This document shows, one piece after another, positions 1-64,000 of a stretch of 64,000 bases of DNA. The stretch's first letter is position 1. Each line of letters opens with the position of its first letter. The translations under genes were made by a program, and so were the position numbers. The notes beneath the pieces are model-generated. The model made no database searches, had not been told where the DNA came from, and was given only the letters and a program-made list of their open reading frames with translations. The DNA lies in the NCBI GenBank assembly GCA_003141675.1, contig PLND01000040.1, positions 22,200-86,199 on the forward strand. The letters are read 5' to 3'. The stretch comes from Anaerolineae bacterium. Lineage in GTDB: Bacteria; Chloroflexota; Anaerolineae; Anaerolineales; RBG-16-64-43.

Positions 1-87
1 CAATGACAAATCCAGACTTTTTCAGCACCCTGTTAAGGGATTAATCTCACAAGCCGACGAGTGCCGAGCTTGTTGTACAAAATCATT

Positions 88-358
88 CTAGAGTCGGTGA
101 GCGCGCTGTAAAAGTTCAACCATCCCCCGGCCTCCGTCGACCTGCACCCAATCGCCGGTATGCACGCGCATGGTCGCGTTCCCGCAGCCGACGACGGCGG
201 GTATGCCGAGCTCGCGCGTGACGATGGCGGCGTGCGAAAGCGGCGCGCCCGCGTCGGTGACGACCGCGGCGCGCGCGGGAACAGCGGCGTCCATCCGACG
301 TTGGTCAGGGTCGTCACCAAAAATTCGCCTTCAGCGAAAAACTCTTTTGGAAAGATGT
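88..358 (-). pseudogene. Remnant of the PEP-utilising mobile (phosphohistidine) domain of a PEP synthase/PPDK-type enzyme, truncated and frameshifted
   Basis: Minus-strand translation reads AADIFPKEFFAEGEFLVTTLTNVGWTPLFPRA, then shifts frame to RAAVVTDAGAPLSHAAIVTRELGIPAVVGCGNATMRVHTGDWVQVDGGRG. This is the typical mobile-domain motif; no N-terminal domains lie upstream because the next gene ends at 380. Confidence 0.75.
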
Positions 359-379
359 CAGCTGCATTCCTTGGGCGAA

Positions 380-2890
380 TTACTTCTCCTCACGCAAGAA
401 CGCGTCCACCACCTGCGGGTCGAATTCCTTTCCGGATTGCTCGCGGATGTAATCCCGCGCTTTGCTGTGGGACCAGGCTTTGCGGTACGGGCGGTCCGAG
501 GTCAGCGCGTCGAAAACATCCCCCACGGCGAATATCCGTGCTGAAAGCGGGATCTGTTCGCCCTTCAACCCGCGCGGATAGCCCGAACCATCCCATCGTT
601 CGTGGTGGCAATAGGGAATATCGAGGGCGGGACGCAGGAATTCGATCGGCAACAACAATTCATAAGCCAAAGCCGGGTGCCGGTGCATGTTCGCCATTTC
701 CTCTTCGTTCAGGCTTCCGGGTTTGTTTAAAATATAATCCGGCACGCCCAGCTTTCCCAGGTCGTGAAGCAGCGCTCCGCGGCGGATATGCACCAACTGC
801 TCGTCGCCAAGGCCCATCCGCTGGGCCAGGATCAGGGTAGTCTCGGTCACCCGCTGGCTATGGCCTTCGGTTTCCTTATCGCGCAGGTCCATTGCGCGCG
901 ACCATCCCTCCAGGGTGGCGTCGTTCGCCCGGGCTAGATTGACATTCGCGCTCTCGAGATTGGAAAAGAGTGCGGCGTTGTTAATGGCTATGGCCGCCTG
1001 GCCGGCCAGGGTGTTCAAGAACTCCAGCCAATCCTCTTCCGGAGTAAAGGGCGACCGATGAAAAAGCTCAAGGACCCCGATAACCTGACCCTTGGAAATC
1101 AACGGAATGGCGGTATGGGAAACAAATTCCTCGCCCGCCACCCGTTCGGGTTGCGCAATCGGATCATGCGCCATGTCGGCGACATGGATCAGGTGGCGTT
1201 CGAGAGCGGCTCGACCGGCGTGCCCTTCGCCGACACGCATTCGCGTGGCCTTAATACCGTTTCCGCGGAATCCCCGTCCGGCAAAATAATCCAGGATCAG
1301 CAGGCGTGGTTCACATAATAAAACCGCCGCCGCGTCCACCCGAAGTTGATTCATGATCTGATCGAGGATATAGCCGAGGGTGACCTTGATATCCATACTG
1401 GCGTTGATCGCCGTATCGATTGCATGCAATGTGCTTAAACGTTCCAGCTGATTGATGGTTTGCTCGATCAGGCGTGTGCGTTGGATGGCCGTTCCGGCCA
1501 TTTCCGAAAGGGTACCCAGCAGGTTCACTTCCTCCGGGGAGATCTTGCGCGGAAGCTTCAGCGCGATGCATGCCATACCGATTACATCCTTTTCGGACTG
1601 GATCGGGATGCAGGCGCCTCCCCAACCGGCGGGGATCGAATCGCCGAGAAGGGCATGGAGTTTGGGGTCGTGGGCGAATTCGTCGGAGACATGAACTTGG
1701 TTGGTGGTGAACACGCCACCGGGGAATCCATCGCCGAGTTTGGAGACTGCGTTATCCGTTGCGGCCAACCATCCACGGGCAGCCACCCGCCGCAGTGTGC
1801 CCGTGCCGGGATCGAACAGCCAGATTGCGCCCGTATCGCTTTCCATGATAGCCAGCGTTTCTTCCAAAAGACTCGGCAGCATCTTTTCCAGGATCGACGC
1901 GATACGCAGGATGGTGGAGATGCGGTTCATTCCTTCCAGTTCTCTCACACGTTTTCGCATCTCTTCTACCCCGTGTTTGCGTTCTGTAATATCGCGGATG
2001 ATCGCTGTGGAGAATGTTTCTTTTTTTTCCTTCCAGGAGGAAATGGTGATTTCCGCCGGGAATTCACCACCGTTCCGCCGCAACCCGATCGCTTCAACCG
2101 GATGCTGGCCGAGGGTTAATTGGCCGGTCACGATCGGATGTTTTGGCCTTTGTTGAAATCCGTCTCGGAAGCGCTCCGGGAGGAGCCCGATCAATGGCTG
2201 ACCGATCATTTCGGCGGATAAATGCCCGAACATGCTTTCGGCCGCGCCGTTCCAGAACAGAACCTTACCCTGCGCATCCATGGTGACAATGGCATCCCCG
2301 GCCGTTTGGACCACGGAAAGCAGGTGACTTTCACTCTGGAGCAACGCCTCCTCCGCCCGCTTGCGTTCTAGGATTTCCTGTTGGAGTGCACGGTTGGACT
2401 CCTCCAACTGGAGGGTTTTTTCCTCTAGTTTACGAACCTGGACTTCGTTAAATTCCTTGATCAGTACGGGGTTTTCGGCAACGGGTGTTCGCACAGCCGG
2501 CCAATCGGTATGTTTTGCCTTCGCTATCGCTTCGTTGATCCGGGCGATAAAAGGTTCCGGCTCCGTGGGTTTGAGGATAAAGTCGTCCGCCCCCAGGTCC
2601 CGAGCGAGGCGTTCGTCCCTCTCGTCGATATAGGTGGCGGTGTAAACGACGAACGGGATGGTCTTGAGCCGTTCGTCGGCCTTCCAATTTCGAAGGAGCG
2701 TGTAGCCGTCCATCATCGGCATGAGCAGATCAGAGATGATCAGGTCCGGCGGGTTCTGCCGCGCCTTGACGAGCGCCTCGGCGCCATGGGCGGCGGTGAC
2801 AACTTCGTAGCTGTGGCCTTGCAGTAGAGACTGCAGGAGATAGAGGTTTTCCTCCTTGTCGTCCACAATGAGAACCCGGTTGATCTTCAT
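380..2890 (-). CDS. Response regulator with REC-PAS-GAF-GAF-HD-GYP architecture (probable c-di-GMP phosphodiesterase)
   Basis: N-terminal REC (RVLIVDDKEENLYLLQSLL...DLLMPMMDGYTLL); PAS (SVVQTAGDAIVTMDAQGKVLFWN); GAF-like regions; C-terminal HDLGKLGVPDYILNKPG...HHERWDGSGYPRGLKGEQIPLSARI. Confidence 0.9.
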   Translation of the reverse strand: MKINRVLIVDDKEENLYLLQSLLQGHSYEVVTAAHGAEALVKARQNPPDLIISDLLMPMMDGYTLLRNWKADERLKTIPFVVYTATYIDERDERLARDLGADDFILKPTEPEPFIARINEAIAKAKHTDWPAVRTPVAENPVLIKEFNEVQVRKLEEKTLQLEESNRALQQEILERKRAEEALLQSESHLLSVVQTAGDAIVTMDAQGKVLFWNGAAESMFGHLSAEMIGQPLIGLLPERFRDGFQQRPKHPIVTGQLTLGQHPVEAIGLRRNGGEFPAEITISSWKEKKETFSTAIIRDITERKHGVEEMRKRVRELEGMNRISTILRIASILEKMLPSLLEETLAIMESDTGAIWLFDPGTGTLRRVAARGWLAATDNAVSKLGDGFPGGVFTTNQVHVSDEFAHDPKLHALLGDSIPAGWGGACIPIQSEKDVIGMACIALKLPRKISPEEVNLLGTLSEMAGTAIQRTRLIEQTINQLERLSTLHAIDTAINASMDIKVTLGYILDQIMNQLRVDAAAVLLCEPRLLILDYFAGRGFRGNGIKATRMRVGEGHAGRAALERHLIHVADMAHDPIAQPERVAGEEFVSHTAIPLISKGQVIGVLELFHRSPFTPEEDWLEFLNTLAGQAAIAINNAALFSNLESANVNLARANDATLEGWSRAMDLRDKETEGHSQRVTETTLILAQRMGLGDEQLVHIRRGALLHDLGKLGVPDYILNKPGSLNEEEMANMHRHPALAYELLLPIEFLRPALDIPYCHHERWDGSGYPRGLKGEQIPLSARIFAVGDVFDALTSDRPYRKAWSHSKARDYIREQSGKEFDPQVVDAFLREEK

Positions 2891-3276
2891 AGACGGGTAT
2901 CCTTTCGTGCTTCTGTTATATAACGTTCAATTTCAGCAACGAACGTATCCGGATTGATCGGCTTTTCAATGTACCCGTCGCAGCCTGCCGCGATTATTTT
3001 CTCCCGGTCGCCCGACATGGCATACGAGGTCACCGCCACGATGGGAATGTTTGCAAGTACTGGATTGTTTCGCAGTTCGCGGGCGACGGCGTATCCATCC
3101 ATGGAAGGAAGCTGGATATCCAGCAGGATCACCAGCGGCAGGATGCGTCCCGCCAGTTCGATCCCCTGCGGTCCGTCGGAGGCCGAGAAAACCTCGTATC
3201 CGTTTTTTTCGAGCAAAAAGGTAGTAAGGTAGCGATTCTGTTCGTTGTCTTCGATCAGGAGGATTTTTCTTTTCAT
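2887..3276 (-). CDS. Stand-alone response regulator receiver protein (CheY-like)
   Basis: MKRKILLIEDNEQNRYLTTFLLEKNGYEVFSA...ILLDIQLPSMDGY...VTSYAMSGDREKIIAAGCDGYIEKP; start trimmed to the MKRK methionine; ATGA overlap with the downstream gene. Confidence 0.88.
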   Translation of the reverse strand: MKRKILLIEDNEQNRYLTTFLLEKNGYEVFSASDGPQGIELAGRILPLVILLDIQLPSMDGYAVARELRNNPVLANIPIVAVTSYAMSGDREKIIAAGCDGYIEKPINPDTFVAEIERYITEARKDTRL

Positions 3277-5459
3277 AGGTTCTCCCGTCCTGTCATCGGC
3301 AGGGTGAATGTAAAGACGCTGCCCTTGCCCCATTCGCTGGTTGCGTGGATTTCTCCGCCGAGCAAATCCGCCAGCCGCCGGCAAATGGCCAAACCCAATC
3401 CTGTGCCTTCGTGCTGGCGCGTCAGGCCGGAATCAATTTGCCGGAAGGGCAGGAACAGCTTGGTAAAATCCTCAGGTTTGATGCCGATACCGGTGTCGGC
3501 AACCGAAATCCGCAAGACGCCTGCCTGCCGCGTCGCCGGGTTCTGCGGCGCAGGTAGGGAATTTGGAGCGCTGAGTGCGCCCGGGGCGATTTCCGCCGTG
3601 AGCGTTACCTTACCCCGCTCCGTAAACTTGATGGCGTTGTTGAGGAGGTTCAACAGCACCTGTTCGACGCGGCGTGCATCGCTAACGAACGTGCCGATAT
3701 CCGGCGCAAGTTCAACCTGCAGGTCCAGTCCTTTCTTTACCGCCAGCGGGTGTACGATTCCGGCCACATTCTCAATCGAAGCTCGCAAGTCAAACGGTTT
3801 GCGTCTTACCTCCAGTTGCCCGGCCTCAATCTTGGAGATGTCGAGCACGTCGTTAATCAGCGCCAGCAAGTGCCGCCCGCTGTCGCGCACCATTTCGAGT
3901 TGCTTGCGCTGCTCAGCATTTAATGGCCCGGCCAACTCCTGGAGAATGATGCCGGTGAAGCCGATGATCGAGTTGAGCGGTGTACGCAACTCGTGGGACA
4001 TGGTGGCTAGAAAGGTGGACTTCAAACGGTCGGCTTCCTCGGCACGGTCTTTGGCTACCACCAACTCCGCCGTTCGTTCGGTCACGCGCTGTTCCAGAGT
4101 TGTATTTAATTCCCGGACCTCCTCCTCAGCCCTCTTGCGTTCGGTGATGTCGCGTTCGGTCGTGGCGATCGCCAGAGGTTTTCCCTTTTCATCGGTCAGC
4201 AACGTGGTAGTCAGCCAGACATCCAATATCCGGCCATCCTTGGTGACACGCCGGAGCTCAAACGATTTAACGATATCCCCTTGCTTGATTCTTTGGATCA
4301 GGGCCTGCGCCGCTTCACGATCGGCATCCACGACAATTTCTCTGACATTTTTTCCCAACGCCTCGGTTTCCGTATAGCCGTAGGTCTCTTTTGCGCCCCG
4401 GTTCCATGCTAGGATTTTTCCTTCGAAATCATGCAAAATTACCGCGTCGTTCGAATCGCTCACCACCGTGGCCAAGCGGCGTAGATCTTCCATCTTATCT
4501 TTTAAAGCGATCTCAGCCTGTTTGCGTTCGGTGATGTCGCGAATAACAGCCTGATAAAACCTCTTCCCGTCGTTTTCGATGGCGTGTAGACTGATCTCCA
4601 CCGGAAATACGCTTCCATCTTTGCGCTGATGTACGGTCTCATAGAGTGCCTTCCCCGTAACTTGCGCCAGTTTAATCTGCTGAAAAAACTCTTCCTTGGT
4701 ATCGGGCGGCCGTAATTGCGTCGCATGCATCCCGATCAACTCGTCGCGGGTGTACCCGTAAAAATCTATCGCGCGCTCATTGACTTCCAAAAAATGAAAA
4801 TCTTCATCGAGTAGGATAATGAAATCGTTGGCGTACCTGGACAATGAATGGATGAGGGTTGCGGATAGTTTTGTCTCTTCCTCCGCTTTCTTGCGCTCGG
4901 TGATGTCCACGACCGTGACACGGCACGATTGCGCATCCTCGGAGGTTCTTCCTTCGAGGTGCGCCCAAAACGGCGGATGTCCCTCTCTCAGGAGCGTGAC
5001 CTCGCAAAACGCTTTCGCCTGGCATGCAAATGCCTTCTCCAGGAAGGCGTTGAAGTCGGGACGGGAATCCTTGGAAACAAAAAGCTCGAATGGGCGATCC
5101 ACCATCCGGGAGCGGCCCATTTCGAGCAATCCCGCTCCGGTGAGATTCACGCGGCGGATCGCTCCGTCGCGGCCCAGGGTGAAGTAGCCCGCGAGAGCAG
5201 AGTCGTACAGATCGGTGTACTGTTCCAGTCCCTTCTCTATCTCACGGTTGGCTTGTTGCAGTTCCTCGTTTTGCTTCTCCAGTTCGATCTGATGCACTTG
5301 GAGTTTGTGGATGAGCCGCTGTTTTTCTTCCTTCGTCCCGGGACGGGACGCCTTTCCCTGCTTGCTTCCTCCCGACCGAACTCCCGCGCGCGGATGCAGT
5401 TCCGCAGCATCCAGGGACTTGTTACGCCCCAGATTTTTCGTGATCATTTTTTGAGACAT
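3273..5459 (-). CDS. Multi-PAS sensor histidine kinase
   Basis: Several PAS/PAC repeats (VVDITERKKAEE, VIRDITERKQAE, TERDITERKRAEE); H-box FLATMSHELRTPLNSIIGFT; HATPase RISVADTGIGIKPEDFTKLFLPF...GTGLGLAICRRLADLLGG. Confidence 0.92.
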   Translation of the reverse strand: MSQKMITKNLGRNKSLDAAELHPRAGVRSGGSKQGKASRPGTKEEKQRLIHKLQVHQIELEKQNEELQQANREIEKGLEQYTDLYDSALAGYFTLGRDGAIRRVNLTGAGLLEMGRSRMVDRPFELFVSKDSRPDFNAFLEKAFACQAKAFCEVTLLREGHPPFWAHLEGRTSEDAQSCRVTVVDITERKKAEEETKLSATLIHSLSRYANDFIILLDEDFHFLEVNERAIDFYGYTRDELIGMHATQLRPPDTKEEFFQQIKLAQVTGKALYETVHQRKDGSVFPVEISLHAIENDGKRFYQAVIRDITERKQAEIALKDKMEDLRRLATVVSDSNDAVILHDFEGKILAWNRGAKETYGYTETEALGKNVREIVVDADREAAQALIQRIKQGDIVKSFELRRVTKDGRILDVWLTTTLLTDEKGKPLAIATTERDITERKRAEEEVRELNTTLEQRVTERTAELVVAKDRAEEADRLKSTFLATMSHELRTPLNSIIGFTGIILQELAGPLNAEQRKQLEMVRDSGRHLLALINDVLDISKIEAGQLEVRRKPFDLRASIENVAGIVHPLAVKKGLDLQVELAPDIGTFVSDARRVEQVLLNLLNNAIKFTERGKVTLTAEIAPGALSAPNSLPAPQNPATRQAGVLRISVADTGIGIKPEDFTKLFLPFRQIDSGLTRQHEGTGLGLAICRRLADLLGGEIHATSEWGKGSVFTFTLPMTGRENL

Positions 5460-6462
5460 AGTGTCCTCGTTTCTCACGGTACATATTCTCATCCGCTTGC
5501 CCGAGCGCGTCCGCTAATGGCGCATGTTGCTCGGCGGTGCTCACGCCAAACGAAAGGCAGATGGGTTTTCCCCCATGCGCTTCATTGTTTACTTGCAGAA
5601 TATGCCGGACTCGGACGATCGCATTTTCCGCCTGTGCGGCATTGGTGTTGGGTAAGAGCACGCCAAACTCGTCACCGCCGATGCGGGCGACGACGTCTTC
5701 GGCGCGGAAGGCGGCGTTCAGGGCATACGCGACCCGCCGCAGTAACTCATCCCCGGCGGCATGTCCTTCGCGATCGTTGGTTTGCTTCAGTCCGTCCACA
5801 TCCATCATCACGATACTGACGGGAAATTGCCTCCCGCGTTCGAGCCGTTCCATATCTTCTTCAAAAAAGCCGCGGTTGTACAAGCCGGTCAACGTATCAT
5901 GGAAGCTTAAATATTTCAGATCCAATTCCGACCGCTTACGTTCTGCAATTTCCTCTTGGAGCACATGGTTGGCCTCCTCCAGCTGGAGGGCTTTTTCCTC
6001 CAATTTGTGGAAGAGGACTTCGCTATACTCATTTACCAAGGTTGCTCTATCGGTACTAGTTGCTCGCACAGTCAAAAGTCCGCTCTTTGCTTTCGCCATT
6101 GCTTCGTTGATCCGGGCGAGAAATGGTTCCGGTTCCGTGGGCTTGAGGATAAAGTCGTCCGCTCCCAGATCCAGCGCGAGGTGTTCGTCTTGCTTGTCGA
6201 TAAAGGTGGCGGTGTAAACGACAAACGGGATCGTCTTGAGCCGTTCATCGGCCTTCCAATTGTGAAGGAGCGTGTAGCCGTCCATCACCGGCATTAACAG
6301 ATCTGAGATGACCAGGTCCGGCGGGTTCTGGCGCGCCTTGATCAGCGCCTCGGCGCCGTGGCTGGCGGAGACAACCTCGTAACCATGACCTTGCAGTAGA
6401 GCGCGCAGGAGATAAAGGTTTTCTTCCTTGTCGTCCACAATCAGAATCCGGTCCATTTTCAT
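5422..6462 (-). CDS. Response regulator with REC-GGDEF (probable diguanylate cyclase)
   Basis: REC RILIVDDKEENLYLLRALL...DLLMPVMDGYTLL; GGDEF domain DTLTGLYNRGFFEEDMERLERG...VVARIGGDEFGVLLP. Confidence 0.92.
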   Translation of the reverse strand: MKMDRILIVDDKEENLYLLRALLQGHGYEVVSASHGAEALIKARQNPPDLVISDLLMPVMDGYTLLHNWKADERLKTIPFVVYTATFIDKQDEHLALDLGADDFILKPTEPEPFLARINEAMAKAKSGLLTVRATSTDRATLVNEYSEVLFHKLEEKALQLEEANHVLQEEIAERKRSELDLKYLSFHDTLTGLYNRGFFEEDMERLERGRQFPVSIVMMDVDGLKQTNDREGHAAGDELLRRVAYALNAAFRAEDVVARIGGDEFGVLLPNTNAAQAENAIVRVRHILQVNNEAHGGKPICLSFGVSTAEQHAPLADALGQADENMYREKRGHYVSKNDHEKSGA

Positions 6463-6959
6463 GGGGGGTATCCTTTCACGCGTCTCCCGGATACACGCCG
6501 AGTATCCTCATGACTTCCAGCGCGCTCATGTTGTCCTCCCGCCTGCTGCCTCGCGCACTAGCGCAAGATACATTCGCGCGGAGTTCACGCATTCGAGCAC
6601 CCGATGAGCCACAGTCTCCCTCGTATGTACGTCCAGCAAGATCTGCTTGCTCGCTACATCATTGTGTCGGGCAGAATTCGTGCATTGCGAGGAAGGGTGC
6701 AGGTTAACCAGGGGGCAACCCAAAGTATTTCCGCTAATGAAACCAATATATTTCATTTTTCCACCCTCAACAGCTGAAGGAGTGTATCGGACGGAAATGT
6801 CCGGATACCTTCCTCCACCCCATATTATTATACGCGCATTATGTTTTCATGCTACCGCCGAGCATGTCTTCACGGGCTAACCAAGCATGGTTTGAGGAGT
6901 TCCTGCGAAGTATTTCCCGTCATCTAATTTATGGAGAAGGTTGTATCATTGTATCCACC

Positions 6960-8192
6960 ATGCTCACCGATGATTTCGGTCTGTACTTCCATATCCCATT
7001 CTGCCAACGGCGATGCGGCTACTGCGATTTCTTCTCGACGGAGGGGAAGCAGAAGCTTCTGCCTGACTACATGCGCACGCTGATCCGCGAAGTAAAGATG
7101 ATCGGCGCGGCGGGAGAAAGACCGCGCGCCGGGAGCGTGTTTTTAGGCGGCGGGACGCCCTCGCTGATCGATCCCCGGCAGATTGCGAATCTCATGCAGG
7201 AAGTCCGGCGTGCGTTCCGGCTCTCCCCGGATGCGGAAATCTCGCTGGAAGCCAATCCCGGCACGGTGGATTTCGACCGGTTGGCGCTTTACCGGAAGGC
7301 CGGGATCAACCGGCTCAGCCTGGGCGTGCAATCGGCGGATGACTGCGAATTGCGAATGCTTGAGCGGATCCACACCTTCTCCGGAGCGGAGCGGGCTTTC
7401 CACGATGCGCGCCGCACCGGATTTACCAACGTCAGCCTGGACTTGATCTACGGGTTGCCGGGGCAAACCGTTCCGATGTGGGAACGGACGCTCGACCGGG
7501 TGTTATCACTCTCGCCGAATCATCTATCACTCTATGCGCTTACGCTCGAGCGGGGAACGAGGCTGGCGCGCGCTGTCCGGCGCGGCGGGCTGCCCGCGCC
7601 GGAGGAAGACGCCGCCGCGGATATGTACGAACTGGCCGAGGAAAAACTGGCTGAGGCGGGATACCGCCATTACGAGATATCGAATTGGGCGAAAGACGGC
7701 GACGGGAAAACGGAAAGCGAGATCAACGGATCGACCGTTGCCGGTATATCGAGGTTTCCAAAGTTTGCTTGTAATCACAATCTTCGCTATTGGTTGAATC
7801 TGCCGTATCTGGGACTGGGCGCCGGCGCGCACGGATGCGCGGCGAACCGGCGTTACGCCAATGTTTATTCGGTGGAGAAATATATAGAACGGATGGGGAC
7901 GGGAAGAACAAGGCGGTTCCCGCTTTCGCCCGCCACCACCCGCAGCCATATCCGCGCCCGCGAGGGGGAGATCCGCGAAACGATGTGGCTTGGCCTGCGC
8001 CTGACCGAGGCCGGCGTCGACCGCGAAGAATACCGTCGCAGGTTCGGGGAGGATTATTACGATCGATTCAAAAAGGAAATTGATTCTTCTTTAACCGGCG
8101 GTCTGGTGGAATGGACCGGCGAACAAGAAGCCCTGCGGCTGACACCTCGCGGAAGGCTATTGGGGAATCGAGTGTTTCAATTGTTTGTGTAG
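6960..8192 (+). CDS. hemW: HemW-type radical SAM protein (heme chaperone / coproporphyrinogen III oxidase-like)
   Basis: CQRRCGYCDF radical-SAM cysteines, FLGGGTPSLI, CNHNLRYWLNLPYLGLGAGAHG (HNxxYW motif); start trimmed to MLTDDFG. Confidence 0.88.
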   Translation: MLTDDFGLYFHIPFCQRRCGYCDFFSTEGKQKLLPDYMRTLIREVKMIGAAGERPRAGSVFLGGGTPSLIDPRQIANLMQEVRRAFRLSPDAEISLEANPGTVDFDRLALYRKAGINRLSLGVQSADDCELRMLERIHTFSGAERAFHDARRTGFTNVSLDLIYGLPGQTVPMWERTLDRVLSLSPNHLSLYALTLERGTRLARAVRRGGLPAPEEDAAADMYELAEEKLAEAGYRHYEISNWAKDGDGKTESEINGSTVAGISRFPKFACNHNLRYWLNLPYLGLGAGAHGCAANRRYANVYSVEKYIERMGTGRTRRFPLSPATTRSHIRAREGEIRETMWLGLRLTEAGVDREEYRRRFGEDYYDRFKKEIDSSLTGGLVEWTGEQEALRLTPRGRLLGNRVFQLFV

Positions 8193-8264
8193 AAAAATAT
8201 TGGCCTTGCGAGCGACAAAAGGGGTCGAAGCAATCACATCGAATTAGTAATTCCTCACCTCATA

Positions 8265-8885
8265 TTATCCGTCGAACACAACTGCCGGATGCGCCAGTTG
8301 CATGGATGCATCCGTCACACTGGCATTGACATAGAGAATGCCGCCTACGTCGTACCGGCCATATCCTTCATGAACATGCCCGAACACATGCAGCCGGGGT
8401 TTTATTTTGAGGACCGCGTCAAACAAATCGCAGTCGCCGACGGATTCGCCTCCGAAAGTCCGATCGCCAATGCCGCAGGGCGGGGTGTGCGTTACGAGAA
8501 TGTCGATTCCCATGGGAATGAGCGCCCACTTCTCGCGCAATGGCGCACAGCGCGGCAGGTTGAACGCCGTATTCATGAACGGCGGCTGCCACGGCGAGCC
8601 GTAGATGCGGACCCCGCCGACAGTGATTTCTTCATCCTGCAGATACAGGGCGTTGGTTAATACTTTGCGGCTTTCCTCCGGCTGGCGCTCGAAGGAATAA
8701 TCGCGGTTTCCTGCGATAAAGATTTTTTGCGGATGGGGCAACCGTCCGAGGAATTCGTTGAAGGCGCGTAATTCCTCGATCGTCCCGCGCCGACCGGCGT
8801 CGCCGGCATGGATCAGGATATCCCCCGGCGGAACGGCCAGTCGATCATGCAATCCGTGTGTGTCGCTGATCAGGACGATCTTCAT
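8265..8885 (-). CDS. Metallophosphoesterase (calcineurin-like)
   Basis: MKIVLISDTHGLHD...GDILIHAGDAGRRG...FIAGNRDYSFE...VTHTPPCGIGD...HVFGHVHEGYGR. Confidence 0.9.
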   Translation of the reverse strand: MKIVLISDTHGLHDRLAVPPGDILIHAGDAGRRGTIEELRAFNEFLGRLPHPQKIFIAGNRDYSFERQPEESRKVLTNALYLQDEEITVGGVRIYGSPWQPPFMNTAFNLPRCAPLREKWALIPMGIDILVTHTPPCGIGDRTFGGESVGDCDLFDAVLKIKPRLHVFGHVHEGYGRYDVGGILYVNASVTDASMQLAHPAVVFDG

Positions 8886-9032
8886 GATCACGATCCGAAC
8901 GTGATATCAACGAGTGGGAAATTCAACCATCGGGAAATTAATCCCGAGACCCGAAGGGTCGAGGGATCAATCCATGGTGCTCAATGTAAATATACCCATG
9001 CATTTGGGAAAAAAATAAACAGGTGATACAAC

Positions 9033-10037
9033 CTACTTCTGCCGATCGATCAGCGCCCGCGCCAGCCTCTCGAGTTCCGGACTGTAATTTCCCTGAGGAT
9101 GGGCCGCGTGCAATGCGTCGAACGCCCGGCTGGTCCATTCACGCGCCTCCGAAAGCACGCGCTGCTTGGCGCCGCAGAGTTCCAGTTCCGCCAAGATTGC
9201 GGGAACAGTCGACGGATCCGGCTTCCCGGAAAGCAGGGTGCGGAATTTTTCTGAGCTTTCAAGACCGTAAAGAATCGGCAGGCTTTTTTTCCGGTCGAGG
9301 ATGTCGCCGGCATTGGGTTTGCCGGTGATCGTCGGGTCGCCCCAGACGCCGAGAAAATCATCTTGGATTTGAAACGCCAACCCCAGCGAGCGGCCGAACC
9401 GGCTAAGCGAGTCGCGACGCGCGCTCTCCGCGCCGGCGCTGACCGCGCCCAGACAGCAGGCGGCTTCAACCAGGGCGGCGGTTTTTCCTCCGACCATCTC
9501 CTGATATTGCGATAAGGTAATCCCCTGCGCATTCTCGTAGGCCAGATCCAGGTATTGGCCGTAGGTCAATTGGACACAGGTGGAGGAAAGGATCCGCAGC
9601 CATTCGGAGGAGCGGGCTGCGTCGGAATCCGCAAGCGTGGAAAACGCCAGCGTGAAAATGGCGTCGCCCACGTTGATCGCTTGCGCGCGCCCGTAACGGT
9701 TCCACACCGAGGGCCGACCGCGGCGCATCGCCGTATCGTCCTGAATGTCGTCGTGGATCAGCGAGAAGGAATGGATCAACTCGACGGCGCACGCCGGGGG
9801 CAGCGCCTCGCGCCAATCGCCGCCGCACGCGCCGCACGAGAGCAGGCAGAGCAGGGGGCGGATGCGTTTCCCGGTCGTCTCCGGCCCGATCCCTTCGCCC
9901 GACCATCCCATCGCATACGATGCCATATCCCACAGCCCGTTTTGCGAAGCCCGCAAGCGGTCCACCGCGCGATGAAGCTCACCGTCCAGTCCGCTCATCA
10001 TCTCTTCGATTGGAATCGCGCGGGAGTAGTCCGTCAT
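9033..10037 (-). CDS. Polyprenyl synthetase family protein (GGPP/FPP synthase type)
   Basis: [28 protein letters not shown] (first Asp-rich motif) and [15 protein letters not shown] (second); start trimmed to MTDYSR. Confidence 0.9.
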
Positions 10038-11062
10038 GGTCTTTGGAGGGGGACGCGTTGCAGAGCGGCCAGGTCGCGGGCGCCGGCGGCGAACATTGTC
10101 ACCCGAAGTTCTGTGAGGAACCGTTGGATGTCGGCTTCGACCGCTTTCGGGCTGCGCACGGCCGACCGCAGCAGCGGACCGGCCACGCCCGCCAGACGTG
10201 CGCCGAGCGCGATGCATTTGGCTATTTCCAACCCGTTACGAATCCCGCCGGAAGCGATGATCGGCAGATTCGGTAGCACCCGATGGCACTCCGCCAGGGC
10301 ATCGGCTGTTGAGAGGCCCCAATCTTTAAATAATGCGGCCAGCTTCACCCCGTCGCGGTTGCGGGCCCGGAACTTTTCCACCTGCGACCAGGAGGTTCCT
10401 CCCGCACCGGCCACGTCAATCGCAGCCACACCGGCCGCCGCAAGCTGGCGCGCCGTCTCGGCTCCGATACCCCAGCCCACTTCTTTCACCACAACCGGGA
10501 CGGAGAGCGCACGACAGACGGTTTCGATCTTCTTCAACAATCCCGCAAAGCGGGTGTTTCCTTCCGGTTGCAGCGCCTCCTGCAGCGGGTTCAGGTGGAG
10601 GATCAGCGCGTCGGCTTCCGCCAGCTCGACCGCCCGGCGGCAATGATCGACCGTATAGCCGTAATTGAGTTGCACTGCACCGAGGTTGGCCAGGAGCAGG
10701 ATGGATGGCGCGAGGCTGCGCACGCGGAAGGTTGCCGCAAGCGCAGGCGATTCGAGCGCCGGCCGCATCGATCCAAGCGCCATGGCGATTCCGGCGGATT
10801 GCGCGGCTTCGGCCAGTGCCCGGTTGATCGATCCGGCTTCCTTCGTTCCGCCCGTCATCGAGGAAATCAGCAAAGGAGCGGCGAGCCGCTTTCCGAAAAG
10901 CTCGGTTTTCGTGTCGACTTCGTCCAGATTGATTTCCGGCAGGGCTTGATGGGGGAAATGAAACTGTTCCAATCCGTTGGAAAGGGCGGATTGCACGTTT
11001 TTGGTCAAATTAATACGGATATGATCCGCTTTCCGGGATGCGCTGGGCGCAACTTTTTTCAT
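10034..11062 (-). CDS. fni: Type 2 isopentenyl-diphosphate delta-isomerase
   Basis: [35 protein letters not shown]...[13 protein letters not shown]...[11 protein letters not shown]...[10 protein letters not shown]...[19 protein letters not shown]. Confidence 0.92.
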
Positions 11063-11129
11063 TTTACGGTGTTTTCCTTAGAGGTTGGCGGGATAGTACC
11101 AGCCCGTCGGAAGAGTGTCAATGCCGGGC

Positions 11130-11158
11130 TTGACGGTGTGGTAATGGGCACGTACAAT
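11130..11158 (+). promoter_or_regulatory. Candidate sigma70-type promoter for the acyl carrier protein gene
   Basis: TTGACG-N17-TACAAT about 70 nt upstream of the ACP start codon. Confidence 0.6.
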
Positions 11159-11229
11159 TGGTTTTCTCTGGCGGGTTCGCACGAGATCGGGACGTTGGTT
11201 CAAAACGCACTATAGAGGAGGAACACTCG

Positions 11230-11475
11230 ATGGCAGAAACCACCTTTGAAACGGTTCGCGGAATTATTGTGGAACTCCTGGCAGTCGATCCGTCCAAGGT
11301 CACCATGGAGGCCCGGTTCCGCGAGGACCTCGGAGCGGATTCGCTCGATCTGGTCGAATTGATCATGGCGTTTGAGGAAAAATTCACCGCCGAGATTTCC
11401 GACGAAGATGCACAGAAGATCCTCACCGTCGGCGAAGCAGTGAAATACATCGAAGCGAAACAGAAGCCTGCGTAA
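11230..11475 (+). CDS. acpP: Acyl carrier protein
   Basis: [59 protein letters not shown] phosphopantetheine site; AGAGGAGG-like RBS upstream. Confidence 0.95.
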
Positions 11476-11499
11476 GGTTTTTTCCTCCGGATAAAAAGA

Positions 11500-11529
11500 C
11501 GTAGGGCCGTTCCTTGGAACGGCCCTACG
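11500..11529. repeat. Perfect GC-rich inverted repeat after acpP (REP-like palindrome and/or terminator stem)
   Basis: cGTAGGGCCGTTCC-TT-GGAACGGCCCTACg: 13-bp perfect arms with a TT centre, flanked by A/T-rich runs. Confidence 0.75.
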
Positions 11530-11634
11530 GGGTTAAAAAGATTCTTGTTATTTCTTCGCGCAGATCATTTGATCACATTGAAGGGAACCTGCTTTTTGCG
11601 GCCTGACCGTTTTCGCGGATAGGACGCGTTTTTT

Positions 11635-12144
11635 TTATCCCTCGCGGATTTCCAACGACCGTATTACCAAACCCGGCTGCGTCGCCCGCCCCGGATCTCT
11701 TTCCGGGATTTTAAGGACCGTATCCAGATTCCGGATCACCTTGCCAAAGACCGTGTGGTGATTGTCCAGATGCGGCGTGGACGCGAAGGTGATGAAGAAC
11801 TGGCTGCCGTTGGTCCCCGGTCCGGCGTTGGCCATGGAGAGCATGCCGGCGGAAGAGTGCCGCAGCGTTGGATGAAATTCATCGGCGAAGCGGTAACCCG
11901 GTCCGCCGCGGCCGCTCCCCGTCGGATCGCCGCCTTGAGCCATGAATCCGGGGATCACACGGTGGAAGGTTGTGCCGTCGTAGAAACCGTCGCGGGCCAG
12001 GAAAACGAAATTGTTCACGGTCCTCGGCGCCTGGGCGGCGTACAACTCGGCCTCGAACTCACCCAGGTCGGTGCGGAACACGGCCGTGTATTTTTTCTTG
12101 AGGTCGATCGTCATTGCGGGTGGAGCGGTATATTGTTTGGACAT
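11635..12144 (-). CDS. Cyclophilin-type peptidyl-prolyl cis-trans isomerase
   Basis: FVFLARDGFYDGTTFHRVIPGFMAQGGDPTGSGRGGPGYRFADE...MANAGPGTNGSQFFITFASTPHLDNHHTVFGKV. Confidence 0.93.
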   Translation of the reverse strand: MSKQYTAPPAMTIDLKKKYTAVFRTDLGEFEAELYAAQAPRTVNNFVFLARDGFYDGTTFHRVIPGFMAQGGDPTGSGRGGPGYRFADEFHPTLRHSSAGMLSMANAGPGTNGSQFFITFASTPHLDNHHTVFGKVIRNLDTVLKIPERDPGRATQPGLVIRSLEIREG

Positions 12145-12176
12145 GGATTCTCCTTGATAGATGGATCTACTCATAG

Positions 12177-12227
12177 ACCCCTCCCCAACCTCTCCCCAAT
12201 TTGGGGAGGGGGTAGGGGGAGGGGTAT
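12177..12227. repeat. C-rich/G-rich imperfect inverted repeat between two minus-strand genes
   Basis: acccctccccaacctctccccaatttggggagggggtagggggaggggt; central ctccccaa/ttggggag arms. Confidence 0.6.
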
Positions 12228-12237
12228 GTTCGCAACC

Positions 12238-13674
12238 TTATCGAAAAAAACTGCTTTCCAGTTCCTTCCAATCCGGTTGCCCATCCCATTGCAGTATAGA
12301 ACCCAAAAGGGGATGAACCAATCGGATCTGTCCGGCGGCCTGGAGCGCCAGAACCCGCACCGCGGCGTGCGCGCCTTCCGAAGATCTTAGCTTGCAGAAG
12401 TGGAACGCCTCGCGCAAATTCATGCTCAATACCATCCGGCGCAAATATCCGTTGGGGACGACGTAGGCAGCCGCGTTGGGTCCGAGCGCCATGCGCAGAG
12501 CGCGGTATTCATCGGCCGCTCTCCCCATGACGTTGTTGTACTCATCAAGGAATCCGGCTTCTTCGAACCAGCGCGGGGTGACGTAGCCCTGATCGCATCC
12601 AAGCGGACCCGGAGTTTGAGACATCATGCGGTGCCGTTTGACTTCGAAATACGCACCCTGATCCATCACGGCTTCGAACGTATAGGTGATATGTTCCAAT
12701 TCGCGCAACGGTTGATCGTGGTCGCCCAGGCCCTCCAGCAGCGCGTCGGCGAGGAGGCGGCGCTCCTCGGACGAGGCGTCGCGGACCCGGCGTGCGGACT
12801 CCTCCAGACCCCAACCGCAGAAGCGGACACCCGCGGCGGCCAGTGCGCGGTCTTCGGCGCCGGGTTCGTAATCGATCAGGCGCATCCAACCTCGCGGCGG
12901 ATCCTCACGTGGCGCGGGAGGTATCCCGAGCGGAGCGGAGGCGCGCCGGAACTTCTCCGGAAGATCCCGCAGGTAGCCGTTTTCCTCCGCGTACTTCACC
13001 AGCGTCGGCACCTCGGCCAGGGCGGTCTGCTTAATCTCGGCGCCAATCACGCGCACTTCGGCCAGCGGGTGGGAAAGCATTTTGCGCAGGGCGTGTTCGA
13101 GCGCGCGCGCGTTGATCGTTATCCCGACGTTGGCCAGCACCGACGCCGGAAGCAGGTAACGGCAAACGTCGACGTAGCAGGAACGGATCCTTCCCTCCCA
13201 GCGCGAATCGCTTTCCCCTTCCCGCCGCGGGAAGCGCGCCCGCGCCAGACCGCCAACCGTTTCCAGCGCGCGCGCGTATGTGTCCAGCAGCTGTCGGCAA
13301 GTTTCGCCGTACGGTTTTTCCAGCTCGCCGCCGGCAACTTCCGGAGGCGCGAGAAACGCTCCGCTCGACCATTTTTGATAGCGGGTGCTCTTTTCGGTGT
13401 AGGAAACCAAGCGGTTGGATTCGAGGCATTCGATTGCGAGGCGCGAAACGTTTTCCACCGCGATATGCAGCACGGCGTGCTCGGCCACCGAGGCGTGACC
13501 GTATCCGACAACCCATTTCTCGTGGAACTCAGCGGAACGAGCGTCGCTAAGATCGGCGGCATTCCGGTCAAAGGGTTCGGGGGAACGCGAGGTTTTAGCA
13601 AACGCCACCGCGATGGTCTCCGGCGAGAGATCGCGTTCCCGCAGCAGATACACCCGCCGGGAAAAATCGGTCAC
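12238..13674 (-). CDS. Double-domain ThyX-family (FAD-dependent thymidylate synthase-like) protein
   Basis: N-half: YGHASVAEHAVLHIAVENVSRLAIECLESNRLVSYTEKSTRYQKW. C-half: RELEHITYTFEAVMDQGAYFEVKRHRMMSQTPGPLGCDQGYVTPRW...REAFHFCKLRSSEGAHAAVRVLA. GTG start overlaps the ribF stop (GTGA). Confidence 0.85.
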   Translation of the reverse strand: MTDFSRRVYLLRERDLSPETIAVAFAKTSRSPEPFDRNAADLSDARSAEFHEKWVVGYGHASVAEHAVLHIAVENVSRLAIECLESNRLVSYTEKSTRYQKWSSGAFLAPPEVAGGELEKPYGETCRQLLDTYARALETVGGLARARFPRREGESDSRWEGRIRSCYVDVCRYLLPASVLANVGITINARALEHALRKMLSHPLAEVRVIGAEIKQTALAEVPTLVKYAEENGYLRDLPEKFRRASAPLGIPPAPREDPPRGWMRLIDYEPGAEDRALAAAGVRFCGWGLEESARRVRDASSEERRLLADALLEGLGDHDQPLRELEHITYTFEAVMDQGAYFEVKRHRMMSQTPGPLGCDQGYVTPRWFEEAGFLDEYNNVMGRAADEYRALRMALGPNAAAYVVPNGYLRRMVLSMNLREAFHFCKLRSSEGAHAAVRVLALQAAGQIRLVHPLLGSILQWDGQPDWKELESSFFR

Positions 13675-14600
13675 ACTTCCTCCTGAAGGATGCGCCGGGT
13701 TTGCTCGATATCTTCCGTCATCTGCCGGCTCAGAGAATCGCTGTCGGGAAAACGGCGCTCTTCCCGCAGCCGGCGGACGAATTCAACTTTAAGGGTCGCA
13801 TCGTACAGATCGCCGTCGAAATCCAGAAGGTGAGCTTCCACCGTAACTGCTGGAGTGCGTCCATCGGCAAAAGTCGGGCGGACACCGACGCTGGTGGCGC
13901 TCCGGTAACGTTTTCCTTCATGGACGGCCCACGTGGCATACACCCCATGGGCGGGGACGACCATCTCCGGCCAGACATCCAGATTGGCCGTGGGTATCGA
14001 CATTTTCCGGCCGCGTCCCGCACCGTGCACAACCTTACCGGATAGGGCATACCGGCGGCCCAGCAAAGCGGCCGCCTGCACGGCGTCCCCTTCGGCCAGC
14101 GAATCGCGAATTCGAGAGGAGGAAATCGGTCCATGCGCGTCAGCTAAAGGCGGAACAATATATAGCGCATAGCCCCATTCGATGCTGTGATTGGCTAAAT
14201 ATTCGACGTTTCCTTCCCGCCGGTACCCGAAGGAAAACCCCGGTCCGCACCACAGGGAATGCAAACCTAAGTGTGACTTCAGGGTTCGGAGAAATGTCTC
14301 GGCCGGAATAGCGGAGAACGCCCGGTCGAAAGGTTGAAGAATCACGGCGTCGAGGGGAATCTGCTCGAGGAGCGCAAGGCGCTCCTCCAGCGTGGAGAGG
14401 TAGCGAAATGGCGCGGACCCCAGCACGGCCCGCGGATGAGGGAAGAAGGTCAGAACCGCCGACGGCGCTCCGTCTTCCCTGGCCGCCTGGGCCATTTTCT
14501 CGAGCAGGTAACGGTGCCCGCGGTGCAGCCCGTCGAAGGAGCCGACCGCAAGGTATGCTCCGTGCAAGGCGGCATTGTCGATGGATTGAATGCGTTCCAT
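13671..14600 (-). CDS. ribF: Bifunctional riboflavin kinase/FAD synthetase
   Basis: LAVGSFDGLHRGHRYLLEKM...GPGFSFGYRREG...SSSRIRDSLAEGDAVQAAALLGRRYALSGKVVHGAGRGRKMSIPTANL. Confidence 0.93.
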   Translation of the reverse strand: MERIQSIDNAALHGAYLAVGSFDGLHRGHRYLLEKMAQAAREDGAPSAVLTFFPHPRAVLGSAPFRYLSTLEERLALLEQIPLDAVILQPFDRAFSAIPAETFLRTLKSHLGLHSLWCGPGFSFGYRREGNVEYLANHSIEWGYALYIVPPLADAHGPISSSRIRDSLAEGDAVQAAALLGRRYALSGKVVHGAGRGRKMSIPTANLDVWPEMVVPAHGVYATWAVHEGKRYRSATSVGVRPTFADGRTPAVTVEAHLLDFDGDLYDATLKVEFVRRLREERRFPDSDSLSRQMTEDIEQTRRILQEEV

Positions 14601-14606
14601 GGAATT

Positions 14607-15491
14607 CTACAAATCGCCGAAGACTTTGCGCGGCTGCCAGGTTCCGGCCGTCGGATCCGCCTCGACCACGGCCAGAAGTTCCCCTTCGGGCGCGAGTGCC
14701 CGGGCCCGCCCCGTGGCGCCTTCCAGTGCGGGGATGGCGATGCCGTTGCGCAGCTTTTCCGCCTCCTCGGCGGTGAGCTGCACGGTCGACCAGCCTTCCA
14801 GAATGGCGCTGGCGGGCATGGAGATCTTTTCCCAAGTGCCTTCCAGGAAGCGGCGCTTCAGTTCATCCAGCGGGGTGGCCCGCTCCACCGAAAACGGTCC
14901 CAGGCGGATGCGGCGCAATGTGACCAGGTGCGCATGGGATCCCATCGCTTCACCAATGTCATGGGCGATCGAGCGGATGTATGTGCCGCGCGAGCAGCGG
15001 ACGCGCACCACGGCATTCGGGCTTTCCCAGCGCAGGAGCGCGAGTTCGTAAATGTGCACTTTGCGCGGCGTCATATCCACTTCCTCGCCGTTCCGGGCCA
15101 TGTCGTACGCCTTGCGTCCGCCGATTTTTATCGCCGAATAAACCGGCGGCACCTGCAGCCGTTCGCCGATGAACGTCTGCATCTTCGCCTCCAGCGATTC
15201 TTCGCGGAAGGTGAATGGGCGCGTTGCGGTGATACGTCCGGCGGCGTCGTAAGTCGAGGTCTCTGCGCCGAAACGGATGGTGGCGAGATATTCCTTGTCC
15301 AATTCGAGCAGATACTCGGCCAGCCGCGTCGCGGAACCGAGGAGGATGAGCAACACGCCGGAAGCATACGGGTCGAGTGTTCCGGTATGGCCGACTTTGC
15401 GGATCTGGGTCCCTCGTCGGACAACGTTGACGATATCGTGCGACGTCGGCCCGGTTGGTTTGTCAATGACGAGCAATCCCGGTTTGGGCAT
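14607..15491 (-). CDS. truB: tRNA pseudouridine(55) synthase TruB
   Basis: GLLVIDKPTGPTSHDIVNVVRR...KVGHTGTLDPYASGVLLILLGSATRL...VRCSRGTYIRSIAHDIGE. Confidence 0.95.
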   Translation of the reverse strand: MPKPGLLVIDKPTGPTSHDIVNVVRRGTQIRKVGHTGTLDPYASGVLLILLGSATRLAEYLLELDKEYLATIRFGAETSTYDAAGRITATRPFTFREESLEAKMQTFIGERLQVPPVYSAIKIGGRKAYDMARNGEEVDMTPRKVHIYELALLRWESPNAVVRVRCSRGTYIRSIAHDIGEAMGSHAHLVTLRRIRLGPFSVERATPLDELKRRFLEGTWEKISMPASAILEGWSTVQLTAEEAEKLRNGIAIPALEGATGRARALAPEGELLAVVEADPTAGTWQPRKVFGDL

Positions 15492-15538
15492 GGTTATCCT
15501 CCCTGGTAATCCGTTTCCCCTTTTGTGGAATTATATCC

Positions 15539-16543
15539 CTAGCCCTCTGCGCGGGCGGTTCCGCCGGAGGCGGAGCGGGGGGCATGCTGCGCGGCCAACC
15601 ATTCCTTCGTGCGGGCCAGAACGGCCCGGGTGACCTCTTCGAGGCTGCCTTCGATGTTCGCGCCCGAGGCGGCCGGGTGGCCGCCGCCCCCGAAGGAAAT
15701 AGCCAGGGGTGTCACGTCCAATCCGCTCACGACCCGCCAGCTGACTTTAATTTTTCCATTATCTTGTTCGATGAACATCACCACCACCGATTGCCCGTCA
15801 ATGGAGGAAAGAATGTTGACCAGATCGGCGTCGTCACGTCCGGGGTAGAGTGCGGCGCGCCGGTCCTCCAGCGTCAGGCTGGTCCAAACAAGTTCGCCAT
15901 CCCGCTCCAGGCGGGAAAGCCCCGCTCCCCAATATCGGGCGGCCGCAAAAGAACGCCGGTGCAGGCTGCGTTCGACTGTCTCGGGAAGCGAGCCTCCGGA
16001 TTGCATCAGACGCTGGACCACATCCAGCGTGTGCGGCCCGGTATTGGGGGTCCGGAATCCCAGCGTGTCGGTGATTACCCCGGCCAGCAGGCACATCGCG
16101 GCTTCGGGGGGAATGGACAATCCCAGCTCGAGGGCCAAATCGGTGATCAATTCCGACGTGGCCGTCGCCGCGGGATCCACTAGGTTGACGGCGGCAAACC
16201 GGCCGTTGGTGATGTGGTGATCGATGAGTAAATCGGGCGCGCGTGCGGGCGTCCCATCCGGGATGCTGATCCGTTCGGAATCGGCACAATCAACCACTAT
16301 GCTGATATCGTATGCGGGGGGAAGTTCCGGCCGGATGTCGCCGGAGCCGGGGAGAAAGCGGAAAACCGAACTGATGCCCTCGGATAGAACGGGGTAAGTT
16401 TTTTTCCCGGCGGCGCGCAGCATATGTCCCAGGCCGAGCATCGAGCCCAACGCGTCGCCGTCCGGGCGCTGGTGTGTCAGGAGAAGCACCGTCCGATTCC
16501 GGGAGATCAGGTCTCTGGCTTGGCGGAGCAATTCGGCGTCCAT
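15539..16543 (-). CDS. nrnA: DHH-family oligoribonuclease / PAP phosphatase
   Basis: LLLTHQRPDGDALGSMLGLGHML...SIVVDCADSERI...LLIDHHITNGRFAAVNLVDPAATATSELI...FGGGGHPAASGANIEG. Confidence 0.9.
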   Translation of the reverse strand: MDAELLRQARDLISRNRTVLLLTHQRPDGDALGSMLGLGHMLRAAGKKTYPVLSEGISSVFRFLPGSGDIRPELPPAYDISIVVDCADSERISIPDGTPARAPDLLIDHHITNGRFAAVNLVDPAATATSELITDLALELGLSIPPEAAMCLLAGVITDTLGFRTPNTGPHTLDVVQRLMQSGGSLPETVERSLHRRSFAAARYWGAGLSRLERDGELVWTSLTLEDRRAALYPGRDDADLVNILSSIDGQSVVVMFIEQDNGKIKVSWRVVSGLDVTPLAISFGGGGHPAASGANIEGSLEEVTRAVLARTKEWLAAQHAPRSASGGTARAEG

Positions 16544-16605
16544 GCGAATTCCCGGGAGCCGCTCGGCCAACCCGAAAATCAAAATCGGTCCGGCGGCCGC
16601 GAGGG

Positions 16606-16956
16606 TTACTCCTCCTTTAACGAGTCGATCAGGTGCTCGATATGTTCCGCGCGGTCGGGGGTGAAATCCCAGTGGAAGCGGAGCGATGGAAACGTGCGCA
16701 GCGAAATCCGCGCGGCCAGCGCGCTGCGCAGATAGCCGCGGGCTCCTTCCAGCCCCCGCAGGATTTCCCCGCGCCGGGCCTCGTCGCTATCCGCCGCCGT
16801 GATGAAAATATTCGCCAGCGAAAATTCGCGGTCTACGCGGACCTCGGTGACGGTTAACAGATGAAAGCGCGGGTCGGAGGATTCGCGGAGGAAAATCTCC
16901 GCCAGTTCGGTGCGGATCCGTTCCGCCAACCGCAGGGCTCGGGCCGGGCTGGGCAT
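16606..16956 (-). CDS. rbfA: Ribosome-binding factor A
   Basis: RALRLAERIRTELAEIFLRESSDPRFHLLTVTEVRVDREFSLANIFIT...GYLRSALAARISLRTFPSLRFHWD; located between infB and nrnA/truB. Confidence 0.9.
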   Translation of the reverse strand: MPSPARALRLAERIRTELAEIFLRESSDPRFHLLTVTEVRVDREFSLANIFITAADSDEARRGEILRGLEGARGYLRSALAARISLRTFPSLRFHWDFTPDRAEHIEHLIDSLKEE

Positions 16957-16959
16957 GGG

Positions 16960-18747
16960 TTACGCCGCCTCCAGAACATAAAATTCCAATTGGTCCCCCG
17001 CCTGGAACTCCTCGAAATCGCGCACGCCCACGCCGCATTCGAATCCCTGGCGGACTTCGCGCACGTCTTCCTTTTCATGGCGCAGGGAAGATACTTCGCC
17101 TTCGAACAAAACCTTCCCATTGCGCAGGACGCGCACCTTGGCGTTGCGCCGCGCTTCCCCCTCGCGCAGATAGCAGCCGGCGATTTTTCCGACGCGCGTG
17201 ATGCTGAAAACCGCGCGAACTTCGGCGTGGCCGATGGTCGTGGCTTTCTTTTCGGGTTCGAGCATCCCTTTCAGGGCCTTGTCGATGTCTTCGGTCAGCC
17301 GGTAGATCACGTCGTACAAGTGCACCGAGACTCCCTCGGTTTCGGCCGTGCGCTGGGCAGAGACGTCCGACTGCACGGCAAATCCGACGACGATCGCGTC
17401 CGATGCCGAGGCCAGCATGATGTCGTTCTCGGTGATATTGCCCGTCTCGGCGTAGAGGATATTCACCTTGAGGTCCTCGGAGCCGAGTTCCTTAAGCGAG
17501 TTAACGATCGGTTCCAGCGAACCCTGGCCGTCGGCTTTGATGATCAGCTTCAATTCCTTCATCTCGCCGGCCTTGAAGCGCGCGAATACCTGGTCCAGTG
17601 TGAGCGCCTTGGGCGGACCGGCCTGTTGTGCGGTCTTGGAGGCCAGCTTGCGTCCGGCCGTCATGGTGCGCGCTTCGCGTTCGTTCGGCACTACTTCGAA
17701 GATTTCTCCCGCCAGGGGGAGGTCGGCCAGCCCGAGAACGGAGACCGGGCTGGAGGGCCCGGCTTCGGTGATCGGCGCGCCGTGAAAATCGTACATCGCG
17801 CGGATTTTTCCGTGTACTTCGCCGGCCACCAGGGAATCGCCTACGCGCAACGTTCCATTTTGCACCAGCAGCGTCGCGATCGGGCCTTTCGATTTGTCGA
17901 GTTGGGCTTCGATTATGCTGCCGATCAGTGTTCCCGAGGGGTTGGCAAGAATTTTCGTGTTTTCGGCGGTGAGCACTACGGCTTCGAGCAGGTCTTCCAC
18001 GCCGGTCCGTTTCTTGGCCGACACCGGAACCACCATCGTCTCGCCGCCCCAATCGTCCGCAACCAAGCCGAGTTCCGAAAGCTGGTGCTTGACCTTGTCG
18101 GGATTGGCATTAGACTTGTCGATTTTATTCAGCGCCACAACGATCGGTACGCGCGCGGCGCGGGCGTGGGCCAGCGCTTCGCGGGTTTGGGGCATTACCC
18201 CGTCGTCGGCCGCAACGACCAGAATGACGATATCGGTTACCTGGGCGCCGCGGGCGCGCATGGCCGTGAAGGCGGCGTGGCCGGGAGTATCCAGGAAGGT
18301 GATCAGCCGGTTTTTGTGCATCACCTGATAGGCCCCGATGCGCTGGGTGATGCCCCCGGCTTCGCCGGAGGCGACATCGGTGGACCGGATGGCGTCCAGA
18401 AGCGAAGTTTTTCCGTGATCCACGTGGCCCAGGATCGTGACCACCGGCGGACGCGGCTTGAGCAGCGAGGGATCTTCTTTATCGAGGGCCTGTCTCCAGG
18501 CGGGGGCGGTTTCGGCCGGTTCGGACTTGGTCTCTTCGACTTTCTTTTCCGGTTCCGCGTCGAAGCCCATCTCATGGATGATGATGGCCGCGGTGTCGTA
18601 GTCGATCTGTTGGTTGATATTGGCCATTACCCCGTTGGCCATCAATTGCTTGATCAAATCGATCGGGCTGGCTTGGATGCGCTCGGCAAGCGCGCGCACG
18701 GTCAGCGCCGGGGGGAGTTCCACTGTTTTTCGTACGTCATTACCCAT
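16960..18747 (-). CDS. infB: Translation initiation factor IF-2
   Basis: [44 protein letters not shown]...[41 protein letters not shown]...ALNKIDK. Confidence 0.97.
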
Positions 18748-18815
18748 CGTGCACCTCCATCCGGAACCGATCTCCCCGGCGCAGCGGAAAGGGCATGCCG
18801 CAGGACCGAATTATT

Positions 18816-19148
18816 TCATGCCGCCCCTCCGGCCTTCGCCTCAGGATCGGATTCCGCGCTTTCCTCCAAGGCGAGGGAGCGCATATGAATTTCCAGCGTT
18901 GCCCGCTCGGAGGGAGTGAATTGTGTTTTCAGCGCGCCCTCCAGCGGGCCGCGCAAGGCCGCCTCCCAACAGGAGCGACGGTCGTGAACATACGCCCCCC
19001 GTCCGGGCGCTTTTCCAGTCGGATCGATCTTCACTCCGTCCGGGGTTCGCGCCACGCGGACCAGCGCTCGTTTGGCCAGCGCCTCCCGGCAACCGATGCA
19101 CATCCGTTGCGGGATGTGTTTGGGTCGAGCCAGCGTTTTGCGGCTCAT
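18816..19148 (-). CDS. YlxR/RnpM family protein
   Basis: HIPQRMCIGCREALAKRALVRVARTPDGVKIDPTGKAPGRGAYVHDRRSCWEAAL (CxxC and GRGAY(V) motifs); lies between nusA and infB. Confidence 0.9.
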   Translation of the reverse strand: MSRKTLARPKHIPQRMCIGCREALAKRALVRVARTPDGVKIDPTGKAPGRGAYVHDRRSCWEAALRGPLEGALKTQFTPSERATLEIHMRSLALEESAESDPEAKAGGAA

Positions 19149-19194
19149 CGCTCCAGTCCGGAATTTTGAAACCTATTGCCCGAGAAATCGCGGA

Positions 19195-21051
19195 TCACAC
19201 GCTTTCCCCTGAACCGTCTTCCACCCAATCTTTGGTCCGGCCGGGTTTGCGCTTGCGACGGGCAACCGTCAAACCGGTCTCGGGATCCAATTCAATGACC
19301 GCCTTGAGTTTGCCTTTCTTTTTCTTCTTCGCGCTCGCTCCTTCGTCCTCTTCCTCGGCCTCTTCCTCCCCTTCCACCACGGGGGCGGGTTCGATCACTC
19401 CCACGATTTCGCCCGCAACCGGTTCGGCGACCGCGGCGGCTTCCTGCCCTTCGGGGAGCGCTCCCTCGGCGGCCGGTTGTGCCAGGGCCGCGGCGGCTTT
19501 TTCCAGCGCGGCTTCGGCGGCTGCCTGTTCGGCTTCCGCCTTCTCATCGGCCCGCAAATTGAGGATGGCGCTTTCCAATGTTTCCTTGAATTTTTCAAAA
19601 TTCCGCGCGCCGACTTCCGGTAGCGTGAGGATCGAATCCGGATCAACCATGGAGCGTTCGTAGGATTGCCCGATGGATTCCAATCCCGCCCCGACGAGCG
19701 CCTGTTGGAGCGGTTCGCCCAGCCCCAGCGTGTCGAGCGGGCGGGTGTACGCCGCCTTCGGAATGTTCTTGCGGATTTCCGCCAGACGCCGGGTTTGGGC
19801 TTTGCGCCGGCCTTCGCGCTGTTCGGCGAGGGTCCGCTCCACCATGGTGACGAATTGGGTCATGGCGTTGTAATCTTCCGGGGGGAGCGGTTTGCCTTCC
19901 GCCTTGCGGGCCAGGGCGTCCTGCACCTGGGTAATGAGCGGCTGCTGAGCTTCGGCAAATGCGGCGAGGATTTCCTCTTTCCCGATTTTTTGCACGGCGT
20001 CGGCTGCGGCTTCGGCCACGCTCTTGATATCCACCCGCCAGCTGGTGAGCTTGGCCGCCAGGCGCGCGTTGACGCCTTCACGGCCGATCGCCAGGCTGAG
20101 CTGGTCTTCGGATACCACCACCAGCGCCGTTCGTCCGCGCACCGGATCGTCGTCCAGGTAAACTCCCGAGACGCGCGCCGGGCTGAGTGCCTTGGCGATA
20201 AAGGATGCCGGATCCGGATTCCATTCGATGACGTCGATCTTCTCGTCGTGCAATTCGCGCACGATGGCTTGAATCCGTCCGCCGCGCATCCCCACGCAGG
20301 CACCGACCGGGTCGAGGTTGGGCTGCATCGCCGCCACGGCCACCTTGGAACGCAATCCCGGCTCGCGGGCGATCCCTTTGATCTCCACCATACCCTGGTA
20401 GATTTCCGGAACCTCCGCTTCCAGCAGGCGCCGCAGCATATTGCGGTCGGCGCGCGAGAGGACGATCTGCGGTCCGCGGCTGGTCTTGGCCACATCCATC
20501 AGCACCGCGCGGATTCGATCGCGCGGTTTATAGCGTTCGGTGGGGAGCTGTTCGCGCTTGGGGAGGGTGGCTTCGGCGCGGCCCAGGCTGACGGTGATCC
20601 CGGCGGCCCCGATGGATTGCACGGTTCCGTGGACGATCTCGCCTTTGCGGGCCGACCATTCCTCGAACAGCTTTTCGCGCTCGGAATCGCGCAGTTTCTG
20701 GTGGATTTGCTGTTTGGCGGCCTGTGTGGCGATCCGCCCGAAGTCTTCCGGCGTGCTGTCGATGAGGATTAAATCCCCAAGCTGCGCCTTCGGATTGACT
20801 TTCTGGGCGTCGGTCAGCGCCACCTCGGTGCGCTCATCGACGACGTCGTCGACCACTTCCTTCTCGACCAGGATCTGAATCGTCCCTTTGGTCAGGTCGA
20901 CCACGGCTTCCACTTGCTGGGCGGTGGAGGCGTTGACGGCTTTGCGATAGGCGTTGACCATCGCCGCCTGAACAACCTCCAGCACCGATTCGCGCGGCAG
21001 TCCGTAATGCTCCAGCACTTCGTTGAAGGCAAGTGCAAACTCGTTTCTCAT
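19195..21051 (-). CDS. nusA: Transcription termination/antitermination protein NusA with a long C-terminal acidic/lysine-rich tail
   Basis: [30 protein letters not shown]...[31 protein letters not shown]...[45 protein letters not shown] (KH domains). Confidence 0.95.
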
Positions 21052-21161
21052 GTCGCAGCTTTACTCCATGGAGAGGTTGACCTCTGCCAGATACAAAGAA
21101 AAGTGGGGGTTGCCCACTTTTCCGAAAACAATAACCAATTCAACAATCCGGAATTATCTTA

Positions 21162-21533
21162 TCACGAGCCGCCGGGAGTGGCAAGACCGGAGGCTGGGGC
21201 GGCGATTTGATCGAGAAAATCCTGTACCGACGCCTTCAAACGGGCTTCCGGCAGGGCCCCGACGATGCGGTTGACGATTTGCCCCTGGTGGACCAGGAGC
21301 AGGGTGGGAATTCCCTGTACTCCGTATTGCTGGGCGAATATCGGATTCTCATCCACGTCGACTTTGGCCACGATCAGCCGGTCGGAATATTCCATGGCGA
21401 TCCGATCGAGCGTGGGGGCGATCGCCCGGCATGGTGCGCACCAAGTCGCCCAAAAATCGACGACGACCGGCAGGGCGGATTTTAGGATCTTGGCTTCAAA
21501 ATCGGCATCGGTGACGTGAATGGGATCGCTCAT
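21162..21533 (-). CDS. trxA: Thioredoxin
   Basis: LPVVVDFWATWCAPCRAIAPTLDRIAMEYSDRLIVAKVDVDENPIFAQQYGVQGIPTLLLV. Confidence 0.96.
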   Translation of the reverse strand: MSDPIHVTDADFEAKILKSALPVVVDFWATWCAPCRAIAPTLDRIAMEYSDRLIVAKVDVDENPIFAQQYGVQGIPTLLLVHQGQIVNRIVGALPEARLKASVQDFLDQIAAPASGLATPGGS

Positions 21534-21593
21534 GAAGAATATCTCCTGGATGGGGTTTGTTGCGACTAAAACGGTCCGCGCCGCCCGCCCGGT

Positions 21594-22025
21594 TTAGACC
21601 GGTGCGCCCGCGGGCGGCGGCTTAATTTCATACGAGGTGGTGATTTCCGCGGCGCACCGTATCGTCGCGGCCACCGAACAATATTTTTCCTCCGAAAGAT
21701 GGATCGCCTGCTCGACCGCCGAAGATTGCAGAAGCGCGCCCTGAAACACAAAGTGCATATGAATTTTACGGAACGTCCAGGGAGGTTCTGTTTCCTGAAT
21801 GCCCTCCACGCGTACTTCCATCCGGTCCGGTGGCTGGCGTTTCTTGTTCAGAATCTCGATCAGGTCCACCGAGGCGCAGGAGGCCAGTCCTAGGAGCAGT
21901 AGGTCGGATGGACTTACGCCCGTGCCGGCTTCCCCGTCGGGAGGCTCGATCACGATGGCGTGGCGCGTGCTATCGGTGCCAATAAAGGTCTTCCCATGCA
22001 GCCAATCCAGCCGGATTTCACTCAT
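21594..22025 (-). CDS. OsmC-family protein (copy 1)
   Basis: TGVSPSDLLLLGLASCASVDLIEILNKKRQPPDRMEVRVEGIQ...AVEQAIHLSEEKYCSVAATIR; start trimmed to MSEIRLDW. Confidence 0.88.
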   Translation of the reverse strand: MSEIRLDWLHGKTFIGTDSTRHAIVIEPPDGEAGTGVSPSDLLLLGLASCASVDLIEILNKKRQPPDRMEVRVEGIQETEPPWTFRKIHMHFVFQGALLQSSAVEQAIHLSEEKYCSVAATIRCAAEITTSYEIKPPPAGAPV

Positions 22026-22455
22026 TCGGCGATTTCTCCCCGGAGACGATCCGGAACGACGTCCGCAGGTTGGCGGCCTTGGCGAGCATCCCACCCACCG
22101 AGCAATATTTGTTGATCGAAAGTTCGATCGCGCGTGCCACCGCCTCGTCGGTCAGTTGCGCACCGGACAGCACGTATTCTAATTCGATATCGGTGAACCC
22201 CCGCGGGTGATTTTCTGCTCGCGTACCGCGGGCGTGAATTTCAATTGACTCCGCGGGCTGCCGTTTTTTTTCCAGGATGCTGACAACGTCCATCCCGGTG
22301 CAGCCGGCCAACGCCATAAGCACGAGTTGCATGGGCGAGGGGGCAACGCCCGCGTGCACGGAATCCATCCGGATCGACGCCCCCTGCGGATTCTCGGCTT
22401 CAAATCCGAGTGCGCCCGTCCATCGCGCGTTTATCTCCATGCGATCCTCGGCCAT
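22018..22455 (-). CDS. OsmC-family protein (copy 2)
   Basis: VAPSPMQLVLMALAGCTGMDVVSILEKKRQPAESIEIHARGTR...AVARAIELSINKYCSVGGMLAKAANLRTSFRI. Confidence 0.88.
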   Translation of the reverse strand: MAEDRMEINARWTGALGFEAENPQGASIRMDSVHAGVAPSPMQLVLMALAGCTGMDVVSILEKKRQPAESIEIHARGTRAENHPRGFTDIELEYVLSGAQLTDEAVARAIELSINKYCSVGGMLAKAANLRTSFRIVSGEKSPNE

Positions 22456-22569
22456 GGATTCCTCCCGCATCTTCGAGTATATCACCGCCGGGGGGGCTTC
22501 GATGCAGTATAATCGCTCTTTAATCCGCCATCACTCCCGCAAATCCGAGTTTATCATCCGAGTTATTCC

Positions 22570-23328
22570 ATGCAGGCGCCAGCTTATACCGTTCAACTCC
22601 CCGTCTTCGAAGGTCCGCTGGATTTACTCCTTCATTTAATTGAACGCGCGGAGCTGGACATCACCCGGGTGGCATTGGCGCAGGTCACCGACCAGTTCCT
22701 GGGCTATCTCCGCGCGATGCAGGAACAGCGCATGGACCTGGCCGCGGCGTTCGTCGTCGTCGCCGCCCGCCTGTTGCAAATTAAAAGTGAGGCCCTGCTG
22801 CCCCGTCCGCCCGAACGCGAGGCAGGCGAGGAAGATCCGGGCGACGCACTGGCGCGCCAGCTTCGGCTCTACAAACAATTCAAGGATGTCGCGCTGTTGC
22901 TGCACCAGCGCGAGGAGGCCGGGTTGCGCACTTTCCTGCGCCTGGCGCCTCCTCCCAAGGTGCCTCCCCGCCTGGATTGGAGCCGCCTCTCGCTTGCGGC
23001 GCTGAAGCAGGCGGCACAGGATGCGCTTGCCGTTCGGCCGGAGCCTCCCCAGCTTGGGACGATGGTCGCTCCGCCAAAAGTGACCATCCGCGATCAGATC
23101 CGCCGTATCGTCCAATGCATCCGCGGAGATGGGCGCGCGGTTTTCTCGCGGATGATGCGCGGCGTGGAGACCCGCATCGAAGTGGTGGTGGCCTTCCTGG
23201 CGATGCTCGAGCTGGTCAAACGCCGGCAGGTGATCGCCAGGCAAACCGACTTGTTCGGCGAAATCGAAATCGTTCCAACCGAGCAATTCACCGACCAGAC
23301 CGATTTCGAACTCGAATTCGGCGAATGA
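22570..23328 (+). CDS. scpA: Segregation and condensation protein A
   Basis: YTVQLPVFEGPLDLLLHLIERAELDITRVALAQVTDQFLGYL...AAAFVVVAARLLQIKSEALLPRP...VVAFLAMLELVKRRQV. Confidence 0.93.
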   Translation: MQAPAYTVQLPVFEGPLDLLLHLIERAELDITRVALAQVTDQFLGYLRAMQEQRMDLAAAFVVVAARLLQIKSEALLPRPPEREAGEEDPGDALARQLRLYKQFKDVALLLHQREEAGLRTFLRLAPPPKVPPRLDWSRLSLAALKQAAQDALAVRPEPPQLGTMVAPPKVTIRDQIRRIVQCIRGDGRAVFSRMMRGVETRIEVVVAFLAMLELVKRRQVIARQTDLFGEIEIVPTEQFTDQTDFELEFGE

Positions 23329-25064
23329 CGATGGGTATCCGCGTTCTTTCCCCGGAGATCGCCTCGCAGATTGCCGCCGGCGAAGTGGTGGAACGCCCGG
23401 CTTCGGTCGTCAAGGAATTGGTGGAAAATTCCCTCGACGCGCACGCGCGCAATATTTTCATCGAAACGGAAGACGGCGGATGCCGGAAAATTTCCGTCGC
23501 CGACGACGGGGACGGGATCGATCCGGCCGAAATCGGGCTCGCCGTGGAGCGGCATGCTACAAGCAAACTGGCCGCTCTGGGGGATTTGGATTCCCTGCGC
23601 ACGCTCGGCTTCCGCGGAGAAGCGCTGGCTTCCATCGCCGCTGTGGCGCGCTTAACGCTGACGAGCCGGGCGCGGGCTCAGCCGCACGGAATGCGCCTGA
23701 CGGCGGAAGACGGACGCGTCGAGGCGCCCACGCCGATCGGCGCTCCGCAGGGAACCGTGGTTACCGTGGAGGATCTATTCTTCAATGTTCCCGCCCGGCG
23801 GAAGTTCCTCAAGACCCAAACTGCGGAACGGCGCCAGATCGATTCGCTCGTCTCGCGTTACGCCTTGGCCTATCCCGAAGTCCGCTTCCGGCTTTCGCAG
23901 GAGGGGCGCGAAACGCTGGCCGGCAATGGAAACGGCAACCGGCGCGAAGTGCTGGCTGCTGTGTTCGGATTAGATGCGGCCGAACGCATGATCGACCTTT
24001 CGGCAGCTTTGATCGAGGGGCCGGTGCATGTGAGCGGTTACGTCAGCCCGGTCGACCTCTCGCGGTCCAACCGCAAGGATATCCTGCTCTTCATCAACGG
24101 ACGCTCGATCGCGGATCCGGCGCTGACCACCGCCGTGGTGCAGGCCTATCACACGCTGCTCATGGTCGGCCGCTTTCCATTCGGAGCGATCTTCGTGGAA
24201 ATGGCGCCGGATGAATTGGACGTCAACGTGCATCCGGCCAAAGCGGAAGTGCGTTTCCGTGAACCGTCGGCCGTTTTCTCTGCGCTCCAGCGCGCCGTCC
24301 GGCAGGCGTTGAAAGCGAGTCCAACCGTTTCGGGTGTACGGGCCTGGGAGGAGATCGCGCGTCCGGGTCAAACCATGAGCCGGATCTTGCCGCCCGAACC
24401 GGGATGGATGCTGGATCACGAGCCCGGCATTCCGGCCCAAGACGCTGCCGCATCGATCCCCCAAACGTCGCCGATCGGCGGCGCGGAACGGATTCCCCTG
24501 TTGCGCGCCGTCGGCCAGATCGGAGCAGCCTACCTGGTGGCCGAAGGGCCGGACGGTTTGTATCTGATCGACCAGCACGCGGCCCACGAGCGGGTGCTTT
24601 TTGAAGCGATGCGGCGCGAACAACCGGGTATGCATATTTCCCAGCGGCTGCTCTCGCCGGAGGTTGTGGAACTGTCGACGGCTCAGGCCTCGGCGCTGGA
24701 GGGGCAGTTGGATCTTCTGGCGCAAATTGGATTCGATGTGGAGCCGTTCGGCGGTTCGGCGTTCCGCATGCGTGCCATCCCACAAGTGCTTGGTGCGCTG
24801 AAGCCGGAGGACGCGTTGCTTGCGGCGGTGGAGGATTTCGAGGAAGATGAGACGCCCCTGGCGGCGGAGGCGGAAGCGCGTCTGATCGCCCGCGTTTGCA
24901 AACGCGCCGCGGTCAAGGCGGGCCAGACTCTCGGGCCCGAGGAGCAAACGGCGCTGATCCGTGCGTTGGAACAATGCTCCTCGCCACGCACCTGTCCGCA
25001 CGGGCGCCCGACGATGATTCACTTGCCAATGGATCTGTTGGCCAGACGGTTCGGGAGAAAGTGA
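23325..25064 (+). CDS. mutL: DNA mismatch repair protein MutL
   Basis: IRVLSPEIASQIAAGEVVERPASVVKELVENSLDA...RHATSKLAALGDLDSLRTLGFRGEALASIAAV...C-terminal DQHAAHERVLFE (DQHAx2Ex4E) and CPHGRPT; ATGA overlap with scpA. Confidence 0.96.
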   Translation: MTMGIRVLSPEIASQIAAGEVVERPASVVKELVENSLDAHARNIFIETEDGGCRKISVADDGDGIDPAEIGLAVERHATSKLAALGDLDSLRTLGFRGEALASIAAVARLTLTSRARAQPHGMRLTAEDGRVEAPTPIGAPQGTVVTVEDLFFNVPARRKFLKTQTAERRQIDSLVSRYALAYPEVRFRLSQEGRETLAGNGNGNRREVLAAVFGLDAAERMIDLSAALIEGPVHVSGYVSPVDLSRSNRKDILLFINGRSIADPALTTAVVQAYHTLLMVGRFPFGAIFVEMAPDELDVNVHPAKAEVRFREPSAVFSALQRAVRQALKASPTVSGVRAWEEIARPGQTMSRILPPEPGWMLDHEPGIPAQDAAASIPQTSPIGGAERIPLLRAVGQIGAAYLVAEGPDGLYLIDQHAAHERVLFEAMRREQPGMHISQRLLSPEVVELSTAQASALEGQLDLLAQIGFDVEPFGGSAFRMRAIPQVLGALKPEDALLAAVEDFEEDETPLAAEAEARLIARVCKRAAVKAGQTLGPEEQTALIRALEQCSSPRTCPHGRPTMIHLPMDLLARRFGRK

Positions 25065-25071
25065 GGCGGTC

Positions 25072-25974
25072 ATGGCGGCCGAAACACGTGTAATCGTCGG
25101 AATTGGAGAGGTACTTTGGGACGTGCTGCCTTCGGGCAAAGTGCTGGGCGGCGCGCCGGCGAATTTTATTTACCACACGCGAGAAATCGGTGGTGGGGAT
25201 ATGCAACCGCTACTGGTTTCCTGCGTCGGGAAGGATTCCCCTGGGAAAGAAATCCTTGAGCGTTGGAACGATCTATCTCTGAGCCGTGAATTTATTTCCG
25301 CTGACAAGATCCACCCGACCGGCGCAGTTACTGTGACGATTGATTCGCAGGGGAAGCCGGGTTACGCCATCGGGGAAAATGTCGCGTGGGATTTCCTACC
25401 GGAGAACCCGCAATTGCGCGAACTGGCTGCGACGACCGACGCGGTATGTTTCGGCACGCTGGCCCAGCGCGCGCCGGCGTCACGGAAAACCATCCAGGAT
25501 TTTCTACGCCAGGTTGGATCCGAAGCTTTGCGCATTCTGGATCTCAACCTGCGCGCTCCTTTCTTCTCCAGGAGCGTCATCGAAGAATCGCTTTCTCTTG
25601 CGAACATTCTGAAAGTGAACGATGAGGAAATCCGCGTCCTGGCCGGAATGTTTTCGATCGCCGGCGAGGAAGAGACCATAGCGGCGGAACTGATGCGCCG
25701 CTATCCGCTGCGGTGGATCGTGCTCACCAAGGGGGAGAAGGGGAGCGTGCTCTATGGCGCGGGCCGGAAGTTTATCCACGGAGGATACCCGGTGAAGATG
25801 GTGGATTCCATCGGGGCGGGGGATGCTTTTGCAGCCGCGATCGCCGTCGGGATGTTGCGCAACGTCAACGCGGAAGGTCTCAACGATTGCGCCAATCGGT
25901 TGGCATCGTTTGTGTGTACTTGTGCGGGGACTATGCCAGCCATTCCGGAAGAAATAAAAATGATGTTTCGATAA
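25072..25974 (+). CDS. PfkB-family carbohydrate kinase (fructokinase-like)
   Basis: VIVGIGEVLWDVLPSGKVLGGAPANFIYHTREIGG...ILDLNLRAPFFS...LTKGEKGSVLYGAG...MVDSIGAGDAFAAAIAVGML. Confidence 0.9.
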   Translation: MAAETRVIVGIGEVLWDVLPSGKVLGGAPANFIYHTREIGGGDMQPLLVSCVGKDSPGKEILERWNDLSLSREFISADKIHPTGAVTVTIDSQGKPGYAIGENVAWDFLPENPQLRELAATTDAVCFGTLAQRAPASRKTIQDFLRQVGSEALRILDLNLRAPFFSRSVIEESLSLANILKVNDEEIRVLAGMFSIAGEEETIAAELMRRYPLRWIVLTKGEKGSVLYGAGRKFIHGGYPVKMVDSIGAGDAFAAAIAVGMLRNVNAEGLNDCANRLASFVCTCAGTMPAIPEEIKMMFR

Positions 25975-25983
25975 TCGCTTGAA

Positions 25984-26005
25984 GGGGCGCGGCATACTGC
26001 GCCCC
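25984..26005. repeat. Imperfect REP-like hairpin upstream of the RAYT gene
   Basis: ggggcgcgg-cata-ctgcgcccc; one mismatch from the core of the palindrome inside the RAYT ORF. Confidence 0.7.
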
Positions 26006-26367
26006 CACATTCTGTGAGAAAGCAACATTCTACAAGGGGGAACGATGGGTACACCGGATTATTCCAAATATTATCGTCATTCCATTCGTCTAGCCGGATA
26101 TGATTATTCGCAACCCGGAGTTTATTTCGTAACCATTTGTACATGCGGCAAGAACCCTTTATTTGGGAATGTTGTCGATGGTCAAGTGCGATTGAATGAA
26201 CGCGGTCGAGTGGCGCAGGTATATTGGTTTGATATACCGGTGCATTTTCCGAACAGCAAATTGGATGAATTCATAATAATGCCCGATCATGTCCATGGAA
26301 TTATCGCGATAACCGACATGGAGGTTGATAGGGCGCCGGTTGGGGGGGCGCAGATTGTAGGGGCGCC

Positions 26368-26415
26368 GGTTGTAATTGTAGGGGCGCAGCATGCTGCGCC
26401 CCTACAATTACAACC
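26368..26415. repeat. Perfect 48-bp palindrome inside the RAYT coding sequence
   Basis: ggttgtaattgtaggggcgcagca|tgctgcgcccctacaattacaacc; the two 24-nt halves are exact reverse complements with no spacer. Confidence 0.97.
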
Positions 26416-26603
26416 ATTACAACCGGGATCGATCCCGGTGATCGTGCGATCGTATAAATCCGCTGTTACAAAACACATCCACGAATTGCGCGGAATGGCC
26501 GGAACCCCCGTTTGCCAGCGAAATTATTGGGAACATATAATCCGGAATGAGGACGAATTGGAACGAATCCGATATTACATTCGAAACAATCCAATGAATT
26601 GGG

Positions 26604-26635
26604 CCGTAAGGGCACATCGCGACGCGCCTCTACGG
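26604..26635. repeat. Imperfect REP-like hairpin overlapping the 3' end of the RAYT ORF
   Basis: ccgtaagggcacatcgcgacgcgcctctacgg; ccgta/tacgg outer arms and gggc/gcc inner pairs. Confidence 0.65.
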
Positions 26636-26658
26636 TTTTAATTCGCCCAATGGTTTAT

Positions 26659-27123
26659 CTACGATTCCTGTTCGCCCGCCTGCTCCTCGTTTAATTTTGT
26701 GATTCCGTTTCGCACCTGTAAAAGCAGCCGGCTCATTTCGGCTTCCAGCCGCGACAGGGATTCCAATACGTAATCGTTGGCCTCGTTGCGGATCCCGGCG
26801 GCATCTTCGCGCGCTTGTTGGACGATCTGGTCGGCGCGGGCTTCGGCGGCGGAGGTGATCGACTCGTGTTGAACGAGGGATTCGACGCGCTCGCGGGCCA
26901 GGTCCACCGTGCGTTGCGCCTCTTCCTGAGCCTGGGCCAGGAAGCGTTCGCGTTGGCTCATCACTTGCTGCGCTTTTTTCACTTCCTCGGGAATGGCGAT
27001 GCGCAGCTGGTCGATGAGTTCCAGAAAGCGTTCCTCATTGACAGCCGTCTCGTTCGTCAGGGGGATATGAAAACCGCTATTGAACAGTTCCTCCAGCCGG
27101 TCTACCAGGTGAAGGATGTCCAT
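26659..27123 (-). CDS. Uncharacterised coiled-coil protein (DivIVA / ATP-synthase b-subunit-like)
   Basis: MDILHLVDRLEELFNSGFHIPLTNETAVNEERFLELIDQLRIAIPEEVKKAQQVMSQRERFLAQAQEEAQRTVDLARERVESLV...; start trimmed; helical, charged composition. Confidence 0.7.
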   Translation of the reverse strand: MDILHLVDRLEELFNSGFHIPLTNETAVNEERFLELIDQLRIAIPEEVKKAQQVMSQRERFLAQAQEEAQRTVDLARERVESLVQHESITSAAEARADQIVQQAREDAAGIRNEANDYVLESLSRLEAEMSRLLLQVRNGITKLNEEQAGEQES

Positions 27124-27233
27124 CCATGCCTCCGAAGGCCGCACAACGCGCGCCGGGCGGTTATGGGATACGGTGCAATTTCCATACCGTAGGGTACACC
27201 GAAGCGCGATTCCCGTCAATTCATCCGCAAGTG

Positions 27234-27761
27234 CTAATCCCGGAGCGAAGTGAGCGGTACCAGGCGCGGGCCTTCCTCGCCGAGCTCGTTGAACCTGCGG
27301 ATCACGGCCTCCGAGACGAAGGGGGGAACCATGCTGCTCACGTCGCCTCCCAGCGAAGCGATCTCGCGTACGGTCGAGGAGGAGAGGAACGAATGCTCTT
27401 CGCTGGTGATCAGGGCCACCACCTCGATGTCTGGCGCCAGGCGGTGGTTGGCCAGCGCCATGCGGAACTCGTGCTCAAAATCCGAGAACACCCTCAACCC
27501 GCGGACGATGACGCGCGCGTCGATTTTCCGGCACAGTTCGACCGTTAGGCTGCGGTAGCCGATCACCCGGAATTGCGGTTTGTCGACGAAGGCTCTGCGT
27601 GTCAGCTCGATCCGTTCTTCCGGGCTGAAGAGCAGCGTCTTGAGCGGCCGGTCGTATACGGCGATCACCACTTCATCGAACACGCGCGCGGCGCGTTGGG
27701 CGATGTCGATGTGCCCGAAATGGATCGGATCGAAGGTTCCTGGAAAGACGGCTCGTACCAT
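27234..27761 (-). CDS. coaD: Pantetheine-phosphate adenylyltransferase
   Basis: VRAVFPGTFDPIHFGHIDIAQRAARVFDEVVIAV...RVIVRGLRVFSDFEHEFRMALANHRLAPDIEVVALITSEEHSFLSSSTVREIASLGGDVSSMVP. Confidence 0.95.
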   Translation of the reverse strand: MVRAVFPGTFDPIHFGHIDIAQRAARVFDEVVIAVYDRPLKTLLFSPEERIELTRRAFVDKPQFRVIGYRSLTVELCRKIDARVIVRGLRVFSDFEHEFRMALANHRLAPDIEVVALITSEEHSFLSSSTVREIASLGGDVSSMVPPFVSEAVIRRFNELGEEGPRLVPLTSLRD

Positions 27762-27862
27762 GGTCATCCCTTCTCTGTTTATCAGCAATCTTCGCGGTTG
27801 TCCGGCACTTCCGACGGATCAGCCGCCCAAACACGCCGGGTAGACTTCCCCGACCCCACTGG

Positions 27863-30409
27863 TCAGGAAATTTCTCCCGGATTGGAATTCCAGCGGGAGG
27901 CCAGCCGCTCGGCCATCAGCCGGTGTTCCGGCGATTGCAAATCCGGGTCCTGCGCGAAAACCCGCTGCGCCGTGGCGCGGGCTTGTTCGATCAGGCGGAC
28001 GTCTAGAAGACGGGCCATGTCGGCGTTGGCGAATCCGGATTGCCGCGTGCCGAAGAACTCGCCCGGACCACGCTGCTGCAAATCCCGTTCGGCCAGGACA
28101 AATCCGTCCTGAACCTCTTCCATCGCCCGCAGGCGCTCGTTCTCAGCCTGGTCTTCGCTGTCGGCCACCAGGATGCAATATGACTCGTACGTGCCCCGAC
28201 CGATCCGCCCGCGGAACTGGTGCAGCTGCGCCAGGCCGAACCGGTTGGCTCCTTCGACCATCATCACCGTCGCGTTCGGGATGTCCACGCCCACTTCCAC
28301 CACCGAGGTGGAGACGAGAATATGCAATTCGCCGGCGCGGAAGCGGTGCATGGTTTCATCTTTCTCGTCCGCCCGCATCCGCCCGTGCAACAACCCCAGC
28401 TTCCATTCGGGGAAGATGCTTTCCTGCAGACGGCGATGTTCCTCCACGGCGGCCGTCGCTTCATTGTTCTCGCTTTCTTCGATCCGCGGGCAGATGACGA
28501 ACGCCTGCCGCCCCTGCCGTAATTGGCCGGTGATGAAGGCGTATGCCCGCTCGCGCTCGCCGGGAAGCAGGATGCGCGTGGTGACCGGCTTCCGCCCCGG
28601 GGGCATTTCGTCCAACAGACTGAGATCCAGGTCGCCGTAAATCGTCAGGGCCAGGGAACGCGGGATCGGGGTGGCGGTCATCACCAGAAGGTGCGGACTG
28701 CGGCCCTTGGCGCGCAATGCGGCCCGCTGCTCTACGCCGAACCGGTGCTGCTCGTCGATTACCGCCAGATCCAGGCGGGCGAAATCCACCGGACTCTCCA
28801 GCAGGGCGTGCGTCCCGACGACTACGGCGATCCGCCCGGATGCCAGACCGTGGCGGATTTCCTGTTTTTCCGATTCCGGCGTGGAACCCAGCAACAACCC
28901 GATCTGATCCTCGCGCAGAAATTCTCCCGACTCGACCATCCACCGGCGCAGCAATCCGAAATGCTGTTCGGCGAGTATTCCGGTAGGCGCCAGGAATGCC
29001 GCCTGACCACCCTGGGAGGCCACCGCCAGACAGGCCGCCAGTGCCACCACTGTCTTCCCGGATCCGACGTCTCCTTCCAGCAGGCGGTTCATCGGTTTCC
29101 CGGAATCCAAGTCGGCCAGGATCTCCGCGACGGCTTTCTGCTGGGCGGAGGTCAACGCGTAAGGCAGCGAGCCGAGAAAGGCGTCCAGTGCAGCCGGTCG
29201 CGGATATTTCCGCGCTTCGGCCGAAATCCAGTTCCGTTTTTGCTGCAGGATGCCCAGCTGCAAATACAGCAGCTCCTCGAAACCCAACCGGTCCTTGGCG
29301 TTCTTGAGCGACTCCCAGGAAGTGGGGAAGTGGATTTGCTGGAGCGCCTGTCCCAGCGCCATCCACTTCCCTTCTTCGAGGATGCGCGACGGAAGCGGAT
29401 CCGGCAGCCGGGTGGAGAGCCGGGTGACAGCGCTGTGAATGTGGCGCCGGAGGAAATTCTGGTGGATGCCGGCGGTCAGGGCGTAGACGGGAACTATTCC
29501 CCCGGTGCGGATCTGCTGCCGCTCGAGGAATTCCCATTCCGGCATCGTCATCGTCAACCGTCCAAGGTATTGACCGATTTTTCCCGAAAGCGCGAGGAGC
29601 TGTCCCTTGCGCAACCGGTCGGCGATCCAGGGTTGGTTGAAGAAACTGATCAGCAATTCGCCGCTCCCGTCGGCGACCGTTACTTCGGTGATGCTGCCCC
29701 TTTTCGTCCGGCGGGTGGTGGCTTCCCGGACGGCGGCCAGCACGGTTACCGTTTCCCCGTACCACAGACGGTTGATCGGTTTGGTCATGGAATAATCCAC
29801 GTACCGGCGCGGGAAGAACCACAATAAATCGCCGATTGTTTGCAGACCCAACCGTTGGAATGATTCCGTATTTTTATCGCCCACGCCAAACAACCGGCGG
29901 AGTGGAGCCTGCAACTCGCGCAAGGTGAGCGGGGTTGCCTCGATCGGCGGAGGGGCCGATCCTTCCGCCGCTGTGGGGGCAGGCGGGGCGGGCGGATGGG
30001 AGGGCGTTACGGGGAGCGGCTGCCCGGAGTGCGTGGCTTGCGTGGCTTGCGTTTGAAGGGCAAGCACAGGCCCGGATCCTACCGGTGGATAAGGCGCCGC
30101 CGGCGGTTGGGCCGCGATGGGTGAATCTTTTTGCCCGTCGCCTGTCGCAGGTTCAGTTCTGCGCGCCGCTTCCACTTCCTTTAAAAGGTCCTGAAGGGAG
30201 CGTTCCCGCTCTTCCCGTGCCATGGCGTGGTATCCTGCCAGCCAGTTTTCCACCCGCGTCACAAGCGCGTCTGGAACGGATTCTTTTCTGGCAGTCCCGC
30301 TCCAGGCGGCGGAAAAATTCTGGAACCCGCCCTGGACACACTGGTCCAGATATCCCATTCCGGCTTCATTGTGAAGCATCTTGCCCAACGTTTCGAGTAT
30401 GGTCGTCAT
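27863..30409 (-). CDS. recG: ATP-dependent DNA helicase RecG with an extended N-terminus
   Basis: LLEGDVGSGKTVVALAACLAVASQGGQAAFLAPTGILAEQH...VVGTHALL...AVIDEQHRFGVEQRAALRAKG...MTATPIPRSLALT...LRGR-type HQFRGRIGRG; Pro-rich linker before the wedge domain. Confidence 0.95.
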   Translation of the reverse strand: MTTILETLGKMLHNEAGMGYLDQCVQGGFQNFSAAWSGTARKESVPDALVTRVENWLAGYHAMAREERERSLQDLLKEVEAARRTEPATGDGQKDSPIAAQPPAAPYPPVGSGPVLALQTQATQATHSGQPLPVTPSHPPAPPAPTAAEGSAPPPIEATPLTLRELQAPLRRLFGVGDKNTESFQRLGLQTIGDLLWFFPRRYVDYSMTKPINRLWYGETVTVLAAVREATTRRTKRGSITEVTVADGSGELLISFFNQPWIADRLRKGQLLALSGKIGQYLGRLTMTMPEWEFLERQQIRTGGIVPVYALTAGIHQNFLRRHIHSAVTRLSTRLPDPLPSRILEEGKWMALGQALQQIHFPTSWESLKNAKDRLGFEELLYLQLGILQQKRNWISAEARKYPRPAALDAFLGSLPYALTSAQQKAVAEILADLDSGKPMNRLLEGDVGSGKTVVALAACLAVASQGGQAAFLAPTGILAEQHFGLLRRWMVESGEFLREDQIGLLLGSTPESEKQEIRHGLASGRIAVVVGTHALLESPVDFARLDLAVIDEQHRFGVEQRAALRAKGRSPHLLVMTATPIPRSLALTIYGDLDLSLLDEMPPGRKPVTTRILLPGERERAYAFITGQLRQGRQAFVICPRIEESENNEATAAVEEHRRLQESIFPEWKLGLLHGRMRADEKDETMHRFRAGELHILVSTSVVEVGVDIPNATVMMVEGANRFGLAQLHQFRGRIGRGTYESYCILVADSEDQAENERLRAMEEVQDGFVLAERDLQQRGPGEFFGTRQSGFANADMARLLDVRLIEQARATAQRVFAQDPDLQSPEHRLMAERLASRWNSNPGEIS

Positions 30410-30438
30410 GAAATTCGGTGTTCCTTCACCGGCAATTG

Positions 30439-30849
30439 TCATTCCCCGAATAATTGGAAGAGCGTGTTGAAAAACGAGATCATTCCCCCGATCGCCAGAG
30501 CCAATCCTATCAGAAGCACAAGCGCCATCTGGTATCCATAGCGGAACAAATAAAAAATAATCGACAGGGAAAAATTCCCCGATTCCACGGCCGGCCAAAA
30601 AAGGACGTAGGCGGAGAACGCGGTGATCAGCATCCCTGCCAATGTATACATGAAGGCATCGGTCAGGTCGATCGGACTTTGGCGGCGAAGAATGACCTTT
30701 TTGTCTTCCGCTTCCACCTGGTCAACCAAAGCCTCCGCCTCGGGCCACTGGATCCCCTCCCGCAGGCATACATCGCGAATTAGGTCCTCGCGGTCACCGG
30801 CTGCGCTGAGCCGGTCCAAAATAAACTTGGAAATGATTTGATGATCCAT
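30439..30849 (-). CDS. Small membrane protein with two predicted TM segments, unknown function
   Basis: DAFMYTLAGMLITAFSAYVLFWPAVESGNFSLSIIFYLFRYGYQMALVLLIGLALAIGGMISFF. Confidence 0.6.
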   Translation of the reverse strand: MDHQIISKFILDRLSAAGDREDLIRDVCLREGIQWPEAEALVDQVEAEDKKVILRRQSPIDLTDAFMYTLAGMLITAFSAYVLFWPAVESGNFSLSIIFYLFRYGYQMALVLLIGLALAIGGMISFFNTLFQLFGE

Positions 30850-30873
30850 TGAACAACCGGAATGAGACGGGAA

Positions 30874-31743
30874 TTATTGTTTGGTGGCGGCGGATACCGC
30901 GATGACTCCCACCGCGCCCGGGCCGGTGTGAATTCCGACTGCCGGAGAGATTTCGATCATGAAGACCTTTTCCTGAAGCATCCGGTTTACCCCCTGGATG
31001 CTTTGCGTGATCTGCGGGACCAGCGCATCCGCGACGTTTCGCGCGTTGGCGTGGGCAATCGCCAGACCCTCGATGGGGCCCCAGGACCGGACTTGTTCGA
31101 GCAGCACCGCGACCCCGCGCGAGTGCGTGCGAACCTGCGCCACGCGGTTGACGGTTCCCTCCATGATGGAAATGAGCAATTTGATCTGCAGAAAATTGCC
31201 GATCCCGGCCAGGACCATAGGAACCCGTCCGCTGTGCGCCAAATTGGTCAGACTCTCGAGCAGAGCCACCAGGTGGACCCGCTTCCGGGTTTCGGCGACC
31301 AGGTTGCAGGCGGCCTCCAGCGTGGCTCCCTGCCTTGCAGCTTCGGCTGCCGCCAGGATTTGGAACCCGGTGCCCATCGAAACCGTGCCGCTTTCAAGGA
31401 CTTTCACCCGGTCCGGGAAGTGCGATGATGCGACGTTGGCGGCATTGAAAATTCCGCTTAAGTTGCTGGCGGGATGAACGGAAAGAATCTTTTGAAACCC
31501 GCGTGTCAACATCGATTCAAACATTTCCTCGAACGCTCCGACCGAGGGCGAAGAGGTGGTGGGAAGCAGCCTTTCGGTCGCCATGCGGCGGTAAAGCTCC
31601 GAACGGGAAATATCCACCCCATCGCGAAAGCTCTTCCCGCCAAAGATGATATTCGCCGGGACAATGCCCATCTCGTACTTGGCGGCTTCTTCCGCCGGGA
31701 TGTCGCTCGTTGTATCCGTAACGAATCCGATCGCATGGTTCAT
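30874..31743 (-). CDS. DegV-family protein (FakB-like fatty-acid-binding)
   Basis: MNHAIGFVTDTTSDIPAEEAAKYEMGIVPANIIFGGKSFRDGVDISRSELYRRMATERLLPTTSSPSVGAFEEMFE. Confidence 0.9.
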   Translation of the reverse strand: MNHAIGFVTDTTSDIPAEEAAKYEMGIVPANIIFGGKSFRDGVDISRSELYRRMATERLLPTTSSPSVGAFEEMFESMLTRGFQKILSVHPASNLSGIFNAANVASSHFPDRVKVLESGTVSMGTGFQILAAAEAARQGATLEAACNLVAETRKRVHLVALLESLTNLAHSGRVPMVLAGIGNFLQIKLLISIMEGTVNRVAQVRTHSRGVAVLLEQVRSWGPIEGLAIAHANARNVADALVPQITQSIQGVNRMLQEKVFMIEISPAVGIHTGPGAVGVIAVSAATKQ

Positions 31744-32699
31744 TGATCCGCCTCCCACCCGACCGTCTCATCACCGGCGGCGGGCATATCGAAAATGATT
31801 AACCCCGTCGAACGGGGGCCGAAGATCGAAGCCACCGAGGCGCCCAGATGCGCGGTGGAAACCGGACAGCCAGGAAACACCTCGTGCACGCGCTGAATCA
31901 TCAACCGGCCGTCGGCCTGGCCGTCGCGGGCATTGTATACCACTGCGAGCCGGCGCAGGTGGGTGAATTCGCCGATGAATTCTACCAACTTCTCCGCCGC
32001 TTGTTCCCGCGTTTGCACTTTCTCGAGCGGGATAATTCCGCCTTCCTCAAGGGAGAGGAACGGTTTGATCCCCAACATCTCGCCCAGCAGCACCTGCGAG
32101 CGGCTGATTTTGCCGGTGTGCTGCAGGTACGCCAGGTCCTCGACGAAGAAGACGGCGTACATCCTGGGCACGAGGTAACGCAGTTGACGGACCACCTCCT
32201 CCAGCGAAGCGCCCCGGTCCGAAATCCGCAGGGCTTCCCCGATGAGGAAGCCCACACCGGCTGATGTGGTCAGCGAATCCATCACGATGATATTCACCCG
32301 CCCGGCAAAAGCCTCCGCCGCCGTGCGCGCGTTGTGGACGGCGTGGCACAGCCGGCTGGAACTGTGCAGGCAAAGGATATTGCGCGTGTGCTGGGAAATG
32401 CATTCGAAGGTGGAAAGAAATTCGTCTACGCTCGGCGAGGCGACCACCGGCAGCGTCCCGCGGCAATCCATCAGCGTATGGATCTCCTCCAGGGTGTTTC
32501 CATCGTGCTCTAGAAAAGATTGGGTGCCAATGTGAATTGTGAGCGGAAGGACCGTCACGTCCGGCCGCAGGACGGTGTCGGCGTTTGGAAACGCGGAGGC
32601 GCTGTCGGTGACGATATGGATTCGAGAGCGGAGGGTTTTTCCGGGATCCGTTTTCGTTACATTTTCGTTTGCGGCCGTGATCAGCGCCTTGTGAGCCAT
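31740..32699 (-). CDS. DegV-family protein (second, divergent copy)
   Basis: RIHIVTDSASAFPNADTVLRPDVTVLPLTIHIGTQSFLEHDGNTLEEIHTLMDCRGTLPVVASPSVDEFLSTFE. Confidence 0.9.
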   Translation of the reverse strand: MAHKALITAANENVTKTDPGKTLRSRIHIVTDSASAFPNADTVLRPDVTVLPLTIHIGTQSFLEHDGNTLEEIHTLMDCRGTLPVVASPSVDEFLSTFECISQHTRNILCLHSSSRLCHAVHNARTAAEAFAGRVNIIVMDSLTTSAGVGFLIGEALRISDRGASLEEVVRQLRYLVPRMYAVFFVEDLAYLQHTGKISRSQVLLGEMLGIKPFLSLEEGGIIPLEKVQTREQAAEKLVEFIGEFTHLRRLAVVYNARDGQADGRLMIQRVHEVFPGCPVSTAHLGASVASIFGPRSTGLIIFDMPAAGDETVGWEADQ

Positions 32700-32710
32700 T
32701 GTGCCCCCTG

Positions 32711-34402
32711 TTATTCCACCGAAAGGATGAGGAAATAGTGAGGCTGCCCGCCTTCGTACATCTCCACCTGTTGGGCAGGGTATTCGACGCGGACTTTATC
32801 CGCCAGTTGGTTGGCCTGGGAAGGACTTAGATCCTCGCCCCAATAGAGGGTGATCAGTTCGTGTGAATCCGCTTTCATCTTTCCCAAAAGATTTAATAGC
32901 GCTTCCTCCAAATTCTTTCCGGTGACCACCAGATCGCCGTTGTGCAGGCCGATAAACTGTCCTTCGGCCACCGGTAGCCCGTTCATCTCCACGGTCCGGG
33001 TTGCTTGGGTCAGTTCCCCGCTTTCGATGCCGTCAACCGCTTGGATCATCGCGGACGAAACCACCTTCAGGTCCCCGTCGTTTTGAAAAGCGAGCATGGC
33101 CGCGATTCCCTGCGGGACGGAGCGCGAAGGGACGATCGCGATTTCCTTCCCGGTCAACGCGCTGGTCTGCTGGGCGGCCAGCAGGATGTTTTTATTGTTG
33201 GGCAGGATAATTATTTTTTCGGCGGGCAAATCGGCAAAGGAGGAAAGGATTTCCTGCGTGCTCGGGTTCATGCTCTGCCCGCCGGGAACGACCGCTGACA
33301 CACCCAGACTGGCGAAAACCCGCGTCAATCCCGCGCCGGGAGTGACCGCGACCGCGGCAATTTGCCCCGGCTGGACCTTGCGGAATTCGATCCTCCCGGC
33401 CGGCTCCTTTGTCATGCGGCCTTCCGTTTGCTCCTGAAGATTCTCGATGGCCACCTTCGAGACGGTGCCCAATTGGATGGTAAGGTCGATCGGATCGTAT
33501 CGTTTTTCGGCGGGAACGTGGATATGCAGACGGTAGAACTCATCACCTTGACCGACCTGAATCGAGGTGCCCATCGTTTCCAGCTGCCGATAAAACCACG
33601 GTACGTCCAGGGGGGAGGTGGGTGAAAAATCCACAATCACCTCAAAATCCTGGCCTTCTTCAATGAACTCGCCGGCCCGCTTTAAATCCAGGGAGGAGAG
33701 GGGAGGAATCGCGTCCACGGGTTGGTCCAGCGGCTTTCCCTCCAGATAGCGCAACATTCCTTCCAGGAAAAAGAACAACCCCTTGCCGCCGGCATCCACC
33801 ACGCCCGCTTCCCGCAGGACCGGCAGGAGCTCCGGCGTCCGCTGCACCGAACGGTCGGCGGCGACCACGATCCGATCCATCAATTCCGCCAGCGAGCAGC
33901 CTTCGACGTACGCTCGTTCCGCTTCCATTGCGATGTCGCTCGCCACGGTTAGAATCGTTCCTTCCACCGGGCGGACGACCCCCTTGTAGGCCGTTTCCCG
34001 CGCCTCCTGCCACGCGCGGGCAAACGCGGCCGGGTCGATTTCCAATTTTGAATCCAAACTGCGGGCGATGCCGCGCCAGATCTGCGAGAGGATGACTCCG
34101 GAGTTGCCGCGCGCGCCCATCAGCGCGCCGTGCGCCACGCTGTGCGCCACCAAGCCGGCGTTGGACGAATCACTCTCGGCGATTTCCTGGAAGGCCGCCT
34201 GCATGGTGAGCGACATGTTTGTCCCGGTATCGCCGTCCGGTACCGGGAATACGTTGAGTGAATTGACGATTTGCTGGTTGGTATTAAGCCAGACCAGGCC
34301 CGCGTGGACGAGCCGTTTGAGGAGCCTGCCGTCGATGTAGGCGCCCTGGGAATCCGGAGAAGTCGGGGAGGAGAATTTGGGTTCTGGGGGGGAGGATGTC
34401 AT
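32711..34402 (-). CDS. DAK2/DhaL-domain protein (FakA/YloV-like fatty-acid kinase)
   Basis: LVWLNTNQQIVNSLNVFPVPDGDTGTNMSLTMQAA...HGALMGARGNSGVILSQIWRG...VVDAGGKGLFFFLEGM...IVDFSPTSPLDVPWFYRQLETMGTSIQVGQGDEFYRLHIHVP. Confidence 0.92.
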   Translation of the reverse strand: MTSSPPEPKFSSPTSPDSQGAYIDGRLLKRLVHAGLVWLNTNQQIVNSLNVFPVPDGDTGTNMSLTMQAAFQEIAESDSSNAGLVAHSVAHGALMGARGNSGVILSQIWRGIARSLDSKLEIDPAAFARAWQEARETAYKGVVRPVEGTILTVASDIAMEAERAYVEGCSLAELMDRIVVAADRSVQRTPELLPVLREAGVVDAGGKGLFFFLEGMLRYLEGKPLDQPVDAIPPLSSLDLKRAGEFIEEGQDFEVIVDFSPTSPLDVPWFYRQLETMGTSIQVGQGDEFYRLHIHVPAEKRYDPIDLTIQLGTVSKVAIENLQEQTEGRMTKEPAGRIEFRKVQPGQIAAVAVTPGAGLTRVFASLGVSAVVPGGQSMNPSTQEILSSFADLPAEKIIILPNNKNILLAAQQTSALTGKEIAIVPSRSVPQGIAAMLAFQNDGDLKVVSSAMIQAVDGIESGELTQATRTVEMNGLPVAEGQFIGLHNGDLVVTGKNLEEALLNLLGKMKADSHELITLYWGEDLSPSQANQLADKVRVEYPAQQVEMYEGGQPHYFLILSVE

Positions 34403-34429
34403 CTCCGGTATCCTGCCATCTATGGGATG

Positions 34430-34789
34430 TCAGTCGGGATTGCTGACCCGAAGGCCTTGCACATGGATGTTCACGGTTTCCACGGGCAGGCCCAGTACCC
34501 GTTCCACGGTGTACCGCACCGCATGGGCGACGCTGTCGGCCACGGTGGATATTCGGGTTCCATATTCAAGAATGACGTACACATCGAGCGTGATTTTGTC
34601 TTCGAGGACGTGCACCGCGACCCCCTGGCGGGGGTCTTTGGCGGTGGGGTGCACCAGGGATTCGAACCCTCCGCGCGCGGCCATGCCCACCACGCCGTAG
34701 GAACTCAAAGCGGCTTGGCTGGCTAGCGCGGAGATCGCATTCGGAGAGATGCGGATGGAGCCCAGGGAGATTTCCTCTTCCTTCTTCAT
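34430..34789 (-). CDS. Asp23/Gls24-family envelope stress protein
   Basis: MKKEEEISLGSIRISPNAISALASQAALSSYGVVGMAARGG...GVAVHVLEDKITLDVYVILEYGTRISTVADSVAHAVRYTVERVLGLPVETVNIHVQGLRV. Confidence 0.9.
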   Translation of the reverse strand: MKKEEEISLGSIRISPNAISALASQAALSSYGVVGMAARGGFESLVHPTAKDPRQGVAVHVLEDKITLDVYVILEYGTRISTVADSVAHAVRYTVERVLGLPVETVNIHVQGLRVSNPD

Positions 34790-34849
34790 TCCGTTATTCT
34801 CCTCCCTTCCTTCCCCGGTGGGGAGATTCATATCCCGGATGTTTTTATC

Positions 34850-34878
34850 TTGCCGGACGGTGCTTCCTGTGGTAAGAT
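34850..34878 (+). promoter_or_regulatory. Candidate sigma70-type promoter for rpmB
   Basis: TTGCCG-N17-TAAGAT about 50 nt upstream of the rpmB start. Confidence 0.6.
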
Positions 34879-34925
34879 GCGACCCGGCTTGCATCCGATT
34901 TGCTGCATCAGGAAGGAATGAAACA

Positions 34926-35108
34926 ATGGCAACGTGCGAAAACTGCGGGAAAAAACTCGCCTTCGGTCATAGCCGATCATTCTCGAAGCGGGCGACGCAA
35001 CGGTCATTTAAGCCCAATCTTCAGAGGGTGGCGGTCTGGCATGGAAAACGGAAAGAGACCAAAGTGTTGTGCACCAAATGCATTCGAACGATCGTCAAGG
35101 TTGCGTAA
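34926..35108 (+). CDS. rpmB: 50S ribosomal protein L28
   Basis: MATCENCGKKLAFGHSRSFSKRATQRSFKPNLQRVAVWHGKRKETKVLCTKCIRTIVKVA. Confidence 0.95.
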   Translation: MATCENCGKKLAFGHSRSFSKRATQRSFKPNLQRVAVWHGKRKETKVLCTKCIRTIVKVA

Positions 35109-35126
35109 TTTTCTGGAAGGTATGAG

Positions 35127-35158
35127 GGCCGGCGCATCGTCCGCCGGCTCTTTTTTTT
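35127..35158 (+). terminator. Rho-independent terminator downstream of rpmB
   Basis: ggGCCGGCGcatcgtcCGCCGGCtc followed by TTTTTTTT. Confidence 0.9.
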
Positions 35159-35246
35159 AACCGAGAATTCCGGATGGTGCTGGGAAGGAATCATAACTGG
35201 CGGAAGCCAAAAAAACAATGGCATCCGAAGGTGCTGGAAAATCGGC

Positions 35247-36836
35247 ATGGAACATGCTACATTTATACTCGTGAATCTTGCGAAAAAGAGTCTATATTGG
35301 AAATATTGGATTATCTTTGTCGCCTTTGGAATAGGGTTGGCTTGCACTCGCAGCGGGGAGGCGGTAGAGATTTCCAGTAATGAACCGGTCGGCACTGCTC
35401 AGACGTCTTCAACGAAACCGAGTCTGATCTTGGGAAAGACCGGTCAACCCACCCCCTTCCTTCCGGATACCAAGCCCACCGATATCCCCACATCGATGTT
35501 TTCGACCCCGACATTGGATCCCACGCGCGTTTCTTTGATATCGACGCCCGGACCGGGTTCCTACGCCGTTCAACTGGGAGATACGATCGGATCGATTGCG
35601 GCACGGTTCGGGGTTACCCCTGAGTCCATCATCCAACTCAACCAACTCTCGAATCCGAATGCTCTCGAGGTGGGACAGATCCTCAGGATTCCCGTTCCGG
35701 AGTCCGAGAAACCAGGACCGAATTTCAAGATCATTCCGGACTCCGAATTGGTGTACGGTCCGGCCGCCAACGGATTCGACCCGGCCGAATTTTTAAAAGG
35801 CAAGCAGGGATATTTGCAAAGTTATCGCGAAGTGGTCAATAACCGGGAGCGCACGGGGCCGGAACTGATCCTTTTTACGGCGGAACAATATTCCGTCAAT
35901 CCGCGGATTCTCATGGCGGTGCTGGAGTACGCCGCGGGATGGATCAGCAATTCGTCCCCGTCGGTCGAAAAACAAACGTATCCCTTCCTCCCCATCTCGG
36001 GAAAAGAGAATTTATATAAACAACTCGCTTGGGCGGCGGATCAGTTGAACTACGGTTACTACCATTGGAAAACGGGGGGAAACGATTACTGGACTTTGTC
36101 CGACGAGAGCATCGTCCGGGTGGGAAGCGGGATCAACGCCGGTACGGCGGGTGTGCAATATTTGATGGCGCAAATATACGGCCGGGAGGATTGGCTCTCG
36201 GCGGTCTCCGAAAGCGGTGTCTATGCAACGTACTCCTCGATGTTCGGATATCCGTTTCAATGGTCCATCGACCCGATCGTTCCCCCGGATCTCGTCCAGC
36301 CCTCGCTGATGCTGCCCTTCGAGGAGGGGGTGCACTGGTACTTTACCGGCGGGCCGCACGGCGGTTGGGCGTCGGGATCCGCCTGGGCCGCGATAGACTT
36401 CGCGCCTTCGGGGATTGCCCTCGGGTGCGTTCCGTCCGACGATTGGGTGGTGGCTTCGGCTCCCGGTCTGGTCGTGCACAGCGACGAGGGAGCCGTGGTG
36501 GAGGATCTGGATTCCGACGGGAACGAGCACAGCGGTTGGACGATATTGTATATGCACATAGAAACCCGGGACCGGGTTCCGCTCGGCACGACCCTGAAGC
36601 TGGCAGACCGCATCGGTCATCCCTCGTGCGAAGGAGGGTTTGCCAACGGAACGCATACACACCTGGCGCGCCGATTCAACGGCGAATGGATCGCGGCCGA
36701 TGGACCGATCCCGTTTGTTTTGAGCGGATGGGTGGCGAGCGGCACCGGAACCGAATATGACGGATACATAACTAAGGGGGATCAGACGATCGAAGCTTGC
36801 GATTGCGGCGCTCCGGCCAACGAGATATGGAGATGA
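35247..36836 (+). CDS. LysM / M23-like lipoprotein, paralog 1
   Basis: Lipobox FGIGLAC; LysM YAVQLGDTIGSIAARFGVTPESIIQLNQLSNPNALEVGQILRIPVP; M23-like FTGGPHGGWASGSAWAAIDFAP...ILYMHIETRD...IGHPSCEGGFANGTHTHLARRFNGEW. Confidence 0.88.
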   Translation: MEHATFILVNLAKKSLYWKYWIIFVAFGIGLACTRSGEAVEISSNEPVGTAQTSSTKPSLILGKTGQPTPFLPDTKPTDIPTSMFSTPTLDPTRVSLISTPGPGSYAVQLGDTIGSIAARFGVTPESIIQLNQLSNPNALEVGQILRIPVPESEKPGPNFKIIPDSELVYGPAANGFDPAEFLKGKQGYLQSYREVVNNRERTGPELILFTAEQYSVNPRILMAVLEYAAGWISNSSPSVEKQTYPFLPISGKENLYKQLAWAADQLNYGYYHWKTGGNDYWTLSDESIVRVGSGINAGTAGVQYLMAQIYGREDWLSAVSESGVYATYSSMFGYPFQWSIDPIVPPDLVQPSLMLPFEEGVHWYFTGGPHGGWASGSAWAAIDFAPSGIALGCVPSDDWVVASAPGLVVHSDEGAVVEDLDSDGNEHSGWTILYMHIETRDRVPLGTTLKLADRIGHPSCEGGFANGTHTHLARRFNGEWIAADGPIPFVLSGWVASGTGTEYDGYITKGDQTIEACDCGAPANEIWR

Positions 36837-38395
36837 TCCGCACTTTCACCCGACGCTCCGGTTTTCGGCTGGCAGGGATCGTGATCCTGCTGGCGGTTCC
36901 TGCCCTGGCTTGTTCCCGGGATACGGTCGCCACCGAAGATATCCGCTTTTTGTTCCAGACCGATACCGCCACTACCCAGCCGGCCTCTCCAACGGCGGAG
37001 AAGTCGGCGCAGCCGACCGACACCCGGTCGATCGCGCCGCTTCCTTCCGCAACGCTCGAACCGACCAACACTTTTCCGCCCACGCCGACGCTTCGCCCGC
37101 GTGCCACCCCGCTACCGGTGGCCTATTCCGTTCAGGCGGGCGACACGCTCCGGACTGTTGCCATCCGGTTCGGCGTCCTGCCTTCCGATATCCGCTCGGT
37201 GGACAATGAGACGCTTCCGTCGGACGGATTATTGACGCCGAGTCTCCAACTGATCATCCCCGTATCGTTGGCCGATACCTCGGATTCCGCTCATCTCTTT
37301 CCCGATAGCGGAATCATCTACTCTCCCACGTTCGTCCATTTCGATCCGATTAAATACATCAACGATCAAAACGGGTATCTGGCTTCGTATCGTTCCACCA
37401 ACGGATCGAACGCCGTTGGGCCGGAAACCCTCCGCCAGGTTGCCTTCAATAACTCCTTCAGCCCCAAACTCCTCCTGGCGTTGCTGGAGTATGAAAGCAG
37501 ATGGGTGACGAATAAAAATCCTTCGGCGGATACGCTGAACTATCCGTTGGGGGATAAAGATCCCAAGCAGCCCGGATTATCGGCTCAGTTGGTCTGGGCG
37601 ACGAACATTTTAAGCATCGGCTATTATGGGTGGCGGGATGCCAGTCTGCTGAATTTACCTTTCGGCGACGGCGGCGTGCTCCGCTTGGCGCCGGATTTAA
37701 ACGCCGGAACCGTCGCGATCCTGTATTTTTTCGCCCGGACCACCGCCGACCGCTCCGCATGGCAACAAGCCGTAACGGATTTTCTCGACCTCTATTCCCG
37801 GATGTTCGGCAATCCCTTCGACCAGGCGGTCGAGCCGCTGTATTCCTCCGAACTCCCGTTGACCACAATGGAACTTCCTTTTCCCCGGGAGCAGCAGTGG
37901 GCTTTCACCGGCGGGCCGCACGGCGCCTGGGAACACGACGGAGCCCGGGCGGCGCTGGATTTCGCCCCGACGGATTCGGCGAATTGCGCCGTGTCCCCCA
38001 GCTGGGTGACGGCTTCCGCTCCGGGGTTGATCGTGCGTTCGTCCGAAAACGTCGTTGTTATCGACCTGGACGGCGACGGATATGAAGAAACCGGGTGGGA
38101 CATCCTTTATCTGCATATCGCCACCAAAGATCAAATTCCCCAGGGATCGCATGTGGAGACCGGCGATCGCCTCGGACATCCCTCCTGCCAAGGCGGAATC
38201 GCCACCGGAACCCACGTCCACATCGCGCGAAAATTTAACGGAGAGTGGATGCTTGCCGGCGGACCGGTGCCCTTCGTGCTCAGCGGGTGGGTATGCCATG
38301 CCGGCGGAGCGCCATATGAAGGATCGATGGCGCGGGATGGGACGACGATCGTCGCTCATCCCTGGGCATCCAGTGAAACATTGATCTGGAGATAA
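36833..38395 (+). CDS. LysM / M23-like lipoprotein, paralog 2
   Basis: Lipobox VPALAC; LysM YSVQAGDTLRTVAIRFGVLPSDIR; FTGGPHGAWEHDGARAALDFAP...ILYLHIATKD...LGHPSCQGGIATGTHVHIARKFNGEW; ATGA overlap with paralog 1. Confidence 0.88.
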   Translation: MIRTFTRRSGFRLAGIVILLAVPALACSRDTVATEDIRFLFQTDTATTQPASPTAEKSAQPTDTRSIAPLPSATLEPTNTFPPTPTLRPRATPLPVAYSVQAGDTLRTVAIRFGVLPSDIRSVDNETLPSDGLLTPSLQLIIPVSLADTSDSAHLFPDSGIIYSPTFVHFDPIKYINDQNGYLASYRSTNGSNAVGPETLRQVAFNNSFSPKLLLALLEYESRWVTNKNPSADTLNYPLGDKDPKQPGLSAQLVWATNILSIGYYGWRDASLLNLPFGDGGVLRLAPDLNAGTVAILYFFARTTADRSAWQQAVTDFLDLYSRMFGNPFDQAVEPLYSSELPLTTMELPFPREQQWAFTGGPHGAWEHDGARAALDFAPTDSANCAVSPSWVTASAPGLIVRSSENVVVIDLDGDGYEETGWDILYLHIATKDQIPQGSHVETGDRLGHPSCQGGIATGTHVHIARKFNGEWMLAGGPVPFVLSGWVCHAGGAPYEGSMARDGTTIVAHPWASSETLIWR

Positions 38396-38486
38396 AACGT
38401 AACCTCGCGATGAAAAAATCCTGTAACGAAAAAAAATGGATTCGGCGCAACGAATCCCGCTTCTCATCCCCGCGGTTTCTTAACGG

Positions 38487-40043
38487 TTGCAGCCGATGAA
38501 TAATTTGCATCACACGAATATCCATCGTCTGCGGACCGCGCGGTTATGGGTCGGGGGAATCCTGGTGGTTGTGCTTGGATTGTCGGCCTGCGTTCCGGAA
38601 GCAACAACCGTTTCATTTACTCCCGCGGGCTCAGCGCTTCCATCGCGCTCCGCGGCCGTCGCACAACCTACGCCGCTTCCCACCCGCGGTCAAATCGAAC
38701 CCGGCCAGCTGGTGGAGTACCGCGCGCAATCGGGGGATACGCTGGAAGCGATTGCCGCGCACTTCCACACCACCGTCGACGATATCCGCAAGAATAATTC
38801 CGGGCTTCCGCCAAAGACGACCACGCTTACACCCGGCTTGGCGCTCCATGTCCCGATTTACCTGGCGCCGTTCACCGGCACGCCGTTCCAGATGCTCCCA
38901 GACAGCGAAGTGGTGGCTGGACCCGGCGTACCGGGTTTTGACGGGAAGGCTTTTGTGGATTCCCATCCCGGTTATCTGAAGGACTATACCGAATACGCCT
39001 TTGACCAAACTCTATCCGGGTGGGAGGACGTTCAGATCGTCGCCCGCGACTTCTCCGTGAACCCCCGAATCCTGCTGGCGCTGTTGGAATATCGCGCGCA
39101 AGCGATAACCCGCAGTGACCAGAGCGATGAGGTAAAAGCGCTCCCGCTTCAAAACGCCAACTACACCGCGTACGGTCTCGCGCTGCAGGTCTCCCTCGCG
39201 GCGGGAAAATTGAACGAGGGCTACTACGGCTGGCGGACGGGACAGCTTGAGGAGATCGAGCTGGCCGACGGACGGATTACGCGGCCGGATCCCTGGCAAA
39301 ACCCAGGCACGGTTGCCGTGCAATATCTGTTGGCCCAATGGTTCGGCCAGGAGCAGTTCGACCAGGCCGTCAGCCCGGACGGATTTATCCAAACCTACCG
39401 GAATCTCTTTGGCGATCCGTTTTCTTATTCGGTGCAGCTCATGCCGGGCGATTTGCAGCAACCGAAAATGCAATTGCCTTTTGAGCCGGGGAAAATCTGG
39501 CACTTTACCGGTGGGCCGCACCCGGTATGGGGGGAGGGGCTTCCCTGGGCGGCGATTGATTTTTCACCTCCCGCCGCTAAACCCGGCTGTCAGGAAAGCC
39601 CTGAATGGGTGACCGCGGTTACCGACGGCCTCGTAGTTCGGAGCGGACCGGCAACAGTAATTTTGGATCTAGACATGGACGGCGATGAAAACACCGGCTG
39701 GACTCTCCTCTATTACCACATTGCGGATCAAGATCGGGTGGCTCAGGGAACGCGGGTGAAAGCTGGGGATCACATCGGCCATCCATCCTGCGAAGGCGGC
39801 CGAGCGACCGGGACCAACCTGCATATCGGCCGAAGGTACAACGGAGAATGGATTTCTGCGGCCGGACCATTGGCCTTCGACCTGAGCGATTGGATCGTGG
39901 GCTCGGGCGACAGCCCATACCAGGGAACCCTCTCGTATTATCTGGAATCCGTCCTGCACGCTTGCGATTGCGTCACCTCGAATAACCAAATCTCGCTGGC
40001 TCCACCGGAATTGCCCACACCGACAGACAATTCTTCCCCGTAG
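38487..40043 (+). CDS. LysM / M23-like lipoprotein, paralog 3
   Basis: Lipobox LGLSAC; LysM YRAQSGDTLEAIAAHFHTTVDDIRKNN; FTGGPHPVWGEGLPWAAIDFSP...LLYYHIADQD...IGHPSCEGGRATGTNLHIGRRYNGEW. Confidence 0.88.
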   Translation: MQPMNNLHHTNIHRLRTARLWVGGILVVVLGLSACVPEATTVSFTPAGSALPSRSAAVAQPTPLPTRGQIEPGQLVEYRAQSGDTLEAIAAHFHTTVDDIRKNNSGLPPKTTTLTPGLALHVPIYLAPFTGTPFQMLPDSEVVAGPGVPGFDGKAFVDSHPGYLKDYTEYAFDQTLSGWEDVQIVARDFSVNPRILLALLEYRAQAITRSDQSDEVKALPLQNANYTAYGLALQVSLAAGKLNEGYYGWRTGQLEEIELADGRITRPDPWQNPGTVAVQYLLAQWFGQEQFDQAVSPDGFIQTYRNLFGDPFSYSVQLMPGDLQQPKMQLPFEPGKIWHFTGGPHPVWGEGLPWAAIDFSPPAAKPGCQESPEWVTAVTDGLVVRSGPATVILDLDMDGDENTGWTLLYYHIADQDRVAQGTRVKAGDHIGHPSCEGGRATGTNLHIGRRYNGEWISAAGPLAFDLSDWIVGSGDSPYQGTLSYYLESVLHACDCVTSNNQISLAPPELPTPTDNSSP

Positions 40044-40205
40044 GATATTCTCCCCGACGTGCTTGCGCGCGGAAGAACGAGCAAGGAAAATCGGTTTTGA
40101 GCAACCGCGGGCAAGACATCAGATTATGAAAGCTTAGCGCCATGCAGGGAGAAGACTTCCGATCCGGTTTTTCCCTCGCAAGGTGCGAACTGTTCCAGAG
40201 TTTCA

Positions 40206-40214
40206 TGTTATAGT
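40206..40214 (+). promoter_or_regulatory. Candidate extended -10 promoter element for rnpB
   Basis: TGTTATAGT (TGn-TATAGT) about 12 nt before the predicted 5' end of RNase P RNA; weak -35. Confidence 0.45.
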
Positions 40215-40225
40215 AATCCGGGTAT

Positions 40226-40650
40226 CCAAGTCGACCGGGCGATCGCGATTCCGATCATGGGATCGAGGAAAGTCCGCGCTCCAAAGAGCACGACGCCGGG
40301 TAACACCCAGGGCGGGGCGACCTGCCGGACCAGGGCCACAGAGAAGCGCATTGCCTGGCTCCTCCCCTTCCCGTTTTTTGCTCTGCAAAAAACGCGCTCG
40401 GGAGAAGTCAGGCGAGGGTGAAACGGCGGTGTAAGAGACCACCGGCGTCCGCCGAAAGACGGACGGCCTGGCAACCCCCGTCGGGAGCAAGGCCAAACAG
40501 AGGTGACCCCCTTTGGGGGGATACGGTGCTGCTCGCACCGTCCGAACCTCGGGTAGGCTGCTGGAGCCACGCGGCAACGCGTGCGCCGAGAGGGATGATC
40601 GCCGGGCGGGGCAACCCGTCGCACAGAACGCGGCTTATAGGTCGGCTTGG
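40226..40650 (+). ncRNA. rnpB: RNase P RNA, bacterial class A
   Basis: Contains GAGGAAAGTCCGCGCTCC, GGGCGACCTGCCGGACCAGGGCCACAGAGA, GGGTGAAACGGCGGTGTAAGAGACCACCGGCG, GGAGCAAGGCCAAACAGAGG, GGTAGGCTGCTGGAGCCACGCGGCAACGCGTG, GAGGGATGATCGCCG, CAGAACGCGGCTTATAG; P1 arms ccaagtcgacc / ggtcggcttgg. Confidence 0.95.
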
Positions 40651-40816
40651 GTGCCTTTTTCCGCATTCCATAAATCGGGAAAAAAAGAGCAGGAAGCAAA
40701 GGACTGTTTCAGAAACATGGGCGATTTTTCTATTAATACTTGGCCGACCCGAGCCGGGGTGAAGGCGGCTGGATGAAGCCGGCGTTCCCAGAAGGCGTTC
40801 CGATTGAGGTTGACCC

Positions 40817-42001
40817 ATGCCGGTTGAGTTGTATGTAGGGAAAGATCCGCAGGGACGTCCTTGGGCGCCCGATTTCACCCATGAGATGGACGCGGCGATT
40901 CGAATCGCCGGAAAAGCCTGGCGCACTTTCCATTCCGGCAAGGAACTTTTTCTCCTAGCATTCAATCTGCATACCCCGAACATCGACATCCTGGTCATCT
41001 CCGAACGTGGAATCGGGTTGGTGGAAATGAAAAGCCATCACGGAAAGATCACCGTGGAGGCGGAAGGCGCCTGGTTCGCGGACGGGCAGCGGATGGCGGG
41101 TTACAAGGTCGTTCCGGGGCGCGAACTCTCTCCCGCTTCCTACCTCAATCCCCATAGCCAGGTGCAGGGCCACGGGGACCGGCTGCATGAAATGCTGATC
41201 CCCATCATCCGCGAGGACTACCCGGATCTGACACCGGGAAAACGCCGCAATCTGCGGTTGCAAACCTGCGTATGTTTCGCCAACCCCGAGGCGGATCTGT
41301 CGGAAATTAAAAAAATCCTTTCGGGATGGAATCGCGAACGATTGCGGCCGTGGGAGAGCGATTTCTGCGTGGCCTCGCCGGAGGAAATTCCGGAATGGAT
41401 TTCGGCGCTTCGCTTCGAAGTGAAAATAATCGATACCCCGCCGTATTTTCCCTTCCGGCTGGATCCAGCCAAGCAGCGCTCGCTGCTGATGCGGTTGTTC
41501 GCAGTGGAGCGGTGGAAGAATATGGAACGCATGCTTCCGGTTAACCGCTTCGGAAAATTACAACAGTTGCGCGGTGAGCACACGGTGGCCAGCTACTCCC
41601 TCTGGGAGGAGGAAACCTTCCTTGGGCGGGACCCGCTGAAATGCACGATCGTCGCACCGGAGCAGTGCACCAAGGTCAGCCGGACGCATGCCGTCATCCG
41701 GCGGGAGATTGAGGGAATCATCCTCGAAGATTTAAACAGCCACAACGGTACTTACCTCGACGGAACGCGGATTTCGGGAAAGGTCGTTCTGCAGGACAAA
41801 GTTTCCTTCATCCTGGGAGGAACCGGAAACTCGGACAAGGAATGCTGCTATACCTTCCGGGAAATCGAGGTTGGATCGGACGAAGTGGATACGACTGAAG
41901 ACGGCACGCGGCCGAAATCCAGCGGAAAACCTCTCGCCAGCGCGACGGAGGCGGCACCCGAATATCCTCCAAACCGGACAACCCCCACCGCTCGAAAATA
42001 G
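40817..42001 (+). CDS. NERD (nuclease-related) domain protein with a C-terminal FHA domain
   Basis: NERD: DILVISERGIGLVEMKSHHGKITVEAEGAWFADGQRM. FHA: TFLGRDPLKCTIVAPEQCTKVSRTHAVIRREIEGIILEDLNSHNGTYLDGTRISGKVVLQDKVSFILGG. Confidence 0.82.
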   Translation: MPVELYVGKDPQGRPWAPDFTHEMDAAIRIAGKAWRTFHSGKELFLLAFNLHTPNIDILVISERGIGLVEMKSHHGKITVEAEGAWFADGQRMAGYKVVPGRELSPASYLNPHSQVQGHGDRLHEMLIPIIREDYPDLTPGKRRNLRLQTCVCFANPEADLSEIKKILSGWNRERLRPWESDFCVASPEEIPEWISALRFEVKIIDTPPYFPFRLDPAKQRSLLMRLFAVERWKNMERMLPVNRFGKLQQLRGEHTVASYSLWEEETFLGRDPLKCTIVAPEQCTKVSRTHAVIRREIEGIILEDLNSHNGTYLDGTRISGKVVLQDKVSFILGGTGNSDKECCYTFREIEVGSDEVDTTEDGTRPKSSGKPLASATEAAPEYPPNRTTPTARK

Positions 42002-42207
42002 ATTGTTGGAAAGCCGGGGAACGACGGAAAAGAGGGTGCAATCCCGGGCGTTTACAAAGCCCGCTGTGGAAATTCGAAATTATCGGGGAAGAGTGTCGTA
42101 TAATTTTAATTGTCGAAGCAAACGGAGAAATCGCGGGCGCCGGGAGAAATCGATCCGGTCTCTGCTGAGAAACACTACGCAACGATTGACCGTTGAGGAG
42201 GAACTCC

Positions 42208-42549
42208 ATGGGTGCCGGTCATCAGTTTGAAATCGAGGCCATGCGGGATAAGAAAAAGTCCATCCACCCTGCATGGGTTGCTGTAGGTTGTTTTACCCTC
42301 GTGGGGCTGTCGGCAGCCGGCTATTTTCTGGCCACCTGGTTTATCGCGGCCGATCAAAAGAACGGATGGATCCCCTTGCCACCGGTCGCTTTATACCCGT
42401 TCTTTGAGTTGGGCTCCGCGCTAATCGTCGTGTTGATCGGCTCCGCGTTGTTTTCCATTGTGTATGGTGTAGTTAATCCCCTCAAGCCCGGCAGATACGA
42501 TGTGACTGATACAACAACCTTTCCGCCCCCTCCCAGAAGAAGAAAATAA
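42208..42549 (+). CDS. Small membrane protein, two TM segments, unknown function
   Basis: WVAVGCFTLVGLSAAGYFLATWFIAA...PPVALYPFFELGSALIVVLIGSALFSIVYGVVNPLKPGRYDVTDT; GAGGAGG RBS before ATG 42208. Confidence 0.65.
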   Translation: MGAGHQFEIEAMRDKKKSIHPAWVAVGCFTLVGLSAAGYFLATWFIAADQKNGWIPLPPVALYPFFELGSALIVVLIGSALFSIVYGVVNPLKPGRYDVTDTTTFPPPPRRRK

Positions 42550-42750
42550 CAACAACCTTTTTACAATTATTCCAATTCCCATCGATTCAGCTGCGGAACA
42601 ATCCGCCTGGAAAGCTTCGGATTCCCATTTTGACGCTTCCGCAGTTTGGATTGCGTGAGACGCCGCTCTTACCGACCCGGCAACCGACGATAGGGGATGA
42701 TCGCGAAGAACATGGCGAGAGGAACAACCCGGCTTGATGGACGGGACTTT

Positions 42751-43311
42751 TTATCGGCTGTTCCAAAATTGTTCGGGAAATCCCGCCGCTCTATTTTCCA
42801 GCCGCGCATATTGAAACAGCAGATCAGAAAGCCGGTTTAGGTAAAGCCGGGGCAGAGGATCGATTGTTTCGGACCTGGATAGCGCGACCAATTCCCGTTC
42901 CGCGCGGCGGCAGACGGCCCGCGCGAATTGGAGGCTGGAAGCGATCGGGGTCCCGCCGGGGAGGAGAAAATTTTCCAGCGGTCCGAGCCGGCGCTGCAAC
43001 TCGGCGCTTTCCTGCTCCAGAACTTCAGGGGAATGGACGTCGAAGCCTGGCGCGTCGGTGGTTCGCGCCTTAAGGGATTTCCGGGAAAGCATCGCGCCGA
43101 TGCAGAGCAGATCGTTTTGAATCTCACGCAGCCGGCGGTCGGTTGCGGGTTGCGGCTTCTGGGCCCGGGCCACACCCAGTGCGGAGTTCAACTCGTCCAG
43201 AGCGCCGATCGCGTGAATCCGCTTGGAATCCTTGCGGATGCGTTCACCGCCGGCCAAATCGGTGAATCCGTCGTCCCCGCGCCGTGTGGTGATCTTTGTT
43301 ATGCGTGGCAT
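42751..43311 (-). CDS. PduO-type cob(I)alamin adenosyltransferase
   Basis: MPRITKITTRRGDDGFTDLAGGERIRKDSKRIHAIGALDELNSALGVARAQ...FLLPGGTPIASSLQFARAVCRRAERELVALS...LNRLSDLLFQYAR. Confidence 0.93.
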   Translation of the reverse strand: MPRITKITTRRGDDGFTDLAGGERIRKDSKRIHAIGALDELNSALGVARAQKPQPATDRRLREIQNDLLCIGAMLSRKSLKARTTDAPGFDVHSPEVLEQESAELQRRLGPLENFLLPGGTPIASSLQFARAVCRRAERELVALSRSETIDPLPRLYLNRLSDLLFQYARLENRAAGFPEQFWNSR

Positions 43312-43460
43312 GGAATCTCTCCCGAACTCTGCGATCAAAAAAAACTGAAACCGTTGAAAAAAAATCCAATTTCAATATCCTGACGCCGGAATGATCCGTG
43401 CCAGACGGCTTGATTCCTCGAACTGCCGGGCCTCAGGATGCAATCTTCCCGGATTTCATC

Positions 43461-44360
43461 TTATCCCCTTTTCCGCGGGCGATGCAAATTTTCCCCGCCC
43501 GGTGGGATTTCCACCGCGGATGCCGAAACGCCGTACGCATCCGCCGATGGTTCGTCGCCGTCGGGAAGGACCAGCGGAAACCCGCGTTCCGGATGTGGGA
43601 TGACTTGCAGGGGGAAGTCGTATAGGGAGGAGAGCGTTTCCGAGGTAAAAACTTCCACAGGCGGGCCGCACCGGATCATACGCCCGCGCTCCAGCAACGC
43701 GACCCGATCGGCAAACCGGGAAACGAGATTCAGATCGTGCAGGACGATCAGCACCGCCCGACGGAACTCGTGGGCCAGATCATGCAACAGGGCGAGCGTT
43801 TCCATTTGATGGCGCACGTCGAGGTGCGCCGTCGGTTCATCCATCAGCAGAATGGGCGCTTCCTGAGCCAGCGCGCGGGCGATCATCACCCGTTGCTGCC
43901 CGCCGCCCGAGAGCGTCTCGACGAACTGGCCATCCAGCCCGTCCAGGCCGACCGCCGATAATGCGGACTGCACGGCTTCGCGATCGGCGACGCTTTCCGG
44001 GCCGAACCAACCGTGAAAGGAAATCCTGCCCAGCATGACGGTCTCGGCCGCCGTAAAACCGGGCGGCAATTTTTCCATCTGCGGTACCACTCCGATCAAG
44101 CGCGCTCTACGATCCGGCGGAAGCCGGTGGACGGGACCGGTCGTGCCCGGAATCCAAACCCGGCCGGTGAGGGGTTCGAGGATTCCGCAAGCGGCGCGCA
44201 GCAAGGTGGTCTTCCCGCAGCCGTTGGGTCCGGCCAGCGCGACGACCTCCCCGCCGGAGACGCGCAGGGAGACGTGGTCGAGCGCGTTTTCCTTCGAGGA
44301 TGGATACCGGAAGGAAAGATCTTCCACGACCATAGAGACCGGGGAGTCGAATATCTTCAC
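43461..44360 (-). CDS. FecE/BtuD-type ABC transporter ATP-binding protein
   Basis: LAGPNGCGKTTLLRAACGILEPLTGRVWI (Walker A), TLSGGGQQRVMIARALAQEAPILLMDEPTAHLDVRHQ; GTG start overlaps the permease stop (ATGTGA). Confidence 0.93.
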   Translation of the reverse strand: MKIFDSPVSMVVEDLSFRYPSSKENALDHVSLRVSGGEVVALAGPNGCGKTTLLRAACGILEPLTGRVWIPGTTGPVHRLPPDRRARLIGVVPQMEKLPPGFTAAETVMLGRISFHGWFGPESVADREAVQSALSAVGLDGLDGQFVETLSGGGQQRVMIARALAQEAPILLMDEPTAHLDVRHQMETLALLHDLAHEFRRAVLIVLHDLNLVSRFADRVALLERGRMIRCGPPVEVFTSETLSSLYDFPLQVIPHPERGFPLVLPDGDEPSADAYGVSASAVEIPPGGENLHRPRKRG

Positions 44361-45445
44361 ATTACACTTTCCCGTCGACCCAGAAGGTAAAAGAAAAACG
44401 GCGCGCCGAGCAGCGCGGTAACAATCCCCACCGGCAATTCCTGGGGGGCCAGGACCGTACGGGCCAGAAGGTCGGCCGCCAGCAGCACCGACGCGCCGAG
44501 GAGCGTCGACAGAGGAAGCAATCGCCGGTAATCGGTGCCCCACAGCAATCGCGCCAGATGCGGCACGGCCAGGCCGATAAAACCGATCACGCCGCCGAAC
44601 GCCACGCCGGCGGCCGTGGTCAGCGATGCGGCGGTAATCAGCACCCATCGCGCGCGCGCCACATTCAATCCGGTTTGCTCCGCCTGCTCGTCGCCGAATT
44701 GCAGAAGATTAAGCACTCGGCCCATTACAATCAGCGCGACAATCCCCAACAGAATGTAGGGCAGGGTGATCCGCACGGGATCCCAGCCGCCCAACAGCAT
44801 TCCCCCCATCAGCCAGCTGAGAGCGCGCTGGGTTTGCTCGCGCGTGCGGTAAAACAGGAATGCGGCGAGGGATTGGGCGAATGCTCCGGCGGCGACGCCG
44901 GCCAGGATTAACCGGGTCGAGGGGGCCGATCCCCGTCCGGGCCGCACCCAGCGGTAAACGAGGATCACGGTGATGAGTGCGCCCGCAAAAGCAAACAGCG
45001 GGATTGCGGGCAGTGCGCCCGGCTTGCCGGATCCGATCCCCAGGGAGAAGGCCGGAATCGAAATCGCCAGTGCAACCCCCAGGCTGGCGCCGGATCCGAT
45101 CCCCAGGAGATATGGATCGGCAAGAGGATTGCGGAAAATTCCCTGGAAGGCGCATCCGCTCGATGCGAGCGACATGCCCAGAAGGGCGATGAAAATTGTG
45201 CGTGGAAGCCGCAAGTCCCAGATGATGGAGGAGAGCGATGCCGGAAGGTTGGCCGCCTCCGGCCGCCGCAGCAAGAGTTGGATGAGCTGGCCGATCGGGA
45301 TGGGGACCGCGCCGATGGCGACGCTCGCGCCCAGTGCGAGGATCAGCAACGCGATGCAGAGGATGAAGGGAAGGGCGCGCGGAAAAAAAGATCCCTGCGC
45401 GGGCAGGGAACGACGGGGCCGGGTAGCGATGGGAATCGACCTCAC
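44357..45445 (-). CDS. FecCD/BtuC-type ABC transporter permease
   Basis: LRLPRTIFIALLGMSLASSGCAFQGIFRNPLADPYLLGIGSGASLGVALAI...GGVIGFIGLAVPHLARLLWGTDYRRLLPLSTLLGASVLLAADLLAR; start reassigned to GTG (VRSIPIAT) downstream of the riboswitch. Confidence 0.88.
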   Translation of the reverse strand: MRSIPIATRPRRSLPAQGSFFPRALPFILCIALLILALGASVAIGAVPIPIGQLIQLLLRRPEAANLPASLSSIIWDLRLPRTIFIALLGMSLASSGCAFQGIFRNPLADPYLLGIGSGASLGVALAISIPAFSLGIGSGKPGALPAIPLFAFAGALITVILVYRWVRPGRGSAPSTRLILAGVAAGAFAQSLAAFLFYRTREQTQRALSWLMGGMLLGGWDPVRITLPYILLGIVALIVMGRVLNLLQFGDEQAEQTGLNVARARWVLITAASLTTAAGVAFGGVIGFIGLAVPHLARLLWGTDYRRLLPLSTLLGASVLLAADLLARTVLAPQELPVGIVTALLGAPFFFYLLGRRESVM

Positions 45446-45471
45446 CTTTCTCGCGAAGGCAGATGGATCGC

Positions 45472-45585
45472 GGTGCGGGCGGGCGACCTGGCTTGCCAAA
45501 ATTCGGCTTACAGTTGCGCGACAGCGCCGGACTTTCACCGGCTTCGCCGTTCGCTCGACCATCCGGGGTACTGAGCACCCGCACC
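45472..45585 (-). promoter_or_regulatory. Cobalamin (B12) riboswitch upstream of the btuC-like gene
   Basis: Minus strand: ggtgcgggtgctcagtaccccggatggtcgagcgaacggcgaaGCCGGTGAAAGTCCGGCGCTGTCGCGCAACTGTAAgccgaattttggcaaGCCAGGtcgcccgcccgcacc; B12-box-like core and closing stem. Confidence 0.9.
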
Positions 45586-45732
45586 AAAGACCGTTGGAAA
45601 CGCGCCGCAAAGCGGCGAGGGAAATATACCGGAGGATGGAAGTTGTGTCAACGTACCGTCGGGATTCTGCTTCGGAGAATTAAAACCCCGGAGGCGATTT
45701 CTCCGGGGAGTGGGTTACAATTTGGGCAAGGC

Positions 45733-45804
45733 TCCTCGGCCAGGACTCGAACCTGGAACCCATCGGTTAACAGCCGATTGCTCTACCGGTTGAGCTACCG
45801 AGGA
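45733..45804 (-). tRNA. tRNA-Asn (anticodon GTT)
   Basis: TCCTCGGTAGCTCAACCGGTAGAGCAATCGGCTGTTAACCGATGGGTTCCAGGTTCGAGTCCTGGCCGAGGA; paired 7-bp acceptor stem; CTGTTAA anticodon loop. Confidence 0.96.
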
Positions 45805-45857
45805 AAGCTGGGCGATTATACCAGCCGGAAAATGAGTGTCAAGAAGGCGCGACGATC

Positions 45858-47570
45858 ATGTCGAATGATTCAAACATCGTTCCGGTTTCCAAACGGACGA
45901 CCGTGCAAGTGACATTCCCCGACGGGCGAACCTTCGAAGGCGCCCGGGGTATGCCGATCGAGGCGTTTATTCGCAAGGCGCAGGTCAAAGGCGAGCCGCC
46001 GGTCGTTGCCGCGCTGTTCCGCCGGGATTTGCGCGAGCTTTCGGATCCTGTCGAAGAGGACGGGAATCTGATTCCCCTCGATACCGGAACGGACGACGGT
46101 TCAAGGATCTACCGGCGCTCATTGGTCTTTGTCCTGGTGGTCGCCATACGCGAGTTGTTTCCAGGATCCGACGTCGCGGTGGATCATTCGGTGAGCGACG
46201 GGGGCTTCTTCTGCACCACGATCGGACGAGCGTCCTTTTCCGCTGACGAACTGCGCCGGATCGAGGGGCGGATGAACGAGATCGCCGAAACGGATGAGCC
46301 CATCCTGCGCCGGGAAGTCCCGCTTGAAGAGGCGATCAACATATTTCAGCGTGAAGGGTATCCGGACAAGGTGCGCCTGTTGAAAACACGCCGGAAAGAT
46401 TATGTCACCCTCTATTCCCTGCGGGGGATTGAGGATTATTTTCACGGCTATATGGTTCCCTCGACGGGATACCTTAAACTGTTTCGTCTGAACCACATTT
46501 CGACCGGTTTTGTCATGCGCTTCCCACGCCGCCACCTTCCCAACGAGATTATGTCCAACGGGGATTACCCCAAGCTGTGGGCCACTTTCCGCGAATACGC
46601 TTTGTGGCAGGAGCGGCTGGGATTGGAAGACGTCGGGATGCTCAATGAAGCGATTGAGCAGGGGCGGGGGTCGGAATTGATCCTGGTTGCCGAGGCGCTT
46701 CACGATCAGAAAACCGCCGAAATCGCACGCCGCATCGCAGAGTCGCGCCAGCGGATCCGGCTTGTGCTGATCGCCGGTCCGTCCTCCTCCGGGAAAACCA
46801 CCTTCTCGCGCAGGCTGTCGATTCAATTGCTTTCGCAGGGGATGCGTCCGTATCCGCTGGAGATGGACAATTACTTCGTCGACCGCGAAAAGACGCCGTG
46901 TGACGAATCGGGAGAACCCGATTTCGACGCCTTTGCAGCGTTGGACCGGGACCGGCTGAATGAAGATCTGAAGCGGTTATTGGCCGGGGAAGAAGTGGCG
47001 CTTCCCCGTTTTGATTTTCAGACAGGAAAACGAACGGAAGGGGATACCGTGCGGCTGCCCGAGGGAACCGTGATCATTATGGAAGGCATCCACGGACTCA
47101 ACCCGGGACTCCTGCCGCGATTCATTCCGACGGATGCCTATCGGATATATGTTTCCGCCCTGACCCAATTGAACCTGGACCGGCACAACCGCATTTCCAC
47201 AACCGACACCCGGCTGATCCGGCGGATTGTCCGCGACGCAGCCGCCCGGGGGCATTCCCCCGCCTTTACCATCTCCGGTTGGGACGGAGTCCGCCGCGGG
47301 GAGCGCAGAAATATTTTTATCTACCAGGAAAATTGCGACAGTATTTTCAATTCGGCGCTGATCTACGAACTTTCGGCCTTGCGGCCGATCGCGGAGCCGC
47401 TTCTCTTGCAGGTGAAACCGGATACTGCGGAGTATGTCGAATCCAAACGGCTGCTGGCTTTCCTGGCGTGGTTCCGCCCGCTCTCAACCGAATTCATCCC
47501 CGACGATTCGATTCTGCGCGAATTCATCGGCGGGTCGATCCTCGAACAGTTCCGGGTCTGGGGATCATAA
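45858..47570 (+). CDS. Nucleoside (uridine) kinase with N-terminal TGS and ThrRS/AlaRS second-additional-like domains
   Basis: TGS-like VTFPDGRTFEGARGMPIEAFIRKAQ; SAD-like AVDHSVSDGGFFCTTIG...ELRRIEGRMNEIAETDEPILRREVPLEEA; kinase VLIAGPSSSGKTTFSRRLSIQLLSQGMRPYPLEMDNYFVDREKTPCDESGEPDFD. Confidence 0.9.
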   Translation: MSNDSNIVPVSKRTTVQVTFPDGRTFEGARGMPIEAFIRKAQVKGEPPVVAALFRRDLRELSDPVEEDGNLIPLDTGTDDGSRIYRRSLVFVLVVAIRELFPGSDVAVDHSVSDGGFFCTTIGRASFSADELRRIEGRMNEIAETDEPILRREVPLEEAINIFQREGYPDKVRLLKTRRKDYVTLYSLRGIEDYFHGYMVPSTGYLKLFRLNHISTGFVMRFPRRHLPNEIMSNGDYPKLWATFREYALWQERLGLEDVGMLNEAIEQGRGSELILVAEALHDQKTAEIARRIAESRQRIRLVLIAGPSSSGKTTFSRRLSIQLLSQGMRPYPLEMDNYFVDREKTPCDESGEPDFDAFAALDRDRLNEDLKRLLAGEEVALPRFDFQTGKRTEGDTVRLPEGTVIIMEGIHGLNPGLLPRFIPTDAYRIYVSALTQLNLDRHNRISTTDTRLIRRIVRDAAARGHSPAFTISGWDGVRRGERRNIFIYQENCDSIFNSALIYELSALRPIAEPLLLQVKPDTAEYVESKRLLAFLAWFRPLSTEFIPDDSILREFIGGSILEQFRVWGS

Positions 47571-47572
47571 AC

Positions 47573-48367
47573 ATGCGCTACGTAAGGTTCCAGCGCAGGG
47601 GAGAAGACGCCGTCCGGCTCGGGTGGATCGAGGACGAGCGGATCGGATCGATCGAAGGATCATTGTTTGGCGCGCACCGCCGGATCCCGGTCACCTGGCC
47701 TAGCTCCACGGTGAAGTTACTCTCTCCGCTCGTCCCGGGAAAAATCGTGTGCGTGGGCAGGAATTACATCGAGCATGCGCGCGAGCACGACGCCGAGGTA
47801 CCCGAAGTTCCGTTGCTCTTTCTCAAACCACCTTCGGCGGTAATCGGTCCGCACGACCCGATTATTCTCCCACTTCAGTCGGGACAGGTGGAACACGAAG
47901 CGGAACTGGCGGTGGTCATCGGGAGGAAAGCCCGCCGGATCGCCCCCAACGAAGCGCGGGATTATATTTTCGGATATACGGCCGCCAATGATGTGACCGC
48001 CCGCGATCTGCAACACAAGGACGGGCAGTGGACGCGCGCCAAAAGCTTCGACACCTTCTGCCCGCTCGGACCGTGGATCGACACCCAAGTGGATCCTGGT
48101 GACTTACGGATCACTTGCCGCGTCAACGACCAAATCCGCCAAATGGCTTCCACGCGGGAAATGGTTTTTTCCGTTTTTCAGCTCATGGCTTTTATTTCGG
48201 GGATCATGACGCTGGATGCGGGGGACGTCCTGCTCACAGGCACACCGGCGGGCGTAGGCCCGCTGCAGTCGGGGGATTCCGTGCAAGTGGAAATCGAAGG
48301 AATCGGCATCCTGGAGAATCCGGTCGTCGGTGCGGCGGTCGAACCGTCAGCGACGGCCATTACTTAA
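47573..48367 (+). CDS. Fumarylacetoacetate hydrolase-family protein
   Basis: [44 protein letters not shown]...[16 protein letters not shown]...[35 protein letters not shown]...[15 protein letters not shown]. Confidence 0.94.
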
Positions 48368-48383
48368 TCGACGGAGGATACCT

Positions 48384-48938
48384 ATGGGATTGAAATCGGA
48401 CAGTTGGATAACCAAGATGGCGAAAGAGCATCGAATGATCGAACCCTATGTGGATTCCCAGGTTCGAAAAGGGGTGATCTCCTACGGAGTCTCATCCTAT
48501 GGGTACGACATCCGTGTGGCGGATGAGTTCAAGATCTTCACCAACGTAAATTCCGCCATTGTCGATCCGAAAGCGTTCGACACGCGCTCGATGATCGATT
48601 TTCGCGGCGAGGTGTGCACCATTCCCCCCAATTCGTTCGCCCTGGCCCGCACGATCGAGTATTTCCGCATTCCGCGAAGCGTACTAACCATTTGCGTCGG
48701 GAAGAGTTCATACGCGCGCTGCGGGATCATCGTCAACGTCACCCCGTTCGAGCCGGAATGGGAGGGATTCGTCACCCTGGAAATATCCAATACCACACCG
48801 CTTCCCGCACGCATATACGCCAACGAGGGAATCGCCCAGGTGATCTTCTTTGAAGCCGACGAGGAATGCCTGATTTCGTACGCCGATAAAAAGGGAAAGT
48901 ATCAGGCGCAGCAGACGATCGTCCTGCCCAGGGTGTAA
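48384..48938 (+). CDS. dcd: dCTP deaminase
   Basis: [37 protein letters not shown]...[71 protein letters not shown]. Confidence 0.95.
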
Positions 48939-49161
48939 TTCCGGGAGGACGAATCCCACTGCTCCGGATTGGGTCGAATGGAATCCAACCAAATCTACCG
49001 GCGGGTGATGGAATAGCCGTTCGTTTGCGAAGAAGTATTCATCCCGAACCGATAAAAAACCATTGGATGCCCTGGATCTGCAATCCAAGGAAGCATCCTG
49101 GTCGGTTGCAGGATTCTCGCAACATCATTCCCCGGTCTTTTCCAAGAAAATATTTTTGGAT

Positions 49162-49713
49162 TCACGGAGCCTCAACCAGTTCCCGGATTTTTTCCAACAG
49201 CGCCGATCCGATCCCTTTAACATGAAGCAGATCGTCGATGGATTGGAAGGGGCCGACGGTTTGGCGGTAATCGATGATGCGCTGCGCAAGGACCGGCCCT
49301 ATTCCGGGAAGGGAATCCAATTCCTCCAGCGTGGCGATATTCAAGTTGATCTTTTTTCCAATCGGAGTCGATACCGGCGAGGGAGTCCCCGGTAGGGGAG
49401 TCGGAATCTGCAAAGGGATTCTCAACTCCTGACCGTCGGTCAGGGGGGCGGCGAGGTTTAGGCGGGAAGAATCGGCATTGGGAAGAAATCCGCCCGCGGC
49501 GAATACGGCGTCCTGGACGATGCTCCCGGGCGCCATTTTGTACAATCCGGGAGCGCGCACCGCGCCCTGAACCGAGATCCGCACACCCGGCGGGTCGGCC
49601 GGGGTATTCAATAGAATCGGCCGGCCTTCCAGCCGGCCGTTGCCGATGAGGATCAGGGCCGCGGAAAGCAACCCTACGAATAGACCCAATAGAAAAATTC
49701 GCCAGGAACCCAT
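49162..49713 (-). CDS. ComEA-family SLBB/helix-hairpin-helix DNA-binding protein
   Basis: N-terminal TM WRIFLLGLFVGLLSAALILI; SLBB-like VRISVQGAVRAPGLYKMAPGSIVQDAVFAAGG; HhH KINLNIATLEELDSLPGIGPVLAQRIIDYRQTVGPFQSIDDLLHVKGIGSALLEKIRELV. Confidence 0.92.
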   Translation of the reverse strand: MGSWRIFLLGLFVGLLSAALILIGNGRLEGRPILLNTPADPPGVRISVQGAVRAPGLYKMAPGSIVQDAVFAAGGFLPNADSSRLNLAAPLTDGQELRIPLQIPTPLPGTPSPVSTPIGKKINLNIATLEELDSLPGIGPVLAQRIIDYRQTVGPFQSIDDLLHVKGIGSALLEKIRELVEAP

Positions 49714-49998
49714 ATCCCCCTCCGCTGCGGCGGACGAAACGGTCCGCACACTCCAACCAACAATTATACCGCCGATCGAAAATCATTATTCCTTCCGGGC
49801 ATACCTCCCCCGGAAGCAAGGGATTTGGCGTGTGGATAAGCTGCCGGATTGAATCCTTGAATTCATCGTGAAAAAATAAAACGCGCGGAGAGAATTCCCG
49901 CTAAAAAGGACAAGACAGTCGACATGGAATTCCCCTCAATTCCGTGTGCCAACCGCGAAGGCCCAACCGGTTTGCCTTCGTTCCATCCGTCATACTTT

Positions 49999-50685
49999 TT
50001 AAGACTGAAGCGCATTATCGATGGCGGTAAACAACTCATGAAAATCCTGGCTCACGTTCACCACATGTCCGTTGACGATAAACGACGGCGTGCCGTTCAG
50101 TTTATAGTAGTTTGCCAGGCTAATATCCCCGTTGAGGACGTCCGAGTGCGCCTGATTGCTCAGGCATTGGTCGAATTTAACGCTGTCCAGATGCAGCTGT
50201 GCGGCAAAGGCCTCAAGCCGCGGCGTGGAGAAAGCTCCGGAGTTTTCGGTTGCCTGGTTTTTATAGAGGAGATCGTGATATTCCCAGAACATATCCTGAT
50301 CGCCGGCGCACAGCGCGCCCAATGCGGCCAGATGCGATTCGTTCCCGTTGGCAACGAAGCTGTCAACGATGGGAAAGCTGCGGAAGACAAAAAGCACTTT
50401 TCCGGTTTTAACATATTGCTCGCGGAGGGTTACTTCCGCGGAGGAGTTAAAGACGGCGCAGTACGGGCATTGATAATCGGCGAACTCCTGTACGACGACT
50501 TTCGCGGCGGAATCGCCTATTTGCCGGGCGGGGAATGCCACATCGCCGGTTGGGGCCGATGTGCTGGCGGCCACGGCGATGACGACGATTACGACCACGA
50601 CGATCGCCGCCACAATGAGGATATTCCGCTGCATGGTGCTGGAAGGCGATCGCTGGCGGGAATAGTTTCTGTTTCTTCTGGGCAT
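49999..50685 (-). CDS. DsbA-family thioredoxin-fold protein, membrane-anchored
   Basis: N-terminal TM NILIVAAIVVVVIVVIAVAAS; VVVQEFADYQCPYCAVFNSSAEVTLREQYVKTGKVLFVFRSFPI (CPYC); LNGTPSFIVNGHVV. Confidence 0.92.
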   Translation of the reverse strand: MPRRNRNYSRQRSPSSTMQRNILIVAAIVVVVIVVIAVAASTSAPTGDVAFPARQIGDSAAKVVVQEFADYQCPYCAVFNSSAEVTLREQYVKTGKVLFVFRSFPIVDSFVANGNESHLAALGALCAGDQDMFWEYHDLLYKNQATENSGAFSTPRLEAFAAQLHLDSVKFDQCLSNQAHSDVLNGDISLANYYKLNGTPSFIVNGHVVNVSQDFHELFTAIDNALQS

Positions 50686-50813
50686 TGCCCCTCCGGGCGC
50701 AAGTGAATTATCGAGCGGTTGCTTAATCCGGGTTAGTTTGCCATGTTTGCGAAGAATTGTCTAGGAGGAAGCCTTCCTCGCGCGGGGTACGGCTGTTTTA
50801 AAACCGAAAGAAT

Positions 50814-51653
50814 CTATGGATTCCCTTTGAGTTCGATTCGCAGGACCGGATAGGATTCCTGCATCTCGGAGAATCCCATCGAACGATAGAGATTCCGCGA
50901 GCGCAGGTTTCCGTTCTGGGTATTGACGGTTACCCAGGGGGCGCCCTCCCGGTGAAAATAATTCAGCGCATAGGCGGTCAACGCCCGGCCGAACCCCCGG
51001 CTTTGATCGTTCGGATGGACCGCCAGGCGGGTGAGATGAACGCCGTGCGGAGTGGCCACGGCCATGAGATACCCGGCGATATGGTCCTCCAAAACCAGAG
51101 CGGCCGCAAGCAGCGACCGTTCCATGGCCTCGCGCAAAGCGTCGGAATCCATTTGCCAGGGTGGATCGAACGCAGCCCGGTCCAGGGCTTCCACGGATGG
51201 AAGATCCTCCTCCCGGAGCGGTGCGATGTGTTGCATGAATTCCGAAACAGGCCAGAATTTCGACGGCTGCTGGCAATAGGCAATCACCGTGCCGCGTTCG
51301 GAAAATCCGCTGCTTTTCAACAGGGCCAAGAGCCATGGTTGGGTTGCCATCGCCCAGACTGCCTCAAGCCCCATTCCGGTTAATATTTTCTCAGCCTCCG
51401 GCCAGAGTTGCGCCCAGGCGGCTCGCTCTCCAGGCGGCGTATCAGCCGCGAAGAGATGCAGCCAAGCTGTACCCAGCTGATCGGGCGATGCCAGGAGGGA
51501 GCCGCGCGTAGCCCCGTCCGCTCTGAGTAAGGAAAGGGAAGCCGGCCGGCCGAGCCAGTAGGAAATCGGATGCCATCCGATATGGCGGAATTGAGTTTTC
51601 GCCCGGGAAAGCCATGGGAGCCAGGACCCCGCCGAGGCGGAATCCAACGGCAA
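50814..51653 (-). CDS. GNAT-family N-acetyltransferase
   Basis: LTRLAVHPNDQSRGFGRALTAYALNYFHREGAPWVTVNTQNGNLRSRNLYRSMGFSEMQESYPVLRIEL. Confidence 0.85.
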   Translation of the reverse strand: MPLDSASAGSWLPWLSRAKTQFRHIGWHPISYWLGRPASLSLLRADGATRGSLLASPDQLGTAWLHLFAADTPPGERAAWAQLWPEAEKILTGMGLEAVWAMATQPWLLALLKSSGFSERGTVIAYCQQPSKFWPVSEFMQHIAPLREEDLPSVEALDRAAFDPPWQMDSDALREAMERSLLAAALVLEDHIAGYLMAVATPHGVHLTRLAVHPNDQSRGFGRALTAYALNYFHREGAPWVTVNTQNGNLRSRNLYRSMGFSEMQESYPVLRIELKGNP

Positions 51654-51667
51654 AACGAAATAGGGGA

Positions 51668-52345
51668 TTATAGGGTGATGTCCAGAATGCTTTCGGCGAT
51701 TTCCCGCAACCGTCTGGCGGGCAGTTCGCTAAGTTTCATCGCCAGCCGCAGAAACGGTTCGTGCAGGGGTTGCGCGGCGAAGTGACGGATGTCCGAAGGC
51801 AGTTTTTGGAATTGGTTGTCGGATTCCCGGTTCAATTCCCATTCTCCGACAGGACCGTGATATTCCAGAAAGGAATCCGCTTCCACTCCCATGGCAGAGG
51901 CGATCGATTCCAAATCGGAAAGCGGGATGGGACGGACGCCGTTCTCATAGGCCTTGATCCGGCGCACGGTCAGCCCAGTCTTTTTCGCAAGCTCGCCCAG
52001 ATTCAGATTCTGGTCCGATCGAAGTTGGTGCAACTTGGTGGAGATCATCTTCTGGCGGATCGCCACCAGCCGGTGGAGATCAATCGTTTCCCTTGTCTCC
52101 GCATTGAGATATTTGGCGTTATACAGAAAGTGCCGGATCGGGACGTCGTAGGTGTAGGCAAGGGCTTCGAGTTCCGGAAGCGTAATCGACCGTCTTCCGG
52201 ATTCGAGGGCGGAGAGCATCGAGGAGGTCATGCCGATGGATTCGGCGGCATCCCGGATCCTGCGGTGGGCGGCCTCGCGCGCATCTTTCAGAAGCACGCC
52301 CAGCATTTTATTTCTCAGCGTCTGGGGAGAGTTCGAAACGGCCAT
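51668..52345 (-). CDS. Transcriptional regulator with two XRE-type HTH domains
   Basis: HTH1 RIRDAAESIGMTSSMLSALESGRRSITLPELEALAYTYDVP; HTH2 LRSDQNLNLGELAKKTGLTVRRIKAYENGVRPIPLSDLESIASAMGV. Confidence 0.85.
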   Translation of the reverse strand: MAVSNSPQTLRNKMLGVLLKDAREAAHRRIRDAAESIGMTSSMLSALESGRRSITLPELEALAYTYDVPIRHFLYNAKYLNAETRETIDLHRLVAIRQKMISTKLHQLRSDQNLNLGELAKKTGLTVRRIKAYENGVRPIPLSDLESIASAMGVEADSFLEYHGPVGEWELNRESDNQFQKLPSDIRHFAAQPLHEPFLRLAMKLSELPARRLREIAESILDITL

Positions 52346-52435
52346 CGGATTCCGTCCACCTTTCATGAAATGCAATTCGGTGCTTGCGCCGGAGAAGGGA
52401 GCAATCCTCCGGGGATTCGGAGACCGGAGCGCAGT

Positions 52436-53620
52436 CTAGGGTTTTGTTTCCGGCGGCCGCGCGATAGGAAGATCGAACAGGAACGTGCTCCCGCTTCCTT
52501 CCTTGCTCTGCAGCGTGATCTTTGAACCGTGGGCTTCCACAATCTGCTTGCACAGATACAAACCCATTCCGGTTCCCCCCTGCCGGCGGGTGATCGATCC
52601 ATCGAGCTGGTGGAATGGCTCGAAGAGTTCGTTCATGCGGGAAGCCGGGATGCCGACGCCGGTATCTTCCACGGTGACCCACACCCGGTCGGAAACACCT
52701 CCGGCACGAAGGGTTACTTTTCCTCCGGAGGGTGTGAATTTTATTCCATTATCCACCAACTGGGAAATTACCCAGGTGATCTTCCGGCCGTCTGCATGAA
52801 CGGGGGGAAGGTCGGAGGGAAGATGAATTTCGATGCGCACGTTCCCGCGCTGGGCTTTCGACATCATCCGCGAAAGCATTTCCTGAATCACGTCGCGCAA
52901 GGACACGGATTGAACCGTCAGGGTAATGCCGCCGCGGGAGGTGTCGGAAAATTGGATCAGATCGTCGATCAGCCCGTTCAACCGTTCCGCCGCGCGGTGC
53001 AGCGTCTCCAGCGCCTCCCGCTGCTGGGGGGAGACGGGACCGAAGGTATCATCCGCCAGCAGGTCGATGTAGCCGACGATATGGGTCATCGGCGTGCGCA
53101 ATTCATGGGAGATGTTGGCCACAAAATCGGCTTTCAACTGGTTGAGTTCCGAAAGGCGTTCGAGCGCGTGGGAAAGCTCGACCGTGCGCTCGCGCACCCG
53201 GTCCTCCAGCCTGCGGTTGGACGTTTGCAGCGCCGTTTGCAACTGGACGACCATTGCCGCGATCGCCCGGTCCAGCTCTTCGGACTTCAACACGCCCATC
53301 GCGATCAGAATCTGACCGACGCGCCGCGACGATTTGCCCCCGCTCTTGTCGGCCGCCTGGACATCCAGCGCCTGTTGTAATTGTTGTGCGGTGATGATTT
53401 TTTGGGCGACCAGGCTGTCGCCCAAGCGGGGGATGAGCTCCTCCATGCTGGAGGGGGCGGCAGGGGGCGGGGTGAGAGCTTCTTCCAACCGTTGGCGGAA
53501 CAGCAGGTCGGTGTACAGGATTAAGTCTACATTGCATTCCGGACAGTAGGATTGGCCTGGCGGAACGGATGCGCCGCACTGGGGACATTCCAACGGTGTG
53601 GAATTGGCCGTGGACTCCAT
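52436..53620 (-). CDS. Sensor histidine kinase with N-terminal zinc ribbon and two MshEN/GspE-N-like repeats
   Basis: LECPQCGASVPPGQSYCPECNVDL; RLGDSLVAQKIITAQQLQQALDVQ...RRVGQILIAMGVLKSEELDRAIAAM; FVANISHELRTPMTHIVGYIDLL; VTVEDTGVGIPASRMNELFEPFHQLDGSITRRQGGTGMGLYLCKQIV. Confidence 0.85.
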   Translation of the reverse strand: MESTANSTPLECPQCGASVPPGQSYCPECNVDLILYTDLLFRQRLEEALTPPPAAPSSMEELIPRLGDSLVAQKIITAQQLQQALDVQAADKSGGKSSRRVGQILIAMGVLKSEELDRAIAAMVVQLQTALQTSNRRLEDRVRERTVELSHALERLSELNQLKADFVANISHELRTPMTHIVGYIDLLADDTFGPVSPQQREALETLHRAAERLNGLIDDLIQFSDTSRGGITLTVQSVSLRDVIQEMLSRMMSKAQRGNVRIEIHLPSDLPPVHADGRKITWVISQLVDNGIKFTPSGGKVTLRAGGVSDRVWVTVEDTGVGIPASRMNELFEPFHQLDGSITRRQGGTGMGLYLCKQIVEAHGSKITLQSKEGSGSTFLFDLPIARPPETKP

Positions 53621-53797
53621 TTGCTACCCCGCTCCTGGCATATTGAAGATGATATAACCGATGAACCATTTTCGCAAGGGCGCCTACCACAGAAAAAATA
53701 TTTCGCGCCCTTCGGCCTTGCAACATCCGATGGACGAGGTATAATCGACCTGCCCGCCCTCCCGGTGCGGACGACTTCCATAAGATTTGAGGAACTT

Positions 53798-55387
53798 GTG
53801 TCAGATTATCCCGCGAATGCCTCGCAGCCTTGGGGCGACGGTTTCAACCTCTCGGATTCAGACATCGATTTTGTCAACAACCTTCTTCTGGAGGAAGGCG
53901 CTCCCATGGCATCGGAGCCGCTCGCGGTCGCCATCATCCGGGAGAGATTGCAGACCGAAGCCAAACGCCGCGCCCGGTTGGATCCGGAGGATACGGTCTA
54001 TCTGCCGCGCAATGCGTATCGCGTCGGACAGCGGTTGGTTTTTCCGACACTGGGTTTCATCCATGGGACGGTGATGTCCATCCGCCCGGGCGCGAATCCG
54101 GAAGCCGGGCCATTTGAGGTCATCCGGGTCCAGGGGGAGGACATGGAGAGGGAATTCGCGGCCCGCCTGGAAAACCATCACTTGAACACGATTCCGCTCG
54201 AGACGATGCTCGGCGCCAGCGACCGATCGCCGGAGCAAATTCTCAGGGAGCACGGAGAATCCATTCTTCAAACCATCGAATTGAAATTAAGCAAGGACAC
54301 CGACATCGTGAAGATCGGCGGCCGGTGGTTCCCGCGTTCTCTGCTGATCGAGATCTCGCACGGACATCTCAATCTTGCCGAAGCGGTGCTGGATGTAGCC
54401 CAGGGTGGACCGCTTCCGACGTCTGCACTGCTTGAGCACATCGAGCTTCCGCCGAACGTGGACCCACGCCTGGCGGCCTTTTCGTTGGACTACGCGCTCT
54501 ACCGGGATGAGCGTTTCGAGGAAGTCGGTGCGGCGGGGGAAATGGCGTGGTTCCTGCGGCGCCTGGAGCCACCGGAAGTGATGTTTCCGCCACGACGCCT
54601 GGCCTACGATCCGGCTCCGGCCGGCCGGAGCCGTTTGTCGGAACCGCTCCTGGCGCTGGAACGCGAATTGGACGACGAATGGGGACCGCCGGCCGAACCG
54701 GAAGGTGAAGTTCATGAAGCGACGCGGATCCTGGATTTTCCCCATTGGCGTGTGGGCGCACTTCCCCTTACGCCGCGTCTTGCGAAAATTTTCCCGCATG
54801 CGCACGAGGCCACCCGCATACGTTTTGAATTCGTGGACCGCGAAACCGCCGAGCGGTTTCCCGGATGGGTGGTCACTCCCTTCCGGTATGTGTATGGATT
54901 GGCCGAGTGGTATCCCAAAAAGGGACTTCTGCCAGGCGGCATCCTGCAAATCCGGGAGGGAGACAACCCAGGCGAGATCGTTCTGGAAGCGGCCACCCGC
55001 AAACCGGCCCGCGAATGGATTCGCACGGCCTCGGCATCGCCCAACAACCGGTTAACCTTTACGATGCAGAAACAGGCCGTGGCGGTGAATTACGACGAGC
55101 TTTCGGTAATCGCCGTCGACGATCCGCGCTCGATCGATGACCTGTGGCTGCGCCTGGAAGAACAGAAAAATCCGCTGGAGCGCCTAGTGGCTGATGTGTT
55201 CCGGGAATTGGCCAAACTTAATCCGCAAAGCACGGTCCATGCCCGGACGCTCTACAGCGCAATCAACGTCGTGCGCCGGACGCCGCCCGGCTCGATTTTT
55301 ACGGAATTGATGGAACGGCCGTATTATTCCCATATGGGCGATCTATACTATCGCTTCGACGAGGGCCAATGGACGGAGAACCGGTGA
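53798..55387 (+). CDS. Uncharacterised protein (~529 aa)
   Basis: Long ORF opposite to the HK; GTG start proposed (VSDYPANASQPWGDGF); RNAYRVGQRLVFPTLGFIHGTVMSIRPGANPEAGPFEVIRVQGEDMEREFAARLENHHLN; C-terminal winged-helix-like HARTLYSAINVVRRTPPGSIFTELMERPYYSHMGDLYYRFDEGQW. Confidence 0.75.
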   Translation: MSDYPANASQPWGDGFNLSDSDIDFVNNLLLEEGAPMASEPLAVAIIRERLQTEAKRRARLDPEDTVYLPRNAYRVGQRLVFPTLGFIHGTVMSIRPGANPEAGPFEVIRVQGEDMEREFAARLENHHLNTIPLETMLGASDRSPEQILREHGESILQTIELKLSKDTDIVKIGGRWFPRSLLIEISHGHLNLAEAVLDVAQGGPLPTSALLEHIELPPNVDPRLAAFSLDYALYRDERFEEVGAAGEMAWFLRRLEPPEVMFPPRRLAYDPAPAGRSRLSEPLLALERELDDEWGPPAEPEGEVHEATRILDFPHWRVGALPLTPRLAKIFPHAHEATRIRFEFVDRETAERFPGWVVTPFRYVYGLAEWYPKKGLLPGGILQIREGDNPGEIVLEAATRKPAREWIRTASASPNNRLTFTMQKQAVAVNYDELSVIAVDDPRSIDDLWLRLEEQKNPLERLVADVFRELAKLNPQSTVHARTLYSAINVVRRTPPGSIFTELMERPYYSHMGDLYYRFDEGQWTENR

Positions 55388-55818
55388 CAGAATTGGGCGC
55401 GCCGCGGTTGATCAAGCCGACTCTGGCTACACGATTCCACATCGACTACGACTGGTGGGGGCGCAACGAGCGCGAATGGAGGGTATATCTTCTCAGCCAC
55501 CTCTGCGCCGAACACCACGCCGCTCTGGAATCACTTTCCGATCAATCGCAGATCGATTGGATCGACCCGGTTTCGGCCGAAGTCCGTTCCATCGACGGGA
55601 TCCAGCACGCGTTGGTCTCGCATTGCAGCTTGCAGCCGGATTACATCGGCCCGCATACGACGCTGGTGGACGCCGTCTTCCGCGTTTTCCTGGCCAACGG
55701 GAATACGCCGCTCTCGGTGGCCGAGATCGCGCAATTAATTAACCGGCCGGCAATCACGATGCTGCGCACGCTTTCGGGCAGCCGGGTGTACAAGGGCATT
55801 CGCCCGGTCTTGGATTAA
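55369..55818 (+). CDS. Uncharacterised protein (~149 aa) overlapping the upstream gene
   Basis: 19-nt overlap with the upstream ORF; C-terminal HTH-like TTLVDAVFRVFLANGNTPLSVAEIAQLINRPAITMLRTLSGSRVYKGIRPVLD. Confidence 0.75.
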   Translation: MDGEPVTELGAPRLIKPTLATRFHIDYDWWGRNEREWRVYLLSHLCAEHHAALESLSDQSQIDWIDPVSAEVRSIDGIQHALVSHCSLQPDYIGPHTTLVDAVFRVFLANGNTPLSVAEIAQLINRPAITMLRTLSGSRVYKGIRPVLD

Positions 55819-55859
55819 CTCCTCTTCCTTCCCCGTTAAATTTGTTAAAATAGCCTTAC

Positions 55860-55932
55860 GCCCCCGTAGCTCAATGGATAGAGCATCGGACTTCTAATCC
55901 GGTGGTTGTGGGTCCGAGTCCCGCCGGGGGCG
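55860..55932 (+). tRNA. tRNA-Arg (anticodon TCT)
   Basis: GCCCCCGTAGCTCAATGGATAGAGCATCGGACTTCTAATCCGGTGGTTGTGGGTCCGAGTCCCGCCGGGGGCG; CTTCTAA anticodon loop; paired acceptor GCCCCCG/CGGGGGC. Confidence 0.96.
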
Positions 55933-56011
55933 CCTGCCCTTGATTTTCGAAGGCTGAGTTCCCATTGGAATAAAAAGGAAATAATGGCATTCCTTCGCCC
56001 GGAAGCGGGGG

Positions 56012-56040
56012 AAAAAATCAAGCCGCCGCCCGGAGGCGGC
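56012..56040 (-). terminator. Candidate Rho-independent terminator on the minus strand with no annotated upstream gene
   Basis: Minus strand: GCCGCCTCCGGGCGGCGGCttgaTTTTTT (stem GCCGCC/GGCGGC followed by a T-rich tract). Confidence 0.5.
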
Positions 56041-56427
56041 GTGCGGAGGTCACCGATCAATTCTCGTAGAGGCAGCGGCGAAGAAATGGGATCTTCGCTC
56101 ACCCAAAGCCCTCTGGCATCCGTTGAAATTGTTTTGCTTGCGACATCCAATGCCGGCGGTCGGCGGCTTGTATTTTTATACTATACCCATTCGCATATGA
56201 AATAAATTTCCACTTACTAAAATACCTCTTTGAAGCAACGCCCCGATTTCGGAGGAATGCAAAATACCATCACCGGGGGCCGCTCGAACAGCCGAGTATT
56301 CCGTTTTCCGGACCGTTTCGGATGTGGTTTTCACGGGCGGGAAGCAAGGGGGAAGAATCACCCGGGGGTCGTATAATTCGATTGGGTTTTCCTTGTCCAT
56401 CCGATCGCGTCGACGGAGGAAAAAATC

Positions 56428-58065
56428 ATGGCTTACATCGTCAGCATCGCGCAAATGCGCGCGATCGAAACCGAAGCCGACCGAAAAGGGGTGAGCTTTG
56501 AGCGCATGATGGATCGCGCCGGGGAAGCCGTTTTTTCCCGCACGGTGATCCGCCGGGGGCCGGTGGAGAAAAAACGGGTGGTCATTCTTTGCGGGAGCGG
56601 AAACAACGGCGGCGACGGGCTGGTTGCGGCGGAACATTTCGCGCGGGCGGGCGCCAGCGTGCGCGTTTTCCTTGCCGCCCCGCGCAAGGAAAACGATCCG
56701 CGATGGCGGGCCGCGGCTGATGCTGGTGCCGTCGTGGAGAACGCCGAAAAAGAACCCGGCCTGAACGCATTGCTCCAATCGCTGGACAACGCAGATATTC
56801 TGGTCGACGCGATCCTTGGAACTGGAACCAAGCTGCCACTCAAGGCGCCGGTGGCGGGGATACTTGCCGCCATAAAAGCGCGTTGGGAACGATCCGACCG
56901 TCGGCCGTTTCTCGTCGCTGTGGATTGTCCCTCCGGTGTCGATTGCGACACCGGCCAGGCGGCGCCGCAAACCCTGCCGGCGGATTTGACCGTGACGCTG
57001 GGAGCAGCCAAAACGGGATTGCTGGCGTTCCCCGGCGCAGAATACGTCGGAAGTTTGATGGTCGCCGATATCGGGCTCCCCGGGGATTTGAGTTCGCTGC
57101 GCGTGCCCGGCCCACTTCTGGCCGACCGCGATCTGGTGCGGAGCTGGCTCCGGCCGCGGCCCCGCGATTCCCATAAGGGAACATTCGGACGGGTCATTAT
57201 CATCGGGGGTTCGAGCAACTATCCTGGCGCACCCATGCTGGCCGGAATGGGCGCCTATCGGTCCGGCGCCGGCTTGGTCACTATGGCTGTTCCCAATCCG
57301 GTGTACCCTGCCGCCATCCCGCTACTTCCAGAAGCCACCTGGATCGTCCTGCCGGAGGATTTTGGTGTGATCGGGTCCGATGCAGCGGACGTGCTGCTCC
57401 CGGAAGTGGAGCAAGCCCAGGCCTTGGTGATCGGTCCGGGCATCGGCCGGGAAAAATCGACGGCCGCGTTTCTCAAGGTTTTTTTACAGGACGAGCAAGG
57501 GAAGAAAACCCCGATCGGTTTCGGAATCCCCGAAAAGCATAATGTCGAACAAAAGAGATTGCTCCCGCCGATGGTGGTGGATGCGGACGCGCTGCGAATG
57601 CTTTCCGAATTGGAAAACTGGCCCGCGCTGCTTCCGTCGGGATGTATTCTCACGCCGCATCCCGGCGAGATGTCGGCACTGACCGGCCTTTCGATAGAGG
57701 AGATTCAAAAAGACCGGTCCGGCGTAGCGTTGCGGTTTGCTAAACAATGGAACGCAGTGGTGATTCTCAAGGGCTCCTTTACCGTGGTGGCCGCTCCCGA
57801 CGGCCGGTGCGGCATCGAGCCGTTTGCCACGCCGGCTTTGGCGCGAGCCGGTACCGGCGACGTGCTGGCCGGAACAATCGGCGGACTCCTCGCTCAGGGC
57901 GTGGAAAGCTGGCAGGCGGCGGTGTTGGGAGCATATCTGCACGGACGGGCGGGTGAGCTTGCCGCTTCCGATGCCGGCGCACCTGATTCGGTCTTGGCCG
58001 GCGACGTGGCGCGCTGCCTGGCAAAGTCGATTGCGGAATTGCGGGGAGGAATATTATTCTACTGA
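56428..58065 (+). CDS. nnr: Bifunctional NAD(P)H-hydrate epimerase / ADP-dependent NAD(P)H-hydrate dehydratase
   Basis: MRAIETEADRKGVSFERMMDRAGEAV...VVILCGSGNNGGDGLVAAEHFARAGASVRVFL...HKGTFGRVIIIGGSSNYPGAPMLAGMGAYRSGAGLVTMAVP...ILTPHPGEMSALTG...ARAGTGDVLAGTIGGLLAQG. Confidence 0.95.
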   Translation: MAYIVSIAQMRAIETEADRKGVSFERMMDRAGEAVFSRTVIRRGPVEKKRVVILCGSGNNGGDGLVAAEHFARAGASVRVFLAAPRKENDPRWRAAADAGAVVENAEKEPGLNALLQSLDNADILVDAILGTGTKLPLKAPVAGILAAIKARWERSDRRPFLVAVDCPSGVDCDTGQAAPQTLPADLTVTLGAAKTGLLAFPGAEYVGSLMVADIGLPGDLSSLRVPGPLLADRDLVRSWLRPRPRDSHKGTFGRVIIIGGSSNYPGAPMLAGMGAYRSGAGLVTMAVPNPVYPAAIPLLPEATWIVLPEDFGVIGSDAADVLLPEVEQAQALVIGPGIGREKSTAAFLKVFLQDEQGKKTPIGFGIPEKHNVEQKRLLPPMVVDADALRMLSELENWPALLPSGCILTPHPGEMSALTGLSIEEIQKDRSGVALRFAKQWNAVVILKGSFTVVAAPDGRCGIEPFATPALARAGTGDVLAGTIGGLLAQGVESWQAAVLGAYLHGRAGELAASDAGAPDSVLAGDVARCLAKSIAELRGGILFY

Positions 58066-58267
58066 TTAATTATTGAGGGATTGATGACGAAATTTGGATG
58101 AATATACCGGAATAGAAAAAATATTGATGCAAAGTCCGCGCGCGATGGGTTGAGGGACAAGAAGAAAATCTATTTATACCTTGTGATCCCCTACACATAT
58201 TCGCTCAACCGCCATAGAGCCGGCTTTGCTTTTGGTTTATTTTAAAGAGGGGTAATGCGAACTTCCG

Positions 58268-59311
58268 CTACATCCCGCCGCTCGGAATCGTCAACGGCGG
58301 GTTGATCATGGGATCCAGTCCGGAATGGACGAGGACGAACGTGGTCTGTCCGGGTGCTATATCCACTGTAAAGGAATAGAATCGCCACCAGACCCAGGTC
58401 TGGATGAGATAAGTTCCTGCCGGCAAGTCGCTGACGACAAAATTCTCCTGGTAGATGTTATCCGGGTGTGTGACGTTTCCTACGTAAGTTAATAGCCTCC
58501 GATCAGTTTTTGTTTCCTCGCTGATCAGGTGGAATGGGTATTCGATCAGCGGCCAGGAATCGGCCGCCTCGATGCGCCCGGCCAGCACGCCGTATCCCAC
58601 CGGCGGAACCAACCAGAGTTCCGGGTTTCTGGAATTGGTAAAGGCATCCTGCCCAACGCGGACTTCGAAGTGCAGATGAGGTCCGGATGCATGGCCGGTG
58701 CTCCCGGTCAAACCGATTTGATCGCCCGCATTAACGCGTTGCCCCTCGACCACATCAATCTTCGATAGATGCGCATATACCGAAAAAACCGGCTGGCCCA
58801 GATATCCGAAATCATGGCGGATGGAAATTGAGTTGCCGTAGGGGTCGTTCTTGTCGGGGAAGTGGCCCATGAGCCCCATTCCCGCCCAAGAGACCACACC
58901 GTCGGCGGCTGCCAGAACGGGGATCCCGAATCCTGTGGGAAAATCCACACCGTTGTGGACAGACATTTCGCCGGAGAGATTGCTCCCGTAAGGGTAGTCG
59001 GGATCGATCCAATTCCGGTAGGTCGATGCAATCGGCCGGTCGAACCAATAATGATCCTCGGCCCGGAGCTGAAGCGGAGCCTTGTAGGTTGGCGGGCGAT
59101 TCTCCGACAGGGGAGGATATTCCAGGAGTGGAGTGGGTTCCAAAGCCGGAGGAGTGGATAAGGAATCGTCGGATACCGTGGGCGTGATATCGGAAAGGTT
59201 TAGGATTTTCCCGCCGGCCAGCACCGGAAATACCGGGATGGCGAGCAGCGCGAAAAGCGCAAGCAATAACCCCGGCCCCGAACACCCTCTCCCGCGTGTT
59301 TTCTGTTTCAT
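58268..59311 (-). CDS. M23-family metallopeptidase (secreted or membrane)
   Basis: EMSVHNGVDFPTGFGIPVLAAADGVVSWAG (HxxxD) ...VFSVYAHLSKIDVVEGQRVNAGDQIGLTGSTGHASGPHLHFEVRVG (HLH). Confidence 0.92.
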   Translation of the reverse strand: MKQKTRGRGCSGPGLLLALFALLAIPVFPVLAGGKILNLSDITPTVSDDSLSTPPALEPTPLLEYPPLSENRPPTYKAPLQLRAEDHYWFDRPIASTYRNWIDPDYPYGSNLSGEMSVHNGVDFPTGFGIPVLAAADGVVSWAGMGLMGHFPDKNDPYGNSISIRHDFGYLGQPVFSVYAHLSKIDVVEGQRVNAGDQIGLTGSTGHASGPHLHFEVRVGQDAFTNSRNPELWLVPPVGYGVLAGRIEAADSWPLIEYPFHLISEETKTDRRLLTYVGNVTHPDNIYQENFVVSDLPAGTYLIQTWVWWRFYSFTVDIAPGQTTFVLVHSGLDPMINPPLTIPSGGM

Positions 59312-59371
59312 ATCGCTTCCATAATAAAGGCGAAATCCTTCAATGCCTATGGATGCAATGAATATGCCATC

Positions 59372-61252
59372 TTAAGGCGCGGTGGTCGGGGTGGGTGTGG
59401 CCGTGGGTGTTTTGGAGGGTTGGTACCACCAAGCGGTGAGTGTGTGGGTTGGCGTGGGTGTAATAAAGGCGCTCGGAGGATAGAGTTCATCCATGGCGGT
59501 AGACCAATCCAACCCGTCGGCGCATATGAATTCCCAATAATTGATTCCGAAGTAATACGTTCTCCAATCCGGCTCGGAAGGTATTCGCTCGAAGCCGAAC
59601 TCGGCGGCCAATTGTGTGAAATCGATAAAGTATCCCGTCGGAATATCCGCATAGAACCGCCCGCCGTTATCCAACGCCGATGGAGTCCCCGAGGTTCGCG
59701 CGTCGAAATCCCACGGTAAATAGCGCAACGGATCGCCCTGGGAACCGTCCTGCTCGGCGGCCCGGACGAACAGCCGCCAATAATCCCGGGGACCGGCCGG
59801 GTCCGGGACGACGACCAACCATCCCTTCGATACGGCCGCGCGCGAGACGGCGAAAGCCCGCCCGGTGCGAAGCCAGGAAAGCGTTTCTTTCGGAGGCATC
59901 GGGGTATCGATGCCGATCGCAGCGCTGTCCAGCGTTCCGAGGAAATCCCACCCGGCCTGTTGTTTCACCGCACCGCGGAGCGCCTGAAACCGCTGTAGAA
60001 CCGCTGAGCTCAGACGGGGATCCGATGCGTTGACATCCACATTGACCAGTTGCGCCGAAAGGGGGGTGCCGGCTGGGGGCATAGTGGATGGGGGGGCGGG
60101 TTTTGTGGAAGCAAGCGGAAGAATCCAGGCCGGTAATGGGTTGGGCAGCGCCACCGATGTCCAGGTTGCCCGGTCGACTCTTCCCGAGATCCATAAGGCC
60201 GCCGGGGAAAGGGATTGTCCCACGGACGGAGAAAAAAGCAGATACGAGTGGAGTAAATCCGGTTGGGCCGTTCCCTGGATCCATTTGCCGTCAGGGCTCC
60301 ATTCCGGAGCCGCGCCCTGTCCGATCAGCGTGGGTTTCTTCGACGGATTGTCGATCGAAAGCGTATAGATCCAGGTGTAACCGTTCTGCTCCACGGAGTA
60401 GGCGAGCGATTTCCCGTCGGGAGAAAACGCCGAATCGCGTTCGTCCAGATCCGGGGTGTTGGTCAGATCGGTGATGGTTTGCGTATCCAGGTTAAACACA
60501 TAAATGTCGGTGTGCGTCCCGGTGCGCCCGGTGAAGGAAATCGAACGGGCCAGCGGCGACCAGTCGGGCTCCATGGAATCCATTCCGTTCGGTCCCTGCC
60601 ACATGAGCGTTTTATCCTCGACCCGCCGGATGTTGATGGCGAAGTGACCGTTCGTGTACTGTTCATAGACCATCTGGCGGGAATCCGGCGACCAGGAGGG
60701 ATGTCCTTCGAATTCCGCGGAGGTGGTCAGACTCTCGATCTGTCCGGAGGAAAGGTCCAGGATATACAGATCCCAATTTCCGCCGCGCTGCGACGCAAAC
60801 GCGATCGCGCCGCCGTCGGGACGGAACGCCGGATCTCGATCATCCGTAGAGCCGTCGGTGATTTGGATCGGGTTGGCCAGCCCCATCGGCCAAAGCCAGA
60901 GGTTCGCATGGCCGTTTGCGTGAACGGCCATGGCCAGCATTCCCTGCTGGCTCAGAAGCGAAGGCGGAGTGAATTGCAGCGCGGCAAACGCGCTCGGCGA
61001 GGGCGTGAGGGTATTTTTATCGGCGGCAGGAAGGGGGGTTGCGGATACGTTTCCAGGCTCGCAATTGCAGGCGGAACTGCTTTGCGGTTGGGATACCGGT
61101 GTGCATAGAATTCCCTGGCAGGTCTCCGTGGGAAAGAGCGTGGATGGGAGTACAACCGTACCGGTGGCTGCCGTAGGAGAACAAGCGGCGGGAAATATCA
61201 TTACCGCGAGGAGAATCGGAATCAGGAAAAAAAACCGTCGCAGAAATTTCAT
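59372..61252 (-). CDS. TolB/PD40-type beta-propeller lipoprotein
   Basis: MKFLRRFFFLIPILLAVMIFPAACSPTAATG (lipobox); repeats DRDPAFRPDGGAIAFASQRGGNWDLYILDLSSG, GHPSWSPDSRQMVYEQYTNGHF, ERDSAFSPDGKSLAYSVEQNGYTWIYTL, APEWSPDGKWI. Confidence 0.88.
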   Translation of the reverse strand: MKFLRRFFFLIPILLAVMIFPAACSPTAATGTVVLPSTLFPTETCQGILCTPVSQPQSSSACNCEPGNVSATPLPAADKNTLTPSPSAFAALQFTPPSLLSQQGMLAMAVHANGHANLWLWPMGLANPIQITDGSTDDRDPAFRPDGGAIAFASQRGGNWDLYILDLSSGQIESLTTSAEFEGHPSWSPDSRQMVYEQYTNGHFAINIRRVEDKTLMWQGPNGMDSMEPDWSPLARSISFTGRTGTHTDIYVFNLDTQTITDLTNTPDLDERDSAFSPDGKSLAYSVEQNGYTWIYTLSIDNPSKKPTLIGQGAAPEWSPDGKWIQGTAQPDLLHSYLLFSPSVGQSLSPAALWISGRVDRATWTSVALPNPLPAWILPLASTKPAPPSTMPPAGTPLSAQLVNVDVNASDPRLSSAVLQRFQALRGAVKQQAGWDFLGTLDSAAIGIDTPMPPKETLSWLRTGRAFAVSRAAVSKGWLVVVPDPAGPRDYWRLFVRAAEQDGSQGDPLRYLPWDFDARTSGTPSALDNGGRFYADIPTGYFIDFTQLAAEFGFERIPSEPDWRTYYFGINYWEFICADGLDWSTAMDELYPPSAFITPTPTHTLTAWWYQPSKTPTATPTPTTAP

Positions 61253-61329
61253 ACCCGGATTATATACCCGACACTGTGTTAGAATGAGAAAACCGGAGTG
61301 CAAGGTGCATGCCCGTATCCGGAGGGTCA

Positions 61330-61866
61330 ATGATCGAAGTGACCGTCGACCGAATTCAAGTCAACCTTGTCTCGCAAAGCCGGGTGGTCATTCTTCGTGA
61401 AACGAACGGGAACCGGTTCCTTCCCATCTGGATCGGACAGTTCGAGGCGGAAGCTATCGCCATGTTCCTGCAGGAAGTGGAAGCCGTCCGGCCGATGACT
61501 CACGACCTGCTCAAGAACCTGCTCCAGGGGCTGGGGGCAGTGTTGGAACGCGTGGAGATTCATGACCTGCGCGACGATGTATTCTACGCCCGCCTGATGG
61601 TCCGCAAGGGTGAGACGCAAATCGAAGTGGATTCCCGCCCATCCGACGCCATCGCGCTTGCCATCCGGGTCCACGCGCCGATCTTCATCGCCGAGGCGGT
61701 GATGGACCGGGCGGGCACGATCCCCGAGACGGACATCCGCGAAAAACGGGAAGCATCCGCGGATGCGGGGGAAGAAATCCCCGACGACCGGCTGGATGTT
61801 TTCAAGGATTTCATCCAGCATTTGGATATGGGGGACGAGCCGCCGGAGAAAAAACCAAAAAGCTAA
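61330..61866 (+). CDS. Bifunctional nuclease-family (DUF151) protein
   Basis: MIEVTVDRIQVNLVSQSRVVILRETNGNRFLPIWIGQFEAEAIAMFLQ...RPMTHDLLKNLLQGLGAVLERVEIHDLRDDVFYARLMV...VDSRPSDAIALAIRVHAPIFIAEAVM. Confidence 0.93.
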   Translation: MIEVTVDRIQVNLVSQSRVVILRETNGNRFLPIWIGQFEAEAIAMFLQEVEAVRPMTHDLLKNLLQGLGAVLERVEIHDLRDDVFYARLMVRKGETQIEVDSRPSDAIALAIRVHAPIFIAEAVMDRAGTIPETDIREKREASADAGEEIPDDRLDVFKDFIQHLDMGDEPPEKKPKS

Positions 61867-61969
61867 AGCCACAGGCAGGCATGTTTTCAAGCGCCGGAGA
61901 ATTTCGAAACGGCGGACGTTCCGCAACTGATCCCAATCCAACGACAACGAGCCTTTCACTAGAAACCCG

Positions 61970-63430
61970 ATGACGGATTTTCTCCCCTCCAACACGGAAT
62001 CTTCACCGACCGCTTCACCTTCCGGCGGTAACGTAGAACCGCATAACCGCGAAGCGGAGGAAGCGCTGCTGGGCGCGGTGCTGATCAACCCGGAAGCTTT
62101 TTTCGAGGTTGCCTCCTTTCTCACCTCGTCCGATTTCTACATCCACCGCAACGGATGGATCTGGGATGTATTCCAGCGGCTGGTCGACCGGCAGCAACCG
62201 ATCGACGCACTGACCGTCGCGGAGGAATTGGAGCGGCTTGAGAGGCTGGCGGAAGCCGGTGGAGCCGCCTATCTGGCGGGATTGATGAACAACGTCCCGA
62301 CCTCGCTTCATGCCGAGGCGTACGGCCGGATGGTGGAGGAACAAGCGGTCCGGCGGCGACTGCTGGAGGCGGCCAGCGAGATCGCCCGAAGCGCCAACGA
62401 CGAACGCTCGACCGTGACCGACGTGATGGGCGAGGCCGAGAAGGCTGTGTTCGAGGTCAGCCAACGCCGCTTGACGCGCGACGTGCAGCCGATCGACCGG
62501 GTGATCAGCGAATATTTCGACCGGTTGGAGTACCTCACCCGCCATCCGGAAGAATCGCTCGGGATCCCGACCGGCTTTTCCGATCTGGACCGCCTGTTGG
62601 GTGGAATGCAGCGCTCGGACCTGCTGATCGTCGCCGGCCGACCGGGCTTGGGCAAAAGCGCCATGCTGCTGAGCATCGCCAAGAACGTCGCCCAGAGCCA
62701 CAAGAAACATGTGGCCATCTTCTCAATGGAAATGTCGAACGAGCAGCTCATTCAGCGGCTCCTCGCCCAGGAAACCCAGATCGATGCGCACAAATTCCGG
62801 CAGGGGAAAGTAAGCGAGGACGAGTGGGCGCGGTTCACCCACGCCGCATCCGTCCTGAGCGAAGTGAAAATTTTCCTCGACGACACGCCGGCGCTCACAC
62901 CGCTGCAATTGCGCAGCAAGTGCCGGCGACTTCATCTCGAATACAACCTCGACCTGGTGCTGGTGGATTACCTCCAACTCATGGGCAGCGACTTTCGCAC
63001 CGAAAACCGGGTCCAGGAAGTTTCCTACATTTCGCGCTACCTCAAGGCGCTGGCGCGCGAGCTCAACGTGCCGGTGGTGGCCGCCGCGCAGCTCTCGCGC
63101 GCGGTGGAGCAGCGCACCAGCAAACGCCCGCAGCTTTCGGACCTGCGCGAATCGGGATCGCTCGAACAGGATGCCGATATCGTTATGTTCATCCATCGCC
63201 AGGAAGAGGGCATCGCAGGATCCGAGCGCGAATCCACCCCGTCCAGTTCCTCACGGCGCATCCATTCCCCGCGGGTGGAGGCCGTCGTCACGGAGATTAT
63301 CGTCGCCAAGCACCGCCACGGGCCGACCGGAAGCGTGGAATTGATCTTCTTCCCGTCGCGCACACGCTTCGAAGACGCGGCGGTACGGCCGGAGGATCAG
63401 GCCGGGCCGCCCCGGGAGAACCGCGGATGA
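61970..63430 (+). CDS. dnaB: Replicative DNA helicase DnaB
   Basis: PHNREAEEALLGAVLINPEAFFEVASFL...GIPTGFSDLDRLLGGMQRSDLLIVAGRPGLGKSAMLLSIAKNVA...VDYLQLMGSDFRTENRVQEVSYISRYLKALARELNVPVVAAAQLSRAVEQR. Confidence 0.96.
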   Translation: MTDFLPSNTESSPTASPSGGNVEPHNREAEEALLGAVLINPEAFFEVASFLTSSDFYIHRNGWIWDVFQRLVDRQQPIDALTVAEELERLERLAEAGGAAYLAGLMNNVPTSLHAEAYGRMVEEQAVRRRLLEAASEIARSANDERSTVTDVMGEAEKAVFEVSQRRLTRDVQPIDRVISEYFDRLEYLTRHPEESLGIPTGFSDLDRLLGGMQRSDLLIVAGRPGLGKSAMLLSIAKNVAQSHKKHVAIFSMEMSNEQLIQRLLAQETQIDAHKFRQGKVSEDEWARFTHAASVLSEVKIFLDDTPALTPLQLRSKCRRLHLEYNLDLVLVDYLQLMGSDFRTENRVQEVSYISRYLKALARELNVPVVAAAQLSRAVEQRTSKRPQLSDLRESGSLEQDADIVMFIHRQEEGIAGSERESTPSSSSRRIHSPRVEAVVTEIIVAKHRHGPTGSVELIFFPSRTRFEDAAVRPEDQAGPPRENRG

Positions 63431-64000
63431 AAGGATTTGCGGGATTCCCGGAGGGCCCGGTGCGGATGACGCCGCTGCCGGCTCCGTTTTTCTCCGAGCT
63501 TCTGCCGCGGATCGACCATTTGGGGGAACTGAAAATCACGTTGTACGCATTCTGGGTTTTCTCGCGGCAGGAAGGGCCTTTCCATTATTTGATGCTGGGA
63601 GCGATGAAAAAAGACGTTGCGCTAATCGCCGCGTTGGGGGGCGGCGGGAAGAGCGATGAGCAAGCGCTGGACGATGCACTCGAGCGGGCCATCGCGCGGG
63701 GAACGCTCATCGCGGTTCGCACATCGGGCGCGGAGGAGACCTGTTTCTTCCTTAATTCGCCACACGGAAGAGCCGCAGCCGAAGGCCTTGCGCGCGGCGA
63801 GTGGACACCGGATGATTCCCCCGGAGCCGAGTTGTGGGAAGAACGCCCGAATATCTTCACGCTGTATGAACAGAATATCGGCGCGTTGACGCCGATGCTG
63901 GCGGAAATCCTGCGCGACGCGGAGAAGGAATATCCCGCTCCTTGGATTGAAGAAGCGATGCGCATCGCCGTGGAAAACAACGCCCGGTCCTGGAATTACA
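63427..64000 (+). CDS. DnaD-like primosomal protein (5' part; runs off the window end)
   Basis: ATGA overlap with dnaB; MKGFAGFPEGPVRMTPLPAPFFSELLPRIDHLGELKITLYAFWVFSRQEG...NIFTLYEQNIGALTPMLAEILRDAEKEYPAPWIEEAMRIAVENNARSWNY (DnaD domain); no stop before 64000. Confidence 0.85.
   Translation, partial: MKGFAGFPEGPVRMTPLPAPFFSELLPRIDHLGELKITLYAFWVFSRQEGPFHYLMLGAMKKDVALIAALGGGGKSDEQALDDALERAIARGTLIAVRTSGAEETCFFLNSPHGRAAAEGLARGEWTPDDSPGAELWEERPNIFTLYEQNIGALTPMLAEILRDAEKEYPAPWIEEAMRIAVENNARSWNY

Follow-up and report, generated by a model that had tools for sequence, protein, structure and literature searches.

A tandem ThyX protein of Chloroflexota whose two halves retain complementary parts of the thymidylate synthase active site

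The window analyzed here, a stretch of 64,000 nucleotides from an Anaerolineae bacterium, carries a tandem thyX gene whose product consists of two ThyX-like halves, each of which has kept its own subset of the active-site residues of the flavin-dependent thymidylate synthase ThyX. The existence of this residue split is nearly certain, and the same split was found in about 200 related proteins of bacteria, archaea, and large phages. Since different active-site parts are retained in each half, the halves must work together. We infer that the protein very probably assembles into a dimer and synthesizes dTMP as a ThyX-type thymidylate synthase with composite active sites, two of which would be complete per tandem dimer.

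The gene and the positions that carry the split are listed in Table 1. Two separate matches to Pfam Thy1 (PF02511) were obtained, one per half (183.6 bits versus a cut-off of 24.8), and the whole protein also scored above the NCBIfam thyX cut-off (TIGR02170; 99.2 versus 87.9 bits), bearing out the claim of a first-pass annotation of this DNA that two ThyX-like halves are joined in one chain. The same annotation had described an N half that lost RH and kept SxTExSxRY, and a C half that kept RHRxxS and lost NExSxRY, and both descriptions agree with the two segments given in Table 1. The N-half loss holds for the first two letters of RHR, the last R (R80) being still present in 124 of 154 N halves. 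A complete RHRxxSxxExSxRY motif within one domain is absent from the tandem protein, and the complete residue set is present per chain.

Table 1. Features of the tandem thyX locus, with positions in the window; S88 and similar labels refer to T. maritima ThyX, and conservation counts to 154 cellular tandem proteins
Feature	Position	Strand	Remarks
Tandem thyX gene	12238..13674	-	478 codons (478 aa); GTG start at 13674; TAA stop 12238-12240
N-terminal ThyX half, residues 1-255	12910..13674	-	Thy1 match E 7.9e-29
Ser62 (T55), FAD contact from subunit B	13489..13491	-	S/T in 154/154 N halves
SNRLVSYTEKSTRY, residues 86-99	13378..13419	-	First two RHR letters gone
Ser96 (S88) and Arg98 (R90), within residues 86-99	13378..13419	-	154/154 N halves each
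Tyr99 (Y91), within residues 86-99	13378..13419	-	N halves: Y 148, F 6
Arg172 (R147)	13159..13161	-	N halves: R 152/154, K 2; C halves: not conserved
C-terminal ThyX half, residues 256-478	12241..12909	-	Thy1 match E 3.9e-23
RHRMMSQTPGPLGCDQGY, residues 347-364	12583..12636	-	RHR present; S88 and R90 equivalents gone
Arg430 (R174), dUMP contact from subunit A	12385..12387	-	R in 154/154 C halves; N halves mostly K
ribF (riboflavin kinase / FAD synthetase)	13671..14600	-	Pfam FAD_syn and Flavokinase

The AlphaFold2 model of the whole chain (mean pLDDT 94.5, pTM 0.91) matched ThyX structures in all of its best 50 PDB hits, with 21-23% identity to solved ThyX, and over its length it also matched two viral tandem proteins, namely A0A6B7EUB9 (461 aa) and the thymidylate synthase of Microcystis phage LMM01 (491 aa). 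When the C half was modeled alone (pLDDT 94.4), TM0449 (1o26) was matched over 222 columns with a TM-score of 0.73-0.75. Together with the Thy1 match of the N half (E 7.9e-29), these models predict a ThyX fold in both halves, and the structure prediction gave no support to the possibility, raised at the outset as one that would speak against a tandem ThyX, that one half has another fold.

The split was followed in 154 cellular tandem proteins, in 43 dereplicated proteins with less than 55% mutual identity, and in 49 tandem proteins from viral contigs and phages. Both halves were aligned to T. maritima ThyX, whose numbering is used for the split; the letters of the reference sequence agree with the published mutant names H53, S88, R90, Y91, E144, and R174. 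Among the cellular proteins, N halves retain T/S55, S88, R90, Y91, and R147, and C halves retain R78 (154/154), H79 (153/154), R80 (154/154), and R174, with D, E, or Q at the Q75 position in all 154. Each half lacks most of the residue set of the other, both in the 154 cellular and in the 49 viral-contig or phage proteins. Indeed, R occupies position R78 in 3 and H occupies H79 in 8 of the 154 N halves, with a full RHR in a single one, and in the C halves of the dereplicated set T55 and R90 were never found (0/43 each) and S88 was found three times (3/43). In the viral and phage proteins, the division holds without exception at S62, S96, R98, R172, R347, H348, R349, and R430 of the tandem protein. 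Thirty aligned canonical ThyX proteins from the same phylum retained every active-site position. The division between halves is not total, since the subunit-B residue R165 is common to both (140/154 N halves and 124/154 C halves) and R80 remains in most N halves.

Other features of the alignment concern single positions or proteins. Arg324 stands at the T55 position in 145 of the 154 cellular C halves, and the R174 position of N halves is occupied by Lys (Lys201 region). A new catalytic site at Arg324 was not retained as the main reading, because this Arg is not conserved in phage copies (10/50 rows). The C half of one protein (L091) contains an S-x-R-Y string after RHR, which has the wrong spacing and was treated as a coincidence.

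In canonical ThyX, each active site is formed by three subunits of a tetramer with 222 symmetry (PMC6514825; 222 symmetry also in PMC3498832). In M. tuberculosis numbering, with T. maritima equivalents in brackets, subunit A provides RHR to FAD and contacts dUMP through R199 (R174) and R95 (R78), subunit B provides Ser71 (T55) and Arg190 (R165) to FAD, and subunit C provides Arg87, Ser105 (S88), Arg107 (R90), and the lid residue Tyr108 (Y91) (PMC6514825). In PBCV-1 ThyX, which also shows 222 symmetry, Gln75 and Arg182 (R174) belong to the same monomer, and Ser88 comes from a different one (PMC3498832). The sequence comparison supports a correspondence of the tandem split with these roles, the C half taking that of subunit A and the N half those of subunits B and C, and every active-site residue with a published subunit role is present among the conserved residues of the tandem chain. 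The suggestion that a single chain may build composite active sites thus gains support from the way in which the split tracks the published subunit roles, from the predicted ThyX fold of both halves, and from the tandem gene being the sole thymidylate synthase gene found in its genome.

According to the mechanism that we propose, duplication and fusion of thyX would have given rise to the gene for a tandem, flavin-dependent thymidylate synthase of the ThyX type, and two tandem chains would come together so that their four ThyX domains form a pseudo-222 assembly. A complete site would receive RHR and R174 (for the FAD phosphates/ribityl and for dUMP) from one C half; it would also need a pair of N halves, the first to supply T55 for FAD and the second to supply S88, R90, and the lid residue Y91 for dUMP. 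If the four domains are lettered A to D, the four sites under 222 symmetry would be (A; B, C), (B; A, D), (C; D, A), and (D; C, B), where the first letter denotes the domain in role A; with C halves at A and D and N halves at B and C, the first and last sites would be complete. The remaining two would have an RHR-less half in role A and halves devoid of T55, S88, and R90 in roles B and C, and should be inactive. As deduced from the published geometry, one of the three placements of two N and two C halves under 222 symmetry gives sites made of one C half and two N halves; the other two placements were discounted because they would require a half that combines the residues of role A with those of role B or role C, a combination that was not seen. 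The "dead" sites could have retained some role, as hinted by the conserved Arg324 and by the N-half Lys at R174. It is unlikely, however, that they became ligand-binding regulatory sites and that the same split evolved twice, through a separate duplication in f5, f54, and f76 proteins.

A profile search of the genome that carries the tandem gene (99.71% complete) identified no other Thy1 gene, and neither ThyA (PF00303) nor DHFR was found in it, with controls behaving as expected; this was the outcome of the search for canonical thyA and thyX that had been proposed as a check. The comparison was extended to 301 genomes of the phylum, in which a tandem genome was defined by both Thy1 halves in one frame, found with the profile, full-length ThyA by E < 1e-40, and true DHFR by E < 1e-50. 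Tandem ThyX was present in 104 of these genomes, full-length ThyA in 13, and true DHFR in 8, six of which have ThyA. Neither full-length ThyA nor true DHFR is encoded by any of the 104 tandem genomes, although four of them gave a weak match to part of PF00303. The chance of no overlap between tandem ThyX and ThyA is P 0.0035, uncorrected for phylogeny, and relatedness makes this value a guide only. ThyX chemistry leaves tetrahydrofolate unoxidised, so the absence of DHFR fits.

Unusual gene complements were observed in several other genomes. A genome of the same order (G176; single contig, 99% complete) gave no Thy1, PF00303, or tandem-profile match and has no recognisable thymidylate synthase. 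Relatives of tandem-ThyX genomes (G012, G024, G061, G246, and G295; f23, g33) have no Thy1 match and encode an odd ThyA-like protein, in which the PF00303 match is partial (~88-257 of 266) and sits within open frames of roughly 500-650 codons. In family f18 (e.g., G007, G020, and G048), canonical ThyX is accompanied by a weak match to part of PF00303 (~110-220 of 266), located in frames of ~220-230 codons.

Other explanations of the split have to be weighed against composite sites. One half might catalyze in a homo-oligomer of its own, with the other half acting as a regulatory or structural domain, that is, a pseudo-enzyme. Such an arrangement would accommodate the imperfect split, with R165 and R80 in both halves, and the f32 proteins, whose N half holds nearly the whole residue set, and it has some precedent in the atypical single-domain ThyX of Corynebacterium glutamicum, described in the title of PDB entry 3ge9 as not required for thymidylate synthesis. 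Nevertheless, neither half is complete outside f32, considering the rarity of RHR in N halves (1/154) and the lack of R90 and T55 in C halves (0/43 each), and the kept residues are strictly conserved in both halves, which indicates that both are under selection. A pseudo-enzyme half is thus regarded as quite improbable.

A role in another flavin or nucleotide reaction instead of dTMP synthesis, the second option of the first-pass annotation, is not favored either and was judged very improbable. Although the motifs are split and divergent, identity to solved ThyX is as noted 21-23%, and several phage genes have no annotation beyond hypothetical protein, all the checked ThyX residues that contact dUMP or FAD are present once per chain, no second thymidylate synthase was found in the genome, and the 104 tandem genomes are devoid both of full-length ThyA and of the true DHFR needed for ThyA chemistry. 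As for decaying relic halves or an assembly fusion of two genes, either half alone does lack part of the motif, but over 100 genomes and 49 viral-contig or phage sequences share the same fused frame (~460-640 aa), each half of which has invariant residues, a family-wide conservation that refutes this explanation and leaves it a negligible probability.

The origin of the duplication was addressed with trees built without the active-site columns. In a quick tree, the N halves grouped together (91), as did, weakly, the C halves (74), a pattern that agrees with a single old duplication. In a more careful tree, the grouping of all C halves was again weak (78/22). The f32 proteins (L081 and L117) branch first on both the N and the C sides of the main family. 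Their N halves retain RHR (L117) or QHR (L081), and their C halves are already devoid of S88, R90, and R147. Once the C half had lost the residues of roles B and C, the role-A residues of the N half would have been free to decay, and the f32 proteins look like an apparent intermediate, with the residue pattern that stepwise decay predicts. The f5, f54, and f76 tandem proteins (L105-L110) show the same split and may derive from a second, separate duplication. With the quick tree, the likelihood in an AU test was higher when both halves of the f5/f54 rows were grouped, and with the careful set (p 0.126) neither a single nor a double origin was rejected.

Orthologues with 44-61% identity occur throughout the order, which, together with the recurrence of the split in the cellular and viral sets, shows that the pattern did not arise by chance. 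Among named records, Anaerolineales/Anaerolineae MAGs (Chloroflexota) match best. When GTDB contigs were scanned, at least 576 relatives were obtained, of which 80 were kept. These include Anaerolineae, Dehalococcoidia, Methylomirabilota, Patescibacteria, Dadabacteria, Acidimicrobiia, and Myxococcota (Sorangium cellulosum), as well as the archaeal groups Woesearchaeota, Diapherotrites, Aenigmatarchaeota, and Micrarchaeota. Phage tandem proteins include those of Vibrio phage vB_VmeM-Yong MS32, where the gene is annotated as a hypothetical protein, and Tunturiibacter phage Tunturi_5; the tandem ThyX genes of large phages and viral contigs lie at L200 (1447-2832) and at loci L202-L251. When only the N half was used to search viral contigs, nothing was matched, because the patterns were limited to those of close relatives.

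Regarding the gene neighborhood, the ribF stop and the thyX start share four bases (GTGA, 13671-13674), an overlap that suggests an operon. The ribF gene directly adjoins the tandem gene in 21 of the 80 named loci, and the loci with RibF are Anaerolineae/Chloroflexota records. In phage Tunturi_5, the tandem gene comes after a gene annotated as dCMP deaminase. The product of ribF makes FAD, and dCMP deaminase makes dUMP. Positions 13671-21051 of the window hold, on the minus strand, nusA, infB, rbfA, a gene for a DHH-type protein, truB, and ribF, followed by the tandem thyX, and the gene order from infB to the tandem thyX recurs in about 20 named loci.

Each half of the tandem protein shares the predicted fold and the Thy1 family of canonical homotetrameric ThyX, or FDTS (T. 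maritima TM0449, 1o26; M. tuberculosis ThyX, 3gwc), and the likeness extends to the active-site residues, when summed over both halves, and to genomes without ThyA and DHFR. In contrast to the canonical enzyme, the tandem chain has two domains with each residue set retained in one half only, and two, not four, active sites are predicted per four domains. In 2009, Valas and Bourne pointed out a duplicated, uncharacterised ThyX in Chloroflexi (PMC3224940), and this is the same domain duplication in the same phylum; the text of that article, however, contains neither the residue division, the match to subunit roles, and the f32 intermediate, nor the broad spread to DPANN archaea, Myxococcota, Methylomirabilota, and phages. 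No description of the residue split was found in the openly accessible literature, subscription papers lying outside the search. The nearest conceptual parallel is the monomeric herpesvirus dUTPase, a fused duplicate that lost motifs and has one composite site from both domains (PMC12524310), likewise derived by gene duplication and fusion from an oligomeric nucleotide enzyme whose active sites were shared. The dUTPase is an unrelated enzyme with another fold; in its case a trimer became a monomer that has a single site and a moved motif order, whereas tandem ThyX preserves the order of its motifs and still depends on the association of two chains.

Under the composite-site reading, ThyX would stand as a clear example of gene fusion in a symmetric enzyme being followed by the loss of half the active sites, and one living lineage would still show an intermediate stage of that loss. 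The split itself would fix the seating of the halves in the assembly without a structure. It also predicts the dTMP synthesis route, through an uncharacterised enzyme, of many Chloroflexota, DPANN archaea, and large phages, and the tandem protein makes it possible to test if all four sites are required in ThyX.
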